Assembly (NCBI GenBank): GCA_003233055.1
Contig: QIKP01000048.1
Location: forward strand, 1-64,000
Reading direction: 5' to 3'
DNA: 64,000 bases
Source of the DNA: Planctomycetaceae bacterium
GTDB lineage: Bacteria; Planctomycetota; Planctomycetia; Pirellulales; Lacipirellulaceae
Shown one piece after another: positions 1 to 64,000 of this stretch; the first letter of the stretch is position 1, and each line of letters opens with the position of its first letter. The notes under the pieces were generated by a model. It did not search any database. It saw nothing but the letters and a program-made list of their open reading frames with translations, and was not told where the DNA came from. The position numbers and the translations under genes were made by a program.

Positions 1-61
1 GTGGATCGCGTTCGCGGGACGGTCTTTAGACCTTGGTCAAGGAGAGGGGTAAGGGGGAGCT

Positions 62-1060
62 ATGTACGAATCAGTCGTCGGCCTACTAGGCCATTGGGGA
101 ATCGTAGGTTGGGGATCGGGAGGAGCCTACGGGATCCCTCAGACCTTGGCGCTCGCGTCGATTGCGCTGATCGGATATTTGTTCGGCAAGCGAACCCGCC
201 AGCCGGTTCTCACACTTCCTCCGGCCGCGCCGAAGGAACTCCACCGAGCGGCCCGCGTTGCCAAGCAACTTGAAGACACGATCGACTTGCTCCGGCGCAG
301 CCTTGCACAGCATCGGACGCATGTCACCCGCTTCCAAACGAAGTTAAGCGAGGTGGCTGATTGCCGCTCGGACGAGGTGATGACGCTCCTTTCGGAAGAA
401 GCCGAAATGGTGGTCGCGCCGACCCTGCGTCTCGCCATGCAGCTCTCCCATGCTTACGACGAGTTGCGTCAGCAGTCGCAGTCTCTTGCAAACTTTACCG
501 AAGGCCGCACCGACCCGATCACCGGCCTAGGCAATGCGATCGCGTTGGAAGAACAGATGGAGCTGCTATTGGCCGAATCGGGTGAGTCGGGCCCCAGCGC
601 TTCGATCGCGCTGGTGAGTGTCGATCTTCCCAAAGAGGCACACCCTCACAGCGAAGCCCATCGTGACTTTGTGAAGTCGATCGCCGGAGAAATCGAGCTT
701 TCTGTCCGAGAGAACGATTATCTTGCCCGACTGGGTGGCGCGGAATTTGCCATTCTCATGCCGAAGACGACTTTGACTGGCGCGAGGATATTTGGGAAAA
801 GGCTGCGGCGGCGTCTGGAAGAACAACTCCACATGACCGTCAGTTGTGGACTTTCAGAAACCCTGGCGGAGGACACCCCCCAGGCAGTCCTCTCCAGAGC
901 CGACTCGGCGCTTTATAGCGCCAGGGCGACGGGGCAGGGGGCGCAGTTCCTGCACAACGGCCACCGAATCCAGGCCGATGAGGCGATTCTCCCTACGGGT
1001 GAGTTGGGCTCGGCACCAGAAGAGCAGGTCCCCGAAGAGCAGCCGCTGGCCAGTGTCTGA
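62..1060 (+). CDS. GGDEF-domain protein with degenerate active site
   Basis: A 332-aa protein with one N-terminal membrane segment (about residues 26-42), a helical middle region (about 60-155) and a C-terminal GGDEF domain (about 160-310). The active-site motif reads GGAEF (residues 225-229) instead of GG(D/E)EF, while the inhibitory I-site RxxD (R216-D219) is intact at the usual spacing. In diguanylate cyclases the third residue of the motif takes part in metal and substrate handling, so catalysis is doubtful and a c-di-GMP-binding or receptor role is possible; that is inference. A purine-rich stretch just before the ATG is a plausible ribosome binding site. The gene stands alone, followed by 550 bp of intergenic DNA. 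Confidence 0.85.
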   Translation: MYESVVGLLGHWGIVGWGSGGAYGIPQTLALASIALIGYLFGKRTRQPVLTLPPAAPKELHRAARVAKQLEDTIDLLRRSLAQHRTHVTRFQTKLSEVADCRSDEVMTLLSEEAEMVVAPTLRLAMQLSHAYDELRQQSQSLANFTEGRTDPITGLGNAIALEEQMELLLAESGESGPSASIALVSVDLPKEAHPHSEAHRDFVKSIAGEIELSVRENDYLARLGGAEFAILMPKTTLTGARIFGKRLRRRLEEQLHMTVSCGLSETLAEDTPQAVLSRADSALYSARATGQGAQFLHNGHRIQADEAILPTGELGSAPEEQVPEEQPLASV

Positions 1061-1610
1061 TTCTTTCGTAACCGTTCACGGAAGCCGAGGCAGAAAAACC
1101 ACGAATTGCGCGAATCCTACGAATACAGGAAGAATGGCGTGAAATGCTTGGTTTCCCCTCTTTCTGCAATGTCCTTGGTCAACGATTCGTCGGATTCGTA
1201 AGATTCTGGTTGCTTCTTCCGACGGTGAACGGTTACGATCTTTCGGCCCAAAGCCGAATGGGGTGGTGAAAACCGGTCCTGCGGGCCGCTTCCTTTCCAG
1301 ATCGCTCCGGATCGCTCCGATACAGGGGCCCCTCGACATGGGCCTCTCGCGAAGGGGAGGGAGCGCTTGCCCAGCCGGCATGAGGGGAAGAGCCGATTCA
1401 CCACTGCTCCCAAAAAAGTGGGGTCCTTTGTTGACCCGAACGGGGGCAATTCTTTACCATGGTCAGTAGGCGTGAAGGGCGGGAACCCTGGAGCCCTCCT
1501 GGCCCGGCTCCTTCCCGCCTCTCCCCCCGATCGATTGAAGGGCCCCGAGCCTCTTGGGACCGCCTCGCTAGAGCCGCGACTATTCACTGATATCCGAAAA
1601 GGAGTGACCG
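1061..1610. other. Intergenic region with a large inverted-repeat element
   Basis: This 550-bp stretch shows no convincing gene. Its left part is an imperfect long inverted repeat with arms starting at 1068 and ending at 1236 (listed separately). The remainder is GC-rich with short local hairpins such as the GAGCC/GGCTC pairing near 1490-1520, and I could not assign it a function. Confidence 0.6.
1068..1236. repeat. Imperfect inverted-repeat element with GTAACCGTTCAC ends
   Basis: The terminal 12-mers 1068-1079 (GTAACCGTTCAC) and 1225-1236 (GTGAACGGTTAC) are exact reverse complements. Inside them, AACCACGAAT...GCGAATCCTACGAAT (1097-1124) pairs imperfectly with ATTCGTCGG-ATTCGTAAG-ATTCTGGTT (1185-1211). 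The element would fold into one long imperfect hairpin. Related half or full copies are at 2203, 23980-24087, 29395-29664 and 33652-33704, always between genes, which suggests a small non-coding dispersed repeat family. Confidence 0.7.
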
Positions 1611-1934
1611 ATGCCGCTTTTTGAAGTGGAGACTGACAATCATATTATCATCACCTGGGCCAGCGATGCTGACGCCGCAACGGCTGTTGTCGTCGACGCC
1701 TATCCCGCGGAGAGCATTATCCGCATGACGAAGCGACCCCGAGATACATGGGTCATTTCTAAAGGGGCGCTCGGCATTGCCGAGGATGTCGACATCTGTC
1801 ACACGGCCCGTGACTGTCTGAGCAAATCGTCCGGCGACAAAGTCCACGCCATCCGACTCTACATGCACGAAACGGGCGTCGACCTCGACCAAGCCCGCAA
1901 GGTGATCGAGTCGAACATGGTATTGGGCTGGTAG
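1611..1934 (+). CDS. Small protein with L7/L12 C-terminal-like motif
   Basis: A 107-aa protein of unknown function preceded by an AAAAGGAG ribosome binding site (GATATCCGAAAAGGAGTGACCG then ATG split here as AAAAGGAG, 7 nt before the start). The last third (roughly residues 75-102) contains KVHAIRLYMHETGVDLDQA, which matches the pattern of the ribosomal protein L7/L12 C-terminal domain (Kxx-I-Kxx-RE-TG-x-L-x-EAK). The N-terminal half is beta-rich by appearance. Stand-alone proteins with this motif exist in bacteria but their role is not known to me. The gene is followed by a palindrome that could act as terminator. Confidence 0.75.
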   Translation: MPLFEVETDNHIIITWASDADAATAVVVDAYPAESIIRMTKRPRDTWVISKGALGIAEDVDICHTARDCLSKSSGDKVHAIRLYMHETGVDLDQARKVIESNMVLGW

Positions 1935-2497
1935 CCCTTCACGGCCGGAAGAAGAAGCCCCGACCAAGCGTAGCCCCGACCAAGCTTGGTCGGGGTTGCG
2001 GCTCGATCGCGTCGTCGCGTGCGGATGCTTTGTCTTCATCCATTATCTCGACGGGTCCATCCCCTCGACGGACTCTTCCGCATCAAGCAAATGCAAGTCG
2101 TAAGTCGCCGCCAGCCTCCGCCACCCGCAAACGACCCACAGCCCGGCAAGCGAGGTGAAGAGCAAGATCGAGAGAAGCAGAACCCTAGAAGGGCTCTTAT
2201 CGGTAACGGTTCACAGCCTGTAAGTTGGGCTTCTAGCCCGACGATTTTCCCCCGACGCTGCCGTAGCCCTGACAAACTTGGTCTCTATCGATTAGGCGCT
2301 GATGAGCGTTCCCCTCTGGTCGGACACGCCTGCCGCTGAAGCGGCATCGCCAGGGCCCCTCAAGAGTCGGTGGGGTCGCGGATCCCCTCCGCCACGCCAC
2401 CCAGGTTTCCCCGGGTGGCTTGCGGACGATGGCTACAGAAAACACGAAAGGCCGATTGGATGTCTCGTCTGCTTGTGCAGGTCATCGGGTCGAACGA
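1935..2497. other. Intergenic region without recognisable gene
   Basis: Between the small protein gene and the 3' end of the HU-like gene. It holds a 22-bp perfect palindrome (1974-1995) and one isolated half-site of the dispersed repeat, GTAACGGTTCAC at 2203-2214 (one mismatch to the ends of the element at 1068). Nothing else was recognised. Confidence 0.6.
1974..1995. repeat. 22-bp palindrome (CCCCGACCAAG type), possible terminator
   Basis: CCCCGACCAAG is followed directly by its reverse complement CTTGGTCGGGG. Wobble pairs extend the stem to about 1971. A partial direct copy of the left arm, GCCCCGACCAAGC, sits at 1958-1970. The same palindrome, longer and perfect, recurs at 8969-9002. 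It lies about 40 bp after the stop of the upstream gene, which suits a terminator, but no T-run follows. Confidence 0.7.
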
Positions 2498-2836
2498 CTA
2501 GACCATGTCCTTCAAGCCTTTGAGCGGCAGGATCTTTACTACATTCCTGGCAGGCTTCGCTTTGAAGATGCACTCTTCTTGCGTGAAGGGGTTGATACCT
2601 TTACGAGCCTTCGTGGCGGGCTTACGAACTACTTTGATCTTCGAGAGGCCAGGAATCGTGAAGACCCCTGGGCCGCGAGGCTTCAGGTTCTTACCGATGA
2701 GCGCCGAGAGTTCTTCAAACAGGCACGCGACCTCTTTCTTGGTAAAGCCGGTCGATTCGGAAAGCGATGCAAGGATCTCGGACTTGGTCATCGGTTTCTT
2801 AGCGGCAGTCTTTTTCGCGGTCTTCTTCTTGGCCAT
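2498..2836 (-). CDS. HU/IHF-family DNA-binding protein
   Basis: A 112-aa nucleoid-type protein. After a basic N-terminal tail of repeated K-K-T-A-A-K units (residues 2-15) comes a HU fold: TKSEILASLSESTGFTKKEV at the helical dimer body and a beta-arm region containing GPGVFTIPGLSKIKVVRKPA and the following KARKGINPFTQEE, close to the usual arm signature. HU proteins bind and bend DNA without strict sequence specificity. The lysine and alanine rich tail resembles those found in planctomycete and actinobacterial HU variants. AGAAGGAACTACCG immediately before the ATG (on the minus strand) is a good ribosome binding site. Confidence 0.9.
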   Translation of the reverse strand: MAKKKTAKKTAAKKPMTKSEILASLSESTGFTKKEVACLFEELSALIGKNLKPRGPGVFTIPGLSKIKVVRKPATKARKGINPFTQEECIFKAKPARNVVKILPLKGLKDMV

Positions 2837-3062
2837 CGGTAGTTCCTTCTAGTGAGGTAACGGGTGAGTTGGAAAGGCCATAGTAGAGTTTCCAGCCCCT
2901 AGGCCGTCAACCGGAGTCTTTGCCTGTTCGTTACAAAGGGCCATTCAGAGAGAGGCCCTGCGCCAGTCGCAATCAGAGCGAACCGCAACCGAGGCGGCCC
3001 ATTCTCGCGACAGGGCGACCAGCCAAGCCGCCGAAAAAAGCTCTTTTCCCTGGAAATCGCGG

Positions 3063-4628
3063 CTATTCGAGCCTTTTCAGCGCTCGATCGATCCGCGAGA
3101 GCGACCGTTCTTTGCCAAGAATGGCAAGCGTCTCGAACATGCCGAACCCGACTCCCTTGCCGGTGACCGCCACGCGCAACGCGTGGATAATTTGACCGAT
3201 TTTAATCCCCTCCGTTTCGACAAATGCATGCAATCCTTTTTCGAGCGACTCGACATCCATGCGATCGGCATCCGCCAGTTGCCCGCGGTATTTCGTGAGC
3301 AGTTCTTTCGCCTCAGGCGGTTTGCGAAGCCTTTTTTGGAACGGCTTTTCGTCAAACTCCAACTGCTCGTCCGGCGTAAAAAAATCAGCGAATTCAAGGA
3401 TGTCGCCCGTTACCGTGAGCCGGTCACCGGCTGCTACCACGATTCGTGTCACGTAGTCAGCCCTATCGCAGGGAGGTGGATCGGGAAGGAGCTTTGCCTG
3501 CTGGAGAACACCAACACATTGCGCCACCTTTTGCTTGATCGGCATTGCGTTGAACGTCCGCTGCTGGAACGCGAGTAGCTTTTGCGCATCGAAGCTAGCT
3601 GGTGCAAGGTTGACCCGTTCAAGAGAGAAGTGCTCGATCATCGCGTCGCGGGAGAAGTCTTCCGTCGAATCGTCGAGCGACCAACCAAGGAGCACCAAGT
3701 AGTTCAAGAGGGCGTCGGGATGAAAACCGACTTGCTCGTAGAAATCGACGATCACCGGGCTAAAGGTCTCGGCGCTGGTTTCCAAGCCGAGACGCTCGGC
3801 GATGGTGCGGCCTCGCTGATGGAGGGTGGCGAACTCACGGTTTTTTAAATACTTATCGAGCTTCCGTTTGCTGAGTTTGTTTTTGCTTCCCGGCTCGGCA
3901 ACGAAAGGGAGGTGGGCGAATTGCGGCAGCGTGTAACCAAGCTGTTGCGCGATGAAAATTTGTCGCGGTGTGTTGGAGAGATGCTCTTCGGCACGGATGA
4001 CGTGACTGATTCGCATGGCGTGGTCGTCGACCACGGTCGCCAAGTGGTAGAGGCACGAGCCATCCGCGCGCTGGATGACGTGGTCCTGTTCGCGTGCCCA
4101 ATCAAACTTCACTTGGCCCCGAACTAAGTCGTCGATCACCAGCGTTCCTTCGTCGGGCATCGCCAGCCGAACCACGCCCTTGCGCCCCTCGGCCTCCAAC
4201 GCCTTCGCGTCGGCATCGGTGTTGGCTCGCCACTGGCGGCTGTAACGGTAGGGCGATCCGGAAGTTTGCGCCGCCTCGCGTTCGGCTTGCAGCTCCTCCG
4301 GACGAGCGAAGTCGCGGTACGCGGCCCCGACCTCCAACAGCCGATCGACAGCCGCTTGGTATTTTTCGCCGCGCTGCGACTGATAATAGGGCCCATGGGG
4401 TCCGCCGACATCGGGCCCTTCGTCCCAATCGAGCCCCAGCCACCGAAACCCATGGAGGATCGGCTCGAGCGCTTCGGCCACATTGCGAGTCTGGTCCGTA
4501 TCGTCAATGCGCAAAACAAACTGCCCCCCGTGGCTCCTGGCAAAGAGCCAATTGAACAGGGCCGTGCGGACGCCACCAATGTGGAGAAAGCCGGTCGGAC
4601 TCGGCGCGAATCGTGTGCGAATGGTCAT
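3063..4628 (-). CDS. gltX: Glutamyl-tRNA synthetase
   Basis: A 521-aa class I aminoacyl-tRNA synthetase that charges tRNA with glutamate. The N-terminus shows RFAPSPTGFLHIGGVRTALF, containing the HIGH-type motif as HIGG, and the KMSKS-type loop appears as KNKLSKRKLDKY near residues 255-265. LRIDDTDQTR is the typical glutamate/ATP-binding stretch. Length is normal for GltX (about 470-520). The C-terminal anticodon-binding part is intact to the stop. It may charge tRNA-Gln too if no GlnRS is present; this cannot be told from the window. Confidence 0.97.
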   Translation of the reverse strand: MTIRTRFAPSPTGFLHIGGVRTALFNWLFARSHGGQFVLRIDDTDQTRNVAEALEPILHGFRWLGLDWDEGPDVGGPHGPYYQSQRGEKYQAAVDRLLEVGAAYRDFARPEELQAEREAAQTSGSPYRYSRQWRANTDADAKALEAEGRKGVVRLAMPDEGTLVIDDLVRGQVKFDWAREQDHVIQRADGSCLYHLATVVDDHAMRISHVIRAEEHLSNTPRQIFIAQQLGYTLPQFAHLPFVAEPGSKNKLSKRKLDKYLKNREFATLHQRGRTIAERLGLETSAETFSPVIVDFYEQVGFHPDALLNYLVLLGWSLDDSTEDFSRDAMIEHFSLERVNLAPASFDAQKLLAFQQRTFNAMPIKQKVAQCVGVLQQAKLLPDPPPCDRADYVTRIVVAAGDRLTVTGDILEFADFFTPDEQLEFDEKPFQKRLRKPPEAKELLTKYRGQLADADRMDVESLEKGLHAFVETEGIKIGQIIHALRVAVTGKGVGFGMFETLAILGKERSLSRIDRALKRLE

Positions 4629-4704
4629 GGGGGTAGTGTAGCCGTCACTCGCTCGATCGGTCCAGCGTTAGCGTCCGGAGTTTTGCCCGGTGCACCTGGA
4701 GCCC

Positions 4705-5877
4705 CTACGCGGCCCGGCGTCCCGACTTTTGCTTTCGGAGGCGTTTGCGTTCCGACTTGCTTAGCTTTCGGGGATCCGATTTCTCGCCATACGGATCGTC
4801 CCCCCCCTCCGAGCCATCGGTCCACTGGATCGTGGCAGGGGCTGGTTTTTCGAGTGGGGCCCGTTTGTTCTTTTTGGGCGGAGGCGTGACGGCGGGAGTC
4901 GTCTCTCTCTGGTCTCTCTTGGAAGTGGCTCTCTTGGAAGAACTCGAAGCGATGGAAGAACTTGGCAAGCTCGAGGCGGGGCTCGTTCGCAGGCTCGGTG
5001 CCGGCTTGCTTTCGACAGTACGAGATTTCTGCGGCCGGGAAGCGACCCCTCCTGCGACATCGCGCCGAAGAAACCGAGCGTAGGCCAGGAGCGTGGCGAC
5101 CGCCAGAACATTTCCTGTGAGGAACGTGGCGTGGGTCGCGGTCGCTGCGAAGTCGGCCGCTACAGGGAGCCAACCAAAATAGCTTGCGAGGCCCACTCCG
5201 TAGGCTGCGGAGGTCGCGAGGAAGATCGCCAGGGCGAGCCGGCTTTCTTTCACGTCCAGAAGCACTCGCACTCCCACCCAGCCACCCAAAAGGACTCCCC
5301 CTGCCAGCCACCATTCCGCCCCACCTGACAGGAACGAGACACCGACAAGATGACTTGCGGCGGCAGCAAGCTGCGTGTGGAGAGAGGTCGCCGCATCGAT
5401 GCTTAGAAAAATGCCTGCGACGATGGCACCGTGCCAAAGACGGTAGCGACCTCGATAGTCGTCGACTCGCCGACGACGGACGGTCAGTACCATCGCAGCG
5501 AGGAACGCGACCGCAAGCATCGAAGCCGACGCCATCCAACTCCCAAGCGATCCGGCACCTGTCAGGTTGATTAGCTGGGAGAGACTCCCACCGAGCGCAG
5601 GGTTGAGGGTCGATTGCTCGACATGGAGCGCGACAAGGCCAGCAATGGCGGCAATACCCGCCAAGCCGACACCGACGGGGACCAGCACGTGGCTCGGAAA
5701 GTGGCGATTGGCGAGGAGGTCGCCGAGACTTCCCGCCTCCAACGCATACCGGCGACGCTCGCTCGGTTCCTGCGAGGCGCTGCTCGAGGGGGTGGCATCC
5801 TGGCGATCCGAGGCACCGCGAGCCTCTTCTTGTAACATGCGTCGGCGGCGGCCGTCGCGAGCATTCGCTCCACTCAT
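4705..5877 (-). CDS. Predicted polytopic membrane protein, unknown
   Basis: A 390-aa protein when started at the ATG giving MSGANARDGRRRRML; an in-frame ATG at 5937 would add 20 residues. A basic, low-complexity N-terminus of about 55 residues is followed by about seven hydrophobic segments between roughly residues 65 and 265, including a WLAGGVLLGGWVGVRVLL segment. The last 130 residues are hydrophilic, rich in Ser, Pro, Lys and Arg, ending in a strongly basic KSERKRLRKQKSGRRAA tail, so this part is probably cytoplasmic and might contact nucleic acid or ribosomes; that is speculation. No family recognised. Confidence 0.65.
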   Translation of the reverse strand: MSGANARDGRRRRMLQEEARGASDRQDATPSSSASQEPSERRRYALEAGSLGDLLANRHFPSHVLVPVGVGLAGIAAIAGLVALHVEQSTLNPALGGSLSQLINLTGAGSLGSWMASASMLAVAFLAAMVLTVRRRRVDDYRGRYRLWHGAIVAGIFLSIDAATSLHTQLAAAASHLVGVSFLSGGAEWWLAGGVLLGGWVGVRVLLDVKESRLALAIFLATSAAYGVGLASYFGWLPVAADFAATATHATFLTGNVLAVATLLAYARFLRRDVAGGVASRPQKSRTVESKPAPSLRTSPASSLPSSSIASSSSKRATSKRDQRETTPAVTPPPKKNKRAPLEKPAPATIQWTDGSEGGDDPYGEKSDPRKLSKSERKRLRKQKSGRRAA

Positions 5878-6351
5878 TGGGTCTTCCTGACTCCGAGGTG
5901 GGATGGGGGCGGCCAGGCCTACTTCCTTAGGCCTCAAGTACCTGGCTGGCCGTTTGTCGTCTGGTTGGCCCGGGCTCTTGGTTGGCCCTGACTTCTGCGC
6001 CTGGTGTAACTACGATTTCGGCAAGAGCATTGCCACTCGATGACCCGACTCGCTCCAGGTCTTGTTGCACCGGTCGTAATGGGTAGGCAATCGGTAACGA
6101 TTAAGAAGCCGAGGGAGCCCCTTCGCCTTGGTAGCGGAATAATCGTGCCACTCCAACCTAGGAGCTGGTCGCTGCCTCGTTTCTAGGAAATTCCAGCGGA
6201 AGGAGCAGGATCGATAACCTACGGTTAGGTGGAAAATGCGGCGATGACACACGATTCCGAAATGCCGGTTCCGAAACGTCCTTGATGATGTTCCTACGAC
6301 GCTACCGCAGGCGATCGACCCTTCCCCTAAAGCCTAACACCTCCGACTGCC
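5878..6351. other. Divergent intergenic region, nothing recognised
   Basis: 474 bp between two divergently transcribed genes (a membrane protein and the HD-PAS-GGDEF gene), so promoters for both should lie here. I see no clear promoter match, hairpin or gene. A GGTAACGATT stretch near 6090 weakly resembles the end of the dispersed repeat seen elsewhere. Confidence 0.5.
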
Positions 6352-8610
6352 ATGCCCTCGTCTCCCTTAACTGCGTCGCTCGATCCCGTCTCTTCCGACG
6401 CGAGCCTTCCGTCCACGCCTCCTGCCGAAACCGCTGCGCCCCCTCAGCCCCGCGAATCTTCTCCAGCTGTGGCACGAGAGCTGGAGCGGCTCAGCCAAGC
6501 GGCCGTCGTGGATGGCCTGATCGAAGGGACCGATAATGCGCAGGCCGACCGATTTCGGAAACAATCGATCCGTGCCCGGCTTGGGTCGGCAGCAGGTCTG
6601 TTTACCGCACTCCGATGCAAGCACCCGGCGACCGCCGATCATTGCCTTCGGGTAGCGCTATTGGGTAGTGGGTGGGCGACCGCGGCCCAACTTTCGGAAG
6701 AAGATCGCGATACGTTAGAAATTGCCGCCCTGTTGCACGATCTGGGAAAAATCGGGGTCTCCGATAGCATCCTTTCCAAGCCAGGCCGGTTGTCCACGGA
6801 TGAAAAACGGGCCATGGCCCGTCATCGCCAACTGGCAGGAGAGATGCTCACCGCCAGCGGGGCACCCCGGGAAGTTATCGATACGGTCCTCACCGCGTCC
6901 GCATGGTTTGATGGTTCGCAAACCGACCTACCGCTTCAGGGTAACCAAATTCCTCGCGCAGCGCGCATGCTGGCCATCCTCGACGCCTTCGACGCGATGC
7001 TTACCGACCACGTCTATCGACCGGCAAAATCTCGGGAGCGTGCCCTCGCCGAGTTGTTCGATTACGCCGGCAAGCAATTCGATCCGGAGTTGGTCCGAGA
7101 GTTTACCGATTTGATTTCTCGTGACCAACGAATGCTCACCGACCAAGTCGCCAGCCGTTGGCTCACGCAACTCCAAAGCGACCAGTCGCAAGATTGGGCG
7201 CCCGCGATCGGTTCCACCGACGAGAAGACGCCGATCGGTCGAAAACCGACCCACGATAATTTTTTGTTCGAGCAAAAACTGGTCGACAACATGCACGATG
7301 GGGTAATCTTTGTCGACGCCCAGCGCCATATCTTCCTCTGGAACACCGGCGTGGAACGGCTCACCGGTATCGCAGGAGGGGCCGCCTGCGGCACCATTCT
7401 GGAACCAAGCCTGCTCCAAATGTCGACCGCCGACGGCGCGCTTGTCCCCGATACCGATTGTCCGATTGCCAAGGGAATCCAGTCAGGGATGCAAACGATG
7501 ATCCGGCTAGGAGTTCTTGGTCGGAGCGGACGGCATGTGACCATCGACATGCATGTGATCCCTGTCCATCACGAAGGAAGTCCTTGCGGAGCGACCGTGC
7601 TGCTCCACGATGCCTCCAGCGAAACTTCGCTCGAAGCAAAATGCCAAGCACTCCACGCTGAAATGACCAAGGACCCGATGACACAGATCGCCAATCGGGC
7701 CGAATTTGACCGCATGCTTGCCCTCTTCATCGAAGCCCATCTCGAAACCGATCTTGCTTGTAGTCTCATCATGGCCGACATCGACCACTTCAAGCACATT
7801 AACGACACGTTTGGCCATCAGGCAGGCGACGACGCGATTGTCTCGTTTGCATCCCTGCTCAAATCGATGTGCCGGTCTGGCGACTTGGTTGCCCGCTACG
7901 GTGGCGAGGAATTTGCCATCCTTTGTGCCGACTGCAACAACGCCACGGCAGCGGCTCGCGCCGAGCAAATGAGAAAGAAAATCAGCGAAACCCCGCTGGA
8001 AAAAATATCAAATCATACCCTTACCGCCAGTTTCGGCGTCACGGAACTCCAGACAGGCGATACGCCCGAGACGATGCTCCGACGCTCCGACCGCGCTCTG
8101 CTCCAAGCCAAAGACCAAGGACGCAACCAGATTGTTCAACTCGGGAACGGAATGATCGAAGAGGAACCGAAGAAACGCTGGTTCGGACGAACCTCTTGGA
8201 AAGGGAGCGCGCTCATCGACACGCAGCTCACCACCAATGTCCCCATCGAAATGGCCATCGAGAAACTTCGAGGCTTCATCTCCGATCGGAATGCCCGAAT
8301 CCTTCGCGTGACCGAAGATCAAGTCCGACTCGAAGTCACCGAAAATGCCACACCCGATAAAAAAAGGAAATGCCAACCGGTAACCTTCGTCATCGAAATC
8401 CAATTCGACCAGCAACATGAGTCGAAAGCCAACACCGCTGGACTCGCCTCGGGCCAGTACGTCTACACTACCGCGGAAGTCAAAATTCGCCCCAAACGCC
8501 AACGCGATGGACGAAAGGGGAAGGTGGCCGAACGAGCCCGGCTATTGCTCGGAAGCCTCAAGTCGTACCTCATGGCAAAAGAATCGACCGTAGAAAAAAT
8601 CGTCGACTAA
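6352..8610 (+). CDS. HD, PAS and GGDEF domain signalling protein
   Basis: A 752-aa cytoplasmic signalling protein. An HD domain (about residues 80-240) keeps the metal-binding HD pair (H129-D130 in LLHDLGKIG) but where HD-GYP phosphodiesterases have HHE and GYP it reads SAWFDGSQTDLPLQG, so it is a degenerate HD-GYP. A PAS sensor domain follows (about 320-425, starting HDGVIFVDAQ). The GGDEF domain (about 450-600) has an intact GGEEF (517-521) and an I-site RxxD (R508-D511), so it should be an active, product-inhibited diguanylate cyclase. A C-terminal region of about 140 residues is unrecognised. No membrane segment is seen. Confidence 0.9.
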   Translation: MPSSPLTASLDPVSSDASLPSTPPAETAAPPQPRESSPAVARELERLSQAAVVDGLIEGTDNAQADRFRKQSIRARLGSAAGLFTALRCKHPATADHCLRVALLGSGWATAAQLSEEDRDTLEIAALLHDLGKIGVSDSILSKPGRLSTDEKRAMARHRQLAGEMLTASGAPREVIDTVLTASAWFDGSQTDLPLQGNQIPRAARMLAILDAFDAMLTDHVYRPAKSRERALAELFDYAGKQFDPELVREFTDLISRDQRMLTDQVASRWLTQLQSDQSQDWAPAIGSTDEKTPIGRKPTHDNFLFEQKLVDNMHDGVIFVDAQRHIFLWNTGVERLTGIAGGAACGTILEPSLLQMSTADGALVPDTDCPIAKGIQSGMQTMIRLGVLGRSGRHVTIDMHVIPVHHEGSPCGATVLLHDASSETSLEAKCQALHAEMTKDPMTQIANRAEFDRMLALFIEAHLETDLACSLIMADIDHFKHINDTFGHQAGDDAIVSFASLLKSMCRSGDLVARYGGEEFAILCADCNNATAAARAEQMRKKISETPLEKISNHTLTASFGVTELQTGDTPETMLRRSDRALLQAKDQGRNQIVQLGNGMIEEEPKKRWFGRTSWKGSALIDTQLTTNVPIEMAIEKLRGFISDRNARILRVTEDQVRLEVTENATPDKKRKCQPVTFVIEIQFDQQHESKANTAGLASGQYVYTTAEVKIRPKRQRDGRKGKVAERARLLLGSLKSYLMAKESTVEKIVD

Positions 8611-8655
8611 TTCCTTGCCCTCTTTCTTCGCCCCCCCTAAAAAAGCAGTAACACG

Positions 8656-8910
8656 ATGACTCCCAACAACACCTCAGCAACGGTCGGGGCCCGCCGCACG
8701 TCCGGGCCGGTCGTTCTCGACGAAGCCTTTGCCGACCTGCCAGAAGTCGGCCGCCGAGTCGATCGCCCCAACGGAACAACCATCGAACGCGACTACGCTG
8801 CCGAAAGCCGTCAGATGATTGCGCAAATCGGCCAGCAACTCCAATCGATCGAGCGGCAACGGGCTCGACTGGTCAGCCTACTCGAAGAACTCGACATCCC
8901 GAGCCGCTAG
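8656..8910 (+). CDS. Small coiled-coil protein downstream of GGDEF gene
   Basis: An 84-aa protein starting 45 bp after the HD-PAS-GGDEF gene on the same strand, so probably cotranscribed. The N-terminal half is polar; residues about 50-80 form a likely amphipathic helix with a heptad-like pattern (MIAQIGQQLQSIERQRARL). No family recognised. Its position suggests a partner or regulator of the upstream protein, which is inference only. The opposite strand also carries a short reading frame here, but the plus-strand frame has the better context. Confidence 0.55.
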   Translation: MTPNNTSATVGARRTSGPVVLDEAFADLPEVGRRVDRPNGTTIERDYAAESRQMIAQIGQQLQSIERQRARLVSLLEELDIPSR

Positions 8911-8968
8911 AGCCTCTCACGATGGCAACGCGTCGCCATCGCTTTCACCGTGGGAAGAAGGAAGCGAA

Positions 8969-9002
8969 GAATAGCCCCGACCAAGCTTGGTCGGGGCTAT
9001 TC
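8969..9002. repeat. 34-bp perfect palindrome, likely terminator
   Basis: The left arm GAATAGCCCCGACCAAG is followed directly by its exact reverse complement. The central 22 bp equal the palindrome at 1974-1995. It lies about 60 bp after the end of the small coiled-coil gene and could end that transcript, though without a following T-run. Two copies in 8 kb suggest a dispersed palindromic element that is used as, or tolerated like, a terminator. Confidence 0.75.
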
Positions 9003-9469
9003 GTGCCATGCGTGGTTGCTTCTGCCGGCCATGAACCGCGCGCCCCGGTCTCGTCTCGTCTCGTCTCACCGGGCCGGGCCGTTTCTCTGTCGGCTCGTTG
9101 GCTCACCAATCGTGCTGGATTTCAGCAGCCCCTTTGTTCTAATGGGGAGAAGGCCCCTCGGGCGGTTGGGCCCTCAAACGGGGGCCGGCTTTTTGGCAAC
9201 TTCACGGATTTTTCAGGCGGCCAGGTTTTGGTCCCTTGGGGGCTTGCCTGCGTCGCGCCAAGGACAAATCGACCTCTCTCCCCGCGAGGAGCCAGCGGCG
9301 GAAAGGCTCTAGGCTAGAGGAGTTAGCAGTTCCTCAGGGCCGTTCCCGCCGGCCCGTATTGGCGCTTCAGCAGGGGCCCCCACGAATAGTGGACAAAATT
9401 CCGCCTGACCAGCCTTGATTCGTAGGCTGGGAGGGCACCAATCGGTCCCGTTTTGATCTGGACCAACGG

Positions 9470-9506
9470 ACACAAGGCCCCAGCCCAGGGCGACCGGGCC
9501 TTGTGT
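9470..9506 (+). promoter_or_regulatory. Hairpin in the rpmE leader
   Basis: ACACAAGGCCC (9470-9480) pairs perfectly with GGGCCTTGTGT (9496-9506), an 11-bp stem with a 15-nt loop, ending 80 bp before the rpmE start codon. Autoregulatory leaders for L31 are known as separate Rfam families in Firmicutes, Actinobacteria and Gammaproteobacteria. This could be a planctomycete equivalent, or simply a terminator of upstream transcription. Confidence 0.45.
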
Positions 9507-9586
9507 TGCCATTCGCGAGGCAGTACCCTCGTAGGATTCGACTGACAAGCCCCTTGCGACCTCTATCCAACCGGAGCCGGATTGCC

Positions 9587-9820
9587 ATGAAAGCAGGCAT
9601 TCACCCTGAGTACCTCGAAACGAACGTCCACTGCGGTTGTGGCAACACCTTCGCCACGCGGAGCATCCGCAAGGAATTGAAGGTCGACATCTGTAACGCT
9701 TGCCATCCTTTCTACACGGGCAAGCTCAAATTTGTCGACGCCGCCGGCCGAATCGAAAAGTTTAAGAACAAATTCGCCAAGGCAACTTACGCAAGCCTGG
9801 GACGCGACAAGAAGAAGTAG
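9587..9820 (+). CDS. rpmE: Ribosomal protein L31
   Basis: A 77-aa large-subunit ribosomal protein beginning [20 protein letters not shown]. It belongs to the zinc-binding (C+) form: Cys residues occur as C-x-C in HCGCGNTF and as C-x-x-C in [13 protein letters not shown]. The ATG at 9587 is chosen because it matches the conserved L31 start; an upstream in-frame start would add 28 non-conserved residues. It precedes prfA by 110 bp, and the rpmE-prfA-prmC order is a common bacterial arrangement. Confidence 0.97.
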
Positions 9821-9930
9821 CCGGTCGGTTGAGTAGCTCTCTTTGGCGGGTGCGGCCTGGTTGGGCTTCGCAGGCGCGCTATCCGATCCACGCCGACCCA
9901 ACGACCCTCTAGCCACTCTTCCCTGACGCC

Positions 9931-11004
9931 ATGCGCGAACTTCTCGAAAAGAAGCTGGCCCGATTCGAGCAGCTTGAAAAAGATCTCGTCGACCCCGAGG
10001 TGCTGAGCAATTCCAGGCGACTCTCGCAGACCGCGCGCGAGCATGGCTCGCTGACCAAACTGGCGAGCAAGTATCGGCGGTTTAAGCAAATCGTTGACGA
10101 GATGACCGAAGCCCGGGAGATGGCCTCGTCTCCCGATGCCGACATGCGAGAGCTGGCCGATGCAGAGCTCGAAACGCTTCGCACCGAGCGCGAGGAGGTT
10201 TGGGACCATCTCTTGAGTCTCACGATCGGCGGCGAGGACGCCAACCGAACGCGCTGCATCATGGAGATTCGGGCTGGCACCGGCGGCGACGAGGCAGCAC
10301 TCTTCGCTCGCAACCTCTTCGAGATGTATAAGCACCATGCCGAAACAAAGCGTTGGAAGATAGAGATCATGGATGCCAGCGCCACCGAGCTGGGTGGCTT
10401 TAAGGAAATTTCTCTGGCGATCGAAGGAGAAGGGGTTTACCGCGAATTGCAGTACGAAAGTGGTGGCCATCGGGTACAACGGGTGCCGTCGACCGAGACC
10501 CAAGGCCGCGTCCACACTTCGGCCGCCACCGTTGCGGTGATGCCCGAGCCCGAGGATGTCGAAGTGAACCTCACCTCCGCCGACTACCGGCTCGATAAGT
10601 TCAGCGCAAGTGGCCCCGGCGGGCAGCATGTGAACCGTACCGAATCGGCCGTCCGGCTTACCCACCACGAGACCGGCATCGTGGTGCAATGCCAAGACGA
10701 AAAAAGCCAGCATAAGAATCTGGCCAAGGCGATCCGGGTCCTTAAAAGTCGAATTTACGACCACCATCAGCAGCAAGAAATTCAAAAACGTGCCGATCAA
10801 CGCAAGAGCCTCGTCGGATCGGGAGACCGTAGCCAGCGCATTCGGACTTATAACTTTCCGCAGAATCGTCTCACCGACCACCGGATCGGCTTCACGCTCC
10901 ACAAACTCGACCAGGTGATTGCCGGCGACCTCACTCCCGTGACGAATGCAATGATCGAGTACGACCGCCAACAACTCCGCGACTCGATGGAAGGGCTTGA
11001 ATGA
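9931..11004 (+). CDS. prfA: Peptide chain release factor 1
   Basis: A 357-aa class I release factor recognising UAG and UAA. The hydrolysis motif GGQ is at residues 230-232 in [19 protein letters not shown], the glutamine being the methylation target of PrmC encoded next door. [13 protein letters not shown] and the domain 2 region are intact. The length is typical. It starts [19 protein letters not shown], as usual for RF1 rather than RF2, and there is no programmed frameshift. Confidence 0.97.
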
Positions 11005-11017
11005 ACGATGAAGGATA

Positions 11018-11060
11018 AATCGATGAACTCTATTCGTTCATCGATTGTCGTTCATCGATT
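11018..11060. repeat. prfA-prmC intercistronic repeat with alternative hairpins
   Basis: AATCGATGAAC (11018-11028) can pair with either of two tandem copies of GTTCATCGATT (11036-11046 and 11050-11060). The right-arm unit is a 14-bp direct repeat. The structure sits between the stop of prfA and the start of prmC, so it could modulate readthrough or mRNA stability. No T-run follows. Confidence 0.6.
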
Positions 11061-11081
11061 ATCGTTTCGGTCACGCTACCC

Positions 11082-11981
11082 ATGCCCGACGAAAAAAATA
11101 ATCCCGAGGCGTGGACCATTGGCCGCTTGCTCAACTGGACGACCGACTTCTTCACGCAGCAAGGCCTCGAAGGAGCGCGACTCGACGCAGAGGTGCTGCT
11201 CGCTCACTGCCGAGGATGCCAACGGATCCTGCTCTACACGATGTTTGACGAGCAGGCACCCGAGAAACTTCGGAGCGACTTTCGCCAACTGGTCCGCCAC
11301 CGTGCCGCTGGGAAGCCGGTCGCCTACCTCGTTGGAAGCAAAGAATTCTATTCGCTCGAATTCCAAGTCACGCCCGACGTACTGATCCCCCGACCGGAAA
11401 CGGAGCTGCTGGTCGTCGCGATCCTGGATCACGCGAAGGAGCAGGGCAGGGGGGCAGCACCTCTTGCGATTGCGGACGTCGGTACGGGAAGTGGCGTCTT
11501 GGCTGTCTGTGCAGCCAAGCATTTACCCCAAGCGGAAGTCACCGCGCTCGACAAGAGCCCGGCCGCGCTCAAGGTCGCTAGCGGGAACGCGGAGCGGCAT
11601 GGGGTTTCCCAACGCGTGCAGTTTGTGGAGAGCGACCTGTTTACGGCGCTGCCTAGCACGGCCACCTTTGATTTCGTGATTTCCAATCCACCCTATATTT
11701 CGCCCGAAGAACTGGATGGGTTGGAACCAACGGTGCGTGACTTTGAGCCTCGCCTGGCGCTCGATGGCGGCGTGGATGGAATGGAAGTGATCCGCCAGCT
11801 TGTTGCAGGCCTCCCCCAAAGATTGCGTCCGGACGGCATGCTGCTCATGGAAATCAGCCCGATGATTGCCCCGCGCGTCGAATCGCTACTCGATGCATCG
11901 CCACTAGAACGATTGGAAACGATCAAGGATTTGGACGGCCACGCAAGAATCGTGCAGGCCGTGGTAGGTAGTTCGTCATGA
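11082..11981 (+). CDS. prmC: Release factor glutamine methyltransferase
   Basis: A 299-aa SAM-dependent N5-glutamine methyltransferase that modifies the GGQ glutamine of release factors. The catalytic NPPY is at residues 202-205 (ISNPPYISPEEL), the SAM-binding motif I is seen as DVGTGSGVLAVCAA, and the N-terminal helical substrate-recognition domain has the usual RLDAEVLLAH. Its place after prfA supports the call. The last 4 bases overlap the next gene (ATGA), implying translational coupling. Confidence 0.96.
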   Translation: MPDEKNNPEAWTIGRLLNWTTDFFTQQGLEGARLDAEVLLAHCRGCQRILLYTMFDEQAPEKLRSDFRQLVRHRAAGKPVAYLVGSKEFYSLEFQVTPDVLIPRPETELLVVAILDHAKEQGRGAAPLAIADVGTGSGVLAVCAAKHLPQAEVTALDKSPAALKVASGNAERHGVSQRVQFVESDLFTALPSTATFDFVISNPPYISPEELDGLEPTVRDFEPRLALDGGVDGMEVIRQLVAGLPQRLRPDGMLLMEISPMIAPRVESLLDASPLERLETIKDLDGHARIVQAVVGSSS

Positions 11982-12736
11982 ATCCCGCTACATCGCTCGC
12001 ATTGGTCGCGCTTGCCGAAACGGTGCTGCCCAACCTCCCAAAGATCCAAGCCGGTTGCAAAAGAACGAATCCTGACTCGGCACCGCTGATGGTATCGAGC
12101 GAGACCGATGCGATGGTGACCTTTCAGTGGGGCGACGCGACGGTCGCTTACACGCTGATCGATCAGCCGATCCCCACGGAGCAACTTGCCGGCCCGTGTG
12201 AACGGGCATGGTACTGGCCAGACGCCGCGGCACAACTGGCTAAGCACCGCGCGCACTTGATCGTCGCGCTGGTCGACGAAGGGCACGACCGTCTCGCCAA
12301 GGTGATTCGCTTGACGCAATTTCTTGCCGCGCTTTTGCCGGCGTCGGACGCGGTCGGCTTACAGTGGGGCGGCAGCCGACAGGTCCACGAGCCCGCCTCG
12401 TTTTGCGAAGTCGCCACACAAATTTCTCGCGATAACCTGCCCCTTCACTTGTGGGTCGACTTTCAAATCGAAGCGGAAGAAGGAAAGACGCTGCGACTTT
12501 ACACCACGGGACTCGAAGCGTTCAGCCGACCAGAACTCGAAGTTACCAACTACGGCGGGTCGCCACAGGACTTGATGAACCACGCCTACAACTTGGCGCA
12601 CTACCTCGTCGAACGCGGCACGGTGATCAAAAATGGCGAGAAGATCGGCCTCCCCGGGGAAATTCAGGTGACCGTGAGCGAAGCAACAACGTTCCTTGAT
12701 GGCGATGACAACGTGCTGCGGTTTGATTTCGATTGA
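11978..12736 (+). CDS. DUF4261-like hypothetical protein
   Basis: A 252-aa soluble protein translationally coupled to prmC through an ATGA overlap. The pattern AWYWPDAAAQLAKHRAHLIVA, then a helix with LTQFLAALLPASDAVGLQWG, resembles the DUF4261 family, whose function is unknown; I make this assignment from memory of the motif only. No signal peptide or membrane segment is visible. Coupling to a release-factor methylase may reflect only chance operon structure. Confidence 0.75.
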   Translation: MNPATSLALVALAETVLPNLPKIQAGCKRTNPDSAPLMVSSETDAMVTFQWGDATVAYTLIDQPIPTEQLAGPCERAWYWPDAAAQLAKHRAHLIVALVDEGHDRLAKVIRLTQFLAALLPASDAVGLQWGGSRQVHEPASFCEVATQISRDNLPLHLWVDFQIEAEEGKTLRLYTTGLEAFSRPELEVTNYGGSPQDLMNHAYNLAHYLVERGTVIKNGEKIGLPGEIQVTVSEATTFLDGDDNVLRFDFD

Positions 12737-12763
12737 CGAAGGAAACCCCTGGTTGGGTCATTG

Positions 12764-13789
12764 TTATTTGGCGTCGCTAGTCTTTGGAGGTCCTTGGGAA
12801 CTCCCACGGTAGACCGCTTGCCCCAGCGGGTTACGCCTTGACGTAAACTCCTTGTCGCCTGGCTCGTCGGCGATTGCGGCGACCATCATCTGTAGTTTGG
12901 CATCAAGGTCGTCGGCGTGATGGACGATTAGCGCCTCGGGCGTCATCGGAGGTTTGGGAGAACCCCACTCAGGTAAACGCTGGTGCGCAACGATGAGATG
13001 TTCGAGCCGCAGAAGCAATTCGGAGTCGACTTCCGAATCAACGGCTGCCTCTCGCAAGATGTCGCGACCTTGTAAGATGTGGCCGATGAGCGTGCCGGAG
13101 GCAGTGTAACTGGCACCCGCTGCGCCGGTGGAGAGTTCTCGCAGTTTGCCGATATCGTGGAGCATGGCCCCGGCGATGGCGACGTCCGGGTCGATGGGTG
13201 GCACAAGGTCGCTGTAGAGTTCTACGTACTGCTCCACCAGCAGCCGGGCGTGGCGGGTGACGTTGAGGACGTGCTCCAAGTAACCGCTCAGGTAAGCATG
13301 ATGGTTCACCTTCGCCGCCGGCAGGAGCAGTAGCTCGTCGCGATTCGTTTCGTAGATGCCGGTAACCAAGTGTCGAAGCGGCTCGTCGGCAATCGCTTGT
13401 TCGGCAATCGCCATGAGTTCCTTGAACATGGCCTCGGGATCAAACCGCGAACGGGGTGCGCACATCAGCGGATCAAATCCGTCGTCGGCATCGGCAGGTT
13501 CGACAGGACGAATGCGATGAATTTCAAGCTGTGCGCCGTAGTTCGTATCGCAATACACGGCGCGCAGCTTATAAAATTCCCCCACTTTCCACTCTTCGCG
13601 GCAAGCCTGGGCGTGGGTGGCATCGCTCCAAATCGGGAAACTAACCTCCCGGTTGGCGTCGCGAAACGTCACTTTGTGATAAGGCTTACCATTCTTCGTT
13701 TCGAGCACCTGCTTGTCGGATAACAGGGCGAAAAAGTCCGCCTCTTGCCCTTCGGTCAGCTCATGGAGTGGAGTGATAAGATCGAGCAT
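12764..13789 (-). CDS. OB-fold and HD-domain phosphohydrolase, YhaM-like
   Basis: A 341-aa protein combining an N-terminal OB-fold nucleic-acid-binding region (about residues 15-95, with KPYHKVTFRDANREVSFPIW) and an HD phosphohydrolase domain (about 160-290). HD residues appear in AKVNHHAYLSGYLEHVLNV and AGAMLHDIGKLRELS. This arrangement is that of YhaM/CBF1-type 3'-5' exoribonucleases of Firmicutes, which also degrade DNA. The C-terminus has an HHADDLDAKLQMM stretch typical of the family. It runs convergent to the prmC operon, 27 bp apart. Confidence 0.88.
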   Translation of the reverse strand: MLDLITPLHELTEGQEADFFALLSDKQVLETKNGKPYHKVTFRDANREVSFPIWSDATHAQACREEWKVGEFYKLRAVYCDTNYGAQLEIHRIRPVEPADADDGFDPLMCAPRSRFDPEAMFKELMAIAEQAIADEPLRHLVTGIYETNRDELLLLPAAKVNHHAYLSGYLEHVLNVTRHARLLVEQYVELYSDLVPPIDPDVAIAGAMLHDIGKLRELSTGAAGASYTASGTLIGHILQGRDILREAAVDSEVDSELLLRLEHLIVAHQRLPEWGSPKPPMTPEALIVHHADDLDAKLQMMVAAIADEPGDKEFTSRRNPLGQAVYRGSSQGPPKTSDAK

Positions 13790-13810
13790 AAGTAGGGATT
13801 CGGATCGGGG

Positions 13811-15061
13811 TTAGGGGTTGGGTTGTCGTTCTCTGCCATCCCCTACCATCACTTCTTCGACGGGGGTTCGTTCTGCGGCGAGCGCATCGAGCATTCTTGA
13901 GAGCTCTTTGGCAACCGCAGTCATAGCAGGATCGTGTTGTGCGGATCGGTCACGACGGCTCTGGACTTCGATTGGCTCGCCGACATCAATCGTCGCATGG
14001 AGTGGTCCATGGTAGACGGCCTGGTCGGTAAAATCTTCTTCCAATCGCTCGACGGTCTCGAGTATCCTCTCCGGAAGGTTGGGCCCGTCGACGACGTAGG
14101 TGCGAGGATAGTGGGCCATTTGTTGGGCGTAGTAACAGGCTCCCAAGTCACGCCACCGCTCCGCTCTCTCTTCGGCCGTCACTTTTTTGGCAATCATGTC
14201 TGGCAAAATTGCCGATCGCACCGCTTTGACTCGGGAGACAATCCCTCCCGAGTGGTCGGTGATGCCCCATTTCTTTTCGAGATTGCCCAGGGTTTCCATG
14301 GCCAGGGTTTCCACGCGGTCAAACGGATTTCCCGTTCGGACCGTTCCTGTGTATTCGACTTCTTTGACGGCCAGGATTGCTTCGCCCAGTTTTCGCAGTC
14401 GCCGAGGCGTGGAAAGATGCGTCTGAGGTTCCCACGAGAAGTTTCGTTCGAGCCGAGCCAAGTCATCGGCAACCGCCGCGTAGGGATTGCCATCAAAGGA
14501 GTAGCGTATGGCAATGGGATGGACGACGACCGGCTTCTTGCCTTTCTTTTCGCGGCGTTTGGTAGCTTGACGGGCGATGAATCCGGGGCCATCCATCAAT
14601 TCCATGACGACATCGCAGTGCCTGGAGACGGCTCCCTCCGGAAACATGACAAGGGGTCGCCGGCCTGCGACGAGCGTATCGATGGCAAAGTTGACACTCT
14701 GTCGATCGTTCCCTTCGCGATAAACGCTAAAGGCCCCTAGCCTCCTCAGCATGGCTCGCTGGTACCATCCTTCTTTAAACAGATGCCAGCTAGCCATCGT
14801 AAGGACGTTGCGTCCCAATTCACCAGCCAACAATCCCATGATCAAAGGGTCGGAGAGACGGGAATGGTTTGGCGCGAGCAGGACTCCGTAGCCATCGTCG
14901 ATCGACTTTCGTAAGCGCGCGACGTTCCGGCACTCATGCGTGCTCACCTTGAAGGACTTATCCAGATAGCTTGCGAGGCGAAAGCGCAATACCCAAACCC
15001 ACCAGTCGGATTCGACGGGGGGAACGAATTCATACGGTTCCTCAAGAACAACATTCTGCAT
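13811..15061 (-). CDS. PlsC-type 1-acylglycerol-phosphate acyltransferase
   Basis: A 416-aa protein with an acyltransferase domain in its first half: APNHSRLSDPLIMG holds the NHx4D catalytic motif and MFPEGAVSRH the substrate-binding FPEG motif. Such enzymes transfer a fatty acyl group to lysophosphatidic acid during phospholipid synthesis. The C-terminal 200 residues have no motif I recognise and make it longer than typical PlsC (about 240), so the real substrate may differ. It starts 22 bp downstream of nothing coding on this strand; the next gene, yhaM-like, follows after 21 bp, probably in one operon. Confidence 0.88.
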   Translation of the reverse strand: MQNVVLEEPYEFVPPVESDWWVWVLRFRLASYLDKSFKVSTHECRNVARLRKSIDDGYGVLLAPNHSRLSDPLIMGLLAGELGRNVLTMASWHLFKEGWYQRAMLRRLGAFSVYREGNDRQSVNFAIDTLVAGRRPLVMFPEGAVSRHCDVVMELMDGPGFIARQATKRREKKGKKPVVVHPIAIRYSFDGNPYAAVADDLARLERNFSWEPQTHLSTPRRLRKLGEAILAVKEVEYTGTVRTGNPFDRVETLAMETLGNLEKKWGITDHSGGIVSRVKAVRSAILPDMIAKKVTAEERAERWRDLGACYYAQQMAHYPRTYVVDGPNLPERILETVERLEEDFTDQAVYHGPLHATIDVGEPIEVQSRRDRSAQHDPAMTAVAKELSRMLDALAAERTPVEEVMVGDGRERQPNP

Positions 15062-15095
15062 GACTTCAAGGCTACCAATCCAACGGGTTCCTCTC

Positions 15096-15115
15096 TAGCC
15101 GGCCCGCCACGCGGT
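15096..15115. repeat. Dispersed hairpin repeat, copy 1
   Basis: On the minus strand this reads ACCGCGTGGCGGGCCGGCTA, differing in one base from the copy at 28108-28127 on the plus strand. In the second copy the unit is part of a perfect 8-bp hairpin. Both lie just upstream of or between genes. Confidence 0.55.
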
Positions 15116-15176
15116 TGACGATGCGATCGCGTACGCGAAATCGGCTTACCGACCTCACGATGGTCCGGCTAGAGGG

Positions 15177-16169
15177 CTAGGGTGAGCGGTCGTCGAATCC
15201 GTGGGGGTGGGCTTGGTGCCATCTCCATGCGGACTCGACGACTGCACGGGCGGTGGTGAACTCGGGTTGCCAATCGAGCAGCGATTGGGCGCGTGCGCTG
15301 TTGGCAACGAGCTCGGGGGGGTCGCCTGCTCGTTTCGGTCCGACAACTTCCGGGAGGGGATGGCCGGTGACCTGTCGGCAGGCATCGATGACCTGTCGAA
15401 CACTAAAGCCATGGCCGGTTCCGAGATTAAGCTGGAGCATGGCGTGGGGCTGGAGCTGCTCTAAGGCGCGGACATGAGCATCCGCGAGGTCGTCGACATG
15501 GATGTAGTCACGAATGCAGGTGCCGTCGGGCGTTGGGTAGTCGTCGCCAAAGATCGTGATATGTTCCCGTTGGCCCAGGGCGACTTGGAGGACGATGGGG
15601 ATGAGGTGGGTCTCGGGAGAATGGTCTTCACCAATCTCCCCACTGGCGTGGGCGCCGGCCGCGTTAAAGTACCGGAGTGCCGCGCAGCCGAAACCATAGG
15701 CGGTGGAGTACGACTGGAGGGCGTGTTCGATGGCCAGTTTTGTTCGGCCATACGGATTGATGGGAAGCTGAGGGGCGTCCTCGGAAATGGGGGAGGTTTC
15801 GGGCTCGCCGTAGGTGGCGGCAGTACTGGAAAACACCAGGCGCCAGACACCCTTTGCACGCATCGCTTCGAGTAAGTGGAGCGTGCCGACGACGTTGTTT
15901 TCGTAGTAACGGGCCGGATCGGTGACCGACTCGCCGACGAGCGACAACGCCGCAAAGTGCATTACCGCCTCGGCACCCGTGCGCTCGAGCGCTGAGGTGA
16001 GGTCGGAGGGCTGGAGAAGGTCACCCTGGATGAGCTTCCCCTTAGGCACCGCGGCGCGGTGGCCTTGAAAGAGGTTGTCGAACACCCAGGCTTCGTGCCC
16101 GGCTGCCTCCAGGGCTCGCACGGCGTGGCTTCCGACGTAGCCTGCTCCGCCTACGACTAGTACTTTCAT
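15177..16169 (-). CDS. galE: UDP-glucose 4-epimerase
   Basis: A 330-aa extended short-chain dehydrogenase that interconverts UDP-glucose and UDP-galactose. The Rossmann GxxGxxG is at the N-terminus (VVGGAGYVGSHAVRALE), followed by DNLFQGHR, the catalytic Ser/Thr in FSSTAATYG, and YxxxK in NPYGRTKLAIE. CIRDYIHVDDLADAHVRAL is characteristic of GalE. Length is standard. It supplies sugar nucleotides for envelope polysaccharide. Nothing in the neighbouring genes narrows the pathway. Confidence 0.96.
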   Translation of the reverse strand: MKVLVVGGAGYVGSHAVRALEAAGHEAWVFDNLFQGHRAAVPKGKLIQGDLLQPSDLTSALERTGAEAVMHFAALSLVGESVTDPARYYENNVVGTLHLLEAMRAKGVWRLVFSSTAATYGEPETSPISEDAPQLPINPYGRTKLAIEHALQSYSTAYGFGCAALRYFNAAGAHASGEIGEDHSPETHLIPIVLQVALGQREHITIFGDDYPTPDGTCIRDYIHVDDLADAHVRALEQLQPHAMLQLNLGTGHGFSVRQVIDACRQVTGHPLPEVVGPKRAGDPPELVANSARAQSLLDWQPEFTTARAVVESAWRWHQAHPHGFDDRSP

Positions 16170-16362
16170 TGAATTTCTTCCGACGAGACGTTGTTCGCCA
16201 CTACAGGCGAGGTCATGGACGAACGGTCAAATTTACCTAACCGGGCGATGCGCCACCAGCCTACCCAACGAGGGCTTAATTTCCCCCGTGTGCGGCTGAA
16301 CTTCCTAAGCGAGGCGGCGGTCGACGTAGCGAGTGGTCGATAGACCGATAGGTGGGCCGCTA

Positions 16363-16386
16363 CGCCGCAAGCGACCACTTGCGGCG
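16363..16386. promoter_or_regulatory. Hairpin upstream of the recombinase gene
   Basis: CGCCGCAAG (16363-16371) pairs perfectly with CTTGCGGCG (16378-16386) across a 6-nt loop, 37 bp before the recombinase start codon. A second inverted pair GTAGCG/CGCTAC (16326-16331, 16357-16362) flanks it. It could be a leader hairpin or a dispersed palindrome. No T-run follows. Confidence 0.45.
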
Positions 16387-16422
16387 GTACCAACTAGCGA
16401 ATCTCTTTGAAAGTCAACCTGC

Positions 16423-17361
16423 ATGGCAACTCGCCGGAAATTGGTGAAGCCTCGCCGTGAGCAAGTGGCCAACGAGGTACGAGAGCTTCGCGAGTCGTTC
16501 CTGCGATACCTCCGTAGCGAGTGCCACATGACGGAAAATACCGTGCTGGCCTACGGACGGGACCTCCAGAGGTTTACGGTTTGGGTCGCCGGTCGGCGGA
16601 TGGCCGGATTGACAATCGCTCAGCTGGCGGGCTACCCCGGCTGGCTTCGCGAGCAGCAGCTTGCGCCAACGAGTGTGAGTCGGCACGTCGTTTCCCTCAA
16701 GGTGTTCTTTCGTTATTTGCAGCTCGAAGGAATTCTGAGCGACAACCAGGCGTCCCTGCTCACGGCGCAAAAACTCTGGCAGCGGATCCCGACAGTGCTT
16801 TCGCCGCGCGAAGTCGATCGTCTTCTCGCCGCACCTCGAAAAGGGGCAACGCACTGGCGCCGCGACCGTGCGATTCTGGAGATGCTTTACGCGACCGGGT
16901 GCCGGGTATCGGAGCTTTCGACCGTTCGGCTCACCGATTTGAATCTCGACGAGCGAACGTGTCGATGCCATGGCAAAGGGGACAAGCAGCGGATCGTGCC
17001 ACTAGGATTGCCCGCTTGCGGAGTGATTGCGAGTTACCTCCAGCACGAGCGGCCGATGCTTGCCCAGCGGCGTGAGCCTTCGCCACCGCAGCTCTTTCTT
17101 TCGTCGCGGGGCCGTCTGCTCCGTCGAGAGCGCATTTGGGAGTTGGTGAAGAAGGTAGCCGCAGCCGCTGGTGTCGACGAAAAGCTGAGCCCCCACTCGC
17201 TCCGCCACAGCTTCGCAACGCATCTTCTCGCGGGTGGCGCAGACCTTCGTCATGTTCAAGAGATGCTCGGTCACGCCAGCATCGCAACAACGCAAATTTA
17301 CACCCACGTCGACCATTCACGGCTCAAGCAAGTCCATGCTGAGTTTCATCCAAGGGCGTGA
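16423..17361 (+). CDS. xerC: Tyrosine recombinase, XerC/XerD type
   Basis: A 312-aa integrase-family recombinase. The catalytic residues are visible: R161 (ATGCRVSELS), H258 and R261 (SPHSLRHSFATHLL), H284 (LGHASIATTQ) and the nucleophile Y293 (IYTHVDHSRLK). The N-terminal SAM-like core-binding domain (about 20-105) is present. Length and the LGHASIATTQIYTHV stretch are typical of chromosome-dimer-resolving XerC/D, not of phage integrases, and there is no sign of an att site or prophage nearby. Whether it is XerC or XerD cannot be decided here. Confidence 0.92.
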   Translation: MATRRKLVKPRREQVANEVRELRESFLRYLRSECHMTENTVLAYGRDLQRFTVWVAGRRMAGLTIAQLAGYPGWLREQQLAPTSVSRHVVSLKVFFRYLQLEGILSDNQASLLTAQKLWQRIPTVLSPREVDRLLAAPRKGATHWRRDRAILEMLYATGCRVSELSTVRLTDLNLDERTCRCHGKGDKQRIVPLGLPACGVIASYLQHERPMLAQRREPSPPQLFLSSRGRLLRRERIWELVKKVAAAAGVDEKLSPHSLRHSFATHLLAGGADLRHVQEMLGHASIATTQIYTHVDHSRLKQVHAEFHPRA

Positions 17362-17391
17362 CGGGCTGCCGCGTGCGGCTTAGCGGGCCCT

Positions 17392-17886
17392 CTATTTCTC
17401 TTTTGCCGGCGAGAATCGGATGCGTTCGATGAGTTTATACCGTTGGCCATTCTTGATGTAGCCGGAAATTGCGGTAATGGCTTCAATCACGTGCTGGTAT
17501 TGAAGGTCGTAGTCGCAATCGAGCTCGACCTCCTGCTCGCTGGCCGTACCGGGGCCCCCTTCGTCGTTGACCAACCCAATGATGTGCCCGCGAAGTTTAT
17601 CGAAGGCCGAGCCGTTCGCATCGTCCGTGAAAGGGCGTTCGCCCAACTTGAGACTCGCCAACAGACCATCGGCATCGGCGGTCATGTGCAGGGTTAGCGC
17701 GGGAATCTGGTCGGGAGGCGTCTCGGTTTGGTTCGAGGGAGTTGGCATGCGGACATTAAAATCGCCTTCGGGGAGGACGATCTTAAAGGTCATGATAAAG
17801 AAAATAAGGAGTTGGAACACGATATCGATCATCGACGTCATGTCGAGATCGATTTTCTGTGAGCGGCCTGGCTTTCGGATTTTCAT
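17392..17886 (-). CDS. ExbD/TolR-like transducer, second copy
   Basis: A 164-aa protein with a short basic cytoplasmic N-terminus, one membrane helix (about residues 15-36) holding the proton-carrying Asp in MTSMIDIVFQLLIFFIM, and a periplasmic ExbD/TolR-type domain. It is the last gene of a five-gene operon (TPR, TPR, TolQ-like, TolR-like, TolR-like) and starts 65 bp after the first TolR-like gene. It differs strongly from that copy in the periplasmic part, so the two probably form a heteromeric stator ring with the shared TolQ-like partner. Confidence 0.92.
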   Translation of the reverse strand: MKIRKPGRSQKIDLDMTSMIDIVFQLLIFFIMTFKIVLPEGDFNVRMPTPSNQTETPPDQIPALTLHMTADADGLLASLKLGERPFTDDANGSAFDKLRGHIIGLVNDEGGPGTASEQEVELDCDYDLQYQHVIEAITAISGYIKNGQRYKLIERIRFSPAKEK

Positions 17887-17951
17887 CGCGCGACTCGTTC
17901 GTTAATCAGTTGCTTACCGTTGCTAGCGAGGCGGGATTCAGAAGATTCCCC

Positions 17952-18413
17952 TTACTCGGTCGTACGCATCTTCACTTCGGTTTGCTGTCCACGGAGTGCG
18001 AAGGTCTCGAACTCCGCTTCCTGGCTAGCCTCGATCATCTCTTGCACCTTCCCGGTGCGAGCGCCTTTATCGGCCCGAATGATGACGGTCACGTCCGAGA
18101 GTTGGGTATCGTCCCCCGCAGCTCGAATGATCTGCGCTTCACGTTTTAGTGCAAGCTTTAGCTCATCCATCGAGATCAACTCACCGCTAAAGACAACCTC
18201 GCTATCGCCGGTCATCTGGAGCGTGATCGGTTCCTCGTAGGCGACTTCGGGCGGCTTGGCCAGTTCACTCAAAGGCAACTGCACACGATCGTCCTGCTCG
18301 ACATCGGTGAAGTTGATCAGGACCATGAAGAAGGCGATCAACTGAAACACCATGTCGATCATGGGGGTCATATCCCCCTCCGCCATCTCTTTTCGATTTT
18401 TTTTGACACGCAT
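17952..18413 (-). CDS. ExbD/TolR-like transducer, first copy
   Basis: A 153-aa protein started at the ATG giving MRVKKNRKEMAEGDM; a longer in-frame start at 18449 would add 12 residues without conserved character. The single membrane helix contains the conserved Asp in MTPMIDMVFQLIAFFMV. The periplasmic part carries RADKGARTGKVQEMIEAS, as in TolR/ExbD domains. ExbD-type subunits use proton flow through a TolQ/ExbB pentamer to move envelope partners. Located 78 bp after the TolQ-like gene. Confidence 0.92.
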   Translation of the reverse strand: MRVKKNRKEMAEGDMTPMIDMVFQLIAFFMVLINFTDVEQDDRVQLPLSELAKPPEVAYEEPITLQMTGDSEVVFSGELISMDELKLALKREAQIIRAAGDDTQLSDVTVIIRADKGARTGKVQEMIEASQEAEFETFALRGQQTEVKMRTTE

Positions 18414-18491
18414 GGCCGGAGGTCCATGATTTCTAAGTGGGTACACCAAACCGCGAGAGGCAACTCACGGCACTGCCATGACTCCGATCAA

Positions 18492-19379
18492 CTACGACGA
18501 GGGAGAAGAGGCAGAGGAGGACGAAGAAGCAGAAGAAGCAGAGGACTTCTTTCCCCCCGTCTGGAATCGGCTCATGAGTCCTTCACTAATGATGCCGACC
18601 TCCAACACGAGTCGGTCGATCCGATTGCGAAGGATATTGAAGGCGGAGATCGCGGGAATCGCGACCGCCAACCCGACAAGGGTTGTGAACAGAGCGGTCG
18701 AAATACCGGAAGCCAGCTCCGAAGGTTTGGGGGCACCCGTGGCGGTGGCGATGACGTCGAACGACGCAATCATACCTTGCACCGTGCCGAGCAGGCCAAT
18801 CATCGGGCTGATCGATCCGATCAGCGCCATGTAGCTAAGCCGGTGTTCCAGTTTCATGTTTTCGTCTTCGCCCACTTCCTGCATCGCTTCGATCGCCTGA
18901 CCGTAACCCTTGGAAACTTTTCCCAATCCGGCCGAGAGGACTTTGCCCAGGAACGATTCGTCGGAACTCGCTAATTCGTAGGCTTCTTGAAACTGCTTGG
19001 CATTGAGATGGGCTTCGAACCCTTCGATCAACTCGGTAGGAAGTACGTTCTCGCGTCGGGCTTGCAGGAGGTTCATCACGAACAGCGCAACAAGGGTAAA
19101 GGAGAGCGCAAGAAAAATCAGGCTGTAGCCCAGTCCAAGCGATTCGTAGGCCCAGGTGAGGTAGTTCTTTTTCTTGGGTGCTGCGGTGGTCTCCCCTCCA
19201 CCCTCGTTGGCGGCCGCTGCCGGAGGGTCGCCATCCGCATCTTGAGCCACCGCCGGCGCAGAGGTCGCCATGCTCCAGGAGAGGGCGACTAGAATCGCCA
19301 CACTTCCCAGATAGATCCGCCTGGGGGCAAAGCTGCGAGACGGAGCGCCGAGGCACCAAGAGCCAGAAACACTATTCAT
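18492..19379 (-). CDS. MotA/TolQ/ExbB-type proton channel
   Basis: A 295-aa inner-membrane proton-channel subunit. The start MNSVSGSWCLG precedes a cleavable-looking signal segment (about residues 22-46), then a linker and three TolQ-type helices: about 75-97, one in SYMALIGSISPMIGLLGTVQGMIA, and one in ALFTTLVGLAVAIPAISAF. The conserved Pro-rich GLLGTV turn is present. The C-terminus is a run of almost pure Ser and Ala (about the last 20 residues), an unusual flexible tail. It pairs with two ExbD-like genes downstream. Confidence 0.92.
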   Translation of the reverse strand: MNSVSGSWCLGAPSRSFAPRRIYLGSVAILVALSWSMATSAPAVAQDADGDPPAAAANEGGGETTAAPKKKNYLTWAYESLGLGYSLIFLALSFTLVALFVMNLLQARRENVLPTELIEGFEAHLNAKQFQEAYELASSDESFLGKVLSAGLGKVSKGYGQAIEAMQEVGEDENMKLEHRLSYMALIGSISPMIGLLGTVQGMIASFDVIATATGAPKPSELASGISTALFTTLVGLAVAIPAISAFNILRNRIDRLVLEVGIISEGLMSRFQTGGKKSSASSASSSSSASSPSS

Positions 19380-19506
19380 TGAAGAACTCCTACGAATCTT
19401 GTTGGTAGAGACTAGGGCTGCGGACTTCAACACGAGGTTGACGCCTCCAGTGTAACCACTTGGAACACTAGCAGCAAAGCGGGAGAGGGGGTGTTTTCGG
19501 CCGTTT

Positions 19507-20574
19507 CTATAGGCCTGCTTTCTTGGCCCAGCGGCTTGCCGGGTACCGTTCCGCAAGCACCTGTCGGGCCCGTCTCGCCTCGCCATCCTGGCCAAGCGAC
19601 TCCCAGAGAGGCGCCAAGTGATAAAGGGATTCCGCGTGTGCCGCCCCGATCCGACCATACAGAAGGTCGACATGCAGGTAGGCGAAAAGAGCGTTGGTTG
19701 GTTGATTCGCCTTGAGGTAACAGGCTCCCAGGGCGTTGTAGGCGGGAGCGAGAAGTTTGGCATCTTCGGGATCGGCATCTTGGATCACTTGCTCTACCGC
19801 CTTGATCCCGACATCGACTTTCCCCGTCGCCGCGGCGGCGACTCCCAATCCGAGCTTCGCAGCTAGAGTCTGTTGCTTTCCCAGGTCGCTTGAGTCCTTG
19901 ATGCCGAGAGCCGCCTGAAACTGCTGATGGGCCTCTGCAAATTTCTCTTGTGCAAGGAGCGACTGACCGACCAGCACGCCGGACTTCATGCGGTAGGCAG
20001 GCCAAGGTGCACGGGCGAGTAGTTTGTACTTTTGCTGCGCGGGTGCGTATTTTTCCATCGTGACGAGCAGGTCCCCTAAGAGTTCGGTCGCCTCAAGGAA
20101 ATGAAAACTCTGAGCGTTTTTCGTGACGAAACTATTGAGCGAGATACCTGCTTCCCGGATCGGCTTCTCGCCAACCAACGCCAACTTGGCTTGGCAATAG
20201 GCGTTCACGAAGTCGAATTCCTGCTTGATGTAGCCCTCTTTCACGTCGTCACGGCTAATGGCTGCAAGCCGCGTGAGGGCACTGCCGTAGGCACCGTTGG
20301 ACGCATTGAGCCGTGCCTGGGTCAACCCTTTCGGCTCTCCCTGAAAGACAACGCTACGAATCTCAGGAACGGTCAACTCGATGGTTTTCCCGCTCTTTTC
20401 AATGGTGACACCGAGCGAGGTCATTTTGGTGATCTTGCCCGTCTCCGTTCCGCCCCCGACCATCCGAACGCGATCTCTTTGTGCGATTGCGGGCATCGTG
20501 AGAAGAAGAACGGTGGCGAGAGACAGGGCGATCGCCGTTGGATTCGGTAGCATCTTGGCGGTAGGTAGCGGCAT
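19507..20574 (-). CDS. Periplasmic TPR protein of the TolQR operon
   Basis: A 355-aa secreted protein with a signal peptide (IALSLATVLLLTMPAIAQ). Directly after it is a small beta-rich module (about residues 33-85, with TETGKITKMTSLGVTIEKSG), followed by helical repeats of TPR character to the C-terminus (for example NALGACYLKANQPTNALFAY). It could start at 20574 or at 20553, seven codons later. It lies between a large TPR protein and the TolQ-like gene, so it is probably a periplasmic partner of the proton-driven complex. No enzymatic motif seen. Confidence 0.82.
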   Translation of the reverse strand: MPLPTAKMLPNPTAIALSLATVLLLTMPAIAQRDRVRMVGGGTETGKITKMTSLGVTIEKSGKTIELTVPEIRSVVFQGEPKGLTQARLNASNGAYGSALTRLAAISRDDVKEGYIKQEFDFVNAYCQAKLALVGEKPIREAGISLNSFVTKNAQSFHFLEATELLGDLLVTMEKYAPAQQKYKLLARAPWPAYRMKSGVLVGQSLLAQEKFAEAHQQFQAALGIKDSSDLGKQQTLAAKLGLGVAAAATGKVDVGIKAVEQVIQDADPEDAKLLAPAYNALGACYLKANQPTNALFAYLHVDLLYGRIGAAHAESLYHLAPLWESLGQDGEARRARQVLAERYPASRWAKKAGL

Positions 20575-20627
20575 TTTCGTTTCGCTTCTGATGGGTGCTG
20601 GGTGGAAAGGTCGGTCGCCCGGCGCGG

Positions 20628-23600
20628 CTACGGGGCTTGGACAAATTCTTTCAGTCCGTCGGGGCTCGCATTGCCCTCGGCTCGCTGGATGTCTTTGACC
20701 AAGTTGTCGAAATCTTTGTGGCGAGGTGTTTCCAGCATATCGGGATAGTAGTCGATGATGTGCTTCACGACGTCGCGAGCGCCCTTGAGGTGCTTCTTTT
20801 TTTCCACCCCTTTGGCCTTCATCGCCTTGAAATAGCGAACCCGGGCAATGTTTAGCCAACATTCGTTGAAGAGGTCCTTAAACCGCGCTTTCATCTCGGG
20901 CCTCGACCGAGCAATGCTGCCGGCGACCTTCCCCATTTGGCTCCATCCCCAAATGACTTTCTTGCCTTTGGCGTTCCGTGGGCCGGTCCCCCGGACCGCT
21001 TCGTCGAATTTGGTCGCGTCGCTTGCATTGCCCCACTCTTGCAAGGTATAAGCCGCCGCCTTTTGGACTTCGATCATGGCTTCTTTCTCGACGAGAATGC
21101 TCTCGAAGAGTTGGACCGCGTCCTTAAACTTGCCCGACCGGCGAAGAGTTTGGCCATACTGCAACTTCATCGCCAGGAGTTTATTTGGGTCGCCGGACGT
21201 TATCTTTGGGTCGTCGAGTAATGCCTGGAAGGAGCTTTGCGCCTTCGCGTAGTAGGTCTGACGCATTTTCTCCGCCGATGAATCGCCTTCCAAGCCTTCC
21301 GCTAGTTGGTAGTAGGTTTGGGCAATCCACCTTCGGACGATCGGGTCGCTTATCCCCCGTTGGCTAAGCCTGTCGAGGAAGGTCACAAACGCTTCGCTCA
21401 CCCGCTTCGACTCATTGGTCTTTCCTTCCCCTTGGAGTGTCTTGATCTGCCGCTTGAGCTGGACTCCCAGGTTGACGTAGACGCGGGTCAGCTTTCCCCC
21501 CCCGCTGGAGGTCTTTTCGGCCACTTTTTCAAGCTCGGCCATGGTCGCTATCGCCTTGTCCGTTTTTGGGGGGGCTACGGAGACGTACGCGCGGAGTGCC
21601 GACTTGTAAGCCTCGATCGCATAGACCGGACGAGAGGCGACCCGACCGGTTGTTTTGGAAAGGGCAATCGGCCCCGCTTGGGGGTCTTCGAGCATTTGAA
21701 TCGCCTCGGCATAGTTGCCCGCGTTGATTTTCGATTGCACCAAGTAAAGGCTCGTTGCGGCCAAAGTATCGCGGGCGGAGGCGTCGCCTTTCAGGGCCGA
21801 GAAACTCTCACTAAGGATTTGAAGGGCCTGACGCTGCATCGCGACTCGGTCGATCGTGCTCTCTTGCTGGCTACCGGCTCGAAGCTGCGTTTCCCACATC
21901 GCATTGCCAATTTTGGCACGGAATACCGGTTGCCGCGAGGCCTCTAACTGGTCCACTAGCTGGAGAGCTTCGCTAAATTCTTTCTCCTGAATAGAAAAAC
22001 CAAGGAGTAGACCAAAAGCCGATTCGGCCAAGTCGGTTTCGCCCCAACGACGGGTAATGAACGAGGCGAGATTTTTGAGTTTGTCTGCTGCCGCGTGTCC
22101 CGTTTTTGGCGAGACGGCATCGCCCGCATCGGCTCGGGCTTTTTGGTAAATTTTTTGGTAAGAAATCATCGCTATTTGCGCCGCTTTCGGTGCTTTCGTA
22201 TCGGCCGGATACCGCCGCGTTAGAAAGCTGCCGAGCACCGCAGAGCGATAATACTGCTCGTCCTGCATCAAGAGCCAACCGGCGAGCCAACGGGTTTCGT
22301 TGAGCTTTTCCCGAGGGGTCTCCTCGTCGACCAATTGCTGCGCCAACTGCAAAAAGTGCATGGCGTCGACGAGGCCCGCCTCCGCTGTCTCCTGGAGTGC
22401 TGGGACGGCGGCGGGATTGTTTTTTTCAGCAGCGGATAGCGCCCGCTCCGCAGTGACTTTGTCGTTGATCGCATCTTTGGCAGCCTGCAAGGCGTCCGCA
22501 AAAGTCTCGGGCACCGGTCGCTCGGTCGCCTCGTTGCCAAACGTTTCGACAAGGGTCGCCTGGGCAAGTTTTTGGAACTCGTTCTGATTTTTCGCCACCT
22601 GTCGATAGAGGTCTTTCGCACTGAGGAGCAACTGGCGCTTCTCCGCCTCTTCGGTCTTGGGTAACGCAGAATGGAGCCTCATCGCTTCGGCGACTTGATA
22701 TTTGACGGCCAGCACGTCGGGTTCGACGGAAACTTTGTTTTGGCGTTCTTGCAGCCAAACCCCCTGTTTTTTTCCGACGGCCGCATATTGTTTTTGCTCG
22801 ATGTAGCAGCGAGCCTCCAGCATCATAGCGCTGGTCAAGAGGCGACGAAGCGAATTGCTATTACCCGACTGAGCGATGACATCATCGAAGCAGGCAATCG
22901 CTTTTTTGTACTCTTGGAGGTCGAGGTAGCATTCTCCTTGAACCAGCCGAGCACGCAATCCAAAGGAGAAGCCTGAGTACTTGTCATAAAGGGCCACCAG
23001 TTCCTTGGCCCCTTTTTCGTTAAGTTTGTCCGCTTCCTTGGCGCCGCTTTTGAAGGTGCTGGCCATTTGGTGCAGCAACCGCGACCGGACCACTCGGAGC
23101 TGCGCCAGCTTCCGGCGCATGCGAAGACGCTGGTCGATTTCCTTGCTCTGCGTCTTCGGATCCAGCGTCTTGGAGAACTTGGCGAGTTCGGCGACCATGA
23201 GCTTCTCCGATTTCGTGAGAAGATCGCGAGCGTCTTGGAAATTCTGACGGGCTTCCTTGCGAATCGCTTTGTTTTTTGCTGAAGTGCCCGGCCGCTGTTT
23301 AAGCAAGGCAAGTTCGCGCGTGGCCGTTTTAATCAAGAGCGAAGCGACTTGCGATTGCGCGTCGGCGGCGAGAGCCCCCTCTTTCGCGGTGGTCGCAAAA
23401 TCCTCTAGCGTCTTCCTTGCTTCGGCGGCGAGACGCTGGCGTTCCGGGATGCTGGTGGCGTGGCGCCACTGGGCCTTGAGGGTGATGCCGCGCTCGTACG
23501 GAATTCGCTTTCGGAATTCGTTGCCCACGAGGCGATCGTGCTGCGCCCGCTCCAAATAGTCGAGCGTCAAGTCGTGCATTCCCCGCGAGCGAAGTGCCTC

Positions 23601-23702
23601 GACGAAAACCGCCGCGGTGTCAGCTGCACGGGAAGCGACGTCTCTCGAGAGCAAGCCTAAGGCAACGACTCCGAAGACGACCCAACATCGGCGAAAGGTC
23701 AT
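20628..23702 (-). CDS. Large periplasmic TPR-repeat protein
   Basis: A 1024-aa protein started at MTFRRCWVV, which gives a signal peptide; an in-frame start at 23843 would place 47 unlikely residues in front. Apart from the signal, the sequence is one long alpha-helical array with TPR-like repeats (for example QGECYLDLQEYKKAIACFDD), Lys and Glu rich. It is the first gene of the operon with a second TPR protein, TolQ-like and two TolR-like proteins. The most likely role is a periplasmic scaffold coupled to the proton channel, comparable in outline to TPR partners of Tol-Pal-like or gliding motors. That role is inference. Confidence 0.85.
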   Translation of the reverse strand: MTFRRCWVVFGVVALGLLSRDVASRAADTAAVFVEALRSRGMHDLTLDYLERAQHDRLVGNEFRKRIPYERGITLKAQWRHATSIPERQRLAAEARKTLEDFATTAKEGALAADAQSQVASLLIKTATRELALLKQRPGTSAKNKAIRKEARQNFQDARDLLTKSEKLMVAELAKFSKTLDPKTQSKEIDQRLRMRRKLAQLRVVRSRLLHQMASTFKSGAKEADKLNEKGAKELVALYDKYSGFSFGLRARLVQGECYLDLQEYKKAIACFDDVIAQSGNSNSLRRLLTSAMMLEARCYIEQKQYAAVGKKQGVWLQERQNKVSVEPDVLAVKYQVAEAMRLHSALPKTEEAEKRQLLLSAKDLYRQVAKNQNEFQKLAQATLVETFGNEATERPVPETFADALQAAKDAINDKVTAERALSAAEKNNPAAVPALQETAEAGLVDAMHFLQLAQQLVDEETPREKLNETRWLAGWLLMQDEQYYRSAVLGSFLTRRYPADTKAPKAAQIAMISYQKIYQKARADAGDAVSPKTGHAAADKLKNLASFITRRWGETDLAESAFGLLLGFSIQEKEFSEALQLVDQLEASRQPVFRAKIGNAMWETQLRAGSQQESTIDRVAMQRQALQILSESFSALKGDASARDTLAATSLYLVQSKINAGNYAEAIQMLEDPQAGPIALSKTTGRVASRPVYAIEAYKSALRAYVSVAPPKTDKAIATMAELEKVAEKTSSGGGKLTRVYVNLGVQLKRQIKTLQGEGKTNESKRVSEAFVTFLDRLSQRGISDPIVRRWIAQTYYQLAEGLEGDSSAEKMRQTYYAKAQSSFQALLDDPKITSGDPNKLLAMKLQYGQTLRRSGKFKDAVQLFESILVEKEAMIEVQKAAAYTLQEWGNASDATKFDEAVRGTGPRNAKGKKVIWGWSQMGKVAGSIARSRPEMKARFKDLFNECWLNIARVRYFKAMKAKGVEKKKHLKGARDVVKHIIDYYPDMLETPRHKDFDNLVKDIQRAEGNASPDGLKEFVQAP

Positions 23703-23909
23703 TGCTTCCCTCAAGGTCTTGGATGAATAAATGGCTCGTTCCCCGATTCTTAGCTCCGGGGCAACCGGGACTGGCCGCTTAATCGTGACGAGCGGAGGGA
23801 AGGCCCCGCTGTGGTGGGGAGGTGGGATGGGGGTGGGGACCACGCTAATGATAGTCGATGGCTAGCACCCTGGCCACCCTTCCGCAGGGGAACGGCAAAG
23901 TCATTTTTG

Positions 23910-24125
23910 AACCGCCAAGTACGCCAAGGCGCCAAGAAAAATGTCGCCGGAAGCAGAGAAACCCCGGATTGTTCATCCCGTCACCGTTCACGAGTCGAAA
24001 GAAAGAAACCACGAACCCAAAGAGCACGAACCCAAAGAAGAGTGGGTGTTTTTTTACCGCTATTCGTATCGATTCGGGGAACGGTTGCCTCTCTCCTCCA
24101 ACTCTTCTTGGCGCCTTGGCGGTTT
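23910..24125. repeat. Nested inverted repeat element
   Basis: The outer arms carry AACCGCCAAG...CGCCAAGGCGCCAAGAA (23910-23937) and its near reverse complement TTCTTGGCGCCTTGGCGGTTT (24105-24125). Inside lie ACCGTTCACGAG (about 23983-23994) with a CACGAA-rich stretch, and the partner GGGAACGGTTGC (about 24077-24087) with ATTCG units. The inner pair belongs to the same family as the element at 1068-1236. CGCCAAG-type repeats of this kind are common between genes in many environmental bacteria. Confidence 0.65.
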
Positions 24126-24250
24126 CTTTTAATTCGGCGTCTTTGAAAGCGTCCTGCACCCTTCCGAACCCGAAGAACGGGTGGCAAGCAGGGGAAACCG
24201 TTGGCCAGAGGGAAAGGAAGCCTATGCTTCCTCTCCCCGGCGGTAGTGGG

Positions 24251-24529
24251 TCACTGGGGGGCCTCCTCCACGAGGCTATCCACCCAAGCATGAAGCCGCT
24301 CGATCAGCCCGTCGGGAACCGATGGGGTCGGGAGCGACTCCCCCAGGAAGCGGTCACCCTGAAACCTCCATGGCCTGGGTTTCATCCGTTCGTTCGTCTC
24401 GGGCGAGACGAACGGACAAGGCATTACTTCCTGGCCATAGAGCAGTACATCGCTACCGGAGACCGAGGACGTCGCCGCGTTGAAACGGATACCGGCAAAC
24501 GGTAAATCCGAGGAACAATCAAAGAACAT
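24251..24529 (-). CDS. Possible small hypothetical protein
   Basis: A 92-residue frame with an AAGG ribosome binding site about 8 nt before its ATG, in a stretch with no competing gene. The product has no signal peptide, membrane segment or recognised motif; it is Pro, Ser and Glu rich and could be a decayed fragment of a larger gene. It is reported only because start context and lack of overlap are favourable. Confidence 0.35.
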   Translation of the reverse strand: MFFDCSSDLPFAGIRFNAATSSVSGSDVLLYGQEVMPCPFVSPETNERMKPRPWRFQGDRFLGESLPTPSVPDGLIERLHAWVDSLVEEAPQ

Positions 24530-24713
24530 GGGCTGAACCTTCCCAATTCTGTGGATTGGACTATCCGTAGACCGTTCGCATCGGCCTCATCAGGATATTC
24601 CTATGAACGATCGCATCGAACCAGCGCTGGGACTTTCCCTAGTCCCTCCCAGCCATGCGACACCCCCAAGGGCCGCAGGTCGGTGACGAACGAAGCGCTG
24701 CTAACCAACTCTA

Positions 24714-24751
24714 CCTACATCGACTCGGCAAGCCTACATCGACTCGGCAAG
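24714..24751. repeat. 19-bp tandem duplication at sigma gene stop
   Basis: CCTACATCGACTCGGCAAG occurs twice head to tail (24714-24732 and 24733-24751). The right copy encodes the last residues LAESM and the stop of the sigma factor on the minus strand; the left copy lies just after the stop. It looks like a recent slippage duplication that left the protein unchanged. Confidence 0.8.
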
Positions 24752-25231
24752 GTAGTGTTGGCGAAGTTTCTGGCGGGCACGACTGGCACGCGAGAGAACC
24801 GTACCGAGCGGTATCCCTAGCATGTCTGCCGCTTCTTGGTGGGTAAGTCCACCGACAACGACCAAGAGTAACGACTCGCGAAGGTCGCTCGTCAGATGCT
24901 CTAAGGCATGTTGCATCTCGTCGGTGTACTCTAAAGCTAACGGATCGGCTCCCTCCACCGGCACTTCGATACCGTTCTCTCCAGCGGTACCGGGCGTTCG
25001 GGCCTTCTTTCGCCACCCGTCGATGACGCGACGGCGGAGAATCGAAGCTAACCAAGCCTGCCGGCTTCGGCCGCGATCAAATCGATCGCGACTTCTCCAG
25101 GCACTGCGCAAAGTCTCCTGCACCAGATCCTCCGCGTCGTGCGAATCACCCACCAAACGGTAAGCAAGCCGATACAACGCCGGAGCGTGGTCGGAGACTA
25201 AGCCGTAAAAATCTGTCCGCGTAAGCGCCAC
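24734..25231 (-). CDS. ECF-type RNA polymerase sigma factor
   Basis: A 165-aa sigma-70 family protein of ECF size. Region 2 shows DAEDLVQETLRSAWRSRDRF followed by AWLASILRRRVIDGWRK; region 4 shows LTHQEAADMLGIPLGTVLSR with the helix-turn-helix. I place the start at a GTG (25231) because GGAGAGG sits 5 nt before it; an ATG at 25297 would add 22 residues with no homology-like character. No anti-sigma gene is adjacent on this strand. It is divergent from the membrane protein gene at 25638. Confidence 0.9.
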   Translation of the reverse strand: MALTRTDFYGLVSDHAPALYRLAYRLVGDSHDAEDLVQETLRSAWRSRDRFDRGRSRQAWLASILRRRVIDGWRKKARTPGTAGENGIEVPVEGADPLALEYTDEMQHALEHLTSDLRESLLLVVVGGLTHQEAADMLGIPLGTVLSRASRARQKLRQHYLAESM

Positions 25232-25637
25232 TGTTGCCTCTCCTGCCAGCCTGTTCCATGCTGAAACTGGAGTGTTCCAATCCGCGCAGCATAGCACGGA
25301 CCGGTTCTTCTCTCCAACGATATTCGCTGTGGCAAACGATACTATTCCGAAAAAGTTGGAAGTTTTTTTGGCGGGGCCAGGCTTACAGGGAAAAGGAAGA
25401 GGGATACCTTTCTTATTCGGTCCCAGCTCCCAGACATCGTTTTGGCTTATTCGGCTTGGCTAATTAGAGGTTGGTTGCTGGATCCTCGATACTCGGGTCC
25501 GGGTGGCAATCTTGCTGCAACCTGTTGTGCTGTCTAGAATTAGGGCATTCACTGGCGTGTCCCTCAGTGGAAGAACGGTCGGGTCTCTCGATGGTTCTCC
25601 GCTGCGCTCCTGAGAAAAGTTGCCCTTCTGAGAAAAA
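25232..25637. other. Divergent intergenic region between sigma and membrane-protein genes
   Basis: About 400 bp carrying the promoters of two divergent genes. At 25504-25519 there is a partial sigma-54 match (listed separately). There is no other recognisable feature. Confidence 0.5.
25504..25519 (+). promoter_or_regulatory. Possible sigma-54 -24/-12 promoter
   Basis: TGGCAATCTTGCTGCA has GG and GC spaced 10 nt apart as required for a -24/-12 promoter and differs from TGGCA-N6-TTGCA only by C for the first T of the -12 box. It lies about 118 bp before the gene at 25638. With one mismatch and no known activator for this gene, it may be chance. Confidence 0.3.
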
Positions 25638-26546
25638 ATGCCCCTTCGATTTGACAACCTTCTGGAAACGCCGCGCCGATCGCTTGTGAGCCGATCGCAG
25701 CTTCGGCTGTTTTCGTTGATCGGGGGATTGGTGTTGGTAGGGATGATGATGCAAGTCGCTCAGTCGCCCGAAACGAGGCGAAAACTCGAACTGATTTTTG
25801 GGGAGCCGCCAGCCGAAAGCCAAGGCGTGGTAGCCCTCCCGCTCGACACGCGAGCGATTTCTAACGAAGGCCTCCTCGAGGGCGTCGATCCTGAACTCCT
25901 CGCGACCGTCGAAGACAACACCCCCTTCCGCGATGAAGAAACCGACGCATGGTTCCATCTGCTGGAGATCGCTCGCCAGGCGGACCGGGTGGCTCTTCAC
26001 GACGCTTCGTTAGGCGAGGTGGTATACGCCCAGCTCGTTGGTCAACCGGATTTTTATCGGGGGCGAGTCGTCACGGTTCTTGGAATCGTTAGGCGAATCG
26101 AGGCGATCCGGCCGGCAGCCAACGACTTGGGAATCGACCAACTCTACCGAGTCCTCGTCCAGCCCCATCGTGATGGTCGTTTGCCGTTAACCATCTACTG
26201 CATGGAGCTACCCGACGGTTGGTCGGTCGACATGCCGACCGGCGCGCCAATCGAATTCACCGGTTTCTTCTTCAAGAACTGGGTCTATGGCCACCAACAG
26301 GGGATCGACTTGAGCCCCGTGTTGCTAGCTCACTCGTTCACTCCGAGAGTGCAGGAGGCATCGGAACCCTCGACGGCCCCTCCGATGCCGATCTGGCAAC
26401 TCGTCGCTCTAGCGGGACTATTGGCTGGCGCGGTGATCGCGCTGATTTGGGTAAATGGTCGAGAAGTCCCGCAGCCGGCGATCCCTTCCGACGAGGTACA
26501 AGCTGTCGCCGAATCGCTCCACGATTTGGATGCCGAAGGAAACTAA
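25638..26546 (+). CDS. Membrane protein with one copy of a novel domain
   Basis: A 302-aa protein with two membrane helices (about residues 25-41 and 252-271) and a central domain between them. The domain (about 125-240) has the pattern YRGRVVTVLGIVRRIE, then YRVLVQ, LTIYCMELPDGW and PIEFTGFFFKNW; a preceding TDAWFHLLEIAR segment (about 103-113) is also repeated in the next gene. The same domain occurs twice in the downstream protein, two bases away. Beta-strand character suggests an OB-like fold, but I do not recognise the family. Likely periplasmic-facing. Confidence 0.8.
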   Translation: MPLRFDNLLETPRRSLVSRSQLRLFSLIGGLVLVGMMMQVAQSPETRRKLELIFGEPPAESQGVVALPLDTRAISNEGLLEGVDPELLATVEDNTPFRDEETDAWFHLLEIARQADRVALHDASLGEVVYAQLVGQPDFYRGRVVTVLGIVRRIEAIRPAANDLGIDQLYRVLVQPHRDGRLPLTIYCMELPDGWSVDMPTGAPIEFTGFFFKNWVYGHQQGIDLSPVLLAHSFTPRVQEASEPSTAPPMPIWQLVALAGLLAGAVIALIWVNGREVPQPAIPSDEVQAVAESLHDLDAEGN

Positions 26547-26548
26547 CG

Positions 26549-28012
26549 ATGCAGGAATTGTTCTCTTCGGCACTGCCTACAAGAGCCTATGGGCGTTGGG
26601 CTCGGACGGCCGCTTTCCTTTTAGTACTGGGTTCCGGAAACGCGTTGGCGATAGACGAACCGTCGCCTCTCGAAAAATCACTGGTACTGGCCCGATGGAC
26701 CGAGAGCCGGTTTGCCAAGTTTGCGGATGGCGAGCCCCTCACCATCGACGAGCAGCTCGAATCGTGGCGGCTTGCGCGCCGGCTCTCTTCCTTCAACCGC
26801 CGACTCTTGGCGGGGGAACGCGTGCCGGAGATCGTCGCAAGAGACCTCCTGAGTGAGCCGGCGACGCACCGTGGCCGGGCGGTTCGGATGACCGGTCGGG
26901 TCGTTGCGATGGAACGCCAGTCGCTAGACAGAGAAGCAAAACGGACGTTCGGCGTCGAGGCGTTTTACGAACTGCGTGTCGAGGGAGAAGGGGGAGCGTT
27001 TCTGGTGGTCACGCCCAAGATTCCGAAGGCGTGGCTCGGGATGGCGTCGTTCGATCAACCGGTCGCCTTGGTTGGCCTCTTTCTCAAAAACTGCGCCACG
27101 GACGGCGAGAATTTGCTGCCTTTTGTCGTGACGCCTCGAATCGCTTGGACTCCGATCCGCCCCGATCCTCCTCACGTGAATTTTGGGATGAGCGTCCTTG
27201 GGGCGCTGGGCGTCGACGTTGGCAAACTTGACTCAGTGCAGCAGCGCAAGCCGCTAGTCGCGGAAGACAGTGACGCTTTTTACGAGATCCTCGCCGGAAT
27301 TCGGACCATCGGTGCTCGGCAGTTACTTCGATCGGCCGTAAGGCGACTTCCTGAGCATGGTCGATTGTGGGAAGAAAAAAGAGAGGCCGCGGAAGCGTCT
27401 GGCAAGGCAAAAAGGAAGGCGTTGGCGGTGGAAGTCGTTTCGCAAGCGAAAGAGGACCGCTACTCGGTTGCCCCCTTTTTCAACGACCCTGGCAGCCACG
27501 TCGGGCAGCTTGTCACGTTCGACGGGCTCTGCCGTCGGGCCGTGAGGATCGTGCTCGACGACCCAGCAACGGTCTCAGCCACTGGCGTCGATCACTATTT
27601 TGAGCTCGATCTCTACACGGACGATTCGCAGCACCTGCCACTAGTTTTCTGCATGCTAGAGGTACCCCCAGGATTTTCTCTTGGCGAAAATCTCCACGAG
27701 CCGGTTCGAGTGGCTGGCTTTTTCTTTAAAAGTTGGCGCTACAGCACCCGACAAGCGGTCGCCGACCCGAGGAGAACTTTTCCCCTTTTCATCGGGCGGG
27801 CTCCGTTGCAGCTCGTGGAAGCGAAAGACTCTTCCCTCTGGGGCTGGGGGGCGGGGATCGGGTTTGCCGGGTTGATTGCGGCGGTCTGGTTCGCCCAATG
27901 GCGCTGGACGCGGGCGGATCGCCAGTTTGCCGCTACCACACTCACTAGACTGTCTCAGCCGGTCGAACCGCTCGACTTTTCCGAAGGGGTAAAATCCTCG
28001 GAAGGGGAGTAA
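26549..28012 (+). CDS. Membrane protein with two copies of the same novel domain
   Basis: A 487-aa protein starting two bases after the previous stop, so translationally linked. It has a signal-type segment (about residues 18-35), a first domain copy (about 93-203, with HRGRAVRMTGRVVAMER and PVALVGLFLKN), the SDAFYEILAGIR motif (241-252), a second copy (about 305-420, with GQLVTFDGLCRRAVR, LPLVFCMLEVPPGF and PVRVAGFFFKSW) and a C-terminal membrane helix (about 431-449). The three copies in the two proteins align along their length, showing internal duplication. Function unknown. Confidence 0.82.
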   Translation: MQELFSSALPTRAYGRWARTAAFLLVLGSGNALAIDEPSPLEKSLVLARWTESRFAKFADGEPLTIDEQLESWRLARRLSSFNRRLLAGERVPEIVARDLLSEPATHRGRAVRMTGRVVAMERQSLDREAKRTFGVEAFYELRVEGEGGAFLVVTPKIPKAWLGMASFDQPVALVGLFLKNCATDGENLLPFVVTPRIAWTPIRPDPPHVNFGMSVLGALGVDVGKLDSVQQRKPLVAEDSDAFYEILAGIRTIGARQLLRSAVRRLPEHGRLWEEKREAAEASGKAKRKALAVEVVSQAKEDRYSVAPFFNDPGSHVGQLVTFDGLCRRAVRIVLDDPATVSATGVDHYFELDLYTDDSQHLPLVFCMLEVPPGFSLGENLHEPVRVAGFFFKSWRYSTRQAVADPRRTFPLFIGRAPLQLVEAKDSSLWGWGAGIGFAGLIAAVWFAQWRWTRADRQFAATTLTRLSQPVEPLDFSEGVKSSEGE

Positions 28013-28104
28013 GGGGTGGCGCACCGTGTTCCGGGGGAGAGGGTTCATCTGGTGCGCGGAGTCCCCTAGAATCGTTGATAACACGATGCGATCAACCTGG
28101 CTCA

Positions 28105-28127
28105 CGGACCGCGTGGCGGTCCGGCTA
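28105..28127. repeat. Dispersed hairpin repeat, copy 2
   Basis: CGGACCGC (28105-28112) and GCGGTCCG (28116-28123) form a perfect 8-bp stem with a GTG loop. The segment 28108-28127 matches 15096-15115 (opposite strand) with one mismatch. It lies 45 bp before the sulfotransferase start. Confidence 0.6.
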
Positions 28128-28171
28128 AGGGGGGTCGTGGGTGTTGTTCCTGCAGGAACCCCTGCGCTGCG

Positions 28172-29359
28172 TTGCCGACCTTCTTACTTATGCCCCCCTC
28201 GATTTCCAACAACCCGCGTTACTCCACCGATCCAACCCATCCATGGGGCTCGCTCACGCCGCGCTTTTGGCATGGGATGCGGCTCGGCACTTGGCTCTCG
28301 CTCCTGGCGACCCGAAAAGGCCGGCTCACGCCCCGATCGATGCTTACTGCCGCCACGATCACCCCTGCCTCGGCTTTCAACTCGGCAGCGTCGGGCTGGC
28401 AGAGTCTGCGGCATGGCCGGCGGATTGATTCGCAGCCGCTGACCGAGCCGCCGCTGTTTGTATTGGGCCACTGGCGAAGTGGAACCACGCTGCTGCATGA
28501 GCTATTGATTCGCGATCCAGAGCATACTTTTCCCAACACGTATGAGTGCTTGCTACCTCACCACCACCTCGTCACACAAAAGTGGATGGCCCCCCTCACC
28601 TCGTGGCTGTTACCCAAGATGCGACCGATGGACAACGTGGCTGTCGGCTGGAACCGCCCTCAGGAAGATGAATTTGCCCTTTGCAATCTGGGCCTGCCCT
28701 CGCCCTACCTCTGCTGGGCTTTTCCCCATAACGGTCCGGTCCACTCGGAGTACCTCAACCTGCGCGAAGTACCGAAGCAGGCCCGCCGCCACTGGCAATC
28801 ATCGCTCAAACGATTCGTGAAATCGATTGCGGTGGCGCGCGATCGGCGGCTGGTCCTCAAGTCGCCTCCTCATACGGCGAGAATTCGCTGGCTCCTGGAG
28901 ATTTTCCCTGACGCAAAGTTTGTCCATATCGCGCGCGATCCGCTTACCCTTTTCCCCTCCACCGTCCGGCTCTGGAAGTCGCTCGCCGACGTACACGGCT
29001 TGCAGCCCGACCTGCCCGAATACGATTGGCTCGAAGAAGAAGTCTTACGCAACTTGGTGACCATGTACGAAGCTTACGCCGAGGACCGAGAGCGGATACC
29101 GAAGGGCCATCTTTGCGAGTTAACCTACGAAGACTTAGTGGCTGACCCCAAGCGAGAACTCCAACGTGTCTACCAAGAGATTGGTCTGGGGGATTTCTCG
29201 CGCGTTGAACGGGGTGTGGAGGACTACCTTGCCGAGACGGGCCAGTACAAAATCAATCGCTATTCCTTGCCCAAGGAGGTGGAGCACCACGTCCGGGAGC
29301 GCTGGAAGATTTACTTTGATTTGTTTGGACAGGCCGAGACAAGAAGTGAGCCAACCTAG
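28172..29359 (+). CDS. Sulfotransferase family protein
   Basis: A 395-aa protein with the PAPS-binding motifs of sulfotransferases: the 5'-phosphosulfate loop in LGHWRSGTTLLHELL and the 3'-phosphate site in IARDPLTLFPSTVRLW. It transfers sulfate from PAPS to an unknown acceptor, a glycan or lipid. Sulfotransferases and sulfatases are abundant in marine planctomycetes, which handle sulfated polysaccharides. The start may be at 28172 or at a second ATG at 28190. No neighbouring gene gives the substrate. Confidence 0.92.
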   Translation: MPTFLLMPPSISNNPRYSTDPTHPWGSLTPRFWHGMRLGTWLSLLATRKGRLTPRSMLTAATITPASAFNSAASGWQSLRHGRRIDSQPLTEPPLFVLGHWRSGTTLLHELLIRDPEHTFPNTYECLLPHHHLVTQKWMAPLTSWLLPKMRPMDNVAVGWNRPQEDEFALCNLGLPSPYLCWAFPHNGPVHSEYLNLREVPKQARRHWQSSLKRFVKSIAVARDRRLVLKSPPHTARIRWLLEIFPDAKFVHIARDPLTLFPSTVRLWKSLADVHGLQPDLPEYDWLEEEVLRNLVTMYEAYAEDRERIPKGHLCELTYEDLVADPKRELQRVYQEIGLGDFSRVERGVEDYLAETGQYKINRYSLPKEVEHHVRERWKIYFDLFGQAETRSEPT

Positions 29360-29360
29360 T

Positions 29361-29386
29361 CGACGAGGCGTAGCTCGTTGGCTATT
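29361..29386. repeat. 26-bp dispersed repeat, copy 1
   Basis: The 26 bases beginning CGACGAGGCGTAGCTCG are exactly reverse complementary to 40679-40704. The unit contains the inverted pair ACGAG/CTCGT around a 6-nt centre, so each copy can form a small hairpin. Confidence 0.75.
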
Positions 29387-29394
29387 CCCTTCTC

Positions 29395-29664
29395 GTAACG
29401 ATTCACGAGCCGAAAGAGAGCGAACCACGAATCGAAGGAATAGCCGCAGATAGAGGGTTGGTGGTTCCAGGCAACTTGTTGCATCGAGACTTCGCGTGAG
29501 AGGAGCCAAGAGGAGGAACACTAATCTTCACTAATCAAATTAGCGTCGATTAGTGCCGATTAGCGTTCTTCCATCGAACCTCTGCGCTTCTCTGCGGCCC
29601 CTTTTTTTCTTCCTTTGCGACTTTGCGTGAGACAATTCCTGCCTCGGATTCCGTGAACGGTTGC
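29395..29664. repeat. Inverted-repeat element of the GTAACCGTTCAC family
   Basis: GTAACGATTCAC (29395-29406) at the left and GTGAACGGTTGC (29653-29664) at the right are imperfect reverse complements. AACCACGAAT follows the left end as in the copy at 1068. The interior contains paired ATTAG/CTAAT units that would form a secondary hairpin. The right end is eight bases from the flhB stop codon, so it may also serve as the end of the flagellar transcript. Confidence 0.6.
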
Positions 29665-29671
29665 CTCTTCT

Positions 29672-30760
29672 CTACGCCGCGCGCCGGTCGGCTCCGGGGA
29701 TTTTCTTCCCCTTGAGTTGATAGACGTACGCCAAGACCTCGGCCACGGCGGCGAAACTGGAATCGGGCACCGGATGATTGATGTCGACTTCCTTGTAAAG
29801 GAGCCTCGCGAGGGGCTTGCGCTCGACGATCGGGACATTGTTCTCCAGTGCCAGCCGGCGAATCCGCTGCGCGAGTAGACCTGCCCCTTTGGCAACCACG
29901 ACCGGAGCGGCCATGTCGCCATGTTCGTACTTGAGTGCTATGGCCAATTCGGTTGGATTGGTAACCACCACATCGGCTTGCGGTACGGCTCCTTCCATCC
30001 GGTTCATCACCATTTGCCGTTGTACCGCCCGACGTCGGGCGATGATTTGCGGATCGCCTTGCAGGCTTTTCATCTCTTCGCGAACTTCTTGCTGTGTCAT
30101 CTTTAAATCTTGCTCATGCTTCCACTTTTGGAAAGCGAAATCGAGCAGCGCCAGTAGAAAGAGCGCCAGCCCTACCCAAAGAAGCGTCGAGAGGGCAATC
30201 CCCGAGAGGAGCGCCGCAATTTGCCCAATGTCGATCCCACCAGCGTACAGCACCTCGTTCCGATGAAACCAAAGCGTCACGCCTGCGGTGACCGCGACGA
30301 CGGCTACTTTGAGGAGTCCAAAACCGAGTCGCGAAACGCCTTGGAGCGAGAAGATTCGCTTGAACCCGCTAAGAATGCTTAGCCGTGAGAAGTCGGGCGC
30401 AAGCCGCTGAGGAACAAAAAGGAAACCGACTTGCATGACACTCACCATCGCCGCCGCAAGAGTCAGGAGCACCATGATGGGAAAAACCGCCCCGCCGACA
30501 CCGCTGATCGCCTTCTGCGCTTCAGCAAGGACGATCTGCCGATTGACGCTCAGGGTGCCGACTTCGCCCAGATTGCGTTGAAGGAGCTGCACGGTTGCGT
30601 CGACAACACGCGGCCCCATGCCCCAGAGCAGCCCGGCCGCTACAAGCAGCAGGGAGGCTGAACCGAGGTCTTGGCTGTAGGCAACTTGCCCCTTCTCGCG
30701 TGCCTGTTGGCGCCGATGGGGGGTCGCGTCGAATGATTTTTCACCAGCTTCATCGGCCAT
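29672..30760 (-). CDS. flhB: Flagellar export switch protein FlhB
   Basis: A 362-aa export-gate component with four membrane helices and a cytoplasmic domain that sets substrate specificity. The start MADEAGEKSFDATPHRRQQA is typical. The autocleavage motif is NPTE (residues 268-271, in VVTNPTELAIALKY) instead of the usual NPTH. Asn and Pro at the cleaved bond are kept. FlhB is the last gene of the long minus-strand flagellar series; fliR ends 15 bp upstream. Confidence 0.96.
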   Translation of the reverse strand: MADEAGEKSFDATPHRRQQAREKGQVAYSQDLGSASLLLVAAGLLWGMGPRVVDATVQLLQRNLGEVGTLSVNRQIVLAEAQKAISGVGGAVFPIMVLLTLAAAMVSVMQVGFLFVPQRLAPDFSRLSILSGFKRIFSLQGVSRLGFGLLKVAVVAVTAGVTLWFHRNEVLYAGGIDIGQIAALLSGIALSTLLWVGLALFLLALLDFAFQKWKHEQDLKMTQQEVREEMKSLQGDPQIIARRRAVQRQMVMNRMEGAVPQADVVVTNPTELAIALKYEHGDMAAPVVVAKGAGLLAQRIRRLALENNVPIVERKPLARLLYKEVDINHPVPDSSFAAVAEVLAYVYQLKGKKIPGADRRAA

Positions 30761-30775
30761 GGAGTCGTCGGGAGG

Positions 30776-31567
30776 CTAGCGTTCAAGGTCCAGTGGAAGA
30801 ACCACTTCTTGTAGTTGCTCCAGAGTGTCTGCGATCGGTTCTTGAAACGTCCAGGCTACTGCCCCTATCGAGATGAAGAGTGCCCCCAACGTGAGCAACG
30901 AATTCAGTCCGAAGCCAACAGCAATGACGTTGATCTGCGGGAGCGTTCGACTCACCAACCCGAGAACGAGTGTGGAGAGTAACAGGGCGATCATGATTGG
31001 AGCGGACGCCCGAAGGCCCAGATGAAAGCTCTGCTGAAGGATGCCAACGAGCACCTCCGCATAGCTCTCGCCCAGCAGGCACCGCCCGGGAGGCGCCCAT
31101 TGGAAGGTGTCCAGGAGCGCTCCCATCACCATGCGATGCCCTCCGAGGGCGACAAAAACAGCCAGCGTGACGAAGTTGAACAGCTCCGCAAAGACGGACG
31201 AACCTCCTTCAAAGGTTGGATTCGATACTTCGGCAAGGGACATGCCACTCAGTTGGCTAACCACTTGCCCCGCCACCTGGATTCCGCTGAAGAGGATTTG
31301 CATCCCAAGCCCGAGCAGCAAGCCAACGAGTATCTCGTTGACCAGGAGGCCGCCAAACGCGAAGAGATTCCACGGACTGACGTAGCTAAGGTCGGCGTAA
31401 AGCGGCATCACGAGCATCGAAACGGCGATGGCCAGCAATGCACGAACTTGGGTGGGTACGGTTTGGAGCCTGAAAATTGGCGCGGTAGCGAACAACGCGC
31501 CGATACGCCCAAGGATCAGCGTAAAGATCGCCGCCTTCGTCAGCAACATCGATTCGAGCCATTCCAT
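30776..31567 (-). CDS. fliR: Flagellar export gate protein FliR
   Basis: A 263-aa integral membrane protein with about six hydrophobic segments, part of the FliPQR core of the type III export gate. Segments such as RIGALFATAPIFRLQTVPTQ and LNEILVGLLLGLGMQILFSG-like stretches are characteristic. Gene order fliP-fliQ-fliR-flhB supports it. Normal length. Confidence 0.95.
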   Translation of the reverse strand: MEWLESMLLTKAAIFTLILGRIGALFATAPIFRLQTVPTQVRALLAIAVSMLVMPLYADLSYVSPWNLFAFGGLLVNEILVGLLLGLGMQILFSGIQVAGQVVSQLSGMSLAEVSNPTFEGGSSVFAELFNFVTLAVFVALGGHRMVMGALLDTFQWAPPGRCLLGESYAEVLVGILQQSFHLGLRASAPIMIALLLSTLVLGLVSRTLPQINVIAVGFGLNSLLTLGALFISIGAVAWTFQEPIADTLEQLQEVVLPLDLER

Positions 31568-31639
31568 GGCGATTGGCTTTCGGAGGAAGGCTGTCGGCTA
31601 GAATCTTGCTTGTTGCCGACGGCCGATAGCTAGCAACCC

Positions 31640-31906
31640 CTACAAGTAGCGGGGGATGTCGGTGAACAAATTCTGACAGTACTCGGTGAGGCGGTTGAGG
31701 AGCCAAGGGAAGGTCCATGCCATGACCAGCACCATCGCGGCGAGCTTGGGGACGAAGGCAACGGTTTGCTCTTGGATCTGTGTGAGCGCTTGCAGGAGCC
31801 CAATCAGCAGGCCGACAAACATACCGGCCAGCAGCACTGGCGCCGCGATAAACATGGCGATAATCATCGCTTCACGGCTCAGATCGATGGCGTCTTGGGG
31901 ATTCAT
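31640..31906 (-). CDS. fliQ: Flagellar export gate protein FliQ
   Basis: An 88-aa protein with two membrane helices, starting MNPQDAIDLSREAMIIAMF. AAPVLLAGMFVGLLIGLLQA and TQIQEQTVAFVPKLAAM are typical FliQ stretches. The ATG at 31906 is chosen over a longer in-frame start at 32041 because it matches the family length (about 89). It assembles with FliP and FliR in the export gate. Confidence 0.96.
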   Translation of the reverse strand: MNPQDAIDLSREAMIIAMFIAAPVLLAGMFVGLLIGLLQALTQIQEQTVAFVPKLAAMVLVMAWTFPWLLNRLTEYCQNLFTDIPRYL

Positions 31907-31989
31907 ACGAAAGCAAACGGCAAATGGCTGTGAGGGCCGAGGTTTTGTCCATGGTCCGTGGCAACGGCGACACCAACGGACTTGGGGGA

Positions 31990-32814
31990 TTACATGTAGA
32001 TTTGAAAACTCTCGAGCAACATCTGAATGACCAATCGCCATCCATCCACCAGAACGAAGAGTAGCAGCTTGAAAGGGAGCGAAATGAGGACCGGCGGAAG
32101 CATGAGCATGCCCATCGAAATCGTGATACTGGCGACCACCACGTCGAGAATCACAAACGGCAGGTAAATCTGAAATCCGATCAAGAAGGCGGTCTTCAGT
32201 TCACTGAGCATGAACGCCGGCAGAAGTGCTTGGAGAGGCACTTCACGGTCGCCCTCCGCAGCATCGTAGTAGACGTAGTTGTCAGGGAGTTCCCCCGTCT
32301 CAGGATCGAGTTCGTTCGGCATGTAGCTGAGAAAGAGCTCCACGTCGGCGTGGTTGTCGGTTCGTTCGATTTGCTGGGCCATGAAACGTCGAACCGGGGC
32401 GACGCTTTCGGTAAACGCCTCGTCGAGTCCAATCTGGCCGCTGGTGTAGGGCTCAATGCCGTTGGTATAGCTGGCGTTCCAGACCGGTGCCATTAGCAGG
32501 AGCGTGACAAACAGGGCGATCGACGTGATGACTTGGCTGGGAGGCAACTGTTGCGTGCCGAGGGCTTGCCGCAACAGGCCGAGCACCACGACGATGCGCA
32601 CGAAGCTGGTAGTCATCAGAAGTATCGCGGGGGCAAGGCTCATGATGGTGAGCATCAGCATGACTTGCAGCGTCGAACTGAGCCGCTCGGGGCTCGCCCA
32701 GTCGGTCGGTCCCCCGACCTGCTCGAAGAGCGACGATCCGGTAACCGCTTCTTGTGCGACGGCATTTCCCGAAAGGAAGAACAGCGTCGTTAATAGCACC
32801 AAGAGGCTACGCAT
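31990..32814 (-). CDS. fliP: Flagellar export gate protein FliP
   Basis: A 274-aa protein with a cleavable signal peptide ([20 protein letters not shown]) and four hydrophobic segments, as in other Fli[21 protein letters not shown] is the conserved N-terminal core and [20 protein letters not shown] the C-terminal signature. Between the second and third helices there is an acidic insertion of about 30 residues (near [20 protein letters not shown]) compared with most FliP. Its start overlaps the end of fliO by 8 bp. Confidence 0.95.
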
Positions 32815-33520
32815 GCCGGCTTCCTCCCAAGAAGGCATGGGGGTCGCCGCCGAGGAATCCTTTTTCTGTCGGCTCTTTCGCAAACTTCCCGAAGACGGCG
32901 TCAAATTCCTTTTGACTACTGCCTCGATTGCCATCGCCACAGACCTCCAGCAATCGACCAACTTCTTGCGGCTCGTCAATCTCCGCAATTTTTTCGATTC
33001 CGTTAGGGGTTACCGATAGCAACACAATTTTATTGCCGACTTGCAACAAGTGCCCGAATTGGCGAGCCGCCAGCGGGACGCGACCGAGCATACGAACGGC
33101 CTCGGACGGCAAGAGGCGAGACGACCGTGGCATGCCTCGCTTTACGACCCAGGTGAATAACAAAAACAAGCCCACGACAAAAGCGAGCGCCGCGATCGCC
33201 GTGGTGGTGGAGCTGTCGGTGAGCCCGGAAAAGAGCTCTTCGCTTCGACGGCCGGAGGGGCGTGGCTCGCCATTGGCTGTCTCCTTCTTGGAACGGCTCA
33301 GTCGCAAGCGAGGAGGGCTGACCGAAGTCGCCTCGGGCGATTGGGCGCGGGCCATGAATTCGGGCGGCTTCTTTGGGCGGGAATAAGCCGACGATTCATC
33401 GACGGAGGCATGAGCCGACGGGCCGCGAGCAGGGAGCGATTCGACGCCCTCCCCTCGTACGGGCGTGCCGAAGGCAACGCTGCCGAACAGCAGGACAAAG
33501 GTAACAGCAAGAGTCCGCAT
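32807..33520 (-). CDS. fliO: Flagellar biosynthesis protein FliO
   Basis: A 237-aa protein: signal-like N-terminus ([18 protein letters not shown]), a polar low-complexity stretch, one membrane helix (about residues 105-123, [19 protein letters not shown]) and the FliO cytoplasmic domain with [20 protein letters not shown]. FliO assists FliP complex assembly. A GTG start 12 bp upstream is also possible. The 8-bp overlap with fliP implies coupling. Confidence 0.88.
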
Positions 33521-33857
33521 GAAATGAGTCACACCTAGCGCGAAGGGGCAGGATGAGCAGGTGCGACTTATAGGAAAAGCACTGGAGTTCGGCTAGAGCG
33601 GTTGGTGCTATCAAAGCAACTTGGCTGCAGGAACGGGGCCCCGTGGCCGTTATTCGTCGGATTCGTTCGATTCGTGGTTACTACTTTTTCCCGTGAACGG
33701 TTACGGGCTCCTTCTAAGAATCAATTTTCATGCCAGCAAGCCCGAGCTAGCAGCTGCAGCCTAAAAACGAGCCCGTTCCTGCACCCAAGCAACTTCGTGC
33801 GAGCAGGCGTCGCGACAAGGCAACGCCTTCGATTCACGGGAGCGAATCGCCAATTGG
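33521..33857. other. Gap between fliN and fliO with half repeat element
   Basis: A 337-bp break in an otherwise tight gene series. It holds a half copy of the dispersed element (33652-33704) and no gene. The gap could separate two transcription units within the flagellar series; no promoter was recognised. Confidence 0.55.
33652..33704. repeat. Half copy of the GTAACCGTTCAC element
   Basis: Three 9-bp units starting ATTCGT (ATTCGTCGG, ATTCGTTCG, ATTCGTGGT) are followed by GTGAACGGTTAC (33693-33704), identical to the right end of the element at 1068-1236. No left arm is seen nearby. Confidence 0.65.
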
Positions 33858-34514
33858 CTAAGCGCAGGCGCTGTCGCCAACGATGAGCTCCGTGATGCGA
33901 ATGCAGAAGTTGTCGTTCAAGACAAGAATTTCGCCCCGGGCGATCATTCGTCCGTTGACAAAGACGTCGACCGGATCTCCTGCTAGCTTATCGAGTGGTA
34001 CCACGGCACCACGGCGGAGGTGGAGAACGTCTTCGAGGTGCATGTGGGTACGACCGAGTTCGATCTTCAAGTCGAGCTGGACATCTCGCACCAGTTCGAG
34101 CGTGGCCGATTCGGTCGAGGCCGGGGTGCCTCCGAAATCGTTGAAGGCAAAAGGAGCCACTCCTGGCGGAAGCTCCGTTGGCTCGTCGATCGACGCAATC
34201 GCCGCCTCGGCTTGGCTCAGTAGCAGTTCGAGATCCGTTTGCGATACGGAATCGGTGACGCTGGGAGCTACCGGCGACGCACCGCCCGCAGGTTCGTTGG
34301 ACGCGGCCGCCGGATTGTCCGAGGTGGCCGCAGCAGGGCCGCCGGCCAGGAGCGCTTCGATATCGCTTTGATCCATGGCGACGTCTAACGTATCTCCCGC
34401 AGATGGAGAGTCCGACTCCGGCAGCGAAGGGGCATCCTCTGCATCGCCGGCCGCTTGTTGAGCGCCATGCAGTAGTTTTTCGATTTCGTCTTGCCCGATT
34501 TGCTCGTCGCCCAT
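33858..34514 (-). CDS. fliN: Flagellar switch protein FliN
   Basis: A 218-aa C-ring protein. The first 140 residues are acidic, low-complexity and begin with MGDEQIGQDEIEKLLHGAQQ; the DEIEKLL motif is the type used at FliM/FliY N-termini for binding CheY-P. The C-terminal SpoA domain (about 145-215) is typical (VQLDLKIELGRTHMHLEDVL, then DVFVNGRMIARGEILVLNDN). The ATG at 34514 has AAAGGA upstream. No separate fliM lies between fliL and fliN. Confidence 0.93.
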   Translation of the reverse strand: MGDEQIGQDEIEKLLHGAQQAAGDAEDAPSLPESDSPSAGDTLDVAMDQSDIEALLAGGPAAATSDNPAAASNEPAGGASPVAPSVTDSVSQTDLELLLSQAEAAIASIDEPTELPPGVAPFAFNDFGGTPASTESATLELVRDVQLDLKIELGRTHMHLEDVLHLRRGAVVPLDKLAGDPVDVFVNGRMIARGEILVLNDNFCIRITELIVGDSACA

Positions 34515-34595
34515 GGGAATCCTTTCCAATCCGTTCGTTCACTAGGCAGGCGGTGCCCCTCCTACGTCGGAGCCTTTCCTAACGCCCGGGCCGGT

Positions 34596-35177
34596 CTACC
34601 GCTCAGCAAAATTGAACTTGCTGAAGAGCACCTCTCGTACCAATGGCCGGCCCAATGCCCGATTGCTTTTCTCCAATATGCGACGTTTCAGCAACCCCAA
34701 ATTTGCGTCGCTTAGATCGGTCGCTTCGGCAGCCCCCAGTGTCATAATGACTTGTTCCCGCAAGCGGACCTTGTTGGCCTCAAATTGTTTCGTGAAATCG
34801 GCCCCTTCGTCTGCTAGCACGACGCCAAAGAGCTCGAAGTCGACAATCAGCGTCTTATCGGAGGCGGGATTGTAGCGTGTGACATTGTACTGACCGAGGT
34901 CCACCTCCATGGTTTCTTCATCCGGTGCGCTGCTCGCGTTTTCGTTGGATTCCGAATCGTCCTCAGCGAATTTCTCGCCTTTCTCCGCCGCGCCGAGTTG
35001 GCGGGCCGTCGATTCGGCGTCTTGGGCGGAGGGAAGGATCATCGAAGCGGCTACCACTTCCACCAGCACCACCACCGAGATAAAGGCGATCGCTTTGACC
35101 AGCCCCATGATGGCCGAAGGTTTCTTGACGGGAGCTTCCTCCTCGTCGGTCGTCGGTTCGGAGTTGGAGTCTGCCAT
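34596..35177 (-). CDS. fliL: Flagellar basal body-associated protein FliL
   Basis: A 193-aa protein: cytoplasmic N-terminus, one membrane helix (about residues 24-46, LVKAIAFISVVVLVEVVAAS) and a periplasmic FliL domain ending in LGRPLVREVLFSKFNFAER, the typical FliL ending. It stabilises the stator around the motor. Placed after motA-motB, as in other cluster types. Confidence 0.93.
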   Translation of the reverse strand: MADSNSEPTTDEEEAPVKKPSAIMGLVKAIAFISVVVLVEVVAASMILPSAQDAESTARQLGAAEKGEKFAEDDSESNENASSAPDEETMEVDLGQYNVTRYNPASDKTLIVDFELFGVVLADEGADFTKQFEANKVRLREQVIMTLGAAEATDLSDANLGLLKRRILEKSNRALGRPLVREVLFSKFNFAER

Positions 35178-35318
35178 GGGTCGGAAGGGGGACTTGGGTA
35201 AGGGAACGAAAGCTACTTAAACATAGTTCCTATTTTGACGCTTGCGCGGGTGAATTACAAAAAACTCTCCCCCTGTACGCCCGGCCAATCTTCGTCTGGA
35301 AGAGGGGCCGGAAGCAGG

Positions 35319-36044
35319 CTACGGCGAGGTAACCCTTTCATCCCACATCAGAATCTCGACGCGAGCGTTTCGTTTTCGCTCCTCGGGGTCGAGCCCTGTG
35401 TCGACCGGCTCAAAGGCACCGGCCGACCCGAGGCGGATCCGTTCCGGGGAGATGCCCTGGGTAATCAAGAACTGCATCACAACGTGGCCCCGCTGAAAGG
35501 CGAGGGCCCAGTGGTCGCTGAACCCAAGGTGGGGATCGACCGGCTTCCGGGAAGCATGTCCGCGAACCTCAATCTTTTGTGGTTTTCCAGCCAGTTGTTG
35601 GGCAATGAGGAGGAGGTCCATCTCGTTTTGGGCGGTCAGTTCGCTGGAATCTTCGCCAAAGAAAATAACGCCACCATTGGTCGAATTCCGGCCTTGGCGG
35701 ATGTTTTGCACTCGCGAGTGCTCGCCCGTGACCGATTTGACTTGGTTGCCCCCCTTCATCAGATTCTTCCGAAGGGCTCGCGCTTGGCTCGGAGCAATCG
35801 ACGACAAGGCAGAATTCGCCTGAGCCATCTCGCCCGGAAGGACCGACGCCATGGAGGCTTCATGCCCAAACTGCCGACGCATCGATTCGAGCATCGCCCG
35901 ATACTTTTCTTCCTCTTTGATCTCGCTCATCGAAACGAGCATGATGAAGAAGGTCAAGAGCAGCGACATCATGTCGCCGAACGTGACCACCCACTCAGGG
36001 ATGCCAGGAACAGGTTCTTCTTCAATGGCCACGGGAGAAGCCAA
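35319..36044 (-). CDS. motB: Flagellar motor stator protein MotB
   Basis: A 241-aa stator subunit. The single membrane helix carries the proton-binding Asp (WVVTFGDMMSLLLTFFIML). A plug/linker region and an OmpA-like peptidoglycan-binding domain follow (about 110-235, with IEVRGHASR and RIRLGSAGAFEP). The hydrophilic side of the helix and the residue pattern do not allow a firm decision between H+ and Na+ coupling. Translated just after motA, 41 bp apart. Confidence 0.95.
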   Translation of the reverse strand: MASPVAIEEEPVPGIPEWVVTFGDMMSLLLTFFIMLVSMSEIKEEEKYRAMLESMRRQFGHEASMASVLPGEMAQANSALSSIAPSQARALRKNLMKGGNQVKSVTGEHSRVQNIRQGRNSTNGGVIFFGEDSSELTAQNEMDLLLIAQQLAGKPQKIEVRGHASRKPVDPHLGFSDHWALAFQRGHVVMQFLITQGISPERIRLGSAGAFEPVDTGLDPEERKRNARVEILMWDERVTSP

Positions 36045-36085
36045 GGGGTGAGGGGAAAAAAGTTAGGGGTTCGTCATCTCTTCCG

Positions 36086-36856
36086 CTAAGCGGCATCTTC
36101 ACTTATTCGTAGCTTGGGTGGCACGAAGGTATTGAGCTTTTGCTCGATCACCCGTGGGTTTTCACCCGACTGGATCGCCATGATGCCCCGGACCACGATT
36201 TCCATGACCAAGAGCTCCTGGCGGTTGGTGAAACCGAGTTTCTCCGCAAAAGGCAGAAAAACGACATTCGAGGCAATCGCACCGTACATGGTCGTCAATA
36301 GCGCAACGGCCATGCCCGCACCAATTTTTGAGGGATCGCTCATGTCTCCCAGCATGATGACCAATCCCATGAGGGTGCCGATCATTCCAAACGCGGGAGC
36401 AAACCGGCCCATGCAGTCGAAGAGCGCTTTGCCGTCGCGGTGCCGGGTAGCGACAGCGTCGAGCTCCGTGCGGAGGATATCTTCCATCACTTCGGGGCGA
36501 GTCCCATCGACGGCCATTTGCACGCCGAGGGCGGCAAAGGGATTGTCGATCTCGGCGATTTTACTTTCGAGGGCCAGGAGTCCGTCGCGTCGAGCCACCT
36601 CTGCGAGGCTGACGAGCTGCGTGATGACATCGCTGATCGAATCGATCTTTCGAAACAAACACTTCATCGCGATGCTAAAGACACCCAGGAAATTCGAGAG
36701 CGGAAAGCAAATGAGTGCCGCGGCAATCGATCCACCAAACACGACCATGATCGAAGGGTAATCGATAAACGCGCCAATCGTTCCGCCCCCGATAAGGATG
36801 GCACCGACGATCAGCCCGAGGGCAAGAACGACTCCGATGACAGTTGCAATATCCAT
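36086..36856 (-). CDS. motA: Flagellar motor stator protein MotA
   Basis: A 256-aa stator protein with four membrane helices. The cytoplasmic charged residues that contact FliG are kept in EVARRDGLLALESKI (matching R90 and E98 of E. coli). The FGMIGTLMGLVIML turn and the AVALLTTMYGAI helix are standard. Forms the MotA5B2 channel with MotB downstream. The retention of these charges contrasts with the altered FliG torque helix encoded in the same series. Confidence 0.96.
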   Translation of the reverse strand: MDIATVIGVVLALGLIVGAILIGGGTIGAFIDYPSIMVVFGGSIAAALICFPLSNFLGVFSIAMKCLFRKIDSISDVITQLVSLAEVARRDGLLALESKIAEIDNPFAALGVQMAVDGTRPEVMEDILRTELDAVATRHRDGKALFDCMGRFAPAFGMIGTLMGLVIMLGDMSDPSKIGAGMAVALLTTMYGAIASNVVFLPFAEKLGFTNRQELLVMEIVVRGIMAIQSGENPRVIEQKLNTFVPPKLRISEDAA

Positions 36857-36877
36857 GGCAGTTATTTCTAAGGGTGC

Positions 36878-37084
36878 TTAACGGGCCGCGACCGTCGACG
36901 GAAGCAGCTGCTTATGCTGGTGGTATTCCACGGTGAGGTGGATCACCTTTTCGGGAGTTTCGGTTACGACCACTCGGTCGCCCGTGCTGAGGGTGATGTA
37001 GGTATCGGGAAGGGCTTCGACGTATTTGATCATCTCTGCGTTGAGCACAAACGGTTCGCCGTTGAGTCGTGTGAGCTGGATCAT
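36878..37084 (-). CDS. flbD: FlbD-like flagellar protein
   Basis: A 68-aa protein starting MIQLTRLNGEPFVLNAEMIK; this and the following ALPDTYITLSTGDRVVV stretch match the FlbD/YlzI family of small proteins found beside flgE and motA in Firmicutes and spirochetes. The exact role is unclear; in Treponema the gene lies between flgE and motA just as here. An in-frame upstream start (37120) would add 12 residues. Confidence 0.9.
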   Translation of the reverse strand: MIQLTRLNGEPFVLNAEMIKYVEALPDTYITLSTGDRVVVTETPEKVIHLTVEYHQHKQLLPSTVAAR

Positions 37085-37194
37085 GTCGTCTCTTCCATTT
37101 AACCGTTGTACTCCGCACAACCGGCGATAGTCGGGCCGGGTGGGTCTGGACTACCGTAGCTTATGAATGGGCTACCAGCCGTTTAATTCGCTCT

Positions 37195-39693
37195 CTATCG
37201 CCGCAAAGCCAGCAGCTCGTCCAGCAGTTCCTGGGCCGCGGAAATCACTCTCGCCCCGCCCCGGTACTGCGTCGATGCGAGGATCAATTCGATGAGGTTC
37301 TGCCCGATATCCGTGTTGGAGAGTTCCACGGCACCGGCCGTGAGCGTGCCGATGCCATTCTCGCCCGGCAGGCCAAAGATGGGATCCCCCGAATTAACGC
37401 CGATGTTGTACTGGCTGTCTCCGACCTGCTGCAAACCACCAGTGTTGGCGAACCGGGCCATCACAATTTGGCCCAGATTGCGTTGGGTGCCATTGGAAAA
37501 CTGCCCCTGAATATTTCCACTTTCAGTAACAATGAAGTCGGTCAATACGCCCGGCGGAAAACCATCCTGTCGAGTCACGTTGAGACTACTGGTCGGATTT
37601 CCCAGGGCGTCGGTCTCCGCCAAACTTCGGACCTCTCCAAAGTTGAGCGTTATCTGGAGCGGAGAAACCGAGGCGGTGTCATTGCGCTGGACGCTAATCC
37701 GGGCGTCGGGGCCCTCGAGTAGATTACCGAGTTGATCGAACACCAAAACCCCATCGCCGACGACGGTGGTAACGTTGCCATCGATGCCAGGTTCGTTGTT
37801 GCCACTATTGGCAAACCACCGGTAGGTCGTTGAGTTCCCATCCCGACTTTCCAGAACGGTGGTCACTCGCACATTTATCGGGATTCCAAGGCTGTCGTAG
37901 ACAATGAATTCGCTGTTGGTGCCAGGCCCATCGGATGATTGCGTCTGGGAAAAGGGCAAGCTGAGCGAAGAGGTGGAGCTCGAACCGACGGGTCTCAACT
38001 GGAAAGCCGTCAGGCTTACATCGAGCTCGTTCTGATCGCCCAGATTACTGGTCACGCTAATCTGGCCCGTTTCGGGATTGATCGTCACGCTCCCCGCTCC
38101 TGGTGGGAGAGGTTGATCCGGAATGACCGACTCTTCGTGGATTCCAAGCGCATCGGCCATGAAGTCGAGCAGGTCTTGGACGGTAGAATTCCCGGAAATG
38201 TCGAACGATTGGGTATCCAGATTGGAGCCTCCCTTCGTCCCCTGGAAGGTGAGCGTGGCGTCTTCAAACGTGGTCGCGCCTTGTGCCCAGAAAAGATTGC
38301 GGGAGGTATTCCCATCGCGAATCAAGACATCTTGAAGTAAGGTCCCCGATGTTGCTTTGGGACCATCCAGATCAACTTCTTGATTGGATTCGATGGAGGC
38401 ATTGCTGGACGAATCGATGTAGCTCCAGTTAGCAGCCGCTGGATCGGCGGGGATGGTAATTCCCTCGATCAGGCGGAAGTTCTCCGATTGTCCGGCGATG
38501 TTTCGGTAGATACGTGCGACCGTGAAGTTGCCGTCAGCCGGGGGATCAATTTCGGAGAGATTCAGTCGTACTCGCCGACCTACCTCCGATACCGACACCG
38601 ACTGAATTTCCCTGGTCGGGCGAGTTTCCACGTCGTTCGTTGAATCGTAGAACGTGACGCGGTAGCTGTAGGTCCCCGGGTCGACGGTCGTCGTGTCGAG
38701 CGCCGTACCGGTGATGAGCGTCGCGTCGTCGGTACCATCTACAAACGTGGTGGTTGTCGCATCGCCGATCGACCCGACCGCAAAGAACGTGGAGCCTCCC
38801 GCTTCGGTGCGGTAGATTCGCCGATCGGTGAACGTTGTCCCATTGGCAACAGGCAGCGAGTTGAGGGTGATCGGTCCGTCGCCCGCGGTGGTGCTGTCGA
38901 TCGGAAAGGCGACCGTTGGTGCCCCCTCGCTTCCGAATTCGTCGACAAATGTCACACGATACTGATAGACACCGGCTGGCGGATTGCCGGTACCCGCCGT
39001 TGTGAAGGCTGTCGCGATGCCCGCGTCGAGCGAGGGTGGAGAGAGCTCCAGCAAGTCGTCGACCCCCAGGTCCGCATCGTCGGGAAACTCAATGGAACTG
39101 GATCCAAGCGTCGCGGAAGTGGTGATTCCTGGCGTCGCCCCCACATCGACGGCCGGATTGAGAACGCCTGCCAGCGTCGCGGTGCGCGTTGCCTGAGCAA
39201 CACGCTCTTCGCCTAGCGGAATGCTAAGGGGGACAAGTTGACTAGAATTGATCGCAAAATTGTCGTCGATTCCGTAGCCCAAAACTCGCTGTCCGGTGGT
39301 GGTGACCACTTCGTTATTGGAATTAAGGTTCAGCTGGCCATTTCTGGTGTAGAAGCTTCCCCCTTGCTGTCCTTGAACGATCAAAAAGCCATCGCCCTGG
39401 ATCGCCACATCGAGGGGGTTGGAGCTAATCTCAATCGTTCCCTGACTAAAGTCGGTCGAGATTGCAGCTACCCTCACGCCGAGCCCCGTCTGCCTGGGAT
39501 TCGTACCCCCGCGCGATGCAGAAGGTGCCGAGCCGATCGACTGCGTCTGAAGAAATTGGGTCGCGAAGATCGTCCCCGATTCCTTGAATCCGATCGTGTT
39601 CGAGTTGGCAACGTTGTTACCGACCACGTCAATGGAGGTCTCTGCTGCCTGTAACCCCGTCAGGGCTGTCGTCAATGCCGATAGAAGACCCAT
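37195..39693 (-). CDS. flgE: Flagellar hook protein FlgE with inserted repeats
   Basis: An 832-aa hook protein, about twice the usual size. The N-terminus (MGLLSALTTALTGLQAAETS, then NVANSNTIGFKES) and the C-terminus (VELSNTDIGQNLIELILASTQYRGGARV) are typical axial-protein coiled-coil segments. Between about residues 238 and 430 two copies of a beta-rich domain are inserted, each with Y-x-YRVTF...RIYR...(F/Y)(V/I)D. The same domain is found in FlgD encoded next to it. The FlgE D2-type region follows (about 480-640). Exposed insertions probably coat the hook surface. Confidence 0.93.
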   Translation of the reverse strand: MGLLSALTTALTGLQAAETSIDVVGNNVANSNTIGFKESGTIFATQFLQTQSIGSAPSASRGGTNPRQTGLGVRVAAISTDFSQGTIEISSNPLDVAIQGDGFLIVQGQQGGSFYTRNGQLNLNSNNEVVTTTGQRVLGYGIDDNFAINSSQLVPLSIPLGEERVAQATRTATLAGVLNPAVDVGATPGITTSATLGSSSIEFPDDADLGVDDLLELSPPSLDAGIATAFTTAGTGNPPAGVYQYRVTFVDEFGSEGAPTVAFPIDSTTAGDGPITLNSLPVANGTTFTDRRIYRTEAGGSTFFAVGSIGDATTTTFVDGTDDATLITGTALDTTTVDPGTYSYRVTFYDSTNDVETRPTREIQSVSVSEVGRRVRLNLSEIDPPADGNFTVARIYRNIAGQSENFRLIEGITIPADPAAANWSYIDSSSNASIESNQEVDLDGPKATSGTLLQDVLIRDGNTSRNLFWAQGATTFEDATLTFQGTKGGSNLDTQSFDISGNSTVQDLLDFMADALGIHEESVIPDQPLPPGAGSVTINPETGQISVTSNLGDQNELDVSLTAFQLRPVGSSSTSSLSLPFSQTQSSDGPGTNSEFIVYDSLGIPINVRVTTVLESRDGNSTTYRWFANSGNNEPGIDGNVTTVVGDGVLVFDQLGNLLEGPDARISVQRNDTASVSPLQITLNFGEVRSLAETDALGNPTSSLNVTRQDGFPPGVLTDFIVTESGNIQGQFSNGTQRNLGQIVMARFANTGGLQQVGDSQYNIGVNSGDPIFGLPGENGIGTLTAGAVELSNTDIGQNLIELILASTQYRGGARVISAAQELLDELLALRR
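38404..38982 (-). repeat. Two inserted RIYR-type domains in FlgE
   Basis: Copy 1 covers residues 238-322 (VYQYRVTFVDEFGSEG ... RRIYRTEAGG ... TTTFVDG), copy 2 covers residues 338-430 (YSYRVTFYDSTNDVE ... ARIYRNIAGQ ... WSYIDS). They align with each other and with FlgD residues 138-216. Confidence 0.75.
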
Positions 39694-39855
39694 GATATGT
39701 TCCTTTTGCGATGGATGTTATTAGTGCGAAGTCGTTGAATGAACGAGGGGAGGGGGCGCTGTCGTGTCCCTGCTTTGTCGCGAAGATTCCATGATCCTTG
39801 CAGATCAGATGTCACCTCGGGGCATTGCTAACTCGTCGTTCCTCTTTCAATTCGA

Positions 39856-40617
39856 TCAATTCGGTGGGGGTTCGATTTGGGCGATGTTGCTGAGGTTCAC
39901 CGTCACGCGCCGAGCAACGCCCAGTTGCTGGGGCGTCGTCGTGAGCGTTGCTTGCCGGCGACTGTTGGCCACCGAGTCGATAAAGCTGGTAGTCGTACCG
40001 TTCGGAAGCGTGGCGACCAGTTGCCGATCTCCCTCGCCCGTCGCATCGGTCCGGTAAATGCGTTTCTCGCCATCGGTCTCGGGAAGATTTCGGAGTTGGA
40101 TTGTGCCATTAAAGTCAGAGAGGTTCGCCGTATTGGTAGCTACGTCGAAGCTAAACTCCTGCCCGTCGGTGCCGTTCCATACGACTTGGTAGACGTAGGC
40201 TCCCTCTTCGATGTCTCCTTCCTCGGTGCCCGCCGCCGCCAGCGGACCGACCGCCAGGTCAATCCTCGGTTGCCCGCCATCAATCGTCACACGACGAACC
40301 GGCCCGCTCACTCGCTCCCCGTCGTCGGTGAGGGCCGTCACTTGCGCTCCGATAAGGTTCGTCGCGCTAGCAATATTCTGCCCGAGCAGCACCGAGCCGA
40401 GCGTTTGCGTGAGTTGTTCAGTCGCGCCGACTTCACGAATTTGGCTGATCTGTTGTAGCAGTTGGGCATTGTCCAGCGGATTGAGCGGGTCCTGGTTCTG
40501 TAGTTCCGCGATCATCAATTCAAGGAAGGAATTGAGATCCAGGTCGTTCAACGCACTGGCAGAGCCGAACGGTTGGTCTGCCGTGGGCGAGTTGGCCGCA
40601 GCTGCAATTTGGCTCAT
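39856..40617 (-). CDS. flgD: Hook assembly (cap) protein FlgD with extra domain
   Basis: A 253-aa protein. The conserved N-terminal part is clear: LNSFLELMIAELQNQDPLNP and NAQLLQQISQIREVGATEQL, the FlgD export and capping region. FlgD-type beta domains follow, but residues 138-216 (GAYVYQVVW ... GEKRIYRTDATGEG ... TTTSFIDS) match the domain inserted twice in FlgE. This sharing between hook subunit and hook cap has not been seen by me in model flagella. The gene starts 122 bp after fliK stop. Confidence 0.92.
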   Translation of the reverse strand: MSQIAAAANSPTADQPFGSASALNDLDLNSFLELMIAELQNQDPLNPLDNAQLLQQISQIREVGATEQLTQTLGSVLLGQNIASATNLIGAQVTALTDDGERVSGPVRRVTIDGGQPRIDLAVGPLAAAGTEEGDIEEGAYVYQVVWNGTDGQEFSFDVATNTANLSDFNGTIQLRNLPETDGEKRIYRTDATGEGDRQLVATLPNGTTTSFIDSVANSRRQATLTTTPQQLGVARRVTVNLSNIAQIEPPPN

Positions 40618-40678
40618 AGTAGGTTATCCGTTTTAGGAAATGTTTCGGGTTGGAAGGGGAAAGGAAAGATTCCTAGGA

Positions 40679-40704
40679 AATAGCCAACGAGCTACGCCTC
40701 GTCG
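40679..40704. repeat. 26-bp dispersed repeat, copy 2
   Basis: Exact reverse complement of 29361-29386; begins AATAGCCAACGAGCTACG. It lies between fliK and flgD. A local hairpin ACGAG/CTCGT is possible. Confidence 0.75.
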
Positions 40705-40738
40705 GAGACGACTCATCAAAAACGTCTTGTCGAAACCA

Positions 40739-42304
40739 TCACGCCACCACATTCAATCTTCCATCCGGTAAAGAGCTGGCCACCGGTCCCCCTGACTCCT
40801 GTTCGGTGTCCCCCGATTGCTGCAGGCCACGATCCTGTTCCTTCCCCCCCCTCTGCTGTTCCTGATGGAGCCTTTCCTCGTCCTGCCGCTGTTGGGCGCC
40901 CCAATCGGGCTCACTTTCGGATCCCTGTTCTCGAACGTCGACTTCAAACTTGTCGACACGAATTTCTTGCGCTGCGAGCCGCTCCCGAAGTGCCGGAAGA
41001 TTGTCGAGTAGCAGACTCTTTGAAGCGGCAGACTCTGTTTCCACTTTGGCCGTCAGGACGCCCTGCTGGAGGCTCAATTCGATTCGCATCGCGCCCAACT
41101 CCGGAGGACTCAACCGGAGCTGAACCGATCCGCCCCGCTGGTCCGCAGCCTGGAACGCCCTGGCGACCCGATTCACAAACCGGCTGGCATCAACGCGCGG
41201 GCCAACAGGCGAAGGCTCCTGGAGGCTTGTCGCCCCCGATAACTCAGCGATTGGCCGTTGCAGCAAGAACGTGCTGCCCGTCGGAGCCGTGGCGGAGGAA
41301 TCGGGAGAGGCTGGTTGCGGCTCGGCACCCCGTGTTACGGATGCGTCGGTTGAGACTTCGACACTCGAGGGGGAGACGGGAGCTAGCGACTCGCTGGACC
41401 CTTTGAAAGACTGGGAGAAGTTGCTTTTTGGATCCGCGATAACTTCCTGGCGTCGCTCCTGGCGATCGTTGCTTTCGCCCTCCCCACCACCACTGCCTGT
41501 ACGGACCTCCTCGGATTGTGAGGCGAGTTCCGCGGAAGGGTCTCCCGTTGGTTCGCTCGTCCCTTTCGACTCTCCATCGTTCGTTGGGGAGGCAACGCTC
41601 GCGGGTCCCTTCTGGGCGACTTCCTGCGTCACCTCGGAGTCGTTGATTTCGACCGACGATGCCTCGCCAGGGGTTGTTGCCCCGGCGGAGACTGTTTTCG
41701 TTGTTCCTTCAGACAAAGTCTCTTCGACTGAAATCGCGGGATTCCCTTGCAATTCGGGATCCAGGCCGGCCGATTTTTCTTCCGCGTCCCCTGGCGTCGG
41801 AAGCACTCCCCCCGCGACCGCTTCCTCGTCGCCACTCTCTACCGACGGGTCCGGCTCGGTCGCGACTTCGCTAGGCACCTGAGCAACGACCACCGCGTCC
41901 GACTCCGCCAAGGTCGATTCCGATTCGAGGTCGCCTTCGGATGGATTCTTTTCCTCTGCCGCCACTTCGGCAGACTCCGAAACTTCAACGCTGTCGCCTA
42001 TTTCCGGTGAGGCTTCCTCCGCCCGTCCATCTGCCGGACGCCGTTCGGCGAGAGCAGGCCGACTGGTAAAACTCTCGCGGTTGTCTTGACGACCCGCGTC
42101 ATCGCTACGGGAACCAATCGGATCATCGCGCCGCGCCGTTGCTGGGCGACTCAGTGATAACGTTTCGTCGCCCGCTAACGGGGATTGAGAGGCAATGCGA
42201 AGGAGCTGCTGGTCGAACGCAGGTCCTCTTGTTTCTGGATCGACTCCCCCCTTTCCCGTGGCAGGAAGAAAAGAAAGCACGTGGTTGGAAATGGCTTGCG
42301 ACAT
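40739..42304 (-). CDS. fliK: Hook-length control protein FliK
   Basis: A 521-aa protein with a long, acidic, Ser and Glu rich central part typical of the molecular ruler and a C-terminal Flg_hook domain (about residues 385-470: VQLRLSPPELGAMRIELSLQ, then LDNLPALRERLAAQEIRVDK). It is secreted and signals FlhB to switch export specificity once the hook is complete. The long ruler part would fit the enlarged hook subunit. Confidence 0.9.
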   Translation of the reverse strand: MSQAISNHVLSFLPATGKGGVDPETRGPAFDQQLLRIASQSPLAGDETLSLSRPATARRDDPIGSRSDDAGRQDNRESFTSRPALAERRPADGRAEEASPEIGDSVEVSESAEVAAEEKNPSEGDLESESTLAESDAVVVAQVPSEVATEPDPSVESGDEEAVAGGVLPTPGDAEEKSAGLDPELQGNPAISVEETLSEGTTKTVSAGATTPGEASSVEINDSEVTQEVAQKGPASVASPTNDGESKGTSEPTGDPSAELASQSEEVRTGSGGGEGESNDRQERRQEVIADPKSNFSQSFKGSSESLAPVSPSSVEVSTDASVTRGAEPQPASPDSSATAPTGSTFLLQRPIAELSGATSLQEPSPVGPRVDASRFVNRVARAFQAADQRGGSVQLRLSPPELGAMRIELSLQQGVLTAKVETESAASKSLLLDNLPALRERLAAQEIRVDKFEVDVREQGSESEPDWGAQQRQDEERLHQEQQRGGKEQDRGLQQSGDTEQESGGPVASSLPDGRLNVVA

Positions 42305-42386
42305 GGTTCGGTTTGGATGATGGATGAGGTGGAAACTGTCGGGCGGTTGGAAATTTCATCGGCAGAGGTGGCCAAACGCTATCGCG

Positions 42387-43106
42387 TTAAGGTTCACCAT
42401 TGGGAAGTCGCACTTGTTCTAGCATGGCGTCGATCACTTGCTTCTCGGGGTACCCGGCAAGCATGAGCCGCTGGATTCGGTGAAGTTTTTCCAATTCGTC
42501 AGGAGTCTTGAATTGCTGCAACACTTTTTTCCGCTTGCTATTCTGCATTGCTTTGAGGAGGAGGATCACGTCTTTCTCTCCTCCCTGTTCCTCCAAGAAC
42601 ATGAAGAGCAACTCTTTCGCTTCCTTCGGTTTGATTACCTGCAAATGATTCACGACAGCGGTCATGTTTTCCTTGGTTGAAAGCTCGCCTTGCTGTTGGA
42701 GTCGGTTTTCTATTTCTTTGGCATGCTTGTCGAATCGTGCCGTCGCCTCACTGATCTGACGAAAACTGTAGTCAAATTCCTCCCGGGCCATCTTTAGCGC
42801 ATTCTGCTTCACCTCGTAGTTGCGAAGCTTGACTTCTCGCATCCGATCGACTTCATTGATCGAAATCTCTTCCGTCGGTATCTTTTGTTCGGCTGGACTT
42901 TGCTCAGCCGTGATCGCATCCCAATCGACGTCGTGAAAGACCGCCGCCATTCGAAACATCTTGTCGTCGGACAACACGTCGGATTGCCACAAGTACCCGA
43001 CGCCGATCAATAGCGCCAGCACCGTGCCGGTCGACACGTATCCGATCAGTGAAAAAATCATTCGCATCAGCTTATCTGACTCGTCTTCGTAGGAGTGCTT
43101 TGACAA
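42387..43106 (-). CDS. MotE-like flagellar protein
   Basis: A 239-aa protein between fliJ and fliK. It has one membrane helix near the N-terminus (about residues 16-40), a long coiled coil (about 80-145) and a C-terminal MgtE_N-like helical region (KEAKELLFMFLEEQGGEKDV, then AGYPEKQVIDAMLEQVRL). Firmicute clusters carry YlxF and epsilonproteobacteria MotE in this place, the latter a chaperone for the motor protein MotC. The same position and architecture support the name, but the exact role here is inferred. Confidence 0.75.
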   Translation of the reverse strand: MSKHSYEDESDKLMRMIFSLIGYVSTGTVLALLIGVGYLWQSDVLSDDKMFRMAAVFHDVDWDAITAEQSPAEQKIPTEEISINEVDRMREVKLRNYEVKQNALKMAREEFDYSFRQISEATARFDKHAKEIENRLQQQGELSTKENMTAVVNHLQVIKPKEAKELLFMFLEEQGGEKDVILLLKAMQNSKRKKVLQQFKTPDELEKLHRIQRLMLAGYPEKQVIDAMLEQVRLPNGEP

Positions 43107-43138
43107 CTCTTAGAACGGGGGTACTCGCTGGCAAAGCA

Positions 43139-43600
43139 CTAGGGCGATTGCCTGGCGATTTGGCGCAGGTGTCGTTGGGCAGCGACTTCGTTCAGCCTGT
43201 TTTCTTCCTTACGTGCCTCGGCCTGCTGAAATTCTTCTCGTCGTCGTTCGTCTAATTTCTCCAAAACGCGCACCTGTTTTTCTGCCTCGGCCAGGGCATC
43301 GCGCCGGCGAACGGCTTCCTCTTCGAGCGTTGCCGCCTGCTGGCGAAGTGTTTTTTCCTGGGATTTGAGGACGAATTCGTACCGCTGACATTCCACCAGG
43401 TTGTTCACGTCGAGGTTCCCACTTCGCAAAGCAACACGTTGGCTGGAGGTCAATTCCCTTAGTTCCTTCATCACCGCCTCAGTCTGCTCGGCCAGCCGAT
43501 CTTGGGCCTGCAAAACCACAGCGAGCCGCTCGCGGTGTTTGGTGCGGTCGGCTTCACGAAGTTCCTGAAGCGATTCGAGTTGAAATTGGTAACGGGGCAT
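43139..43600 (-). CDS. fliJ: Flagellar export protein FliJ
   Basis: A 153-aa, almost entirely coiled-coil protein beginning MPRYQFQLESLQELREADRT, the typical FliJ start. It forms the central stalk of the FliI ATPase ring and contacts FlhA. It follows fliI by 46 bp. Confidence 0.92.
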   Translation of the reverse strand: MPRYQFQLESLQELREADRTKHRERLAVVLQAQDRLAEQTEAVMKELRELTSSQRVALRSGNLDVNNLVECQRYEFVLKSQEKTLRQQAATLEEEAVRRRDALAEAEKQVRVLEKLDERRREEFQQAEARKEENRLNEVAAQRHLRQIARQSP

Positions 43601-43646
43601 TCACTAGTCACTTTCGTCCCTGTTGGCATCGGAGCCTGTCGCCTAT

Positions 43647-45056
43647 TCAAACCGCCGCCGGCGCAACGGGCGGCGCTGCGATCGGTGCTCCAATCGGCGC
43701 TGCTGTCGGCGCTGCCGTCGGGACGGGAACTGGCGGGGTAGATTCGAGGCGTACGCGGCATTCGGCACCCAAGGCAAGAAGCCGCTGGGTCGTCTCCGCC
43801 AGCGAACTCCGTTCGGAGACTTGTTGCTGAAGGAATCGCGATATCCCTTCCTGCATATCGATGGCCGTGTCGACCTTTCGATTCGACCCCTTGCGGTAGG
43901 CACCAATGGTGATCATGTCTTCATGCTCACGGTAGGTGGCGAGCAGGGATCGAATCGTTTGTGCTGCGGCAAGTTCTTCGGGTGGCGTAATGTCGGACAT
44001 GAGTCGGCTAATGCTTTCCAGCAAGTCGATCGCCGGGAAGTGTCCCGCCGATGCCAATTTTCGGGAGAGCCAGAGGTGCCCGTCGAGCAGTCCTCGCATC
44101 GTATCGGCCACCGGCTCATTCGGATCGTCGCCTTCGACCAACACGGAGTAAAACGCCGTAATGCTTCCCTTGGCCGTGGTCCCGGCGCGTTCCACCAACT
44201 GAGGAAGCGTCGCAAAGACCGATGGTGGATAACCTCGGGTGGCGGGGGGTTCGCCGGTCGCCAATCCGATCTCTCGGAGCGCCATGGCAAATCGCGTTAC
44301 CGAATCGACCATGAGAAGCACATTCTTCCCTTGATCGCGAAAGTATTCAGCAACCGTCGTGGCGGTGTAGGCCGCTTTCACTCGCTGGAGCGCGGGCTCA
44401 TTGCTTGTCGAGACCACGACAACGCTTTTGGCCAGCCCGGCTCGGCCCAGATCGCGTTCGATGAAGTCGTTCAGCTCACGGCCTCTCTCGCCAACCAGTG
44501 CAATGATGTTGACGTCGGCCTCGGTATAGCGGCTCATCATTCCTAACAGCACGCTTTTGCCAACACCCGCCCCGGCAAAAATCCCAAGCCGTTGCCCTCG
44601 TCCGCAACGGAGCAACCCGTCGATCGATCGGACTCCGGTTGCGAAAGGCTCGACGATGCGAGGCCTTTCCGAGGCGAGGGGTGGCTCTCGGTCGAGTCGG
44701 CATCGCTGATTGAGCATCGGTTGCGGCCGGCCATCGACACAGCGACCATGAGCGTCGATCACTCGGCCCAGCAATCCATCGCCGACGCGAAGCTGTCGGA
44801 CCGTTCGGACTAACTTCACTCGACCCCCTCGCCGAATCCCAGCTAAACTTTGATACGGAAAAACGAGCGTCCAGCGATCGCGAAAACCGATCACCTCGCC
44901 TCGGACCGTTCCCCCCGAGGCCCGATCGATTTCCACGACAGCCCCCACCGGCGCGGGAAAATCGGCCACAGCGGCCGTGGAGCCGATGATCTCGACGACA
45001 CTCCCCGTCAAGCTGGTCGGTAGCGCCTGTTTCAGTGTTTCTTCGTAGTGTCGCAT
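43647..45056 (-). CDS. fliI: Flagellum-specific ATPase FliI
   Basis: A 469-aa ATPase of the F1-beta type that unfolds and releases export substrates. Walker A is GAGVGKSVLLG (canonical), Walker B is in KNVLLMVDSVTRFAMALRE, and PPATRGYPPSVFATLPQLVE is a type III ATPase signature. The start at 45056 directly follows the fliH stop; an upstream in-frame ATG would overlap fliH by 87 bp. The C-terminal 25 residues are an unusual Ala-Pro-Ile-rich repeat tail (PTAAPTAAPIGAP). Confidence 0.96.
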   Translation of the reverse strand: MRHYEETLKQALPTSLTGSVVEIIGSTAAVADFPAPVGAVVEIDRASGGTVRGEVIGFRDRWTLVFPYQSLAGIRRGGRVKLVRTVRQLRVGDGLLGRVIDAHGRCVDGRPQPMLNQRCRLDREPPLASERPRIVEPFATGVRSIDGLLRCGRGQRLGIFAGAGVGKSVLLGMMSRYTEADVNIIALVGERGRELNDFIERDLGRAGLAKSVVVVSTSNEPALQRVKAAYTATTVAEYFRDQGKNVLLMVDSVTRFAMALREIGLATGEPPATRGYPPSVFATLPQLVERAGTTAKGSITAFYSVLVEGDDPNEPVADTMRGLLDGHLWLSRKLASAGHFPAIDLLESISRLMSDITPPEELAAAQTIRSLLATYREHEDMITIGAYRKGSNRKVDTAIDMQEGISRFLQQQVSERSSLAETTQRLLALGAECRVRLESTPPVPVPTAAPTAAPIGAPIAAPPVAPAAV

Positions 45057-45058
45057 GG

Positions 45059-45730
45059 TTACCCTAGGAGCTCTTGTTCCAATCGAGCCAGTTGCGATTC
45101 TATTCGCTGATCGATTTCGCCAAATTCCGTCGTCACTCGACACCCGCCCGGCGAGACCGTCTCGTCCGCGATAATTTTGGCCGGCGCAAGTTCTTTGAGA
45201 CTCGCAGCGATCTCACTTGCCTCGTCTCGCAAATGCTTGAAATCGTGGGCATTCATCCGGACCGTGATTTCCGCCGCTCCGGCCGACAACTCAAGCGCCT
45301 CTCGAATCAACTCGAGCGGCACCTGCGGGTCGTTGGCCAGCTCCCGGCGCAAAATTCGCTCGGCCATGCGCGATGCGAGATGGACAGCCGCGATTTCCCA
45401 CTCCTCTAACCATTGCCCCCGCGCGTCGGAGAGCTGCTGCGCGACCGACTGGATCGCGGGGCGCAACGTCTTCATTTGCTGAGCGATCTTTTCATCGAGA
45501 AGTCGCTCGATCGCCTGCTCGGCAACGGAACGACCCGCTAATTCTGCCTTGCGACGGACCTGCTCCGCTTCACCGTGAGCCTGCTGGACAATCTTGGCCG
45601 CTTCTTTGCGGACACTCGCTAGGTACTCATCGGCACGGCCGGCCATCTCCTCAAAGTTGAAGGAAACCGGTCGAACCGAACGACCCGAAGGCTGCTCTGT
45701 TAGGGCGTCGCGTTTGATAATCGTGGCCAA
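45059..45730 (-). CDS. fliH: Flagellar export regulator FliH
   Basis: A 223-aa protein with the FliH/YscL pattern: a central coiled coil with many Ala and Glu (about 30-105), then ASRMAERILRRELANDPQVP and a C-terminal V1/F1-ATPase E-like region ending GGCRVTTEFGEIDQRIESQL. It binds FliI and docks it to the C-ring. The position between fliG and fliI is standard. Confidence 0.93.
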   Translation of the reverse strand: MATIIKRDALTEQPSGRSVRPVSFNFEEMAGRADEYLASVRKEAAKIVQQAHGEAEQVRRKAELAGRSVAEQAIERLLDEKIAQQMKTLRPAIQSVAQQLSDARGQWLEEWEIAAVHLASRMAERILRRELANDPQVPLELIREALELSAGAAEITVRMNAHDFKHLRDEASEIAASLKELAPAKIIADETVSPGGCRVTTEFGEIDQRIESQLARLEQELLG

Positions 45731-45742
45731 AAGTCGAAACCT

Positions 45743-47068
45743 TTAGGAGTGGGCGGGCATCGGAGTTGCGGAACGGTTCGGAGCTGCGAGCCCCACCGAA
45801 AGTCGCCCCGAGGCAATGAGTCGCGCGGCAACATGGCCGATCTGCTTTTGGGCTGCGGTCACGTCGGAAAGTCGAATGGCCGGTAAGTTGTGCATCCGCC
45901 GGCGAAGTTCCTTCGAAATGTTCCTCGGTAATTGACGTTCCACGTGGGCGGTGACCTCCTCGGTAGCGCCTGCCAGTGCAAGGACGACGCACTCCGCTTG
46001 ACTCTGTTGGAACAACAACGCGATTTCTTTCCGCCCAAACGACGTGAGCCGGGAAAATTCGAACTGCGGCATCGACACCGATCGAGGAGCGGCCTCTTTC
46101 TTACGATCGGTCCCCTCCTCGGCACCGGAGACGCCTCCAGAGGCCGATTGGGAATCCCTCGTAGGATGCATTTCACGACGGGGCGCAGGGACTCCGGTCA
46201 GCGAGGCAGCCTGCGCTGCGATGGTCGAATGATTCGATGTCGAATCATTCGATACTGAGCGGGGCAGGGGATTGGATCCAGCGCGGGGCGGGGGAGACGC
46301 GGAGCGACCTGCCCCTAATCGCTTCGCCAACTCTTGGTCATGGCCCGCAATCTCGGCAAGGAGAGTTTGGGATGCCGCTTGCGTGGAGTGCTGAAGAATC
46401 GCTTTGACGGAGCTAAGCCGATTCGCTTTACGCTGTTGTTCGATCTTTCTCTCGGCAATCCATTTCGCAAGCCCCTTCTCGATGACTTCGAGGCTCGCAC
46501 GATCCGACTCGCCCAAATCGGCCAACCGTTCGAGCGCGGCGGCGCGACGACCAAACGGGAGCAACGTCAACAATTGGCTCGCCTGCTTCGGGGCCAGGTA
46601 CGACAGCACCACCGCGACCGTCGACAAGTGTTCTCGTTCGAGCATGGCCGCAAGCGAGGGCAAATCGCCCCCTTCCAGCCATGCAAACGGTGCTTCCCGG
46701 TCGTGATCAACGTCGCGATCCACTCCCTGAATCGAAGGCGACTCACTCGCCGATTCGTGCTCGTAGTCCGCTGACAGCTCCAATTCCACGCCCCCATCGT
46801 CGAGAGCCATCGAGGGGCTTCGGCTCGATCGTCCAGCAGCATGAACCGAGGAAAAGCTCCCGCCGATCGCCGAGCCAGCCGTAGCCCCCAGATGATCACG
46901 GATAGCGGATTGCTCCTGCGGATCCATCGCCCCCAAGTCTCTCATCGCTAACTTAACCGATTTCGCTTCGGCATCGGAAAGCTGCGCAAGGAGTACCGCT
47001 GCCGAATGGGCGTCGAGGCTACGAATCAATACCGCAGCTTTTCGAAGGTTGGTAGGGGAAGTCGGCAT
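45743..47068 (-). CDS. fliG: Flagellar motor switch protein FliG, divergent
   Basis: A 441-aa FliG, about 100 residues longer than usual. The N-domain (RKAAVLIRSLDAHSAAVLLA) and middle domain (HLSTVAVVLSYLAPKQASQL, LLPFGRRAAALERLADLGE) are clear. A long Ser, Pro and Arg rich linker (about 255-345) separates them from the C-domain. In the C-domain torque helix, where E. coli has K264, R281, D288, D289 and R297, the aligned stretch reads FGRKEIALLFQQSQAECVVL, so the acidic pair is missing and Arg is Gln. How it couples to MotA is therefore unclear. Confidence 0.88.
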   Translation of the reverse strand: MPTSPTNLRKAAVLIRSLDAHSAAVLLAQLSDAEAKSVKLAMRDLGAMDPQEQSAIRDHLGATAGSAIGGSFSSVHAAGRSSRSPSMALDDGGVELELSADYEHESASESPSIQGVDRDVDHDREAPFAWLEGGDLPSLAAMLEREHLSTVAVVLSYLAPKQASQLLTLLPFGRRAAALERLADLGESDRASLEVIEKGLAKWIAERKIEQQRKANRLSSVKAILQHSTQAASQTLLAEIAGHDQELAKRLGAGRSASPPPRAGSNPLPRSVSNDSTSNHSTIAAQAASLTGVPAPRREMHPTRDSQSASGGVSGAEEGTDRKKEAAPRSVSMPQFEFSRLTSFGRKEIALLFQQSQAECVVLALAGATEEVTAHVERQLPRNISKELRRRMHNLPAIRLSDVTAAQKQIGHVAARLIASGRLSVGLAAPNRSATPMPAHS

Positions 47069-47124
47069 AGGGCTAGGGGTTGGTGGTTAGTGGTTAGGAG
47101 TTAAGAGTTAAGAGTTGGTGGATT

Positions 47125-48762
47125 TTACCCGGCGTTTCCGATCCAGGTGCGGAGGATCGCTGCCGCCGCCTCCGGATTATCGAGGACCATCTCGCTCAAA
47201 TCTTCTTTGAGCGAGTCGCCCTTTTTGAGGCGTAGCTTCGGACGGGTCGACTCGAGATCCGTCTCCTCGTCTCCCGATTCGCTCGCGTCAAGATTGGTTG
47301 TTTCCAGCTCAATCGCCATGCTACTCGGGGAGGTATCTCCCTTACCGTCTGAGCGGACGACCGATCGCAGCATCAGCAGGCTAAACATCGCGAGGCCAAT
47401 CATGGAAAGCGTGCCCCAGTATTGCCCTGCCCATACCATGGCGTTGTCCGTCATGGAGGGCTCCGGGAGGGGATCGCGCTCGAGGGTATCGAAAAAGACC
47501 ACCTTGACTTGGTTGAACTCGTCCTCTCCGAGGGAAAGCCGCGGGAGGATGTTTTCCACGAAGTTCTCCACGTCCGAACGGACCTCGCTCTCGAGCGTAT
47601 CCATGGCCGCCTGCGTCTGATCCTCTCTCGCCGCGTCAGGATTTCTTTGTTGCCAAACCTTCACGATGTAATCACGAGGTACATTGACCGACGCATACAT
47701 TTCCTTGATTTGGAATCCCGTTCGAATTTCTTCGGTTCTCGACTCGCCAACCATGCTGTTGCTGCTGGTCGTCTCTCGTCGAGTCTTTGTTCGGTTTTCG
47801 CGTGCCAGCGAATCGTTTCTTCCGGGGCCATTGGCACTATTGGCAATCTGGCCTGGTCGTCCGCCCGTTGCGGAGAGGCCTGATTCCGCCTCCTCAATGT
47901 CGGAGGTGGAACTGATCTCCTTCGGTTCGCCGGGCGTCGACTCAAAAGTCTTGCTTTGTTGGGTATTGTCCACCGTTCCGCTCACCTCGACCCGAATTCC
48001 CGGAATGTAGTTGAGGCCTCGCAAAATTCTTTGGCGGTAGCTTTGCTGAAGTTTTTCGCGAGCAAGTAGGAAGGGATCGTCCATCACGATCTGGTCCGCG
48101 TCGTAGCTGTCTTCGCCCCCACTCGTAACATTCACGCCGGCCGGGGAGAGGCTCGTCATGGTTCCTGCGACAAACACCTGGAGGTTGCGAACACGGTTTT
48201 CACTGAGCGATTCGTTGTTGCGTGGGACAACAAAGATACTGGCCGACGCTTGGTTCTTTCGGCCGAATCCGCGTCGCTCTTCGATCTCAAACATCACATT
48301 CGCCTGCTCCACCCAAGGCATGGCGGAGATGAGGTGGGAGAGCTGGGCTTCTCGGGCCGCTTTGGTTCGGAGTTCCCACTGGTGCCGACTTTCGAGTGGA
48401 CTCGCCTTGGCGATCGCCTCGTTCATGATCGAGGAAAAATCAGGGGGTAGCGCGCCGCCACTCGCGATCGCCGCGATGTAGGCATCCTTTTTCCCTTGAG
48501 GCACTCGAATCCGATTCGACTCGACTTCCCAGCCCGATAGCCCCGCCTCCGAAATGGCCGCCTCCATGCGTCCGAGCTGGCTCATCGACAGTGGTTCGCC
48601 GCCAAAGAGATATTCGTCGGGCGACGCGGTCCCTTGCTGGAACAAGAACCCCATGCTCATGACCACGACCGCCAGCAGCAGCCCTGCTGTGATCCTCGCG
48701 CCAGGTGTCATCGACTGAAACAAGTCGCGCAGTTGCGTTGATAAGGTGTTGATCGTGTTCAT
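47125..48762 (-). CDS. fliF: Flagellar MS-ring protein FliF
   Basis: A 545-aa MS-ring protein with membrane helices near both ends (about residues 22-42 and 436-457) and the YscJ/FliF ring-building motifs between (TMTSLSPAGVNVTSGGEDSY, and YRQRILRGLNYIPGIRVEVS). The C-terminal tail contains the FliG-binding segment (KLRLKKGDSLKEDLSEMVLD and AAAAILRTWIGN). It is the base on which rotor and export gate assemble. Confidence 0.95.
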   Translation of the reverse strand: MNTINTLSTQLRDLFQSMTPGARITAGLLLAVVVMSMGFLFQQGTASPDEYLFGGEPLSMSQLGRMEAAISEAGLSGWEVESNRIRVPQGKKDAYIAAIASGGALPPDFSSIMNEAIAKASPLESRHQWELRTKAAREAQLSHLISAMPWVEQANVMFEIEERRGFGRKNQASASIFVVPRNNESLSENRVRNLQVFVAGTMTSLSPAGVNVTSGGEDSYDADQIVMDDPFLLAREKLQQSYRQRILRGLNYIPGIRVEVSGTVDNTQQSKTFESTPGEPKEISSTSDIEEAESGLSATGGRPGQIANSANGPGRNDSLARENRTKTRRETTSSNSMVGESRTEEIRTGFQIKEMYASVNVPRDYIVKVWQQRNPDAAREDQTQAAMDTLESEVRSDVENFVENILPRLSLGEDEFNQVKVVFFDTLERDPLPEPSMTDNAMVWAGQYWGTLSMIGLAMFSLLMLRSVVRSDGKGDTSPSSMAIELETTNLDASESGDEETDLESTRPKLRLKKGDSLKEDLSEMVLDNPEAAAAILRTWIGNAG

Positions 48763-48840
48763 CGTTGGTCAGTGGTTTGTCGTCGGTCGTCGGGTGTCGG
48801 CAGCCAAGGGTGTTGTCGCGGAAACAGATAACGCCCCCCA

Positions 48841-49140
48841 TCAAATCCGAATGTCTTGTATCTCGCGGTAGACTTCCATCGCTTTGTTTCGCATCTGCAT
48901 TGTCAGGCGGAATGCCAAATCGGCTTTTTGCACGGCGGTCAACACCTCGGCTGGGTTGATATCCTCTCCGGTAAACATCGCCTCGACAGCCTTGTCCGCC
49001 TCCTGCTGCATGCTGTTCACTTCCTTGATGGAATCGACCAGCATCTCTTTGAACGAAACGCCTCCGGGTGCCTTCGCGCCAGCCGTCGGCGAAAATGCCG
49101 TGGAGGAAGGGAGAGCATTGATTGCGGAAATGCTATTCAT
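48841..49140 (-). CDS. fliE: Flagellar hook-basal body complex protein FliE
   Basis: A 99-aa small rod protein linking MS ring and rod. The start MNSISAINALPSSTAF is chosen over an upstream ATG at 49194. The C-terminal half (VEAMFTGEDINPAEVLTAVQ, then LTMQMRNKAMEVYREIQDIR) is the FliE signature. Confidence 0.94.
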   Translation of the reverse strand: MNSISAINALPSSTAFSPTAGAKAPGGVSFKEMLVDSIKEVNSMQQEADKAVEAMFTGEDINPAEVLTAVQKADLAFRLTMQMRNKAMEVYREIQDIRI

Positions 49141-49208
49141 GGTGGACGGGGGCCGTTTGGCCGGTGGTTCGTTGGAGGAGTGGACGGCTCGCAAGTGGCG
49201 GGAGGTTC

Positions 49209-49619
49209 CTAAGCAATAATCCGAAGCGACTGGCGGCCAAGGTCTTTGGTGATCTCGATCACTCCAATGTTGGCCTCGTAGGCACGGGTCGCCTGCATGG
49301 CGTCGACCATTTCGGTCGTCATGTTGACGTTCGGATAAGCGACGTACCCTTCGTCATTGGCATCCGGATGACCTGGCTGGTATTTCATAAGGGGTGCCTC
49401 GGCGGAGGGTTCGACGCTTCCAACTCTCACACCCGCTCCACCCCCAGGCGTGGAAAGATCGGAGTCGGTCTGGAACGTCACGTAACGCGGACGATACGCT
49501 TCGGCTTCGCCCAGCTCGTTCCGGGTTGTCGACATGTTGGCAATGTTGGACGAGATGGCATTGAGACGCATTCGCTGCGCCACGAGGCCACTCGTGCTGA
49601 TATCCATTGTTCGGAACAT
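49209..49619 (-). CDS. flgC: Flagellar proximal rod protein FlgC
   Basis: A 136-aa rod protein. The N-terminus shows MDISTSGLVAQRMRLNAISS and NIANMSTTRNELG, matching FlgC, and the C-terminus MVDAMQATRAYEANIGVIEI-like. The start could be at 49619 (MFRTMDIS) or 49607 (MDIS). Confidence 0.95.
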   Translation of the reverse strand: MFRTMDISTSGLVAQRMRLNAISSNIANMSTTRNELGEAEAYRPRYVTFQTDSDLSTPGGGAGVRVGSVEPSAEAPLMKYQPGHPDANDEGYVAYPNVNMTTEMVDAMQATRAYEANIGVIEITKDLGRQSLRIIA

Positions 49620-49669
49620 GAGGAAGGGTAGGGGGTTGGAGGGGGAGGACAAAGATTCTCTTAGCGCGA

Positions 49670-50098
49670 CTAAACCCGTTCGCTAACGGCGACTTGCAGG
49701 AGCTGAAATTGGGACGCCATCAGGCTAATGGCCATGTTGTGCATCCCTTGGTTCTTGGCAATTTCTGTGATTTGGGATTCGAGGCTCACGTCGCTCTCGT
49801 CGTGGTAGAGCACATGCTTGGTCGATTCGCGGACATCGCGAAAAGCGTCTACTCGTTCTGCTTTCCCACCAGCCGACTGCGCGCCAGGAGAAACATACGG
49901 TGAAGGGGCTGCCTGACGCTGTTCCAACGCTTCTTTCAGGCTCTCTTGAAACTTGGCCGGTGATAAGTCGCGTGTCTTGTAGCCGGGTGTGTCAATGTTC
50001 GCAATGTTGCCTGCGAGTACGCCATGCCGCGACTGCGCAAAATTCACCACCTGCTCAAGCATCGGGAGCGTCGTCGAATCTAGCATGGAGGGCAACAT
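49670..50098 (-). CDS. flgB: Flagellar rod protein FlgB
   Basis: A 142-aa rod protein starting MLPSMLDSTTLPMLEQVVNF. The conserved HGVLAGNIANIDTPGYKTRD is near the N-terminus and QGMHNMAISLMASQFQLLQV near the C-terminus. The ATG at 50098 has AAGGAAGG upstream. It is the first structural gene after the sigma-54 promoter candidate (50136-50151), only about 27 nt from the predicted transcription start. Confidence 0.95.
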   Translation of the reverse strand: MLPSMLDSTTLPMLEQVVNFAQSRHGVLAGNIANIDTPGYKTRDLSPAKFQESLKEALEQRQAAPSPYVSPGAQSAGGKAERVDAFRDVRESTKHVLYHDESDVSLESQITEIAKNQGMHNMAISLMASQFQLLQVAVSERV

Positions 50099-50135
50099 CG
50101 TTTTTTTCCTTCCTTGGGGTCGAGTACGTTTACAA

Positions 50136-50151
50136 TGCAAGCACCATGCCA
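50136..50151 (-). promoter_or_regulatory. Sigma-54 -24/-12 promoter for the flgB operon
   Basis: On the minus strand the sequence reads TGGCATGGTGCTTGCA: the -24 box TGGCA(T) and -12 box TTGCA match the consensus TGGCA-N6-TTGCA exactly, with GG and GC 10 nt apart. The -12 GC lies 38 bp before the flgB ATG. It is located directly downstream of flgR, which encodes an NtrC-type activator. No other position near a flagellar gene in this window matched as well. Confidence 0.75.
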
Positions 50152-50240
50152 AAGGCACGGCATCGCTGAATTCTTTGGCGGTACTACCTGGTCGCTCGTC
50201 AATTCCGAAGAAAACGGTTCCTTCGGTTCGATTTTTTTAT

Positions 50241-50292
50241 CTGCTAGCAGCAAGAAACTCCGAAAGGTTTCGGCATATTTCGCCGCTAGCAC
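50241..50292. promoter_or_regulatory. Possible FlgR enhancer sites
   Basis: CTGCTAGCAG (50241-50250) is a perfect 10-bp palindrome and CCGCTAGCAC (50283-50292), overlapping the flgR stop codon, shares its GCTAGCA core. Centre-to-centre distance is 42 bp, four helical turns, and both lie about 90-140 bp upstream of the sigma-54 promoter, the usual enhancer distance. Binding by FlgR is a hypothesis. Confidence 0.35.
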
Positions 50293-51689
50293 GCTTCCTG
50301 CAATTCCTTTTCGCGTGGTGCAACGCCGTAACTTCTTAGTTTGCTACTCAATGTTCTCACCCCGATGCCAAGCGCTTTGGCCGTGCGCGACCGATGGCCA
50401 TCGAACCGCCGAAGCGTCGAGAGAATCATCTGTCTTTCCATCTGAGCGAGACTCATCTCACCAGCGGGCAGCTCGGCTACGGGCGACTCGTGCGACGCCC
50501 TCGGAGTCAGCCAAGGGCGAATTTTGTCGGCGAAAAGGGTAGCTTCTTCGGACAAGATACAAGCACGGGTGACGACGTTTTGCAGCTCGCGGATATTCCC
50601 AGGCCAGTCGTGCCCCGCCAGTAACTCCATCGCCACTGGCTCAAGCACTCGGGGAGCACGTCCCAATCGACCGTTTGCGCATTGGACGAAGTACTCGGCA
50701 AGCCGGGGAATATCTTCTCTTCGTTGGCGAAGGGGAGGCAGTTCAATCGGGACAACCGCAAGACGATAATAGAGGTCTTCTCGGAATCGTCCGGCAGTAA
50801 TCTCCTCGGGCAGATTCCGATTGGTGGTGGCAAGCACCCGAACATCGGCCTTCACGCTCTCGCTCGAGCCGACCGGTTCGAAGGTCCGCTCCTGGAGCAC
50901 ACGAAGCAACTTGGCTTGAAGATGGAGGTTGATTTCGGTGATCTCGTCTAGCAGCAGTGTTCCCCCCTGGGCTAGCTCAAACCTTCCTACACGATCGGTA
51001 TCGGCACCCGTGAAGGCACCTCGGCGGTGACCGAATAGCTCGCTCTCCGTGAGTTGTTCCGAAAGGACCGGGCAGTTGAGGCTGACGAATTCCTGCTCGG
51101 AGCGTTGGCTCGCCGCGTGAATCGCACGGGCGACCAGTTCTTTTCCGGTCCCACTTTCGCCGCAGATCAAGACGGTTTCGTCGGTTGGCGAGATTTGGGC
51201 AATTTGCTGGCGGAGCGATCGCATGGCCGCCCCTTCGCCGATCATCGAATCTTCCCGGTCTCCATGGTCGCCTCTGCCAATTTCCGCGAGGCGTTTTCTT
51301 TCGGCCGCGTTGGCAACGGCTTGCTCCAATCGTTCGGCATCAAACGGCTTCTCCAAGTAGTCGAACGCCCCATGACGCATGGCTTCCACTGCCGTGGCAA
51401 TGCTGGCGTGGGCAGTAATCATGAGAACTTCGCAGGCGAAGTCAAGCCGTTCGATCTCTCGAATAAACTCCAGGCCATCCATGCCGGGCATTTGCAGGTC
51501 GGTGATCACCACATCGCGGACATCCTCCCGCAACAGCGCCAGCGCATGGGCGGCGCTCCCACAGGCGTCGACCTCGTAGCCCGCATGACGGAGCACCAGC
51601 GCGACCGACTCACGGGACCGAGTGTGGTCGTCGACGACAAGCAGTCGCACCGGACGGGAAGGCTGGGATGGCAATGGTTGGTGGGTCAT
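50286..51689 (-). CDS. flgR: NtrC-type response regulator FlgR
   Basis: A 467-aa sigma-54 activator. Receiver domain: acidic pocket D20-D21, phosphoacceptor D64 (VVITDLQMPGMDG) and the YLEKPFD Lys. AAA+ domain: Walker A GESGTGKE (177-184) and the sigma-54-contacting GAFTGA (224-229). A Fis-type helix-turn-helix closes the protein (SRTAKALGIGVRTLSSKL). The 4-bp overlap with flgS upstream, and position before flgB, point to control of the flagellar operon. Confidence 0.93.
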   Translation of the reverse strand: MTHQPLPSQPSRPVRLLVVDDHTRSRESVALVLRHAGYEVDACGSAAHALALLREDVRDVVITDLQMPGMDGLEFIREIERLDFACEVLMITAHASIATAVEAMRHGAFDYLEKPFDAERLEQAVANAAERKRLAEIGRGDHGDREDSMIGEGAAMRSLRQQIAQISPTDETVLICGESGTGKELVARAIHAASQRSEQEFVSLNCPVLSEQLTESELFGHRRGAFTGADTDRVGRFELAQGGTLLLDEITEINLHLQAKLLRVLQERTFEPVGSSESVKADVRVLATTNRNLPEEITAGRFREDLYYRLAVVPIELPPLRQRREDIPRLAEYFVQCANGRLGRAPRVLEPVAMELLAGHDWPGNIRELQNVVTRACILSEEATLFADKIRPWLTPRASHESPVAELPAGEMSLAQMERQMILSTLRRFDGHRSRTAKALGIGVRTLSSKLRSYGVAPREKELQEAC

Positions 51690-52606
51690 GCGGCGGCTCC
51701 CATGGTCGCTTGGCGTGGGAAACGAATCGTGAAGGCAGCGCCTCTCTCGGGGCAGTTGGCGACGGTCACGCTGCCACCATGCGCTTGGGCAACTTGGTCA
51801 ACGATCGCTAAGCCGAGCCCCGTGCCAGTTTGCTTGGTGCTGTAAAACGGCTCGAAAAGCCGTCGCTGTTGCTCCTCTGTCACTCCAGGACCGCTGTCGG
51901 CCACCTCCAGTTCCAGCGCGTCGGCGCCGTCGTAGGAAGTAATGACCAACTCTCCGCCGTTGGGCATCGCGTCGAGCGAGTTGAGTACCAAATTGAGCAC
52001 CGCCCGCCGGATCATCTCGCGGTCGCCCCAAAGAGGCGTGTTCGGCGGAACATCGAGATCGACTTCCACCCCTTGCGCGTCGAGTTGGGGGGCGATCGAC
52101 TCGATCACCTCCTCGACGAGCGAGCAAACAAGAAAGTTATTCCATTGTGGCTGACGATGGGCTGCGAAGCTCAAGAGATCATTCACGGTAGTATCCAGGG
52201 AGGTAAACCCTGCCTCGACTTGGGAAAGGATGTCGAGCCCTTCGCCGTCGTTCGTTAGGCGACGGCGAAGAAGACTCAGGTAGAGAGCAACCGGAACTAA
52301 GTTGTTTTTTACTTCGTGCGCGACGTGCGATGCCATTTCCCCCAGATCAGCCAGCCGATTTCTTTGTGCGAGTTCTCGATTTTTGCGTTCGAGTTCGTCG
52401 CTCAGTCGGCTTACCTCGCTCTGCAACGTTGCATGCGTTTGCTCCAAACGGAGTGTTGCCGAATGCCATGCGGCAAGCAACGACTCGATATCCGCCGAGG
52501 CAAGCGACTCGTCCTGCTCGCTAGGTTCGGCGTCGAACAGCTTGAGCGGCGGAGAAGGGTCCTCCGGCGTGGTGCTGCAAACCCTGTTTTTTAGTGGTTG
52601 GCTCAT
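51686..52606 (-). CDS. flgS: Soluble sensor histidine kinase FlgS
   Basis: A 306-aa kinase without membrane segments. An N-terminal coiled coil (about 45-85) precedes the dimerisation helix with the phosphorylated H97 (MASHVAHEVKNNLVPVALYL). The ATPase domain has the N box (LVLNSLDAMPNGGEL), and the G boxes (DSGPGVTEEQQRRLFEPFYS and TGTGLGLAIVDQ). This resembles cytoplasmic FlgS of epsilonproteobacteria, which reads out export apparatus assembly. ATGA overlap with flgR. Confidence 0.92.
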   Translation of the reverse strand: MSQPLKNRVCSTTPEDPSPPLKLFDAEPSEQDESLASADIESLLAAWHSATLRLEQTHATLQSEVSRLSDELERKNRELAQRNRLADLGEMASHVAHEVKNNLVPVALYLSLLRRRLTNDGEGLDILSQVEAGFTSLDTTVNDLLSFAAHRQPQWNNFLVCSLVEEVIESIAPQLDAQGVEVDLDVPPNTPLWGDREMIRRAVLNLVLNSLDAMPNGGELVITSYDGADALELEVADSGPGVTEEQQRRLFEPFYSTKQTGTGLGLAIVDQVAQAHGGSVTVANCPERGAAFTIRFPRQATMGAAA

Positions 52607-52620
52607 GGCTTGGTCTTCGG

Positions 52621-53103
52621 TTACCCGGGGCCCGTGGTTAAGTCGATAGGATCGGACGCTCCCAGCGTCATCATGGGGGCGGGTGGCGTGCGATGTTGTC
52701 CGTAGGCGTCGACCGCCTCTCGGGCCGCGCTAGCCTGTTGGAGCTGGCTCGCCACCTCGTCACGTCGCTGGGCTATTCGCATTTCATGTTGCTTTTCCAG
52801 ATCCATTACCTGAGCCAGCAATTCCCGGCATGCCTCCGACTGGACTGCGCAGGTAGCTCGGTCTTGCTCGCTGCGCCACTGGCGGCTTTCGGGATCCTCC
52901 GCCTGAAAGGGCCTCAAACCTCGCTCCACCATTTGCAGAGCACTTATCAGATGTTGCTTGGCTCCTAACAACTGCAATAAACTCGACGCTTGTAGTTCGC
53001 CAACGAGATCCTCTTGGCGTCGCGCGATTTCACGAAGCTGCACCAGGATCCGGTGCTTCTTTCGGATCAGTTCGGCCAGATTGTCGGTGGCGAGAGGAGA
53101 CAT
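52621..53103 (-). CDS. FlgN-like flagellar chaperone
   Basis: A 160-aa, helix-rich protein started at MSPLATDNLAEL; a longer in-frame start at 53169 gives 182 aa. It lies 14 bp before flgS and 113 bp after the TPR protein gene. Size, heptad-like helices (LIRKKHRILVQLREIARRQE) and position suggest FlgN, the chaperone of the hook-filament junction proteins FlgK and FlgL, but sequence similarity of FlgN proteins is low, so the name is tentative. Confidence 0.6.
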   Translation of the reverse strand: MSPLATDNLAELIRKKHRILVQLREIARRQEDLVGELQASSLLQLLGAKQHLISALQMVERGLRPFQAEDPESRQWRSEQDRATCAVQSEACRELLAQVMDLEKQHEMRIAQRRDEVASQLQQASAAREAVDAYGQHRTPPAPMMTLGASDPIDLTTGPG

Positions 53104-53215
53104 TTTAATTGAGGCGGTTCGACCCTCCGTGACGGCAGCAGGCCCTTCGACACGGACGAAATTTAGCAAAGAGGAAAAAGGAAAACGAAAAAAAAGTGGA
53201 CGAAATCCGGAAAAA

Positions 53216-55681
53216 CTACCAGTCTCGCATTTGAGTTAGGAGGCTTTTCCACTCGGATCGATTAAAATTGGTCGCAGCAAGGAAGTCGGCGTCTGGCGGC
53301 ATTTGGTCGAGCAGTTGCAACGCACGATCGATGTTCATCCGAGCTTTCATTGGCTCATGGAGCCTCCGCTGGCAATTGGCAATCTGCACGAAGGTTTCCA
53401 GCACGAACGGTTCGCTCTGATACAAAGTCGAGACATTGGAATAGGCATCAATGGCTTCCTTGAATCGATCGGGGGAGCCTTCGACCCGGCCTAGGTCGAA
53501 AAGCACGGAGCCACGTAGCATGTAACAGTTGCGAAGCATGGCCCGATCGAGTGGGTTCGTTTCGTCCGCACTGGTAATGGCACGCCAAACTTTTTCGTAG
53601 TAGCGGAGCGCTTCGGCCAAATGGTGTTGAGCCTTTTCAGTCCCTTTTTCACGATCGTTCACGGTCTTCGCTGTTTCTAGCTCAGCCAACGGCTTCTCCG
53701 CTTCGTGTCGGTGCGATTCGCCGATCAGATACATGGCAAGCCAAACTTGGTCCGCCTCTTCGTAGCGTTGAATGGCTTCGTCAAGGCGGCCGATCGCTTC
53801 GTCGTGACGGCCCGCATTGTGCAGCAGATATCCCAACTCGAAGAGGGAGTCGCGCCATTCCGGGCTATTGGGTGCCTGCCCACTACCGTTAAGGTTTGCT
53901 AAAAGGAGTTGCTCAGCGTGATGGATGTCGCCTTGGTTGCGGTAGGCTTTGGCGCAGTCGAGTCGGGCCTGGTAGATGGCGGCGTCGTAGGGATGGAGCT
54001 CAATGCACTCTTCGAGCGCTTCGATCCCGAGAGCCGGTTCATCCCGTGCCAAGTGCGACTGCCCCAGCCGAAGCAGAGCCAGGGCGTTTTGTTTCACCGG
54101 TTCGTTTTTCAGGTATTCGTTAAACTGGCGTATCGCATTCGTGTAGTTTTGCCCTCGAAAGTAGTTCTCGGCACTATTCCAGACGGCACGGGGATAAAAC
54201 GGAGTTGCGAATTGGCGGCTAGCAAGCTCCTCGAAAGCTGCTCCCGCCTCGCGGAAACGGAACCGGGCCAAGCGATGAATCGTCTCGACGTTTCCGTTCC
54301 CACGACGTGCATCGACCAACAATGCTCTTCCCCATTCACTCAAGGTCGCCGCACGCAGTTCGAGTTGTCGGCTTCGGCTGAAGGTGGGGGAGAGATGCTC
54401 TACCAATGTGGCGGCCAACTCAAATTCGTCGGCCCCAAGAAAGGCGGCATGGGCGGCGACGATATTTTTCTTGAGTTGGCTGAGCGGCAGAAAACGATTT
54501 CGATACGCCTTGGGCTCCTCCAGTGCCGTCAGCGCCCGGCGGTAGGCGGCGAGTGCTAGTTGGTAATTTCGCTTCTTGGCTCGATAGAGATCGCCTTCTG
54601 CGATGGAGGCCGCAATGCCGAGAGGCGAGGAGGGAAACTGCTTCCGTACCCGCTCAAACTGACGAACTGCTGCGACCGTGTCGCCCAGGAGGGCATGAGC
54701 TTCTCCTACCAAGTACATCGCTTCCTCACTCGAGACGTCCGAACTTGAAATCGACGCTAGTCGTCGCGCCGCGGACGCGATTTGGTCGCGAAGCAACTGG
54801 GAGGCCTCCGAATCGGGCGCAACGGAGCGGAGCTTGTCCTTAGCCTCGGCCAGATCCAAACTGCCCGTCGCTAGTTCCGCAGCCGGGCTTGCCGAGTCGC
54901 TTGGCGAAAGCTCGTTGAGGGCTTGCCGCGCCTCCGAGAATCGGCGCTGTTCCGACAACATCGCAATACGATCCAGAAGAGCGGAACGGCGATCAGCCCC
55001 TTGGGATTTCGGATCAGCAAGGGCCGTTTCTACGTGTTGAATCGCGGCTTCGACCTGCGCAGGATCGGTAAGACGGTAGGCCTTGGCGAGCATCAAATGG
55101 AGTCGGGTGCTGCCGGTGGAAGAAAGCGACAACGCCTCTTCAAGCGATGCCAGGCCGGCAGCATTTTCACCACTCTCGATCAAGCTTCGACCGAGGAGAT
55201 AGTTGCCTTCTTCTTCCCGACCTAAGGGAAACCCAAGGTCATGGGCCTCGCGAAGGTACTTGGCCGCGATCAGGTATTGGCTCTGTCGGTGCTGGGCCGA
55301 CCACTGGTTTTCTGCCTGGGCCGCCTTCACCACGCCCAGCACAAACAACGGGCCACCCAACTCATCCATCTCCATGTTGCCATGCTCGGTCAATTGAGCA
55401 ATGAGCAGCCGAGCTACCTCGTATTCTTGTTGATCATACGCTTGGAGCGCATCGGCTAGCGTCGGAAGATTGGGCGAAACCGCAAGCGACGCGAGGTAGA
55501 GCCAAGTCGCAAGGGTCGCGACGATCAGCAAGAGAAATGCGCCGCCAACGAGCGCCTTACGCAGAGCGCTTCCGGCGGTCCATTCACGAAATTGGACCAT
55601 GCGCCCCATAAGCGACGTAGGGGGAGACTCTGCCGAGCCCTCTTGCTCGCCATCTTCAGTTGTTTTTGAATCGCTTGCCAC
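53216..55681 (-). CDS. Membrane-anchored TPR protein of the flagellar operon
   Basis: An 821-aa protein with a polar cytoplasmic N-terminus, one membrane helix (about residues 42-66, ALVGGAFLLLIVATLATWLY) and about 750 residues of helical repeats of TPR character (for example AVWNSAENYFRGQNYTNAIR and LLRLGQSHLARDEPALGIEA). It starts the gene run leading into flgN, flgS, flgR and the flgB series on the same strand. No enzymatic motif. It may be a periplasmic scaffold around the motor; this is inferred from location. Confidence 0.85.
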   Translation of the reverse strand: MASDSKTTEDGEQEGSAESPPTSLMGRMVQFREWTAGSALRKALVGGAFLLLIVATLATWLYLASLAVSPNLPTLADALQAYDQQEYEVARLLIAQLTEHGNMEMDELGGPLFVLGVVKAAQAENQWSAQHRQSQYLIAAKYLREAHDLGFPLGREEEGNYLLGRSLIESGENAAGLASLEEALSLSSTGSTRLHLMLAKAYRLTDPAQVEAAIQHVETALADPKSQGADRRSALLDRIAMLSEQRRFSEARQALNELSPSDSASPAAELATGSLDLAEAKDKLRSVAPDSEASQLLRDQIASAARRLASISSSDVSSEEAMYLVGEAHALLGDTVAAVRQFERVRKQFPSSPLGIAASIAEGDLYRAKKRNYQLALAAYRRALTALEEPKAYRNRFLPLSQLKKNIVAAHAAFLGADEFELAATLVEHLSPTFSRSRQLELRAATLSEWGRALLVDARRGNGNVETIHRLARFRFREAGAAFEELASRQFATPFYPRAVWNSAENYFRGQNYTNAIRQFNEYLKNEPVKQNALALLRLGQSHLARDEPALGIEALEECIELHPYDAAIYQARLDCAKAYRNQGDIHHAEQLLLANLNGSGQAPNSPEWRDSLFELGYLLHNAGRHDEAIGRLDEAIQRYEEADQVWLAMYLIGESHRHEAEKPLAELETAKTVNDREKGTEKAQHHLAEALRYYEKVWRAITSADETNPLDRAMLRNCYMLRGSVLFDLGRVEGSPDRFKEAIDAYSNVSTLYQSEPFVLETFVQIANCQRRLHEPMKARMNIDRALQLLDQMPPDADFLAATNFNRSEWKSLLTQMRDW

Positions 55682-55730
55682 CGGCCAGTCCCTGGGCGCA
55701 GGCGAGACAGCGGCCTTACTTCCTGTAAGC

Positions 55731-55757
55731 GCGAAATCGCTGGTCTCTCGATTTCGC
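55731..55757. promoter_or_regulatory. Hairpin upstream of the TPR gene
   Basis: GCGAAATCG (55731-55739) pairs with CGATTTCGC (55749-55757), a 9-bp stem with a 9-nt loop, 50 bp before the TPR gene start and 180 bp after the pseudo-hydrolase stop. It may terminate that gene or be a leader element. Confidence 0.45.
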
Positions 55758-55935
55758 TTCTACAAGAGACACCGAGGGGCGTCAATGCGGACTCCGGTGC
55801 TAGCGAACAACGACTCGACGCGGCGAACCGATCCCCAGCAACCGATCTTCACTCACGGAAAAAACGGGAGGGGCCACCAGAAAAACGACGAGATCCAGGT
55901 CGCTGTTTCAACACGAGAACTTCGGCAACCGGTTG

Positions 55936-56685
55936 CTAAGGGCCACAGACGTGATCCATCACCCAGCCGTTGATGTCCGATAGCATCGTGGTCGTGAGAT
56001 CGTCGGCTCCCGGGTACTGCCGAAGTGCCACCGAGCAACCGGCAGCATGCAGGAGTTTTAAGTCCCGACAGACATCGACTTCAGAATACTGGCGGCACTC
56101 TCGGGACGAGGCAAGAAAGAAGGGGAGATGGCGAAGTTGGTTGATATTCCGAAAGGGTTGGTGAAAGCGGGGCAGGGAGCCCCCAATCGAGGCGACACCT
56201 GCGAATCGCCTTGGCGACTGGAGCGCAAGTCGCAACGCCATTGAGCCTCCTTCGCCATGCCCGATCAAGAAGATTCGATCGGGATGGACATGAAATCGCT
56301 CCTCGGCCGACGCAATCGCCTCATCGACCGCTTCTTCTGCCTCGGCAATCGCTTCGGGATGCTGCACCCAGTTGAAACCGTCGGTACCGCACGGTTGGTT
56401 TTCCTGCGGCGCACGCGGAGCGACGGCAACGTAGTTTTGTGTACTCAGATGCTGCATCACCTGTGACAGATGCTGCTCGCTTTCACCCGAGTTGTGTAAC
56501 CAAACCAAGAGTGGGTAGGCGTACCCTGATTCGTAGTGGACGGGAAGGAAGGTTGCAAGCGGTGCTGCGATGGCAGCGCGAATCGGCTCGGGAGCCAGCA
56601 CCGCTCCGACCGAATGGGGGGGGGGAGTCGGAATGAGGGGGTGCCAAGAAGGTTTACTTGGAGGGGACGAAGCGAGTCGATTCAT
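55936..56685 (-). CDS. Alpha/beta-hydrolase fold protein lacking catalytic residues
   Basis: A 249-aa protein of the carboxylesterase/phospholipase-like fold. The nucleophile elbow, normally G-x-S-x-G-G, reads IGHGEGGSMAL, so Ser is Gly. Near the C-terminus, where the His of the triad is expected (PGGHE-type), the sequence is QYPGADDLTTT. FNWVQHPEAIAEA and the fold around VHPDRIFLIG are otherwise family-like. It is probably a binding or regulatory protein, not an esterase. It sits between the two halves of the flagellar region. Confidence 0.78.
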   Translation of the reverse strand: MNRLASSPPSKPSWHPLIPTPPPHSVGAVLAPEPIRAAIAAPLATFLPVHYESGYAYPLLVWLHNSGESEQHLSQVMQHLSTQNYVAVAPRAPQENQPCGTDGFNWVQHPEAIAEAEEAVDEAIASAEERFHVHPDRIFLIGHGEGGSMALRLALQSPRRFAGVASIGGSLPRFHQPFRNINQLRHLPFFLASSRECRQYSEVDVCRDLKLLHAAGCSVALRQYPGADDLTTTMLSDINGWVMDHVCGP

Positions 56686-56930
56686 GAGTAGTGGCAGACC
56701 CGGCGAGGAGGGGAAAACAGGGATAACCAAACGGTAACGATTTCCGTGAAGTGCGGCCGGAATTTTTCCTGGTAATTTTGCAACGACGTTAAGCAACGAC
56801 GTTAAAATTCCCAACCGCCTCAACACCTTCCGACGGCACAAAAATCGACTCTAATCGAACCGACCGCGCGATGTCAACGCTGGGTCACCCGCATTGCGAA
56901 TGCTAGCATTACCAAGAACCTCTGGACGAC

Positions 56931-58073
<1,143 letters not shown>

Positions 58074-58079
58074 CTATCG

Positions 58080-60194
58080 ATGGCTTCGTCTGACGCTCCC
58101 ACTTCGCATTGGATCCATCGTGTGCAAGACCTGGTCTTGCCGCTAGCCTTCATCGCTAGCGTGCTGGTCATCATGGTTCCGTTGCCGCCGATGCTGATGG
58201 ACGTCCTCCTGGCAGGCAACATCACCATCTCGGTGATCGTCCTGCTCACGACGATCTACGTTCGCTCACCGCTCGAGTTCAGCATCTTCCCGTCTCTGCT
58301 CTTGGCAACCACCCTTGCTAGGCTGGTCCTCAACGTCGCGACGACGCGGCTGATCCTTACTCGCGCGGGGACCCATAAGCTCGAAGCAGCTGGTGGGGTG
58401 ATTACCGCATTTTCCGATTTTGTTGCCGGCGATGGCAAGATCGTTGTCGGGCTCATCATCTTCATCATCATCGTGGTGATCCAATTTTTGGTGATTACCA
58501 AAGGGGCCACACGGATAAGCGAAGTGGCCGCCAGGTTTGCCTTGGACGGGATGCCCGGCAAGCAGATGGCGATCGACGCCGACTTGAACGCTGGCATCAT
58601 CGACGAACACCAAGCGCAGAGTCGCCGAGAAGAAATCACCCAACAGGCGGACTTCTACGGGGCCATGGATGGTGCCAGTAAGTTCGTCCGAGGCGACGCG
58701 ATCGCCGGCATCGTTATCACGGTGATCAACATTGTCGGTGGGCTCATCATCGGCATGGCGGAACTCGGCCTATCGCTCACCGAGGCGGGAAGCCTCTTCA
58801 CCCGACTGACGATCGGCGATGGGCTGGTCAGCCAAGTCCCCGCCTTTCTCATTTCGCTGGCCGCCGGATTGCTCGTTACTCGCAGCACGCAAAAGTCCAA
58901 CATGTCGCGGGATTTCGTCGAGCAACTCTTTGCCCGACCGCAAGCGCTGATGATCACCGGCGGCTTCCTCGCCACGCTCCTCTTCACCGGCTTGCCGCGC
59001 GTTCCACTCCTCGCCATCGGAACCGCCTGCCTGGGACTCTCTCGTGTGATGGCAAAGCGTGACCAGAGCCGGGAATCGGAACAATCGGCCACCGAACAGC
59101 AAGCCACGGCGCCGAAAGAAGAGCGGGTCGAGGACTTTCTGGTGGTCGATCCGATGGAGATCGAACTCGGCGTCGGGCTGATCCGTCTCGCCGATCCGAA
59201 TCGGGGTGGCGATTTGCTCGATCGGGTACAGCGAGTGCGTCACAACATCGCCGCCGAGATCGGGCTCATCATGCCCAAAGTCCGAATTCGCGATAACATG
59301 CGTCTGGAACAAAACTGCTACCGCATCAAGATCGCCGACATGCCGATCGCCCAGGAGGAAATCGATCCAGGGTTACTGCTCGCGATCGATTCGGGAATGA
59401 CCACGGGGGAAATTGATGGCATCGCGACCCAAGACCCCGCCTTTGGCACCGACGCGAAATGGATTCGACCGGGATTGCAAGATCAGGCGGAGCTTTACGG
59501 CTATACGGTGGTCGAACCAGGTGCGGTGATGGCGACGCACCTCACCGAAATTTGCCGCCGCCACGCCGACGAAATTCTCAATCGCGACGCGGCCAAGCAT
59601 CTCATCGATGAGATCAAGAACACGTCGCCCGCCGTGGTCGACGAACTCATCCCCTCCGTGATGACCCTTGCCGAAGTACAAGGCATCCTACAGTCGCTCT
59701 TGCGCGAGCAGGTATCGATCCGCCAATTGGGGCTCATCCTGGAGACACTCGGAGACTACGCACCACGGTCGAAGGATCCCGTGCTCCTGACCGAGTACGT
59801 CCGCCACCGACTAGCTCGTCAAATATGCACCCGGTACCGCGACAAGGAAAACCAGCTCCATATCATCGCGATCGATCCGGCCGTTGAAGATCGTATCCGG
59901 GCTGGTTCGGAGCATACGGAGCGGGGGCTTTTCTTGCGGATGTCGCCCCAGGCGGTCGAGTCGACCTGTGAGCGAATTCGCCAAGAAATCGACAAGCTCA
60001 TCACACAAAATTTCACACCGATTGTTCTGGTGAGCCCTCAAATCCGAGCGGCGGTCAGGCAACTTACCGAGAACCATCTGCCTCAACTCGTCGTTCTCAG
60101 CTTCAACGAAGTCACTCGAGACACCAAAGTCGTTACCCATGGATTGGTCACCGAACGTCTCGAAGCCCAAGCCGATAGCCGAAAGCAACCGTGA
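58080..60194 (+). CDS. flhA: Flagellar export gate protein FlhA
   Basis: A 704-aa protein with about eight N-terminal membrane helices and a cytoplasmic substrate-docking domain. The FHIPEP signature region is seen around FSIFPSLLLATTLARLVLNV and ATTRLIL, and the conserved FVRGDAIAGIVITVINIVGG follows. The ATG at 58080 is chosen since the 89 residues possible before it overlap the divergent mdh gene. Its stop overlaps the flhF start. Confidence 0.96.
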   Translation: MASSDAPTSHWIHRVQDLVLPLAFIASVLVIMVPLPPMLMDVLLAGNITISVIVLLTTIYVRSPLEFSIFPSLLLATTLARLVLNVATTRLILTRAGTHKLEAAGGVITAFSDFVAGDGKIVVGLIIFIIIVVIQFLVITKGATRISEVAARFALDGMPGKQMAIDADLNAGIIDEHQAQSRREEITQQADFYGAMDGASKFVRGDAIAGIVITVINIVGGLIIGMAELGLSLTEAGSLFTRLTIGDGLVSQVPAFLISLAAGLLVTRSTQKSNMSRDFVEQLFARPQALMITGGFLATLLFTGLPRVPLLAIGTACLGLSRVMAKRDQSRESEQSATEQQATAPKEERVEDFLVVDPMEIELGVGLIRLADPNRGGDLLDRVQRVRHNIAAEIGLIMPKVRIRDNMRLEQNCYRIKIADMPIAQEEIDPGLLLAIDSGMTTGEIDGIATQDPAFGTDAKWIRPGLQDQAELYGYTVVEPGAVMATHLTEICRRHADEILNRDAAKHLIDEIKNTSPAVVDELIPSVMTLAEVQGILQSLLREQVSIRQLGLILETLGDYAPRSKDPVLLTEYVRHRLARQICTRYRDKENQLHIIAIDPAVEDRIRAGSEHTERGLFLRMSPQAVESTCERIRQEIDKLITQNFTPIVLVSPQIRAAVRQLTENHLPQLVVLSFNEVTRDTKVVTHGLVTERLEAQADSRKQP

Positions 60195-61342
60195 TGGAAA
60201 TCAAAACATTTCGCGCTAAGTCGATGCAGCAGGCCCTTGCGCTCGTTCGCGAAGAGCTAGGGCCAGAGGCCTCTGTCTTGCACACGCGGGAACTGCCTGC
60301 CGGATGGATTGGCCGATGGGTCAGGGGCCGCACTATCGAAGTGGTCGCTTCTACCACGGTGAACGTTCCGAGTCGACTCGACCTCCCAACGCAACCATCG
60401 CCTCCACTCATTCCGCCAGCACACGAAGAGTGCGACTACCGAGCCAAGTACCGGGCCGACTTGGGACAGGAACTCTCTGGTCAACTTGGCAGCCTCCACG
60501 CAATGGTCGAACAGCTTTGCGGAAATGGCAAGCAGCAAGAGAAGAGAGAGGTACCGAATGGCGCACTCTTCGAGGCATTTACCGACTTGATCGAAGCGGA
60601 CGTCGACGAGGCGACCGCTCGTGAGTTGATCGACCTGCTGCAAAACGAAATTTCCGGCGACGGTTTCCCGGACGTTGGTTCCCAACTCTTTCAGTTGATC
60701 CAGGGAGAGTTCCAGACAACAGGGCCGATCCAAATCACGCCCGGCAGACGGCGACTGGTTGCACTGATCGGGCCGACCGGGGTTGGCAAGACGACCACCA
60801 TTGCCAAACTGGCCGCCAATTATCGCCTGTTGGAAAAAAAACGTGTCGGACTGATCACGGTCGACACCTACCGCGTCGCGGCCGTCGAACAGTTGCGAAC
60901 CTATGCCGACATCATCGACCTGCCGATGGAAGTGGTCGCGACGCCTCGCGAGATGCGAGAGGCGGTTGCAAGAATGGAAGACCTTGACCTGGTGCTCCTC
61001 GACACGGCCGGACGGAGTCCCAAAGACGAGACACAGATTCAGCAACTAAAGTCGATGCTCGGCGAAGCCCAGCCCGACGAAGTCCATCTCGTCTTGTCGA
61101 GTACCAGCGCACCCAAAAGCCTTCTTTCCACCACCAAGCGTTTTGCAGAAGTCGGGGCGACCTCGATTCTGCTTACCAAGCTGGACGAAGCGATCAGCCT
61201 GGGGCACCTTCTCTTCCTTCTACGAGGTTGTTCCCTTCCGGTGAGCTATCTGACCAATGGACAGAACGTGCCTGACGATATCGAAGTGGCCGACGTAGGA
61301 AGACTCACGGCGGCAATTCTCGGAGTTTCCGCGACGGCGTAA
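60194..61342 (+). CDS. flhF: Flagellar SRP-type GTPase FlhF
   Basis: A 382-aa GTPase of the SRP family that sets flagellar number and place. N-terminal FlhF-specific segment (MEIKTFRAKSMQQALALVRE, ELGPEASVLHTRE), then the NG domain: P-loop with K199 (GPTGVGKTTTIAKLAANY), DTYRVAAVEQL, DTAGRSP and LTKLDEA. The ATG at 60194 shares its A with the flhA stop TGA; a GTG three bases earlier is also possible. The protein's partner is normally FlhG, encoded next. Confidence 0.95.
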   Translation: MEIKTFRAKSMQQALALVREELGPEASVLHTRELPAGWIGRWVRGRTIEVVASTTVNVPSRLDLPTQPSPPLIPPAHEECDYRAKYRADLGQELSGQLGSLHAMVEQLCGNGKQQEKREVPNGALFEAFTDLIEADVDEATARELIDLLQNEISGDGFPDVGSQLFQLIQGEFQTTGPIQITPGRRRLVALIGPTGVGKTTTIAKLAANYRLLEKKRVGLITVDTYRVAAVEQLRTYADIIDLPMEVVATPREMREAVARMEDLDLVLLDTAGRSPKDETQIQQLKSMLGEAQPDEVHLVLSSTSAPKSLLSTTKRFAEVGATSILLTKLDEAISLGHLLFLLRGCSLPVSYLTNGQNVPDDIEVADVGRLTAAILGVSATA

Positions 61343-61440
61343 CATCGCGGATCGTGGCAGCCCCAACCTTTCGGGGAAAGCGACGTTGAGGGGGAAAGCA
61401 TGACGGCAGGCGATTCCAAAACTCACGGAGGCCAACGACC

Positions 61441-62064
61441 ATGGACCAACAAGCGACTCGTCTTCGACAATTGGTTCGCCAAGTTCGCCAGGCGGCCATC
61501 GCCTCCACCGGACCTCCTCTCTTCGCCTTGGTCGCCTCGAACAAGTCGATCGACCTGAGTGCGATCCACCAATCGATTCGCCGCACGGCGACGGCCCAAG
61601 GAATTCGAGTGGGAGGGGCGATCGACCGACTTGAAGAGGGCGACCGGCAATTAGAAATCGACTGGCAATTCGTCGACGCTGGCGTTGGCTACTCGGAAGA
61701 CCAACGGAGCACGTGGGAGCAGGCGAGCGCGGTATTGGTGGTCACCACAACAGAAGATCAAGCGATCCTTGCCGCGTACACCACGCTCAAGCTCGCCTCG
61801 CAGCAGACGCCGCTCCCGGTCATTGAGTTCCTCCTACAAGACAACGCGATCGGACAAGAGGGGGCAATCAGCGAGCCCACTCTCCAAGCTTACGACCGGC
61901 TTACGAACACCTGCGAACGCTTCCTCGGATGTCGTCCGGCCGCGTTAACGGTCGTTTCGCCACGAGATAGCCGGCACGGATTTCAAGAACTCGTCGACCG
62001 ATGGATCGCGATAGCACCGGCGGGAGAAACCTTGTCCAGACCTCTTGCGGAGAAAGCCGACTAG
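61441..62064 (+). CDS. FlhG-like protein without Walker A motif
   Basis: A 207-aa protein in the place of flhG, between flhF and the sigma gene. The N-terminus MDQQATRLRQLVRQ is close to the DQAxxLR activator helix through which FlhG stimulates the FlhF GTPase. The middle (FVDAGVGYSE then SAVLVVTTTEDQAILAAYTT) matches the MinD-type D-x-G-x-G and TTPE...AY blocks. The N-terminal GKGGxGK Walker A of FlhG/MinD is absent (only VASNKSIDLSAIH), and the protein is about 80 residues shorter. So it probably activates FlhF but cannot bind or hydrolyse ATP in the usual way. Confidence 0.72.
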   Translation: MDQQATRLRQLVRQVRQAAIASTGPPLFALVASNKSIDLSAIHQSIRRTATAQGIRVGGAIDRLEEGDRQLEIDWQFVDAGVGYSEDQRSTWEQASAVLVVTTTEDQAILAAYTTLKLASQQTPLPVIEFLLQDNAIGQEGAISEPTLQAYDRLTNTCERFLGCRPAALTVVSPRDSRHGFQELVDRWIAIAPAGETLSRPLAEKAD

Positions 62065-62317
62065 CCGCTATAAGTTGCCGCTCGCCGGCTGGCGAGCCCC
62101 TTTTCCTTTTTCCTCTCCTCTGCTTGGCTTGCGTTCCGTGGCTCTCTTGCGCCTTGGGGGCCCTGCATGACGCGATCGGTTCTTTTGCAAAATTTTTCCA
62201 AACTCCTTGAAGACCCGGGCGACCGGTTGCCGATACTCTCCGACATAGCCACGTCGCGCAATTGCGAGTTAAAATGGCTTAACTGGATGAACTTTGACGG
62301 CACAAGGAGGTGCATTC

Positions 62318-62554
62318 ATGGGTCGATCTTACGCGGGCGTCCTCGGCTATCTGGCCGCGACGCTCACTCTGGTCCGCGGAGCGGTTACCGGCAGTGGGCT
62401 CGAGGGGACCTTGGTCATGGCGATTGCCACGATGGCCTGCTTTGCATCGATTGGTTTCCTTATCGGAACGATCGCGCAGACGACGGTCGACCAAGCTGTA
62501 CGAGAACAGCTTGAGTCGCAGCTCGCCGCGAGATCCGCTCCGATGGAATCGTAG
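62318..62554 (+). CDS. Small membrane protein between flhG-like and sigma gene
   Basis: A 78-aa protein with an AAGGAGG ribosome binding site just before the ATG. Residues about 6-50 form two closely spaced hydrophobic segments (GVLGYLAATLTLVRGAV and ATMACFASIGFLIGTIAQ). The C-terminus is polar. No family recognised. Placed in the flhA-flhF-flhG-sigma run, so probably linked to flagellar assembly or to the following sigma factor. Confidence 0.65.
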   Translation: MGRSYAGVLGYLAATLTLVRGAVTGSGLEGTLVMAIATMACFASIGFLIGTIAQTTVDQAVREQLESQLAARSAPMES

Positions 62555-62676
62555 CGCCCGACCCGCGACACCGACAGCCGTGGAGGTTCATTCGAGACAA
62601 CACTTTTCAACGACACTTTTCAACAAGACAACCAGTGCCGCAGGATGCGGCCTGAACGGGAATCACGGAGGATTCG

Positions 62677-63471
62677 ATGGCCGTAATGACTGCTGCTTCT
62701 AAGGAAGAAATCGCCGAGGTCTGGGTGCAGTTTAAGGAGGACATTACCAACCGCAGTTTGCGGAACCGGTTAGTCGAAAACTATCTGCCGCTGGTTAAGT
62801 ACAACGGCGAACGCATCTGGGCACGTCTTCCAGATGGTGTCGACTTGGATGATCTGATCTCCGCAGGCGTTTTTGGCCTTATGGACGCGATCAAAGCCTT
62901 CGACATGAGCCGCGGGGTGAAGTTCGAGACCTACTGCGTCCCTCGAATTCGAGGAGCCATGCTGGACGAACTTCGCACGATGGACTGGGTTCCCCGGTTG
63001 GTGCGTAGCAAAGCGAGCAAGCTGAACGAGGCAATTCGCCAACTCGAAACCCGCCTCGGCCGTTCTCCAACGGAAGTAGAGCTCTCGGAACAGATGGGTA
63101 TCAGCGTTAAAGAACTGGAGAAACATATCTCCGACGCCAATGCGGTCGGCTTGGTGAGCCTCAACAAAAAATGGTACGAGACCGATAGCTACAAGGACGT
63201 TCGCGAAATCGACGTCCTCGAAGACAAGAAAGGCGAGGACCCGACCAAGCGCATCCAGAAGTCGGACCTCATGCGTCTCGTCACCAAGGGACTCAACCGC
63301 AACGAGCGATTGATCATCATCCTCTACTACTACGAAGAGCTAACGATGAAGGAGATTGGTGCAACGCTCGACCTCTCGGAAAGCCGGGTAAGCCAAATGC
63401 ATAGTGCGATTGTCAATCGCTTGCAAAGCCAGCTCGGCCGCCGTCGGCCTGAATTTGGGGCGACTGCCTAA
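62677..63471 (+). CDS. fliA: Flagellar-type sigma factor (WhiG/FliA)
   Basis: A 264-aa sigma-70 family group 3 protein. Region 2 shows NRLVENYLPLVKYNGERIWA and DLDDLISAGVFGLMDAIKAF; then KFETYCVPRIRGAMLDELR; region 3 with RSPTEVELSEQMGIS; region 4 with LYYYEELTMKEIGATLDLSE. It has CACGGAGGATTCG before the ATG. Position after flhF-flhG is that of SigD/FliA in Bacillus-type clusters. It probably drives late flagellar genes, none of which lies here. Confidence 0.93.
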   Translation: MAVMTAASKEEIAEVWVQFKEDITNRSLRNRLVENYLPLVKYNGERIWARLPDGVDLDDLISAGVFGLMDAIKAFDMSRGVKFETYCVPRIRGAMLDELRTMDWVPRLVRSKASKLNEAIRQLETRLGRSPTEVELSEQMGISVKELEKHISDANAVGLVSLNKKWYETDSYKDVREIDVLEDKKGEDPTKRIQKSDLMRLVTKGLNRNERLIIILYYYEELTMKEIGATLDLSESRVSQMHSAIVNRLQSQLGRRRPEFGATA

Positions 63472-63517
63472 CGCCGAATCGCGAGCCACCAATCCCAACG
63501 CGAACGATCCCAACGCA

Positions 63518-64000
63518 TCAGACGCGCAAGTCGTCCCCGACGCTGCCGCTCCCGTACTTCTTGCGGAGCGGCGCAACGATATCAGCCAGGAAGGCATCGA
63601 CCTGTTCGGGGGCACGCCCGACAAGGGCCCCGGGATCGATGGCAGAGTCGATGTCGACGTCGGCGAACGCCGGGTCTCTGCGCAGTCGGTCAATCAGATC
63701 GTTCGGCTTTCCTTCTTGCTTCACGACCGCGCCGGCGTCTTGGCTGTGCTGGCGGATTTTTTCGTGCAGCGACTGCCGATCGCCCCCGGCAGTCACCGCT
63801 TGCATCAAAATATTTTCCGTCACCATAAACGGCAATTCTTCTGCGAGGTTCTTGGCAATCACCTTGGGATAAACGACCATCCCGCTCGTGACGTTGTGGT
63901 AGATCGAAAGCACCGCGTCGATGGCCAAGAACGATTGCGGCAAGGTGAGTCGGCGGTTGGCGCTATCGTCCAGAGTTCGCTCCATCCATTGCGTGGCGTG
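63518..64000 (-). CDS. purB: Adenylosuccinate lyase, C-terminal part (truncated by window)
   Basis: The reading frame on the minus strand continues to the window edge. The visible part starts with [17 protein letters not shown], the signature of adenylosuccinate lyase just after the signature helix (S-A-M-P-x-K-x-N is outside the window), and ends in the C-terminal ADSL domain ([20 protein letters not shown], and [20 protein letters not shown]). The enzyme acts in purine synthesis, releasing fumarate in two steps. The [13 protein letters not shown] type is closer to the animal and some bacterial form than to the short bacterial type. Confidence 0.9.

Follow-up and report, generated by a model that had tools for sequence, protein, structure and literature searches.

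A gene of the planctomycete genus Aeoliella (Lacipirellulaceae, Pirellulales) encodes a short, P-loop-less FlhG of 207 aa that keeps the N-terminal FlhF-activating helix. The gene lies at 61441..62064 on the + strand of the window, the whole 64,000-nucleotide stretch of DNA that was analyzed. It encodes a real FlhG homologue, and its position, sequence and predicted fold identify it as the flhG orthologue. From the sequence we infer that ATP binding was lost in this protein, and that its activator half would work like that of FlhG. In the literature FlhG is a MinD-type ATPase, and its ATP cycle is given a central part in setting the number and position of flagella. The bearers of the short form are pear-shaped, budding bacteria; relatives of the protein use the helix to switch off their partner enzyme.

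A short FlhG in the classical flhG position

The reading frame is intact, starts with ATG and has a GGAGG ribosome-binding site immediately 5' of it; its codon-position GC resembles that of flhF. Upstream lie the genes for the export-gate protein FlhA (58107..60194, +; TIGR01398, 9.5e-247) and for a complete FlhF with intact GTPase motifs GPTGVGKTTT, DTAGR and TKLDE (60194..61342, +; TIGR03499, 1.2e-61). Downstream, behind a small membrane ORF, follows the gene for a FliA/WhiG-type flagellar sigma factor (62677..63471, +; TIGR02479, 1.3e-80). This is the classical flhG position, and the adjacency of flhF and flhG is identical across all four Aeoliella genomes. The ORF between flhG and the sigma gene (62318-62554) encodes a membrane-protein-like product of 78 aa, and ORFs resembling it were found at the corresponding place in loci L108 and L237. 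A frameshift or assembly error as the cause of the short form was ruled out by the agreement of four species, and horizontal replacement by another ParA-type protein was ruled out by sequence and position, which both fit the FlhG of the order.

Scans of the short FlhG alone against Pfam and NCBIfam matched no family. Sequence searches of the PDB gave FlhG at a nonsignificant E-value of 0.22 for the single protein, and for a profile of the genus FleN (0.007) and FlhG (0.017), with a chance match ranked above them (0.0012). These searches were insufficient, and profile comparison and a fold search were therefore required. Within Pirellulales, the whole-genome relatives of the short protein are full-length FlhG proteins, and when the order-wide family profile was compared with solved structures, FleN (2.1e-42) and FlhG (4.9e-38) ranked first. 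When a profile of the short form was compared by hhalign with canonical FlhG from other groups of planctomycetes, the second half of the domain aligned at 96.6% probability. The AlphaFold2 model (pLDDT 77.5, pTM 0.74, built on three sequences) retrieved Geobacillus FlhG (4RZ2/4RZ3) at ranks 1-3 in a Foldseek search of the PDB. VIA-align of the model with FlhG gave a Z of 16.3, and since general GTPases scored only slightly lower, such a match would by itself be no proof of FlhG. A MinD-like alpha/beta fold of the short FlhG is seen both in the predicted model and in the profile alignment. The first-pass annotation had called the protein an FlhG homologue, to be checked by HMM comparison and structure prediction, and both checks agree with it: hhalign leads to canonical FlhG, and a MinD/FlhG fold with FlhG as the top match is predicted.

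The same annotation had named a complete FlhG elsewhere in the genome, combined with no MinD fold here, as what would speak against it. Neither was found. Each of the four Aeoliella species, among them A. straminimaris, carries exactly one short flhG (193-207 aa). A search of the Aeoliella genomes with the canonical FlhG profile, which reaches 1.2e-112 in a control genome, recovered no second FlhG, the genome of the window being about 90% complete and that of a congener (G003) a single contig; a complete second copy was thereby ruled out. The best matches were CpaE/TadZ-like proteins of ~420-440 aa at about 1e-22 (1.1e-14 in G002). This identity was checked by domain content for the copy in genome G000, where the other matches examined were ParA, Mrp, Ffh and kinase-like proteins. 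Every genome checked has flagellin and FliM, which shows that the flagellar system is not on its way out; FlhF is present in Aeoliella as well. The N-terminal FliM peptide LSQxEVExLL is conserved in all four species. A passage on A. mucimassa makes no mention of flagella.

The FlhF-activating helix is the best-kept part of the short FlhG

The N-terminal FlhF-activating helix, MDQQATRLRQLVRQVRQAAIASTGPP, comprises residues 1-26 (61441..61518, +) and is marked by invariant residues, a low pN and a modelled helix. In the window's protein the helix sequence is MDQQATRLRQLV, and the helix spans residues 2-23 in the AlphaFold2 model. Q4, A5, L8, R9, L11 and V12 are invariant in all four Aeoliella species. 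The Asp of DQA varies over the four (D, D, S and Q), and the short FlhG thus carries an N-terminal helix of the form [D/S/Q]QAxxLR, in which Q-A-x-x-L-R is invariant. Within Aeoliella, residues 1-26 have an identity of 0.74 and a pN of 0.21 (FlhF pN 0.19-0.25); the helix is the best-kept part of the short FlhG, at a constraint of about the FlhF level.

QAxxLR arose near the N-terminus in 192 of 200,000 shuffles of the protein, so the motif by itself would be suggestive, and it is homology that makes it firm. QQAxxLR was seen also in another genus whose loop looks intact. The resemblance of MDQQATRLRQL to the DQAxxLR activator of FlhG, on which the first-pass annotation had drawn, is thus confirmed by an invariant QAxxLR in four species together with homology.

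The ATP site has been eroded

The former strand-loop-helix of the P-loop (residues 27-60; 61519..61620, +) has lost its glycines and both lysines. A search of the short FlhG for GxxGxGK[ST] found none, nor is there a deviant Walker A of the form KGGxGK[ST], and the Walker A' region is gone. The base-binding Asn is present in none of the four Aeoliella species and the Walker B Asp in one, that of the window. Since synonymous sites are saturated, dN/dS was not used and pN was compared by region instead. Residues 27-60 have an identity of 0.17, and with a pN of 0.63 against a pS of 0.76 this stretch is nearly free to drift; in control genera, whose FlhG is full-length, and in a second genus with an eroded loop, g7, the identity of this region is 0.61-0.96. 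A short variable linker follows (residues 61-74; 61621..61662, +), where about 60 switch-region residues of full-length relatives are missing; profile positions 60-121 are absent, and the pLDDT of the model is low at residues 62-70. The retained half of the MinD-like core (residues 75-165; 61663..61935, +), which hhalign joins to canonical FlhG, is intermediate in constraint (pN 0.41 in Aeoliella), and the C-terminal tail (196-207) is predicted at low confidence only. Over its whole length flhG changes at roughly twice the rate of flhF, with identities among Aeoliella species of 32-46% for FlhG and 66-71% for FlhF.

The earlier observation that the P-loop is missing and the protein short therefore holds, with no GxxGxGK[ST] in 207 aa. 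The MinD-like blocks had also been reported as kept, and this was true in part: 'VVTTTEDQAILAAY' is conserved as a pattern across the family, whereas DAGVG (Walker B) is a feature of the window's species only, the other three having no Asp. Judged by its residues, the short FlhG is as a family member an FlhG orthologue that lacks the features that define the ATPase.

We tallied loop residues in 163 FlhG sequences, 48 from outside Pirellulales (from its class or from elsewhere in the phylum) and 115 from inside (73 from other families, 36 from other genera of the window's family, four from Aeoliella and two from g7). The P-loop lysine is found in 47 of the 48 sequences outside the order (one has Arg) and in 0/115 inside. 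The signature lysine goes from 48/48 outside to 48/73 in other families of the order, 11/36 in other genera of the window's family, and none in Aeoliella and g7. The last loop glycine is kept much longer (48/48, 72/73 and 36/36) and is gone in Aeoliella (0/4) and g7 (0/2), where the base-binding Asn, present in 48/48 outside, is also gone (0/4 and 0/2). The helix is kept throughout the order, except in the mirror cases described below and in rows ending at contig ends. We conclude that the loss of the ATP site in Aeoliella is the last stage of an erosion that runs through the order and started when the P-loop lysine was lost. The first-pass annotation had described an ATP switch lost in this gene; the ATP site is indeed gone, but not in a single gene-specific event. 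TadZ of Eubacterium rectale has ATPase activity despite lacking both lysines (PMC10482377). Because lysine loss need not abolish ATP binding, we claim ATP-site loss for the eroded forms only.

In a tree of FlhF, Aeoliella and g7 are placed apart, and g7 groups with genera g3 and g9. One loss shared by Aeoliella and g7 was rejected, as a single clade had a p-AU of 0.02 on this tree, which had been seen before the test. There is thus moderate evidence that the whole loop was eroded on at least two separate occasions. The glycine loop was also lost in one species of another family ('AESSANGEVASLAL' in L018, genome G046), where the middle segment is still there. A 245-aa FlhG from genome G049 (L174) keeps KGGVGTST, but much of its middle segment is gone.

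FlhF GTPase and FlhG helix vanished together in two lineages

In two genomes from two other families of the order, a single ORF fuses the FlhF N-terminal domain to the FlhG core (G048, L235:4379-5494, TIGR03499 positions 1-50, 1.9e-11; G085, L236:4972-5913, TIGR03499 positions 1-52, 9e-10). The fusion ORF lies between flhA and the sigma gene and has no FlhG helix. The search for an FlhF GTPase domain in the rest of these two genomes found none and gave only weaker matches, as expected for Ffh and FtsY. This is the mirror event of that in Aeoliella, the FlhF GTPase and the FlhG helix having vanished together. Two relatives of G085 (G053 and G076; L253 and L254) have only ORFs of ~95-107 aa for the FlhF N-terminal domain, and no FlhG was found in either. 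In a genome of genus g14 (G016), FlhF and FlhG were both not found despite the presence of flagellin and FliM, which may reflect an assembly gap. In Shewanella, FlhF binds FliG through its first 60 residues, and the binding of FliM to FlhG does not depend on nucleotide (PMC11236974). By analogy with this binding, and as a speculation, the fusions may be direct bridges from FliG to FliM.

Proposed role of the short FlhG

In canonical FlhG, a monomer-dimer cycle driven by ATP is coupled to the activation of FlhF by the helix (PMC12826062; PMC12327844), in which the Gln of DQAxxLR has a co-catalytic role (PMC12826062). For FlrA the ATP dimer of FlhG is required, whereas FliM does not need nucleotide (PMC11236974). 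We consider it probable that the short FlhG is an FlhG stripped of its ATP switch, likely monomeric, which would still activate FlhF. An ATP-free FlhF activator is the simplest account because the helix is best preserved and the partner FlhF is intact, though cycling should fail. Binding no ATP, the protein would form no ATP-sandwich dimer and would not cycle on and off the membrane, but would stay a soluble monomer. Its helix with the catalytic Gln would insert into the FlhF homodimer and stimulate GTP hydrolysis like canonical FlhG. In the least certain step, the residual core may be an adaptor that carries the helix to the growing C-ring, as suggested by the nucleotide-independent binding of FliM to FlhG in Shewanella (PMC11236974). 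Assembly of the C-ring, and not an ATP cycle, would then set the time of activation. The retained FliM N-terminal peptide is compatible with the adaptor role and no proof of it. Against an ATP-free activator stands the replacement of the Asp of DQA by Gln or Ser in two of the four species. Further, an ATP-free FlhG is unexpected, since a Walker A mutation of FlhG in Vibrio abolishes function in vivo (PMC7226244).

The roughly twofold rate of flhG over flhF could signal weakening function, and the gene could be heading for loss after failure of the ATP switch, with little function left. Such decay would suit the fast evolution (FlhG 32-46% versus FlhF 66-71% identity) and a genome of another genus (G031; L108, 1604-2216) in which flhF is present and no flhG separates it from the sigma gene. 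Yet in four diverged species, at saturated synonymous sites, the open frame, the start and the helix have all been kept, and the constraint on the helix (pN 0.21 against pS 0.76, with 0.41 in the core) already weakens this reading, which we regard as unlikely.

There is a slim chance that nucleotide is still bound through noncanonical residues, as in E. rectale TadZ, an ATPase without both lysines (PMC10482377). This would suit the full-length KGGVG[TA]T FlhG of the order well, but the short form also lacks the glycines, the Walker A' region and the base Asn, and its loop stretch is unconserved among the four Aeoliella species. We find it quite improbable, too, that the protein is a FliM/C-ring adaptor whose helix now serves a partner other than FlhF. 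The constraint left on the core (pN 0.41) and the kept FliM peptide would agree with such a role; however, an intact FlhF is encoded next door, QAxxLR is a FlhF-specific signature, and the helix vanishes wherever the FlhF GTPase is lost.

Comparison with known systems

With FlhG/FleN/YlxH (Geobacillus 4RZ2/4RZ3, Pseudomonas FleN 5J1J), its best fold match, the short FlhG shares the position behind flhF, an N-terminal DQAxxLR-type helix and the strand and helix order of the retained core. Unlike them, it has no Walker A, Walker A' region or base Asn, no C-terminal membrane helix was recognized in it, and it is ~80-90 residues shorter than its full-length relatives. The ParA/MinD-like TadZ/CpaE of the Tad pilus has no P-loop lysine, like all examined FlhG of the order (GGVG[TA]T), but its glycine loop is retained and its N-terminal domain is receiver-like, and the genome of the window has a separate CpaE/TadZ-like gene. 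MinD shares the fold of the deviant Walker A superfamily; it has no FlhF-activating helix and cycles on the membrane in an ATP-dependent manner, of which the short FlhG should be unable. SRP RNA, the activator of Ffh-FtsY, is a GTPase activator without a nucleotide switch of its own, as we propose for the short FlhG; being RNA and not protein, it is an analogy of role only.

Whether the ATP switch and the FlhF-activating helix are separable has usually been probed with mutants, and our literature search found no paper on planctomycete FlhG in this regard. We propose, at about even odds, that Pirellulales split the FlhF/FlhG switch into two modules, one a GTPase with a helix free of the ATP switch (Aeoliella and the second genus), the other a GTPase-free, FliG-binding FlhF N-terminal domain with the FlhG core, and that FlhG would here activate the GTPase without ATP, at a time set by assembly of the C-ring. 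In natural lineages the ATP switch and the helix appear to have come apart in both directions, and since Aeoliella has cultured members (Aeoliella mucimassa and A. straminimaris), their separability is directly testable.
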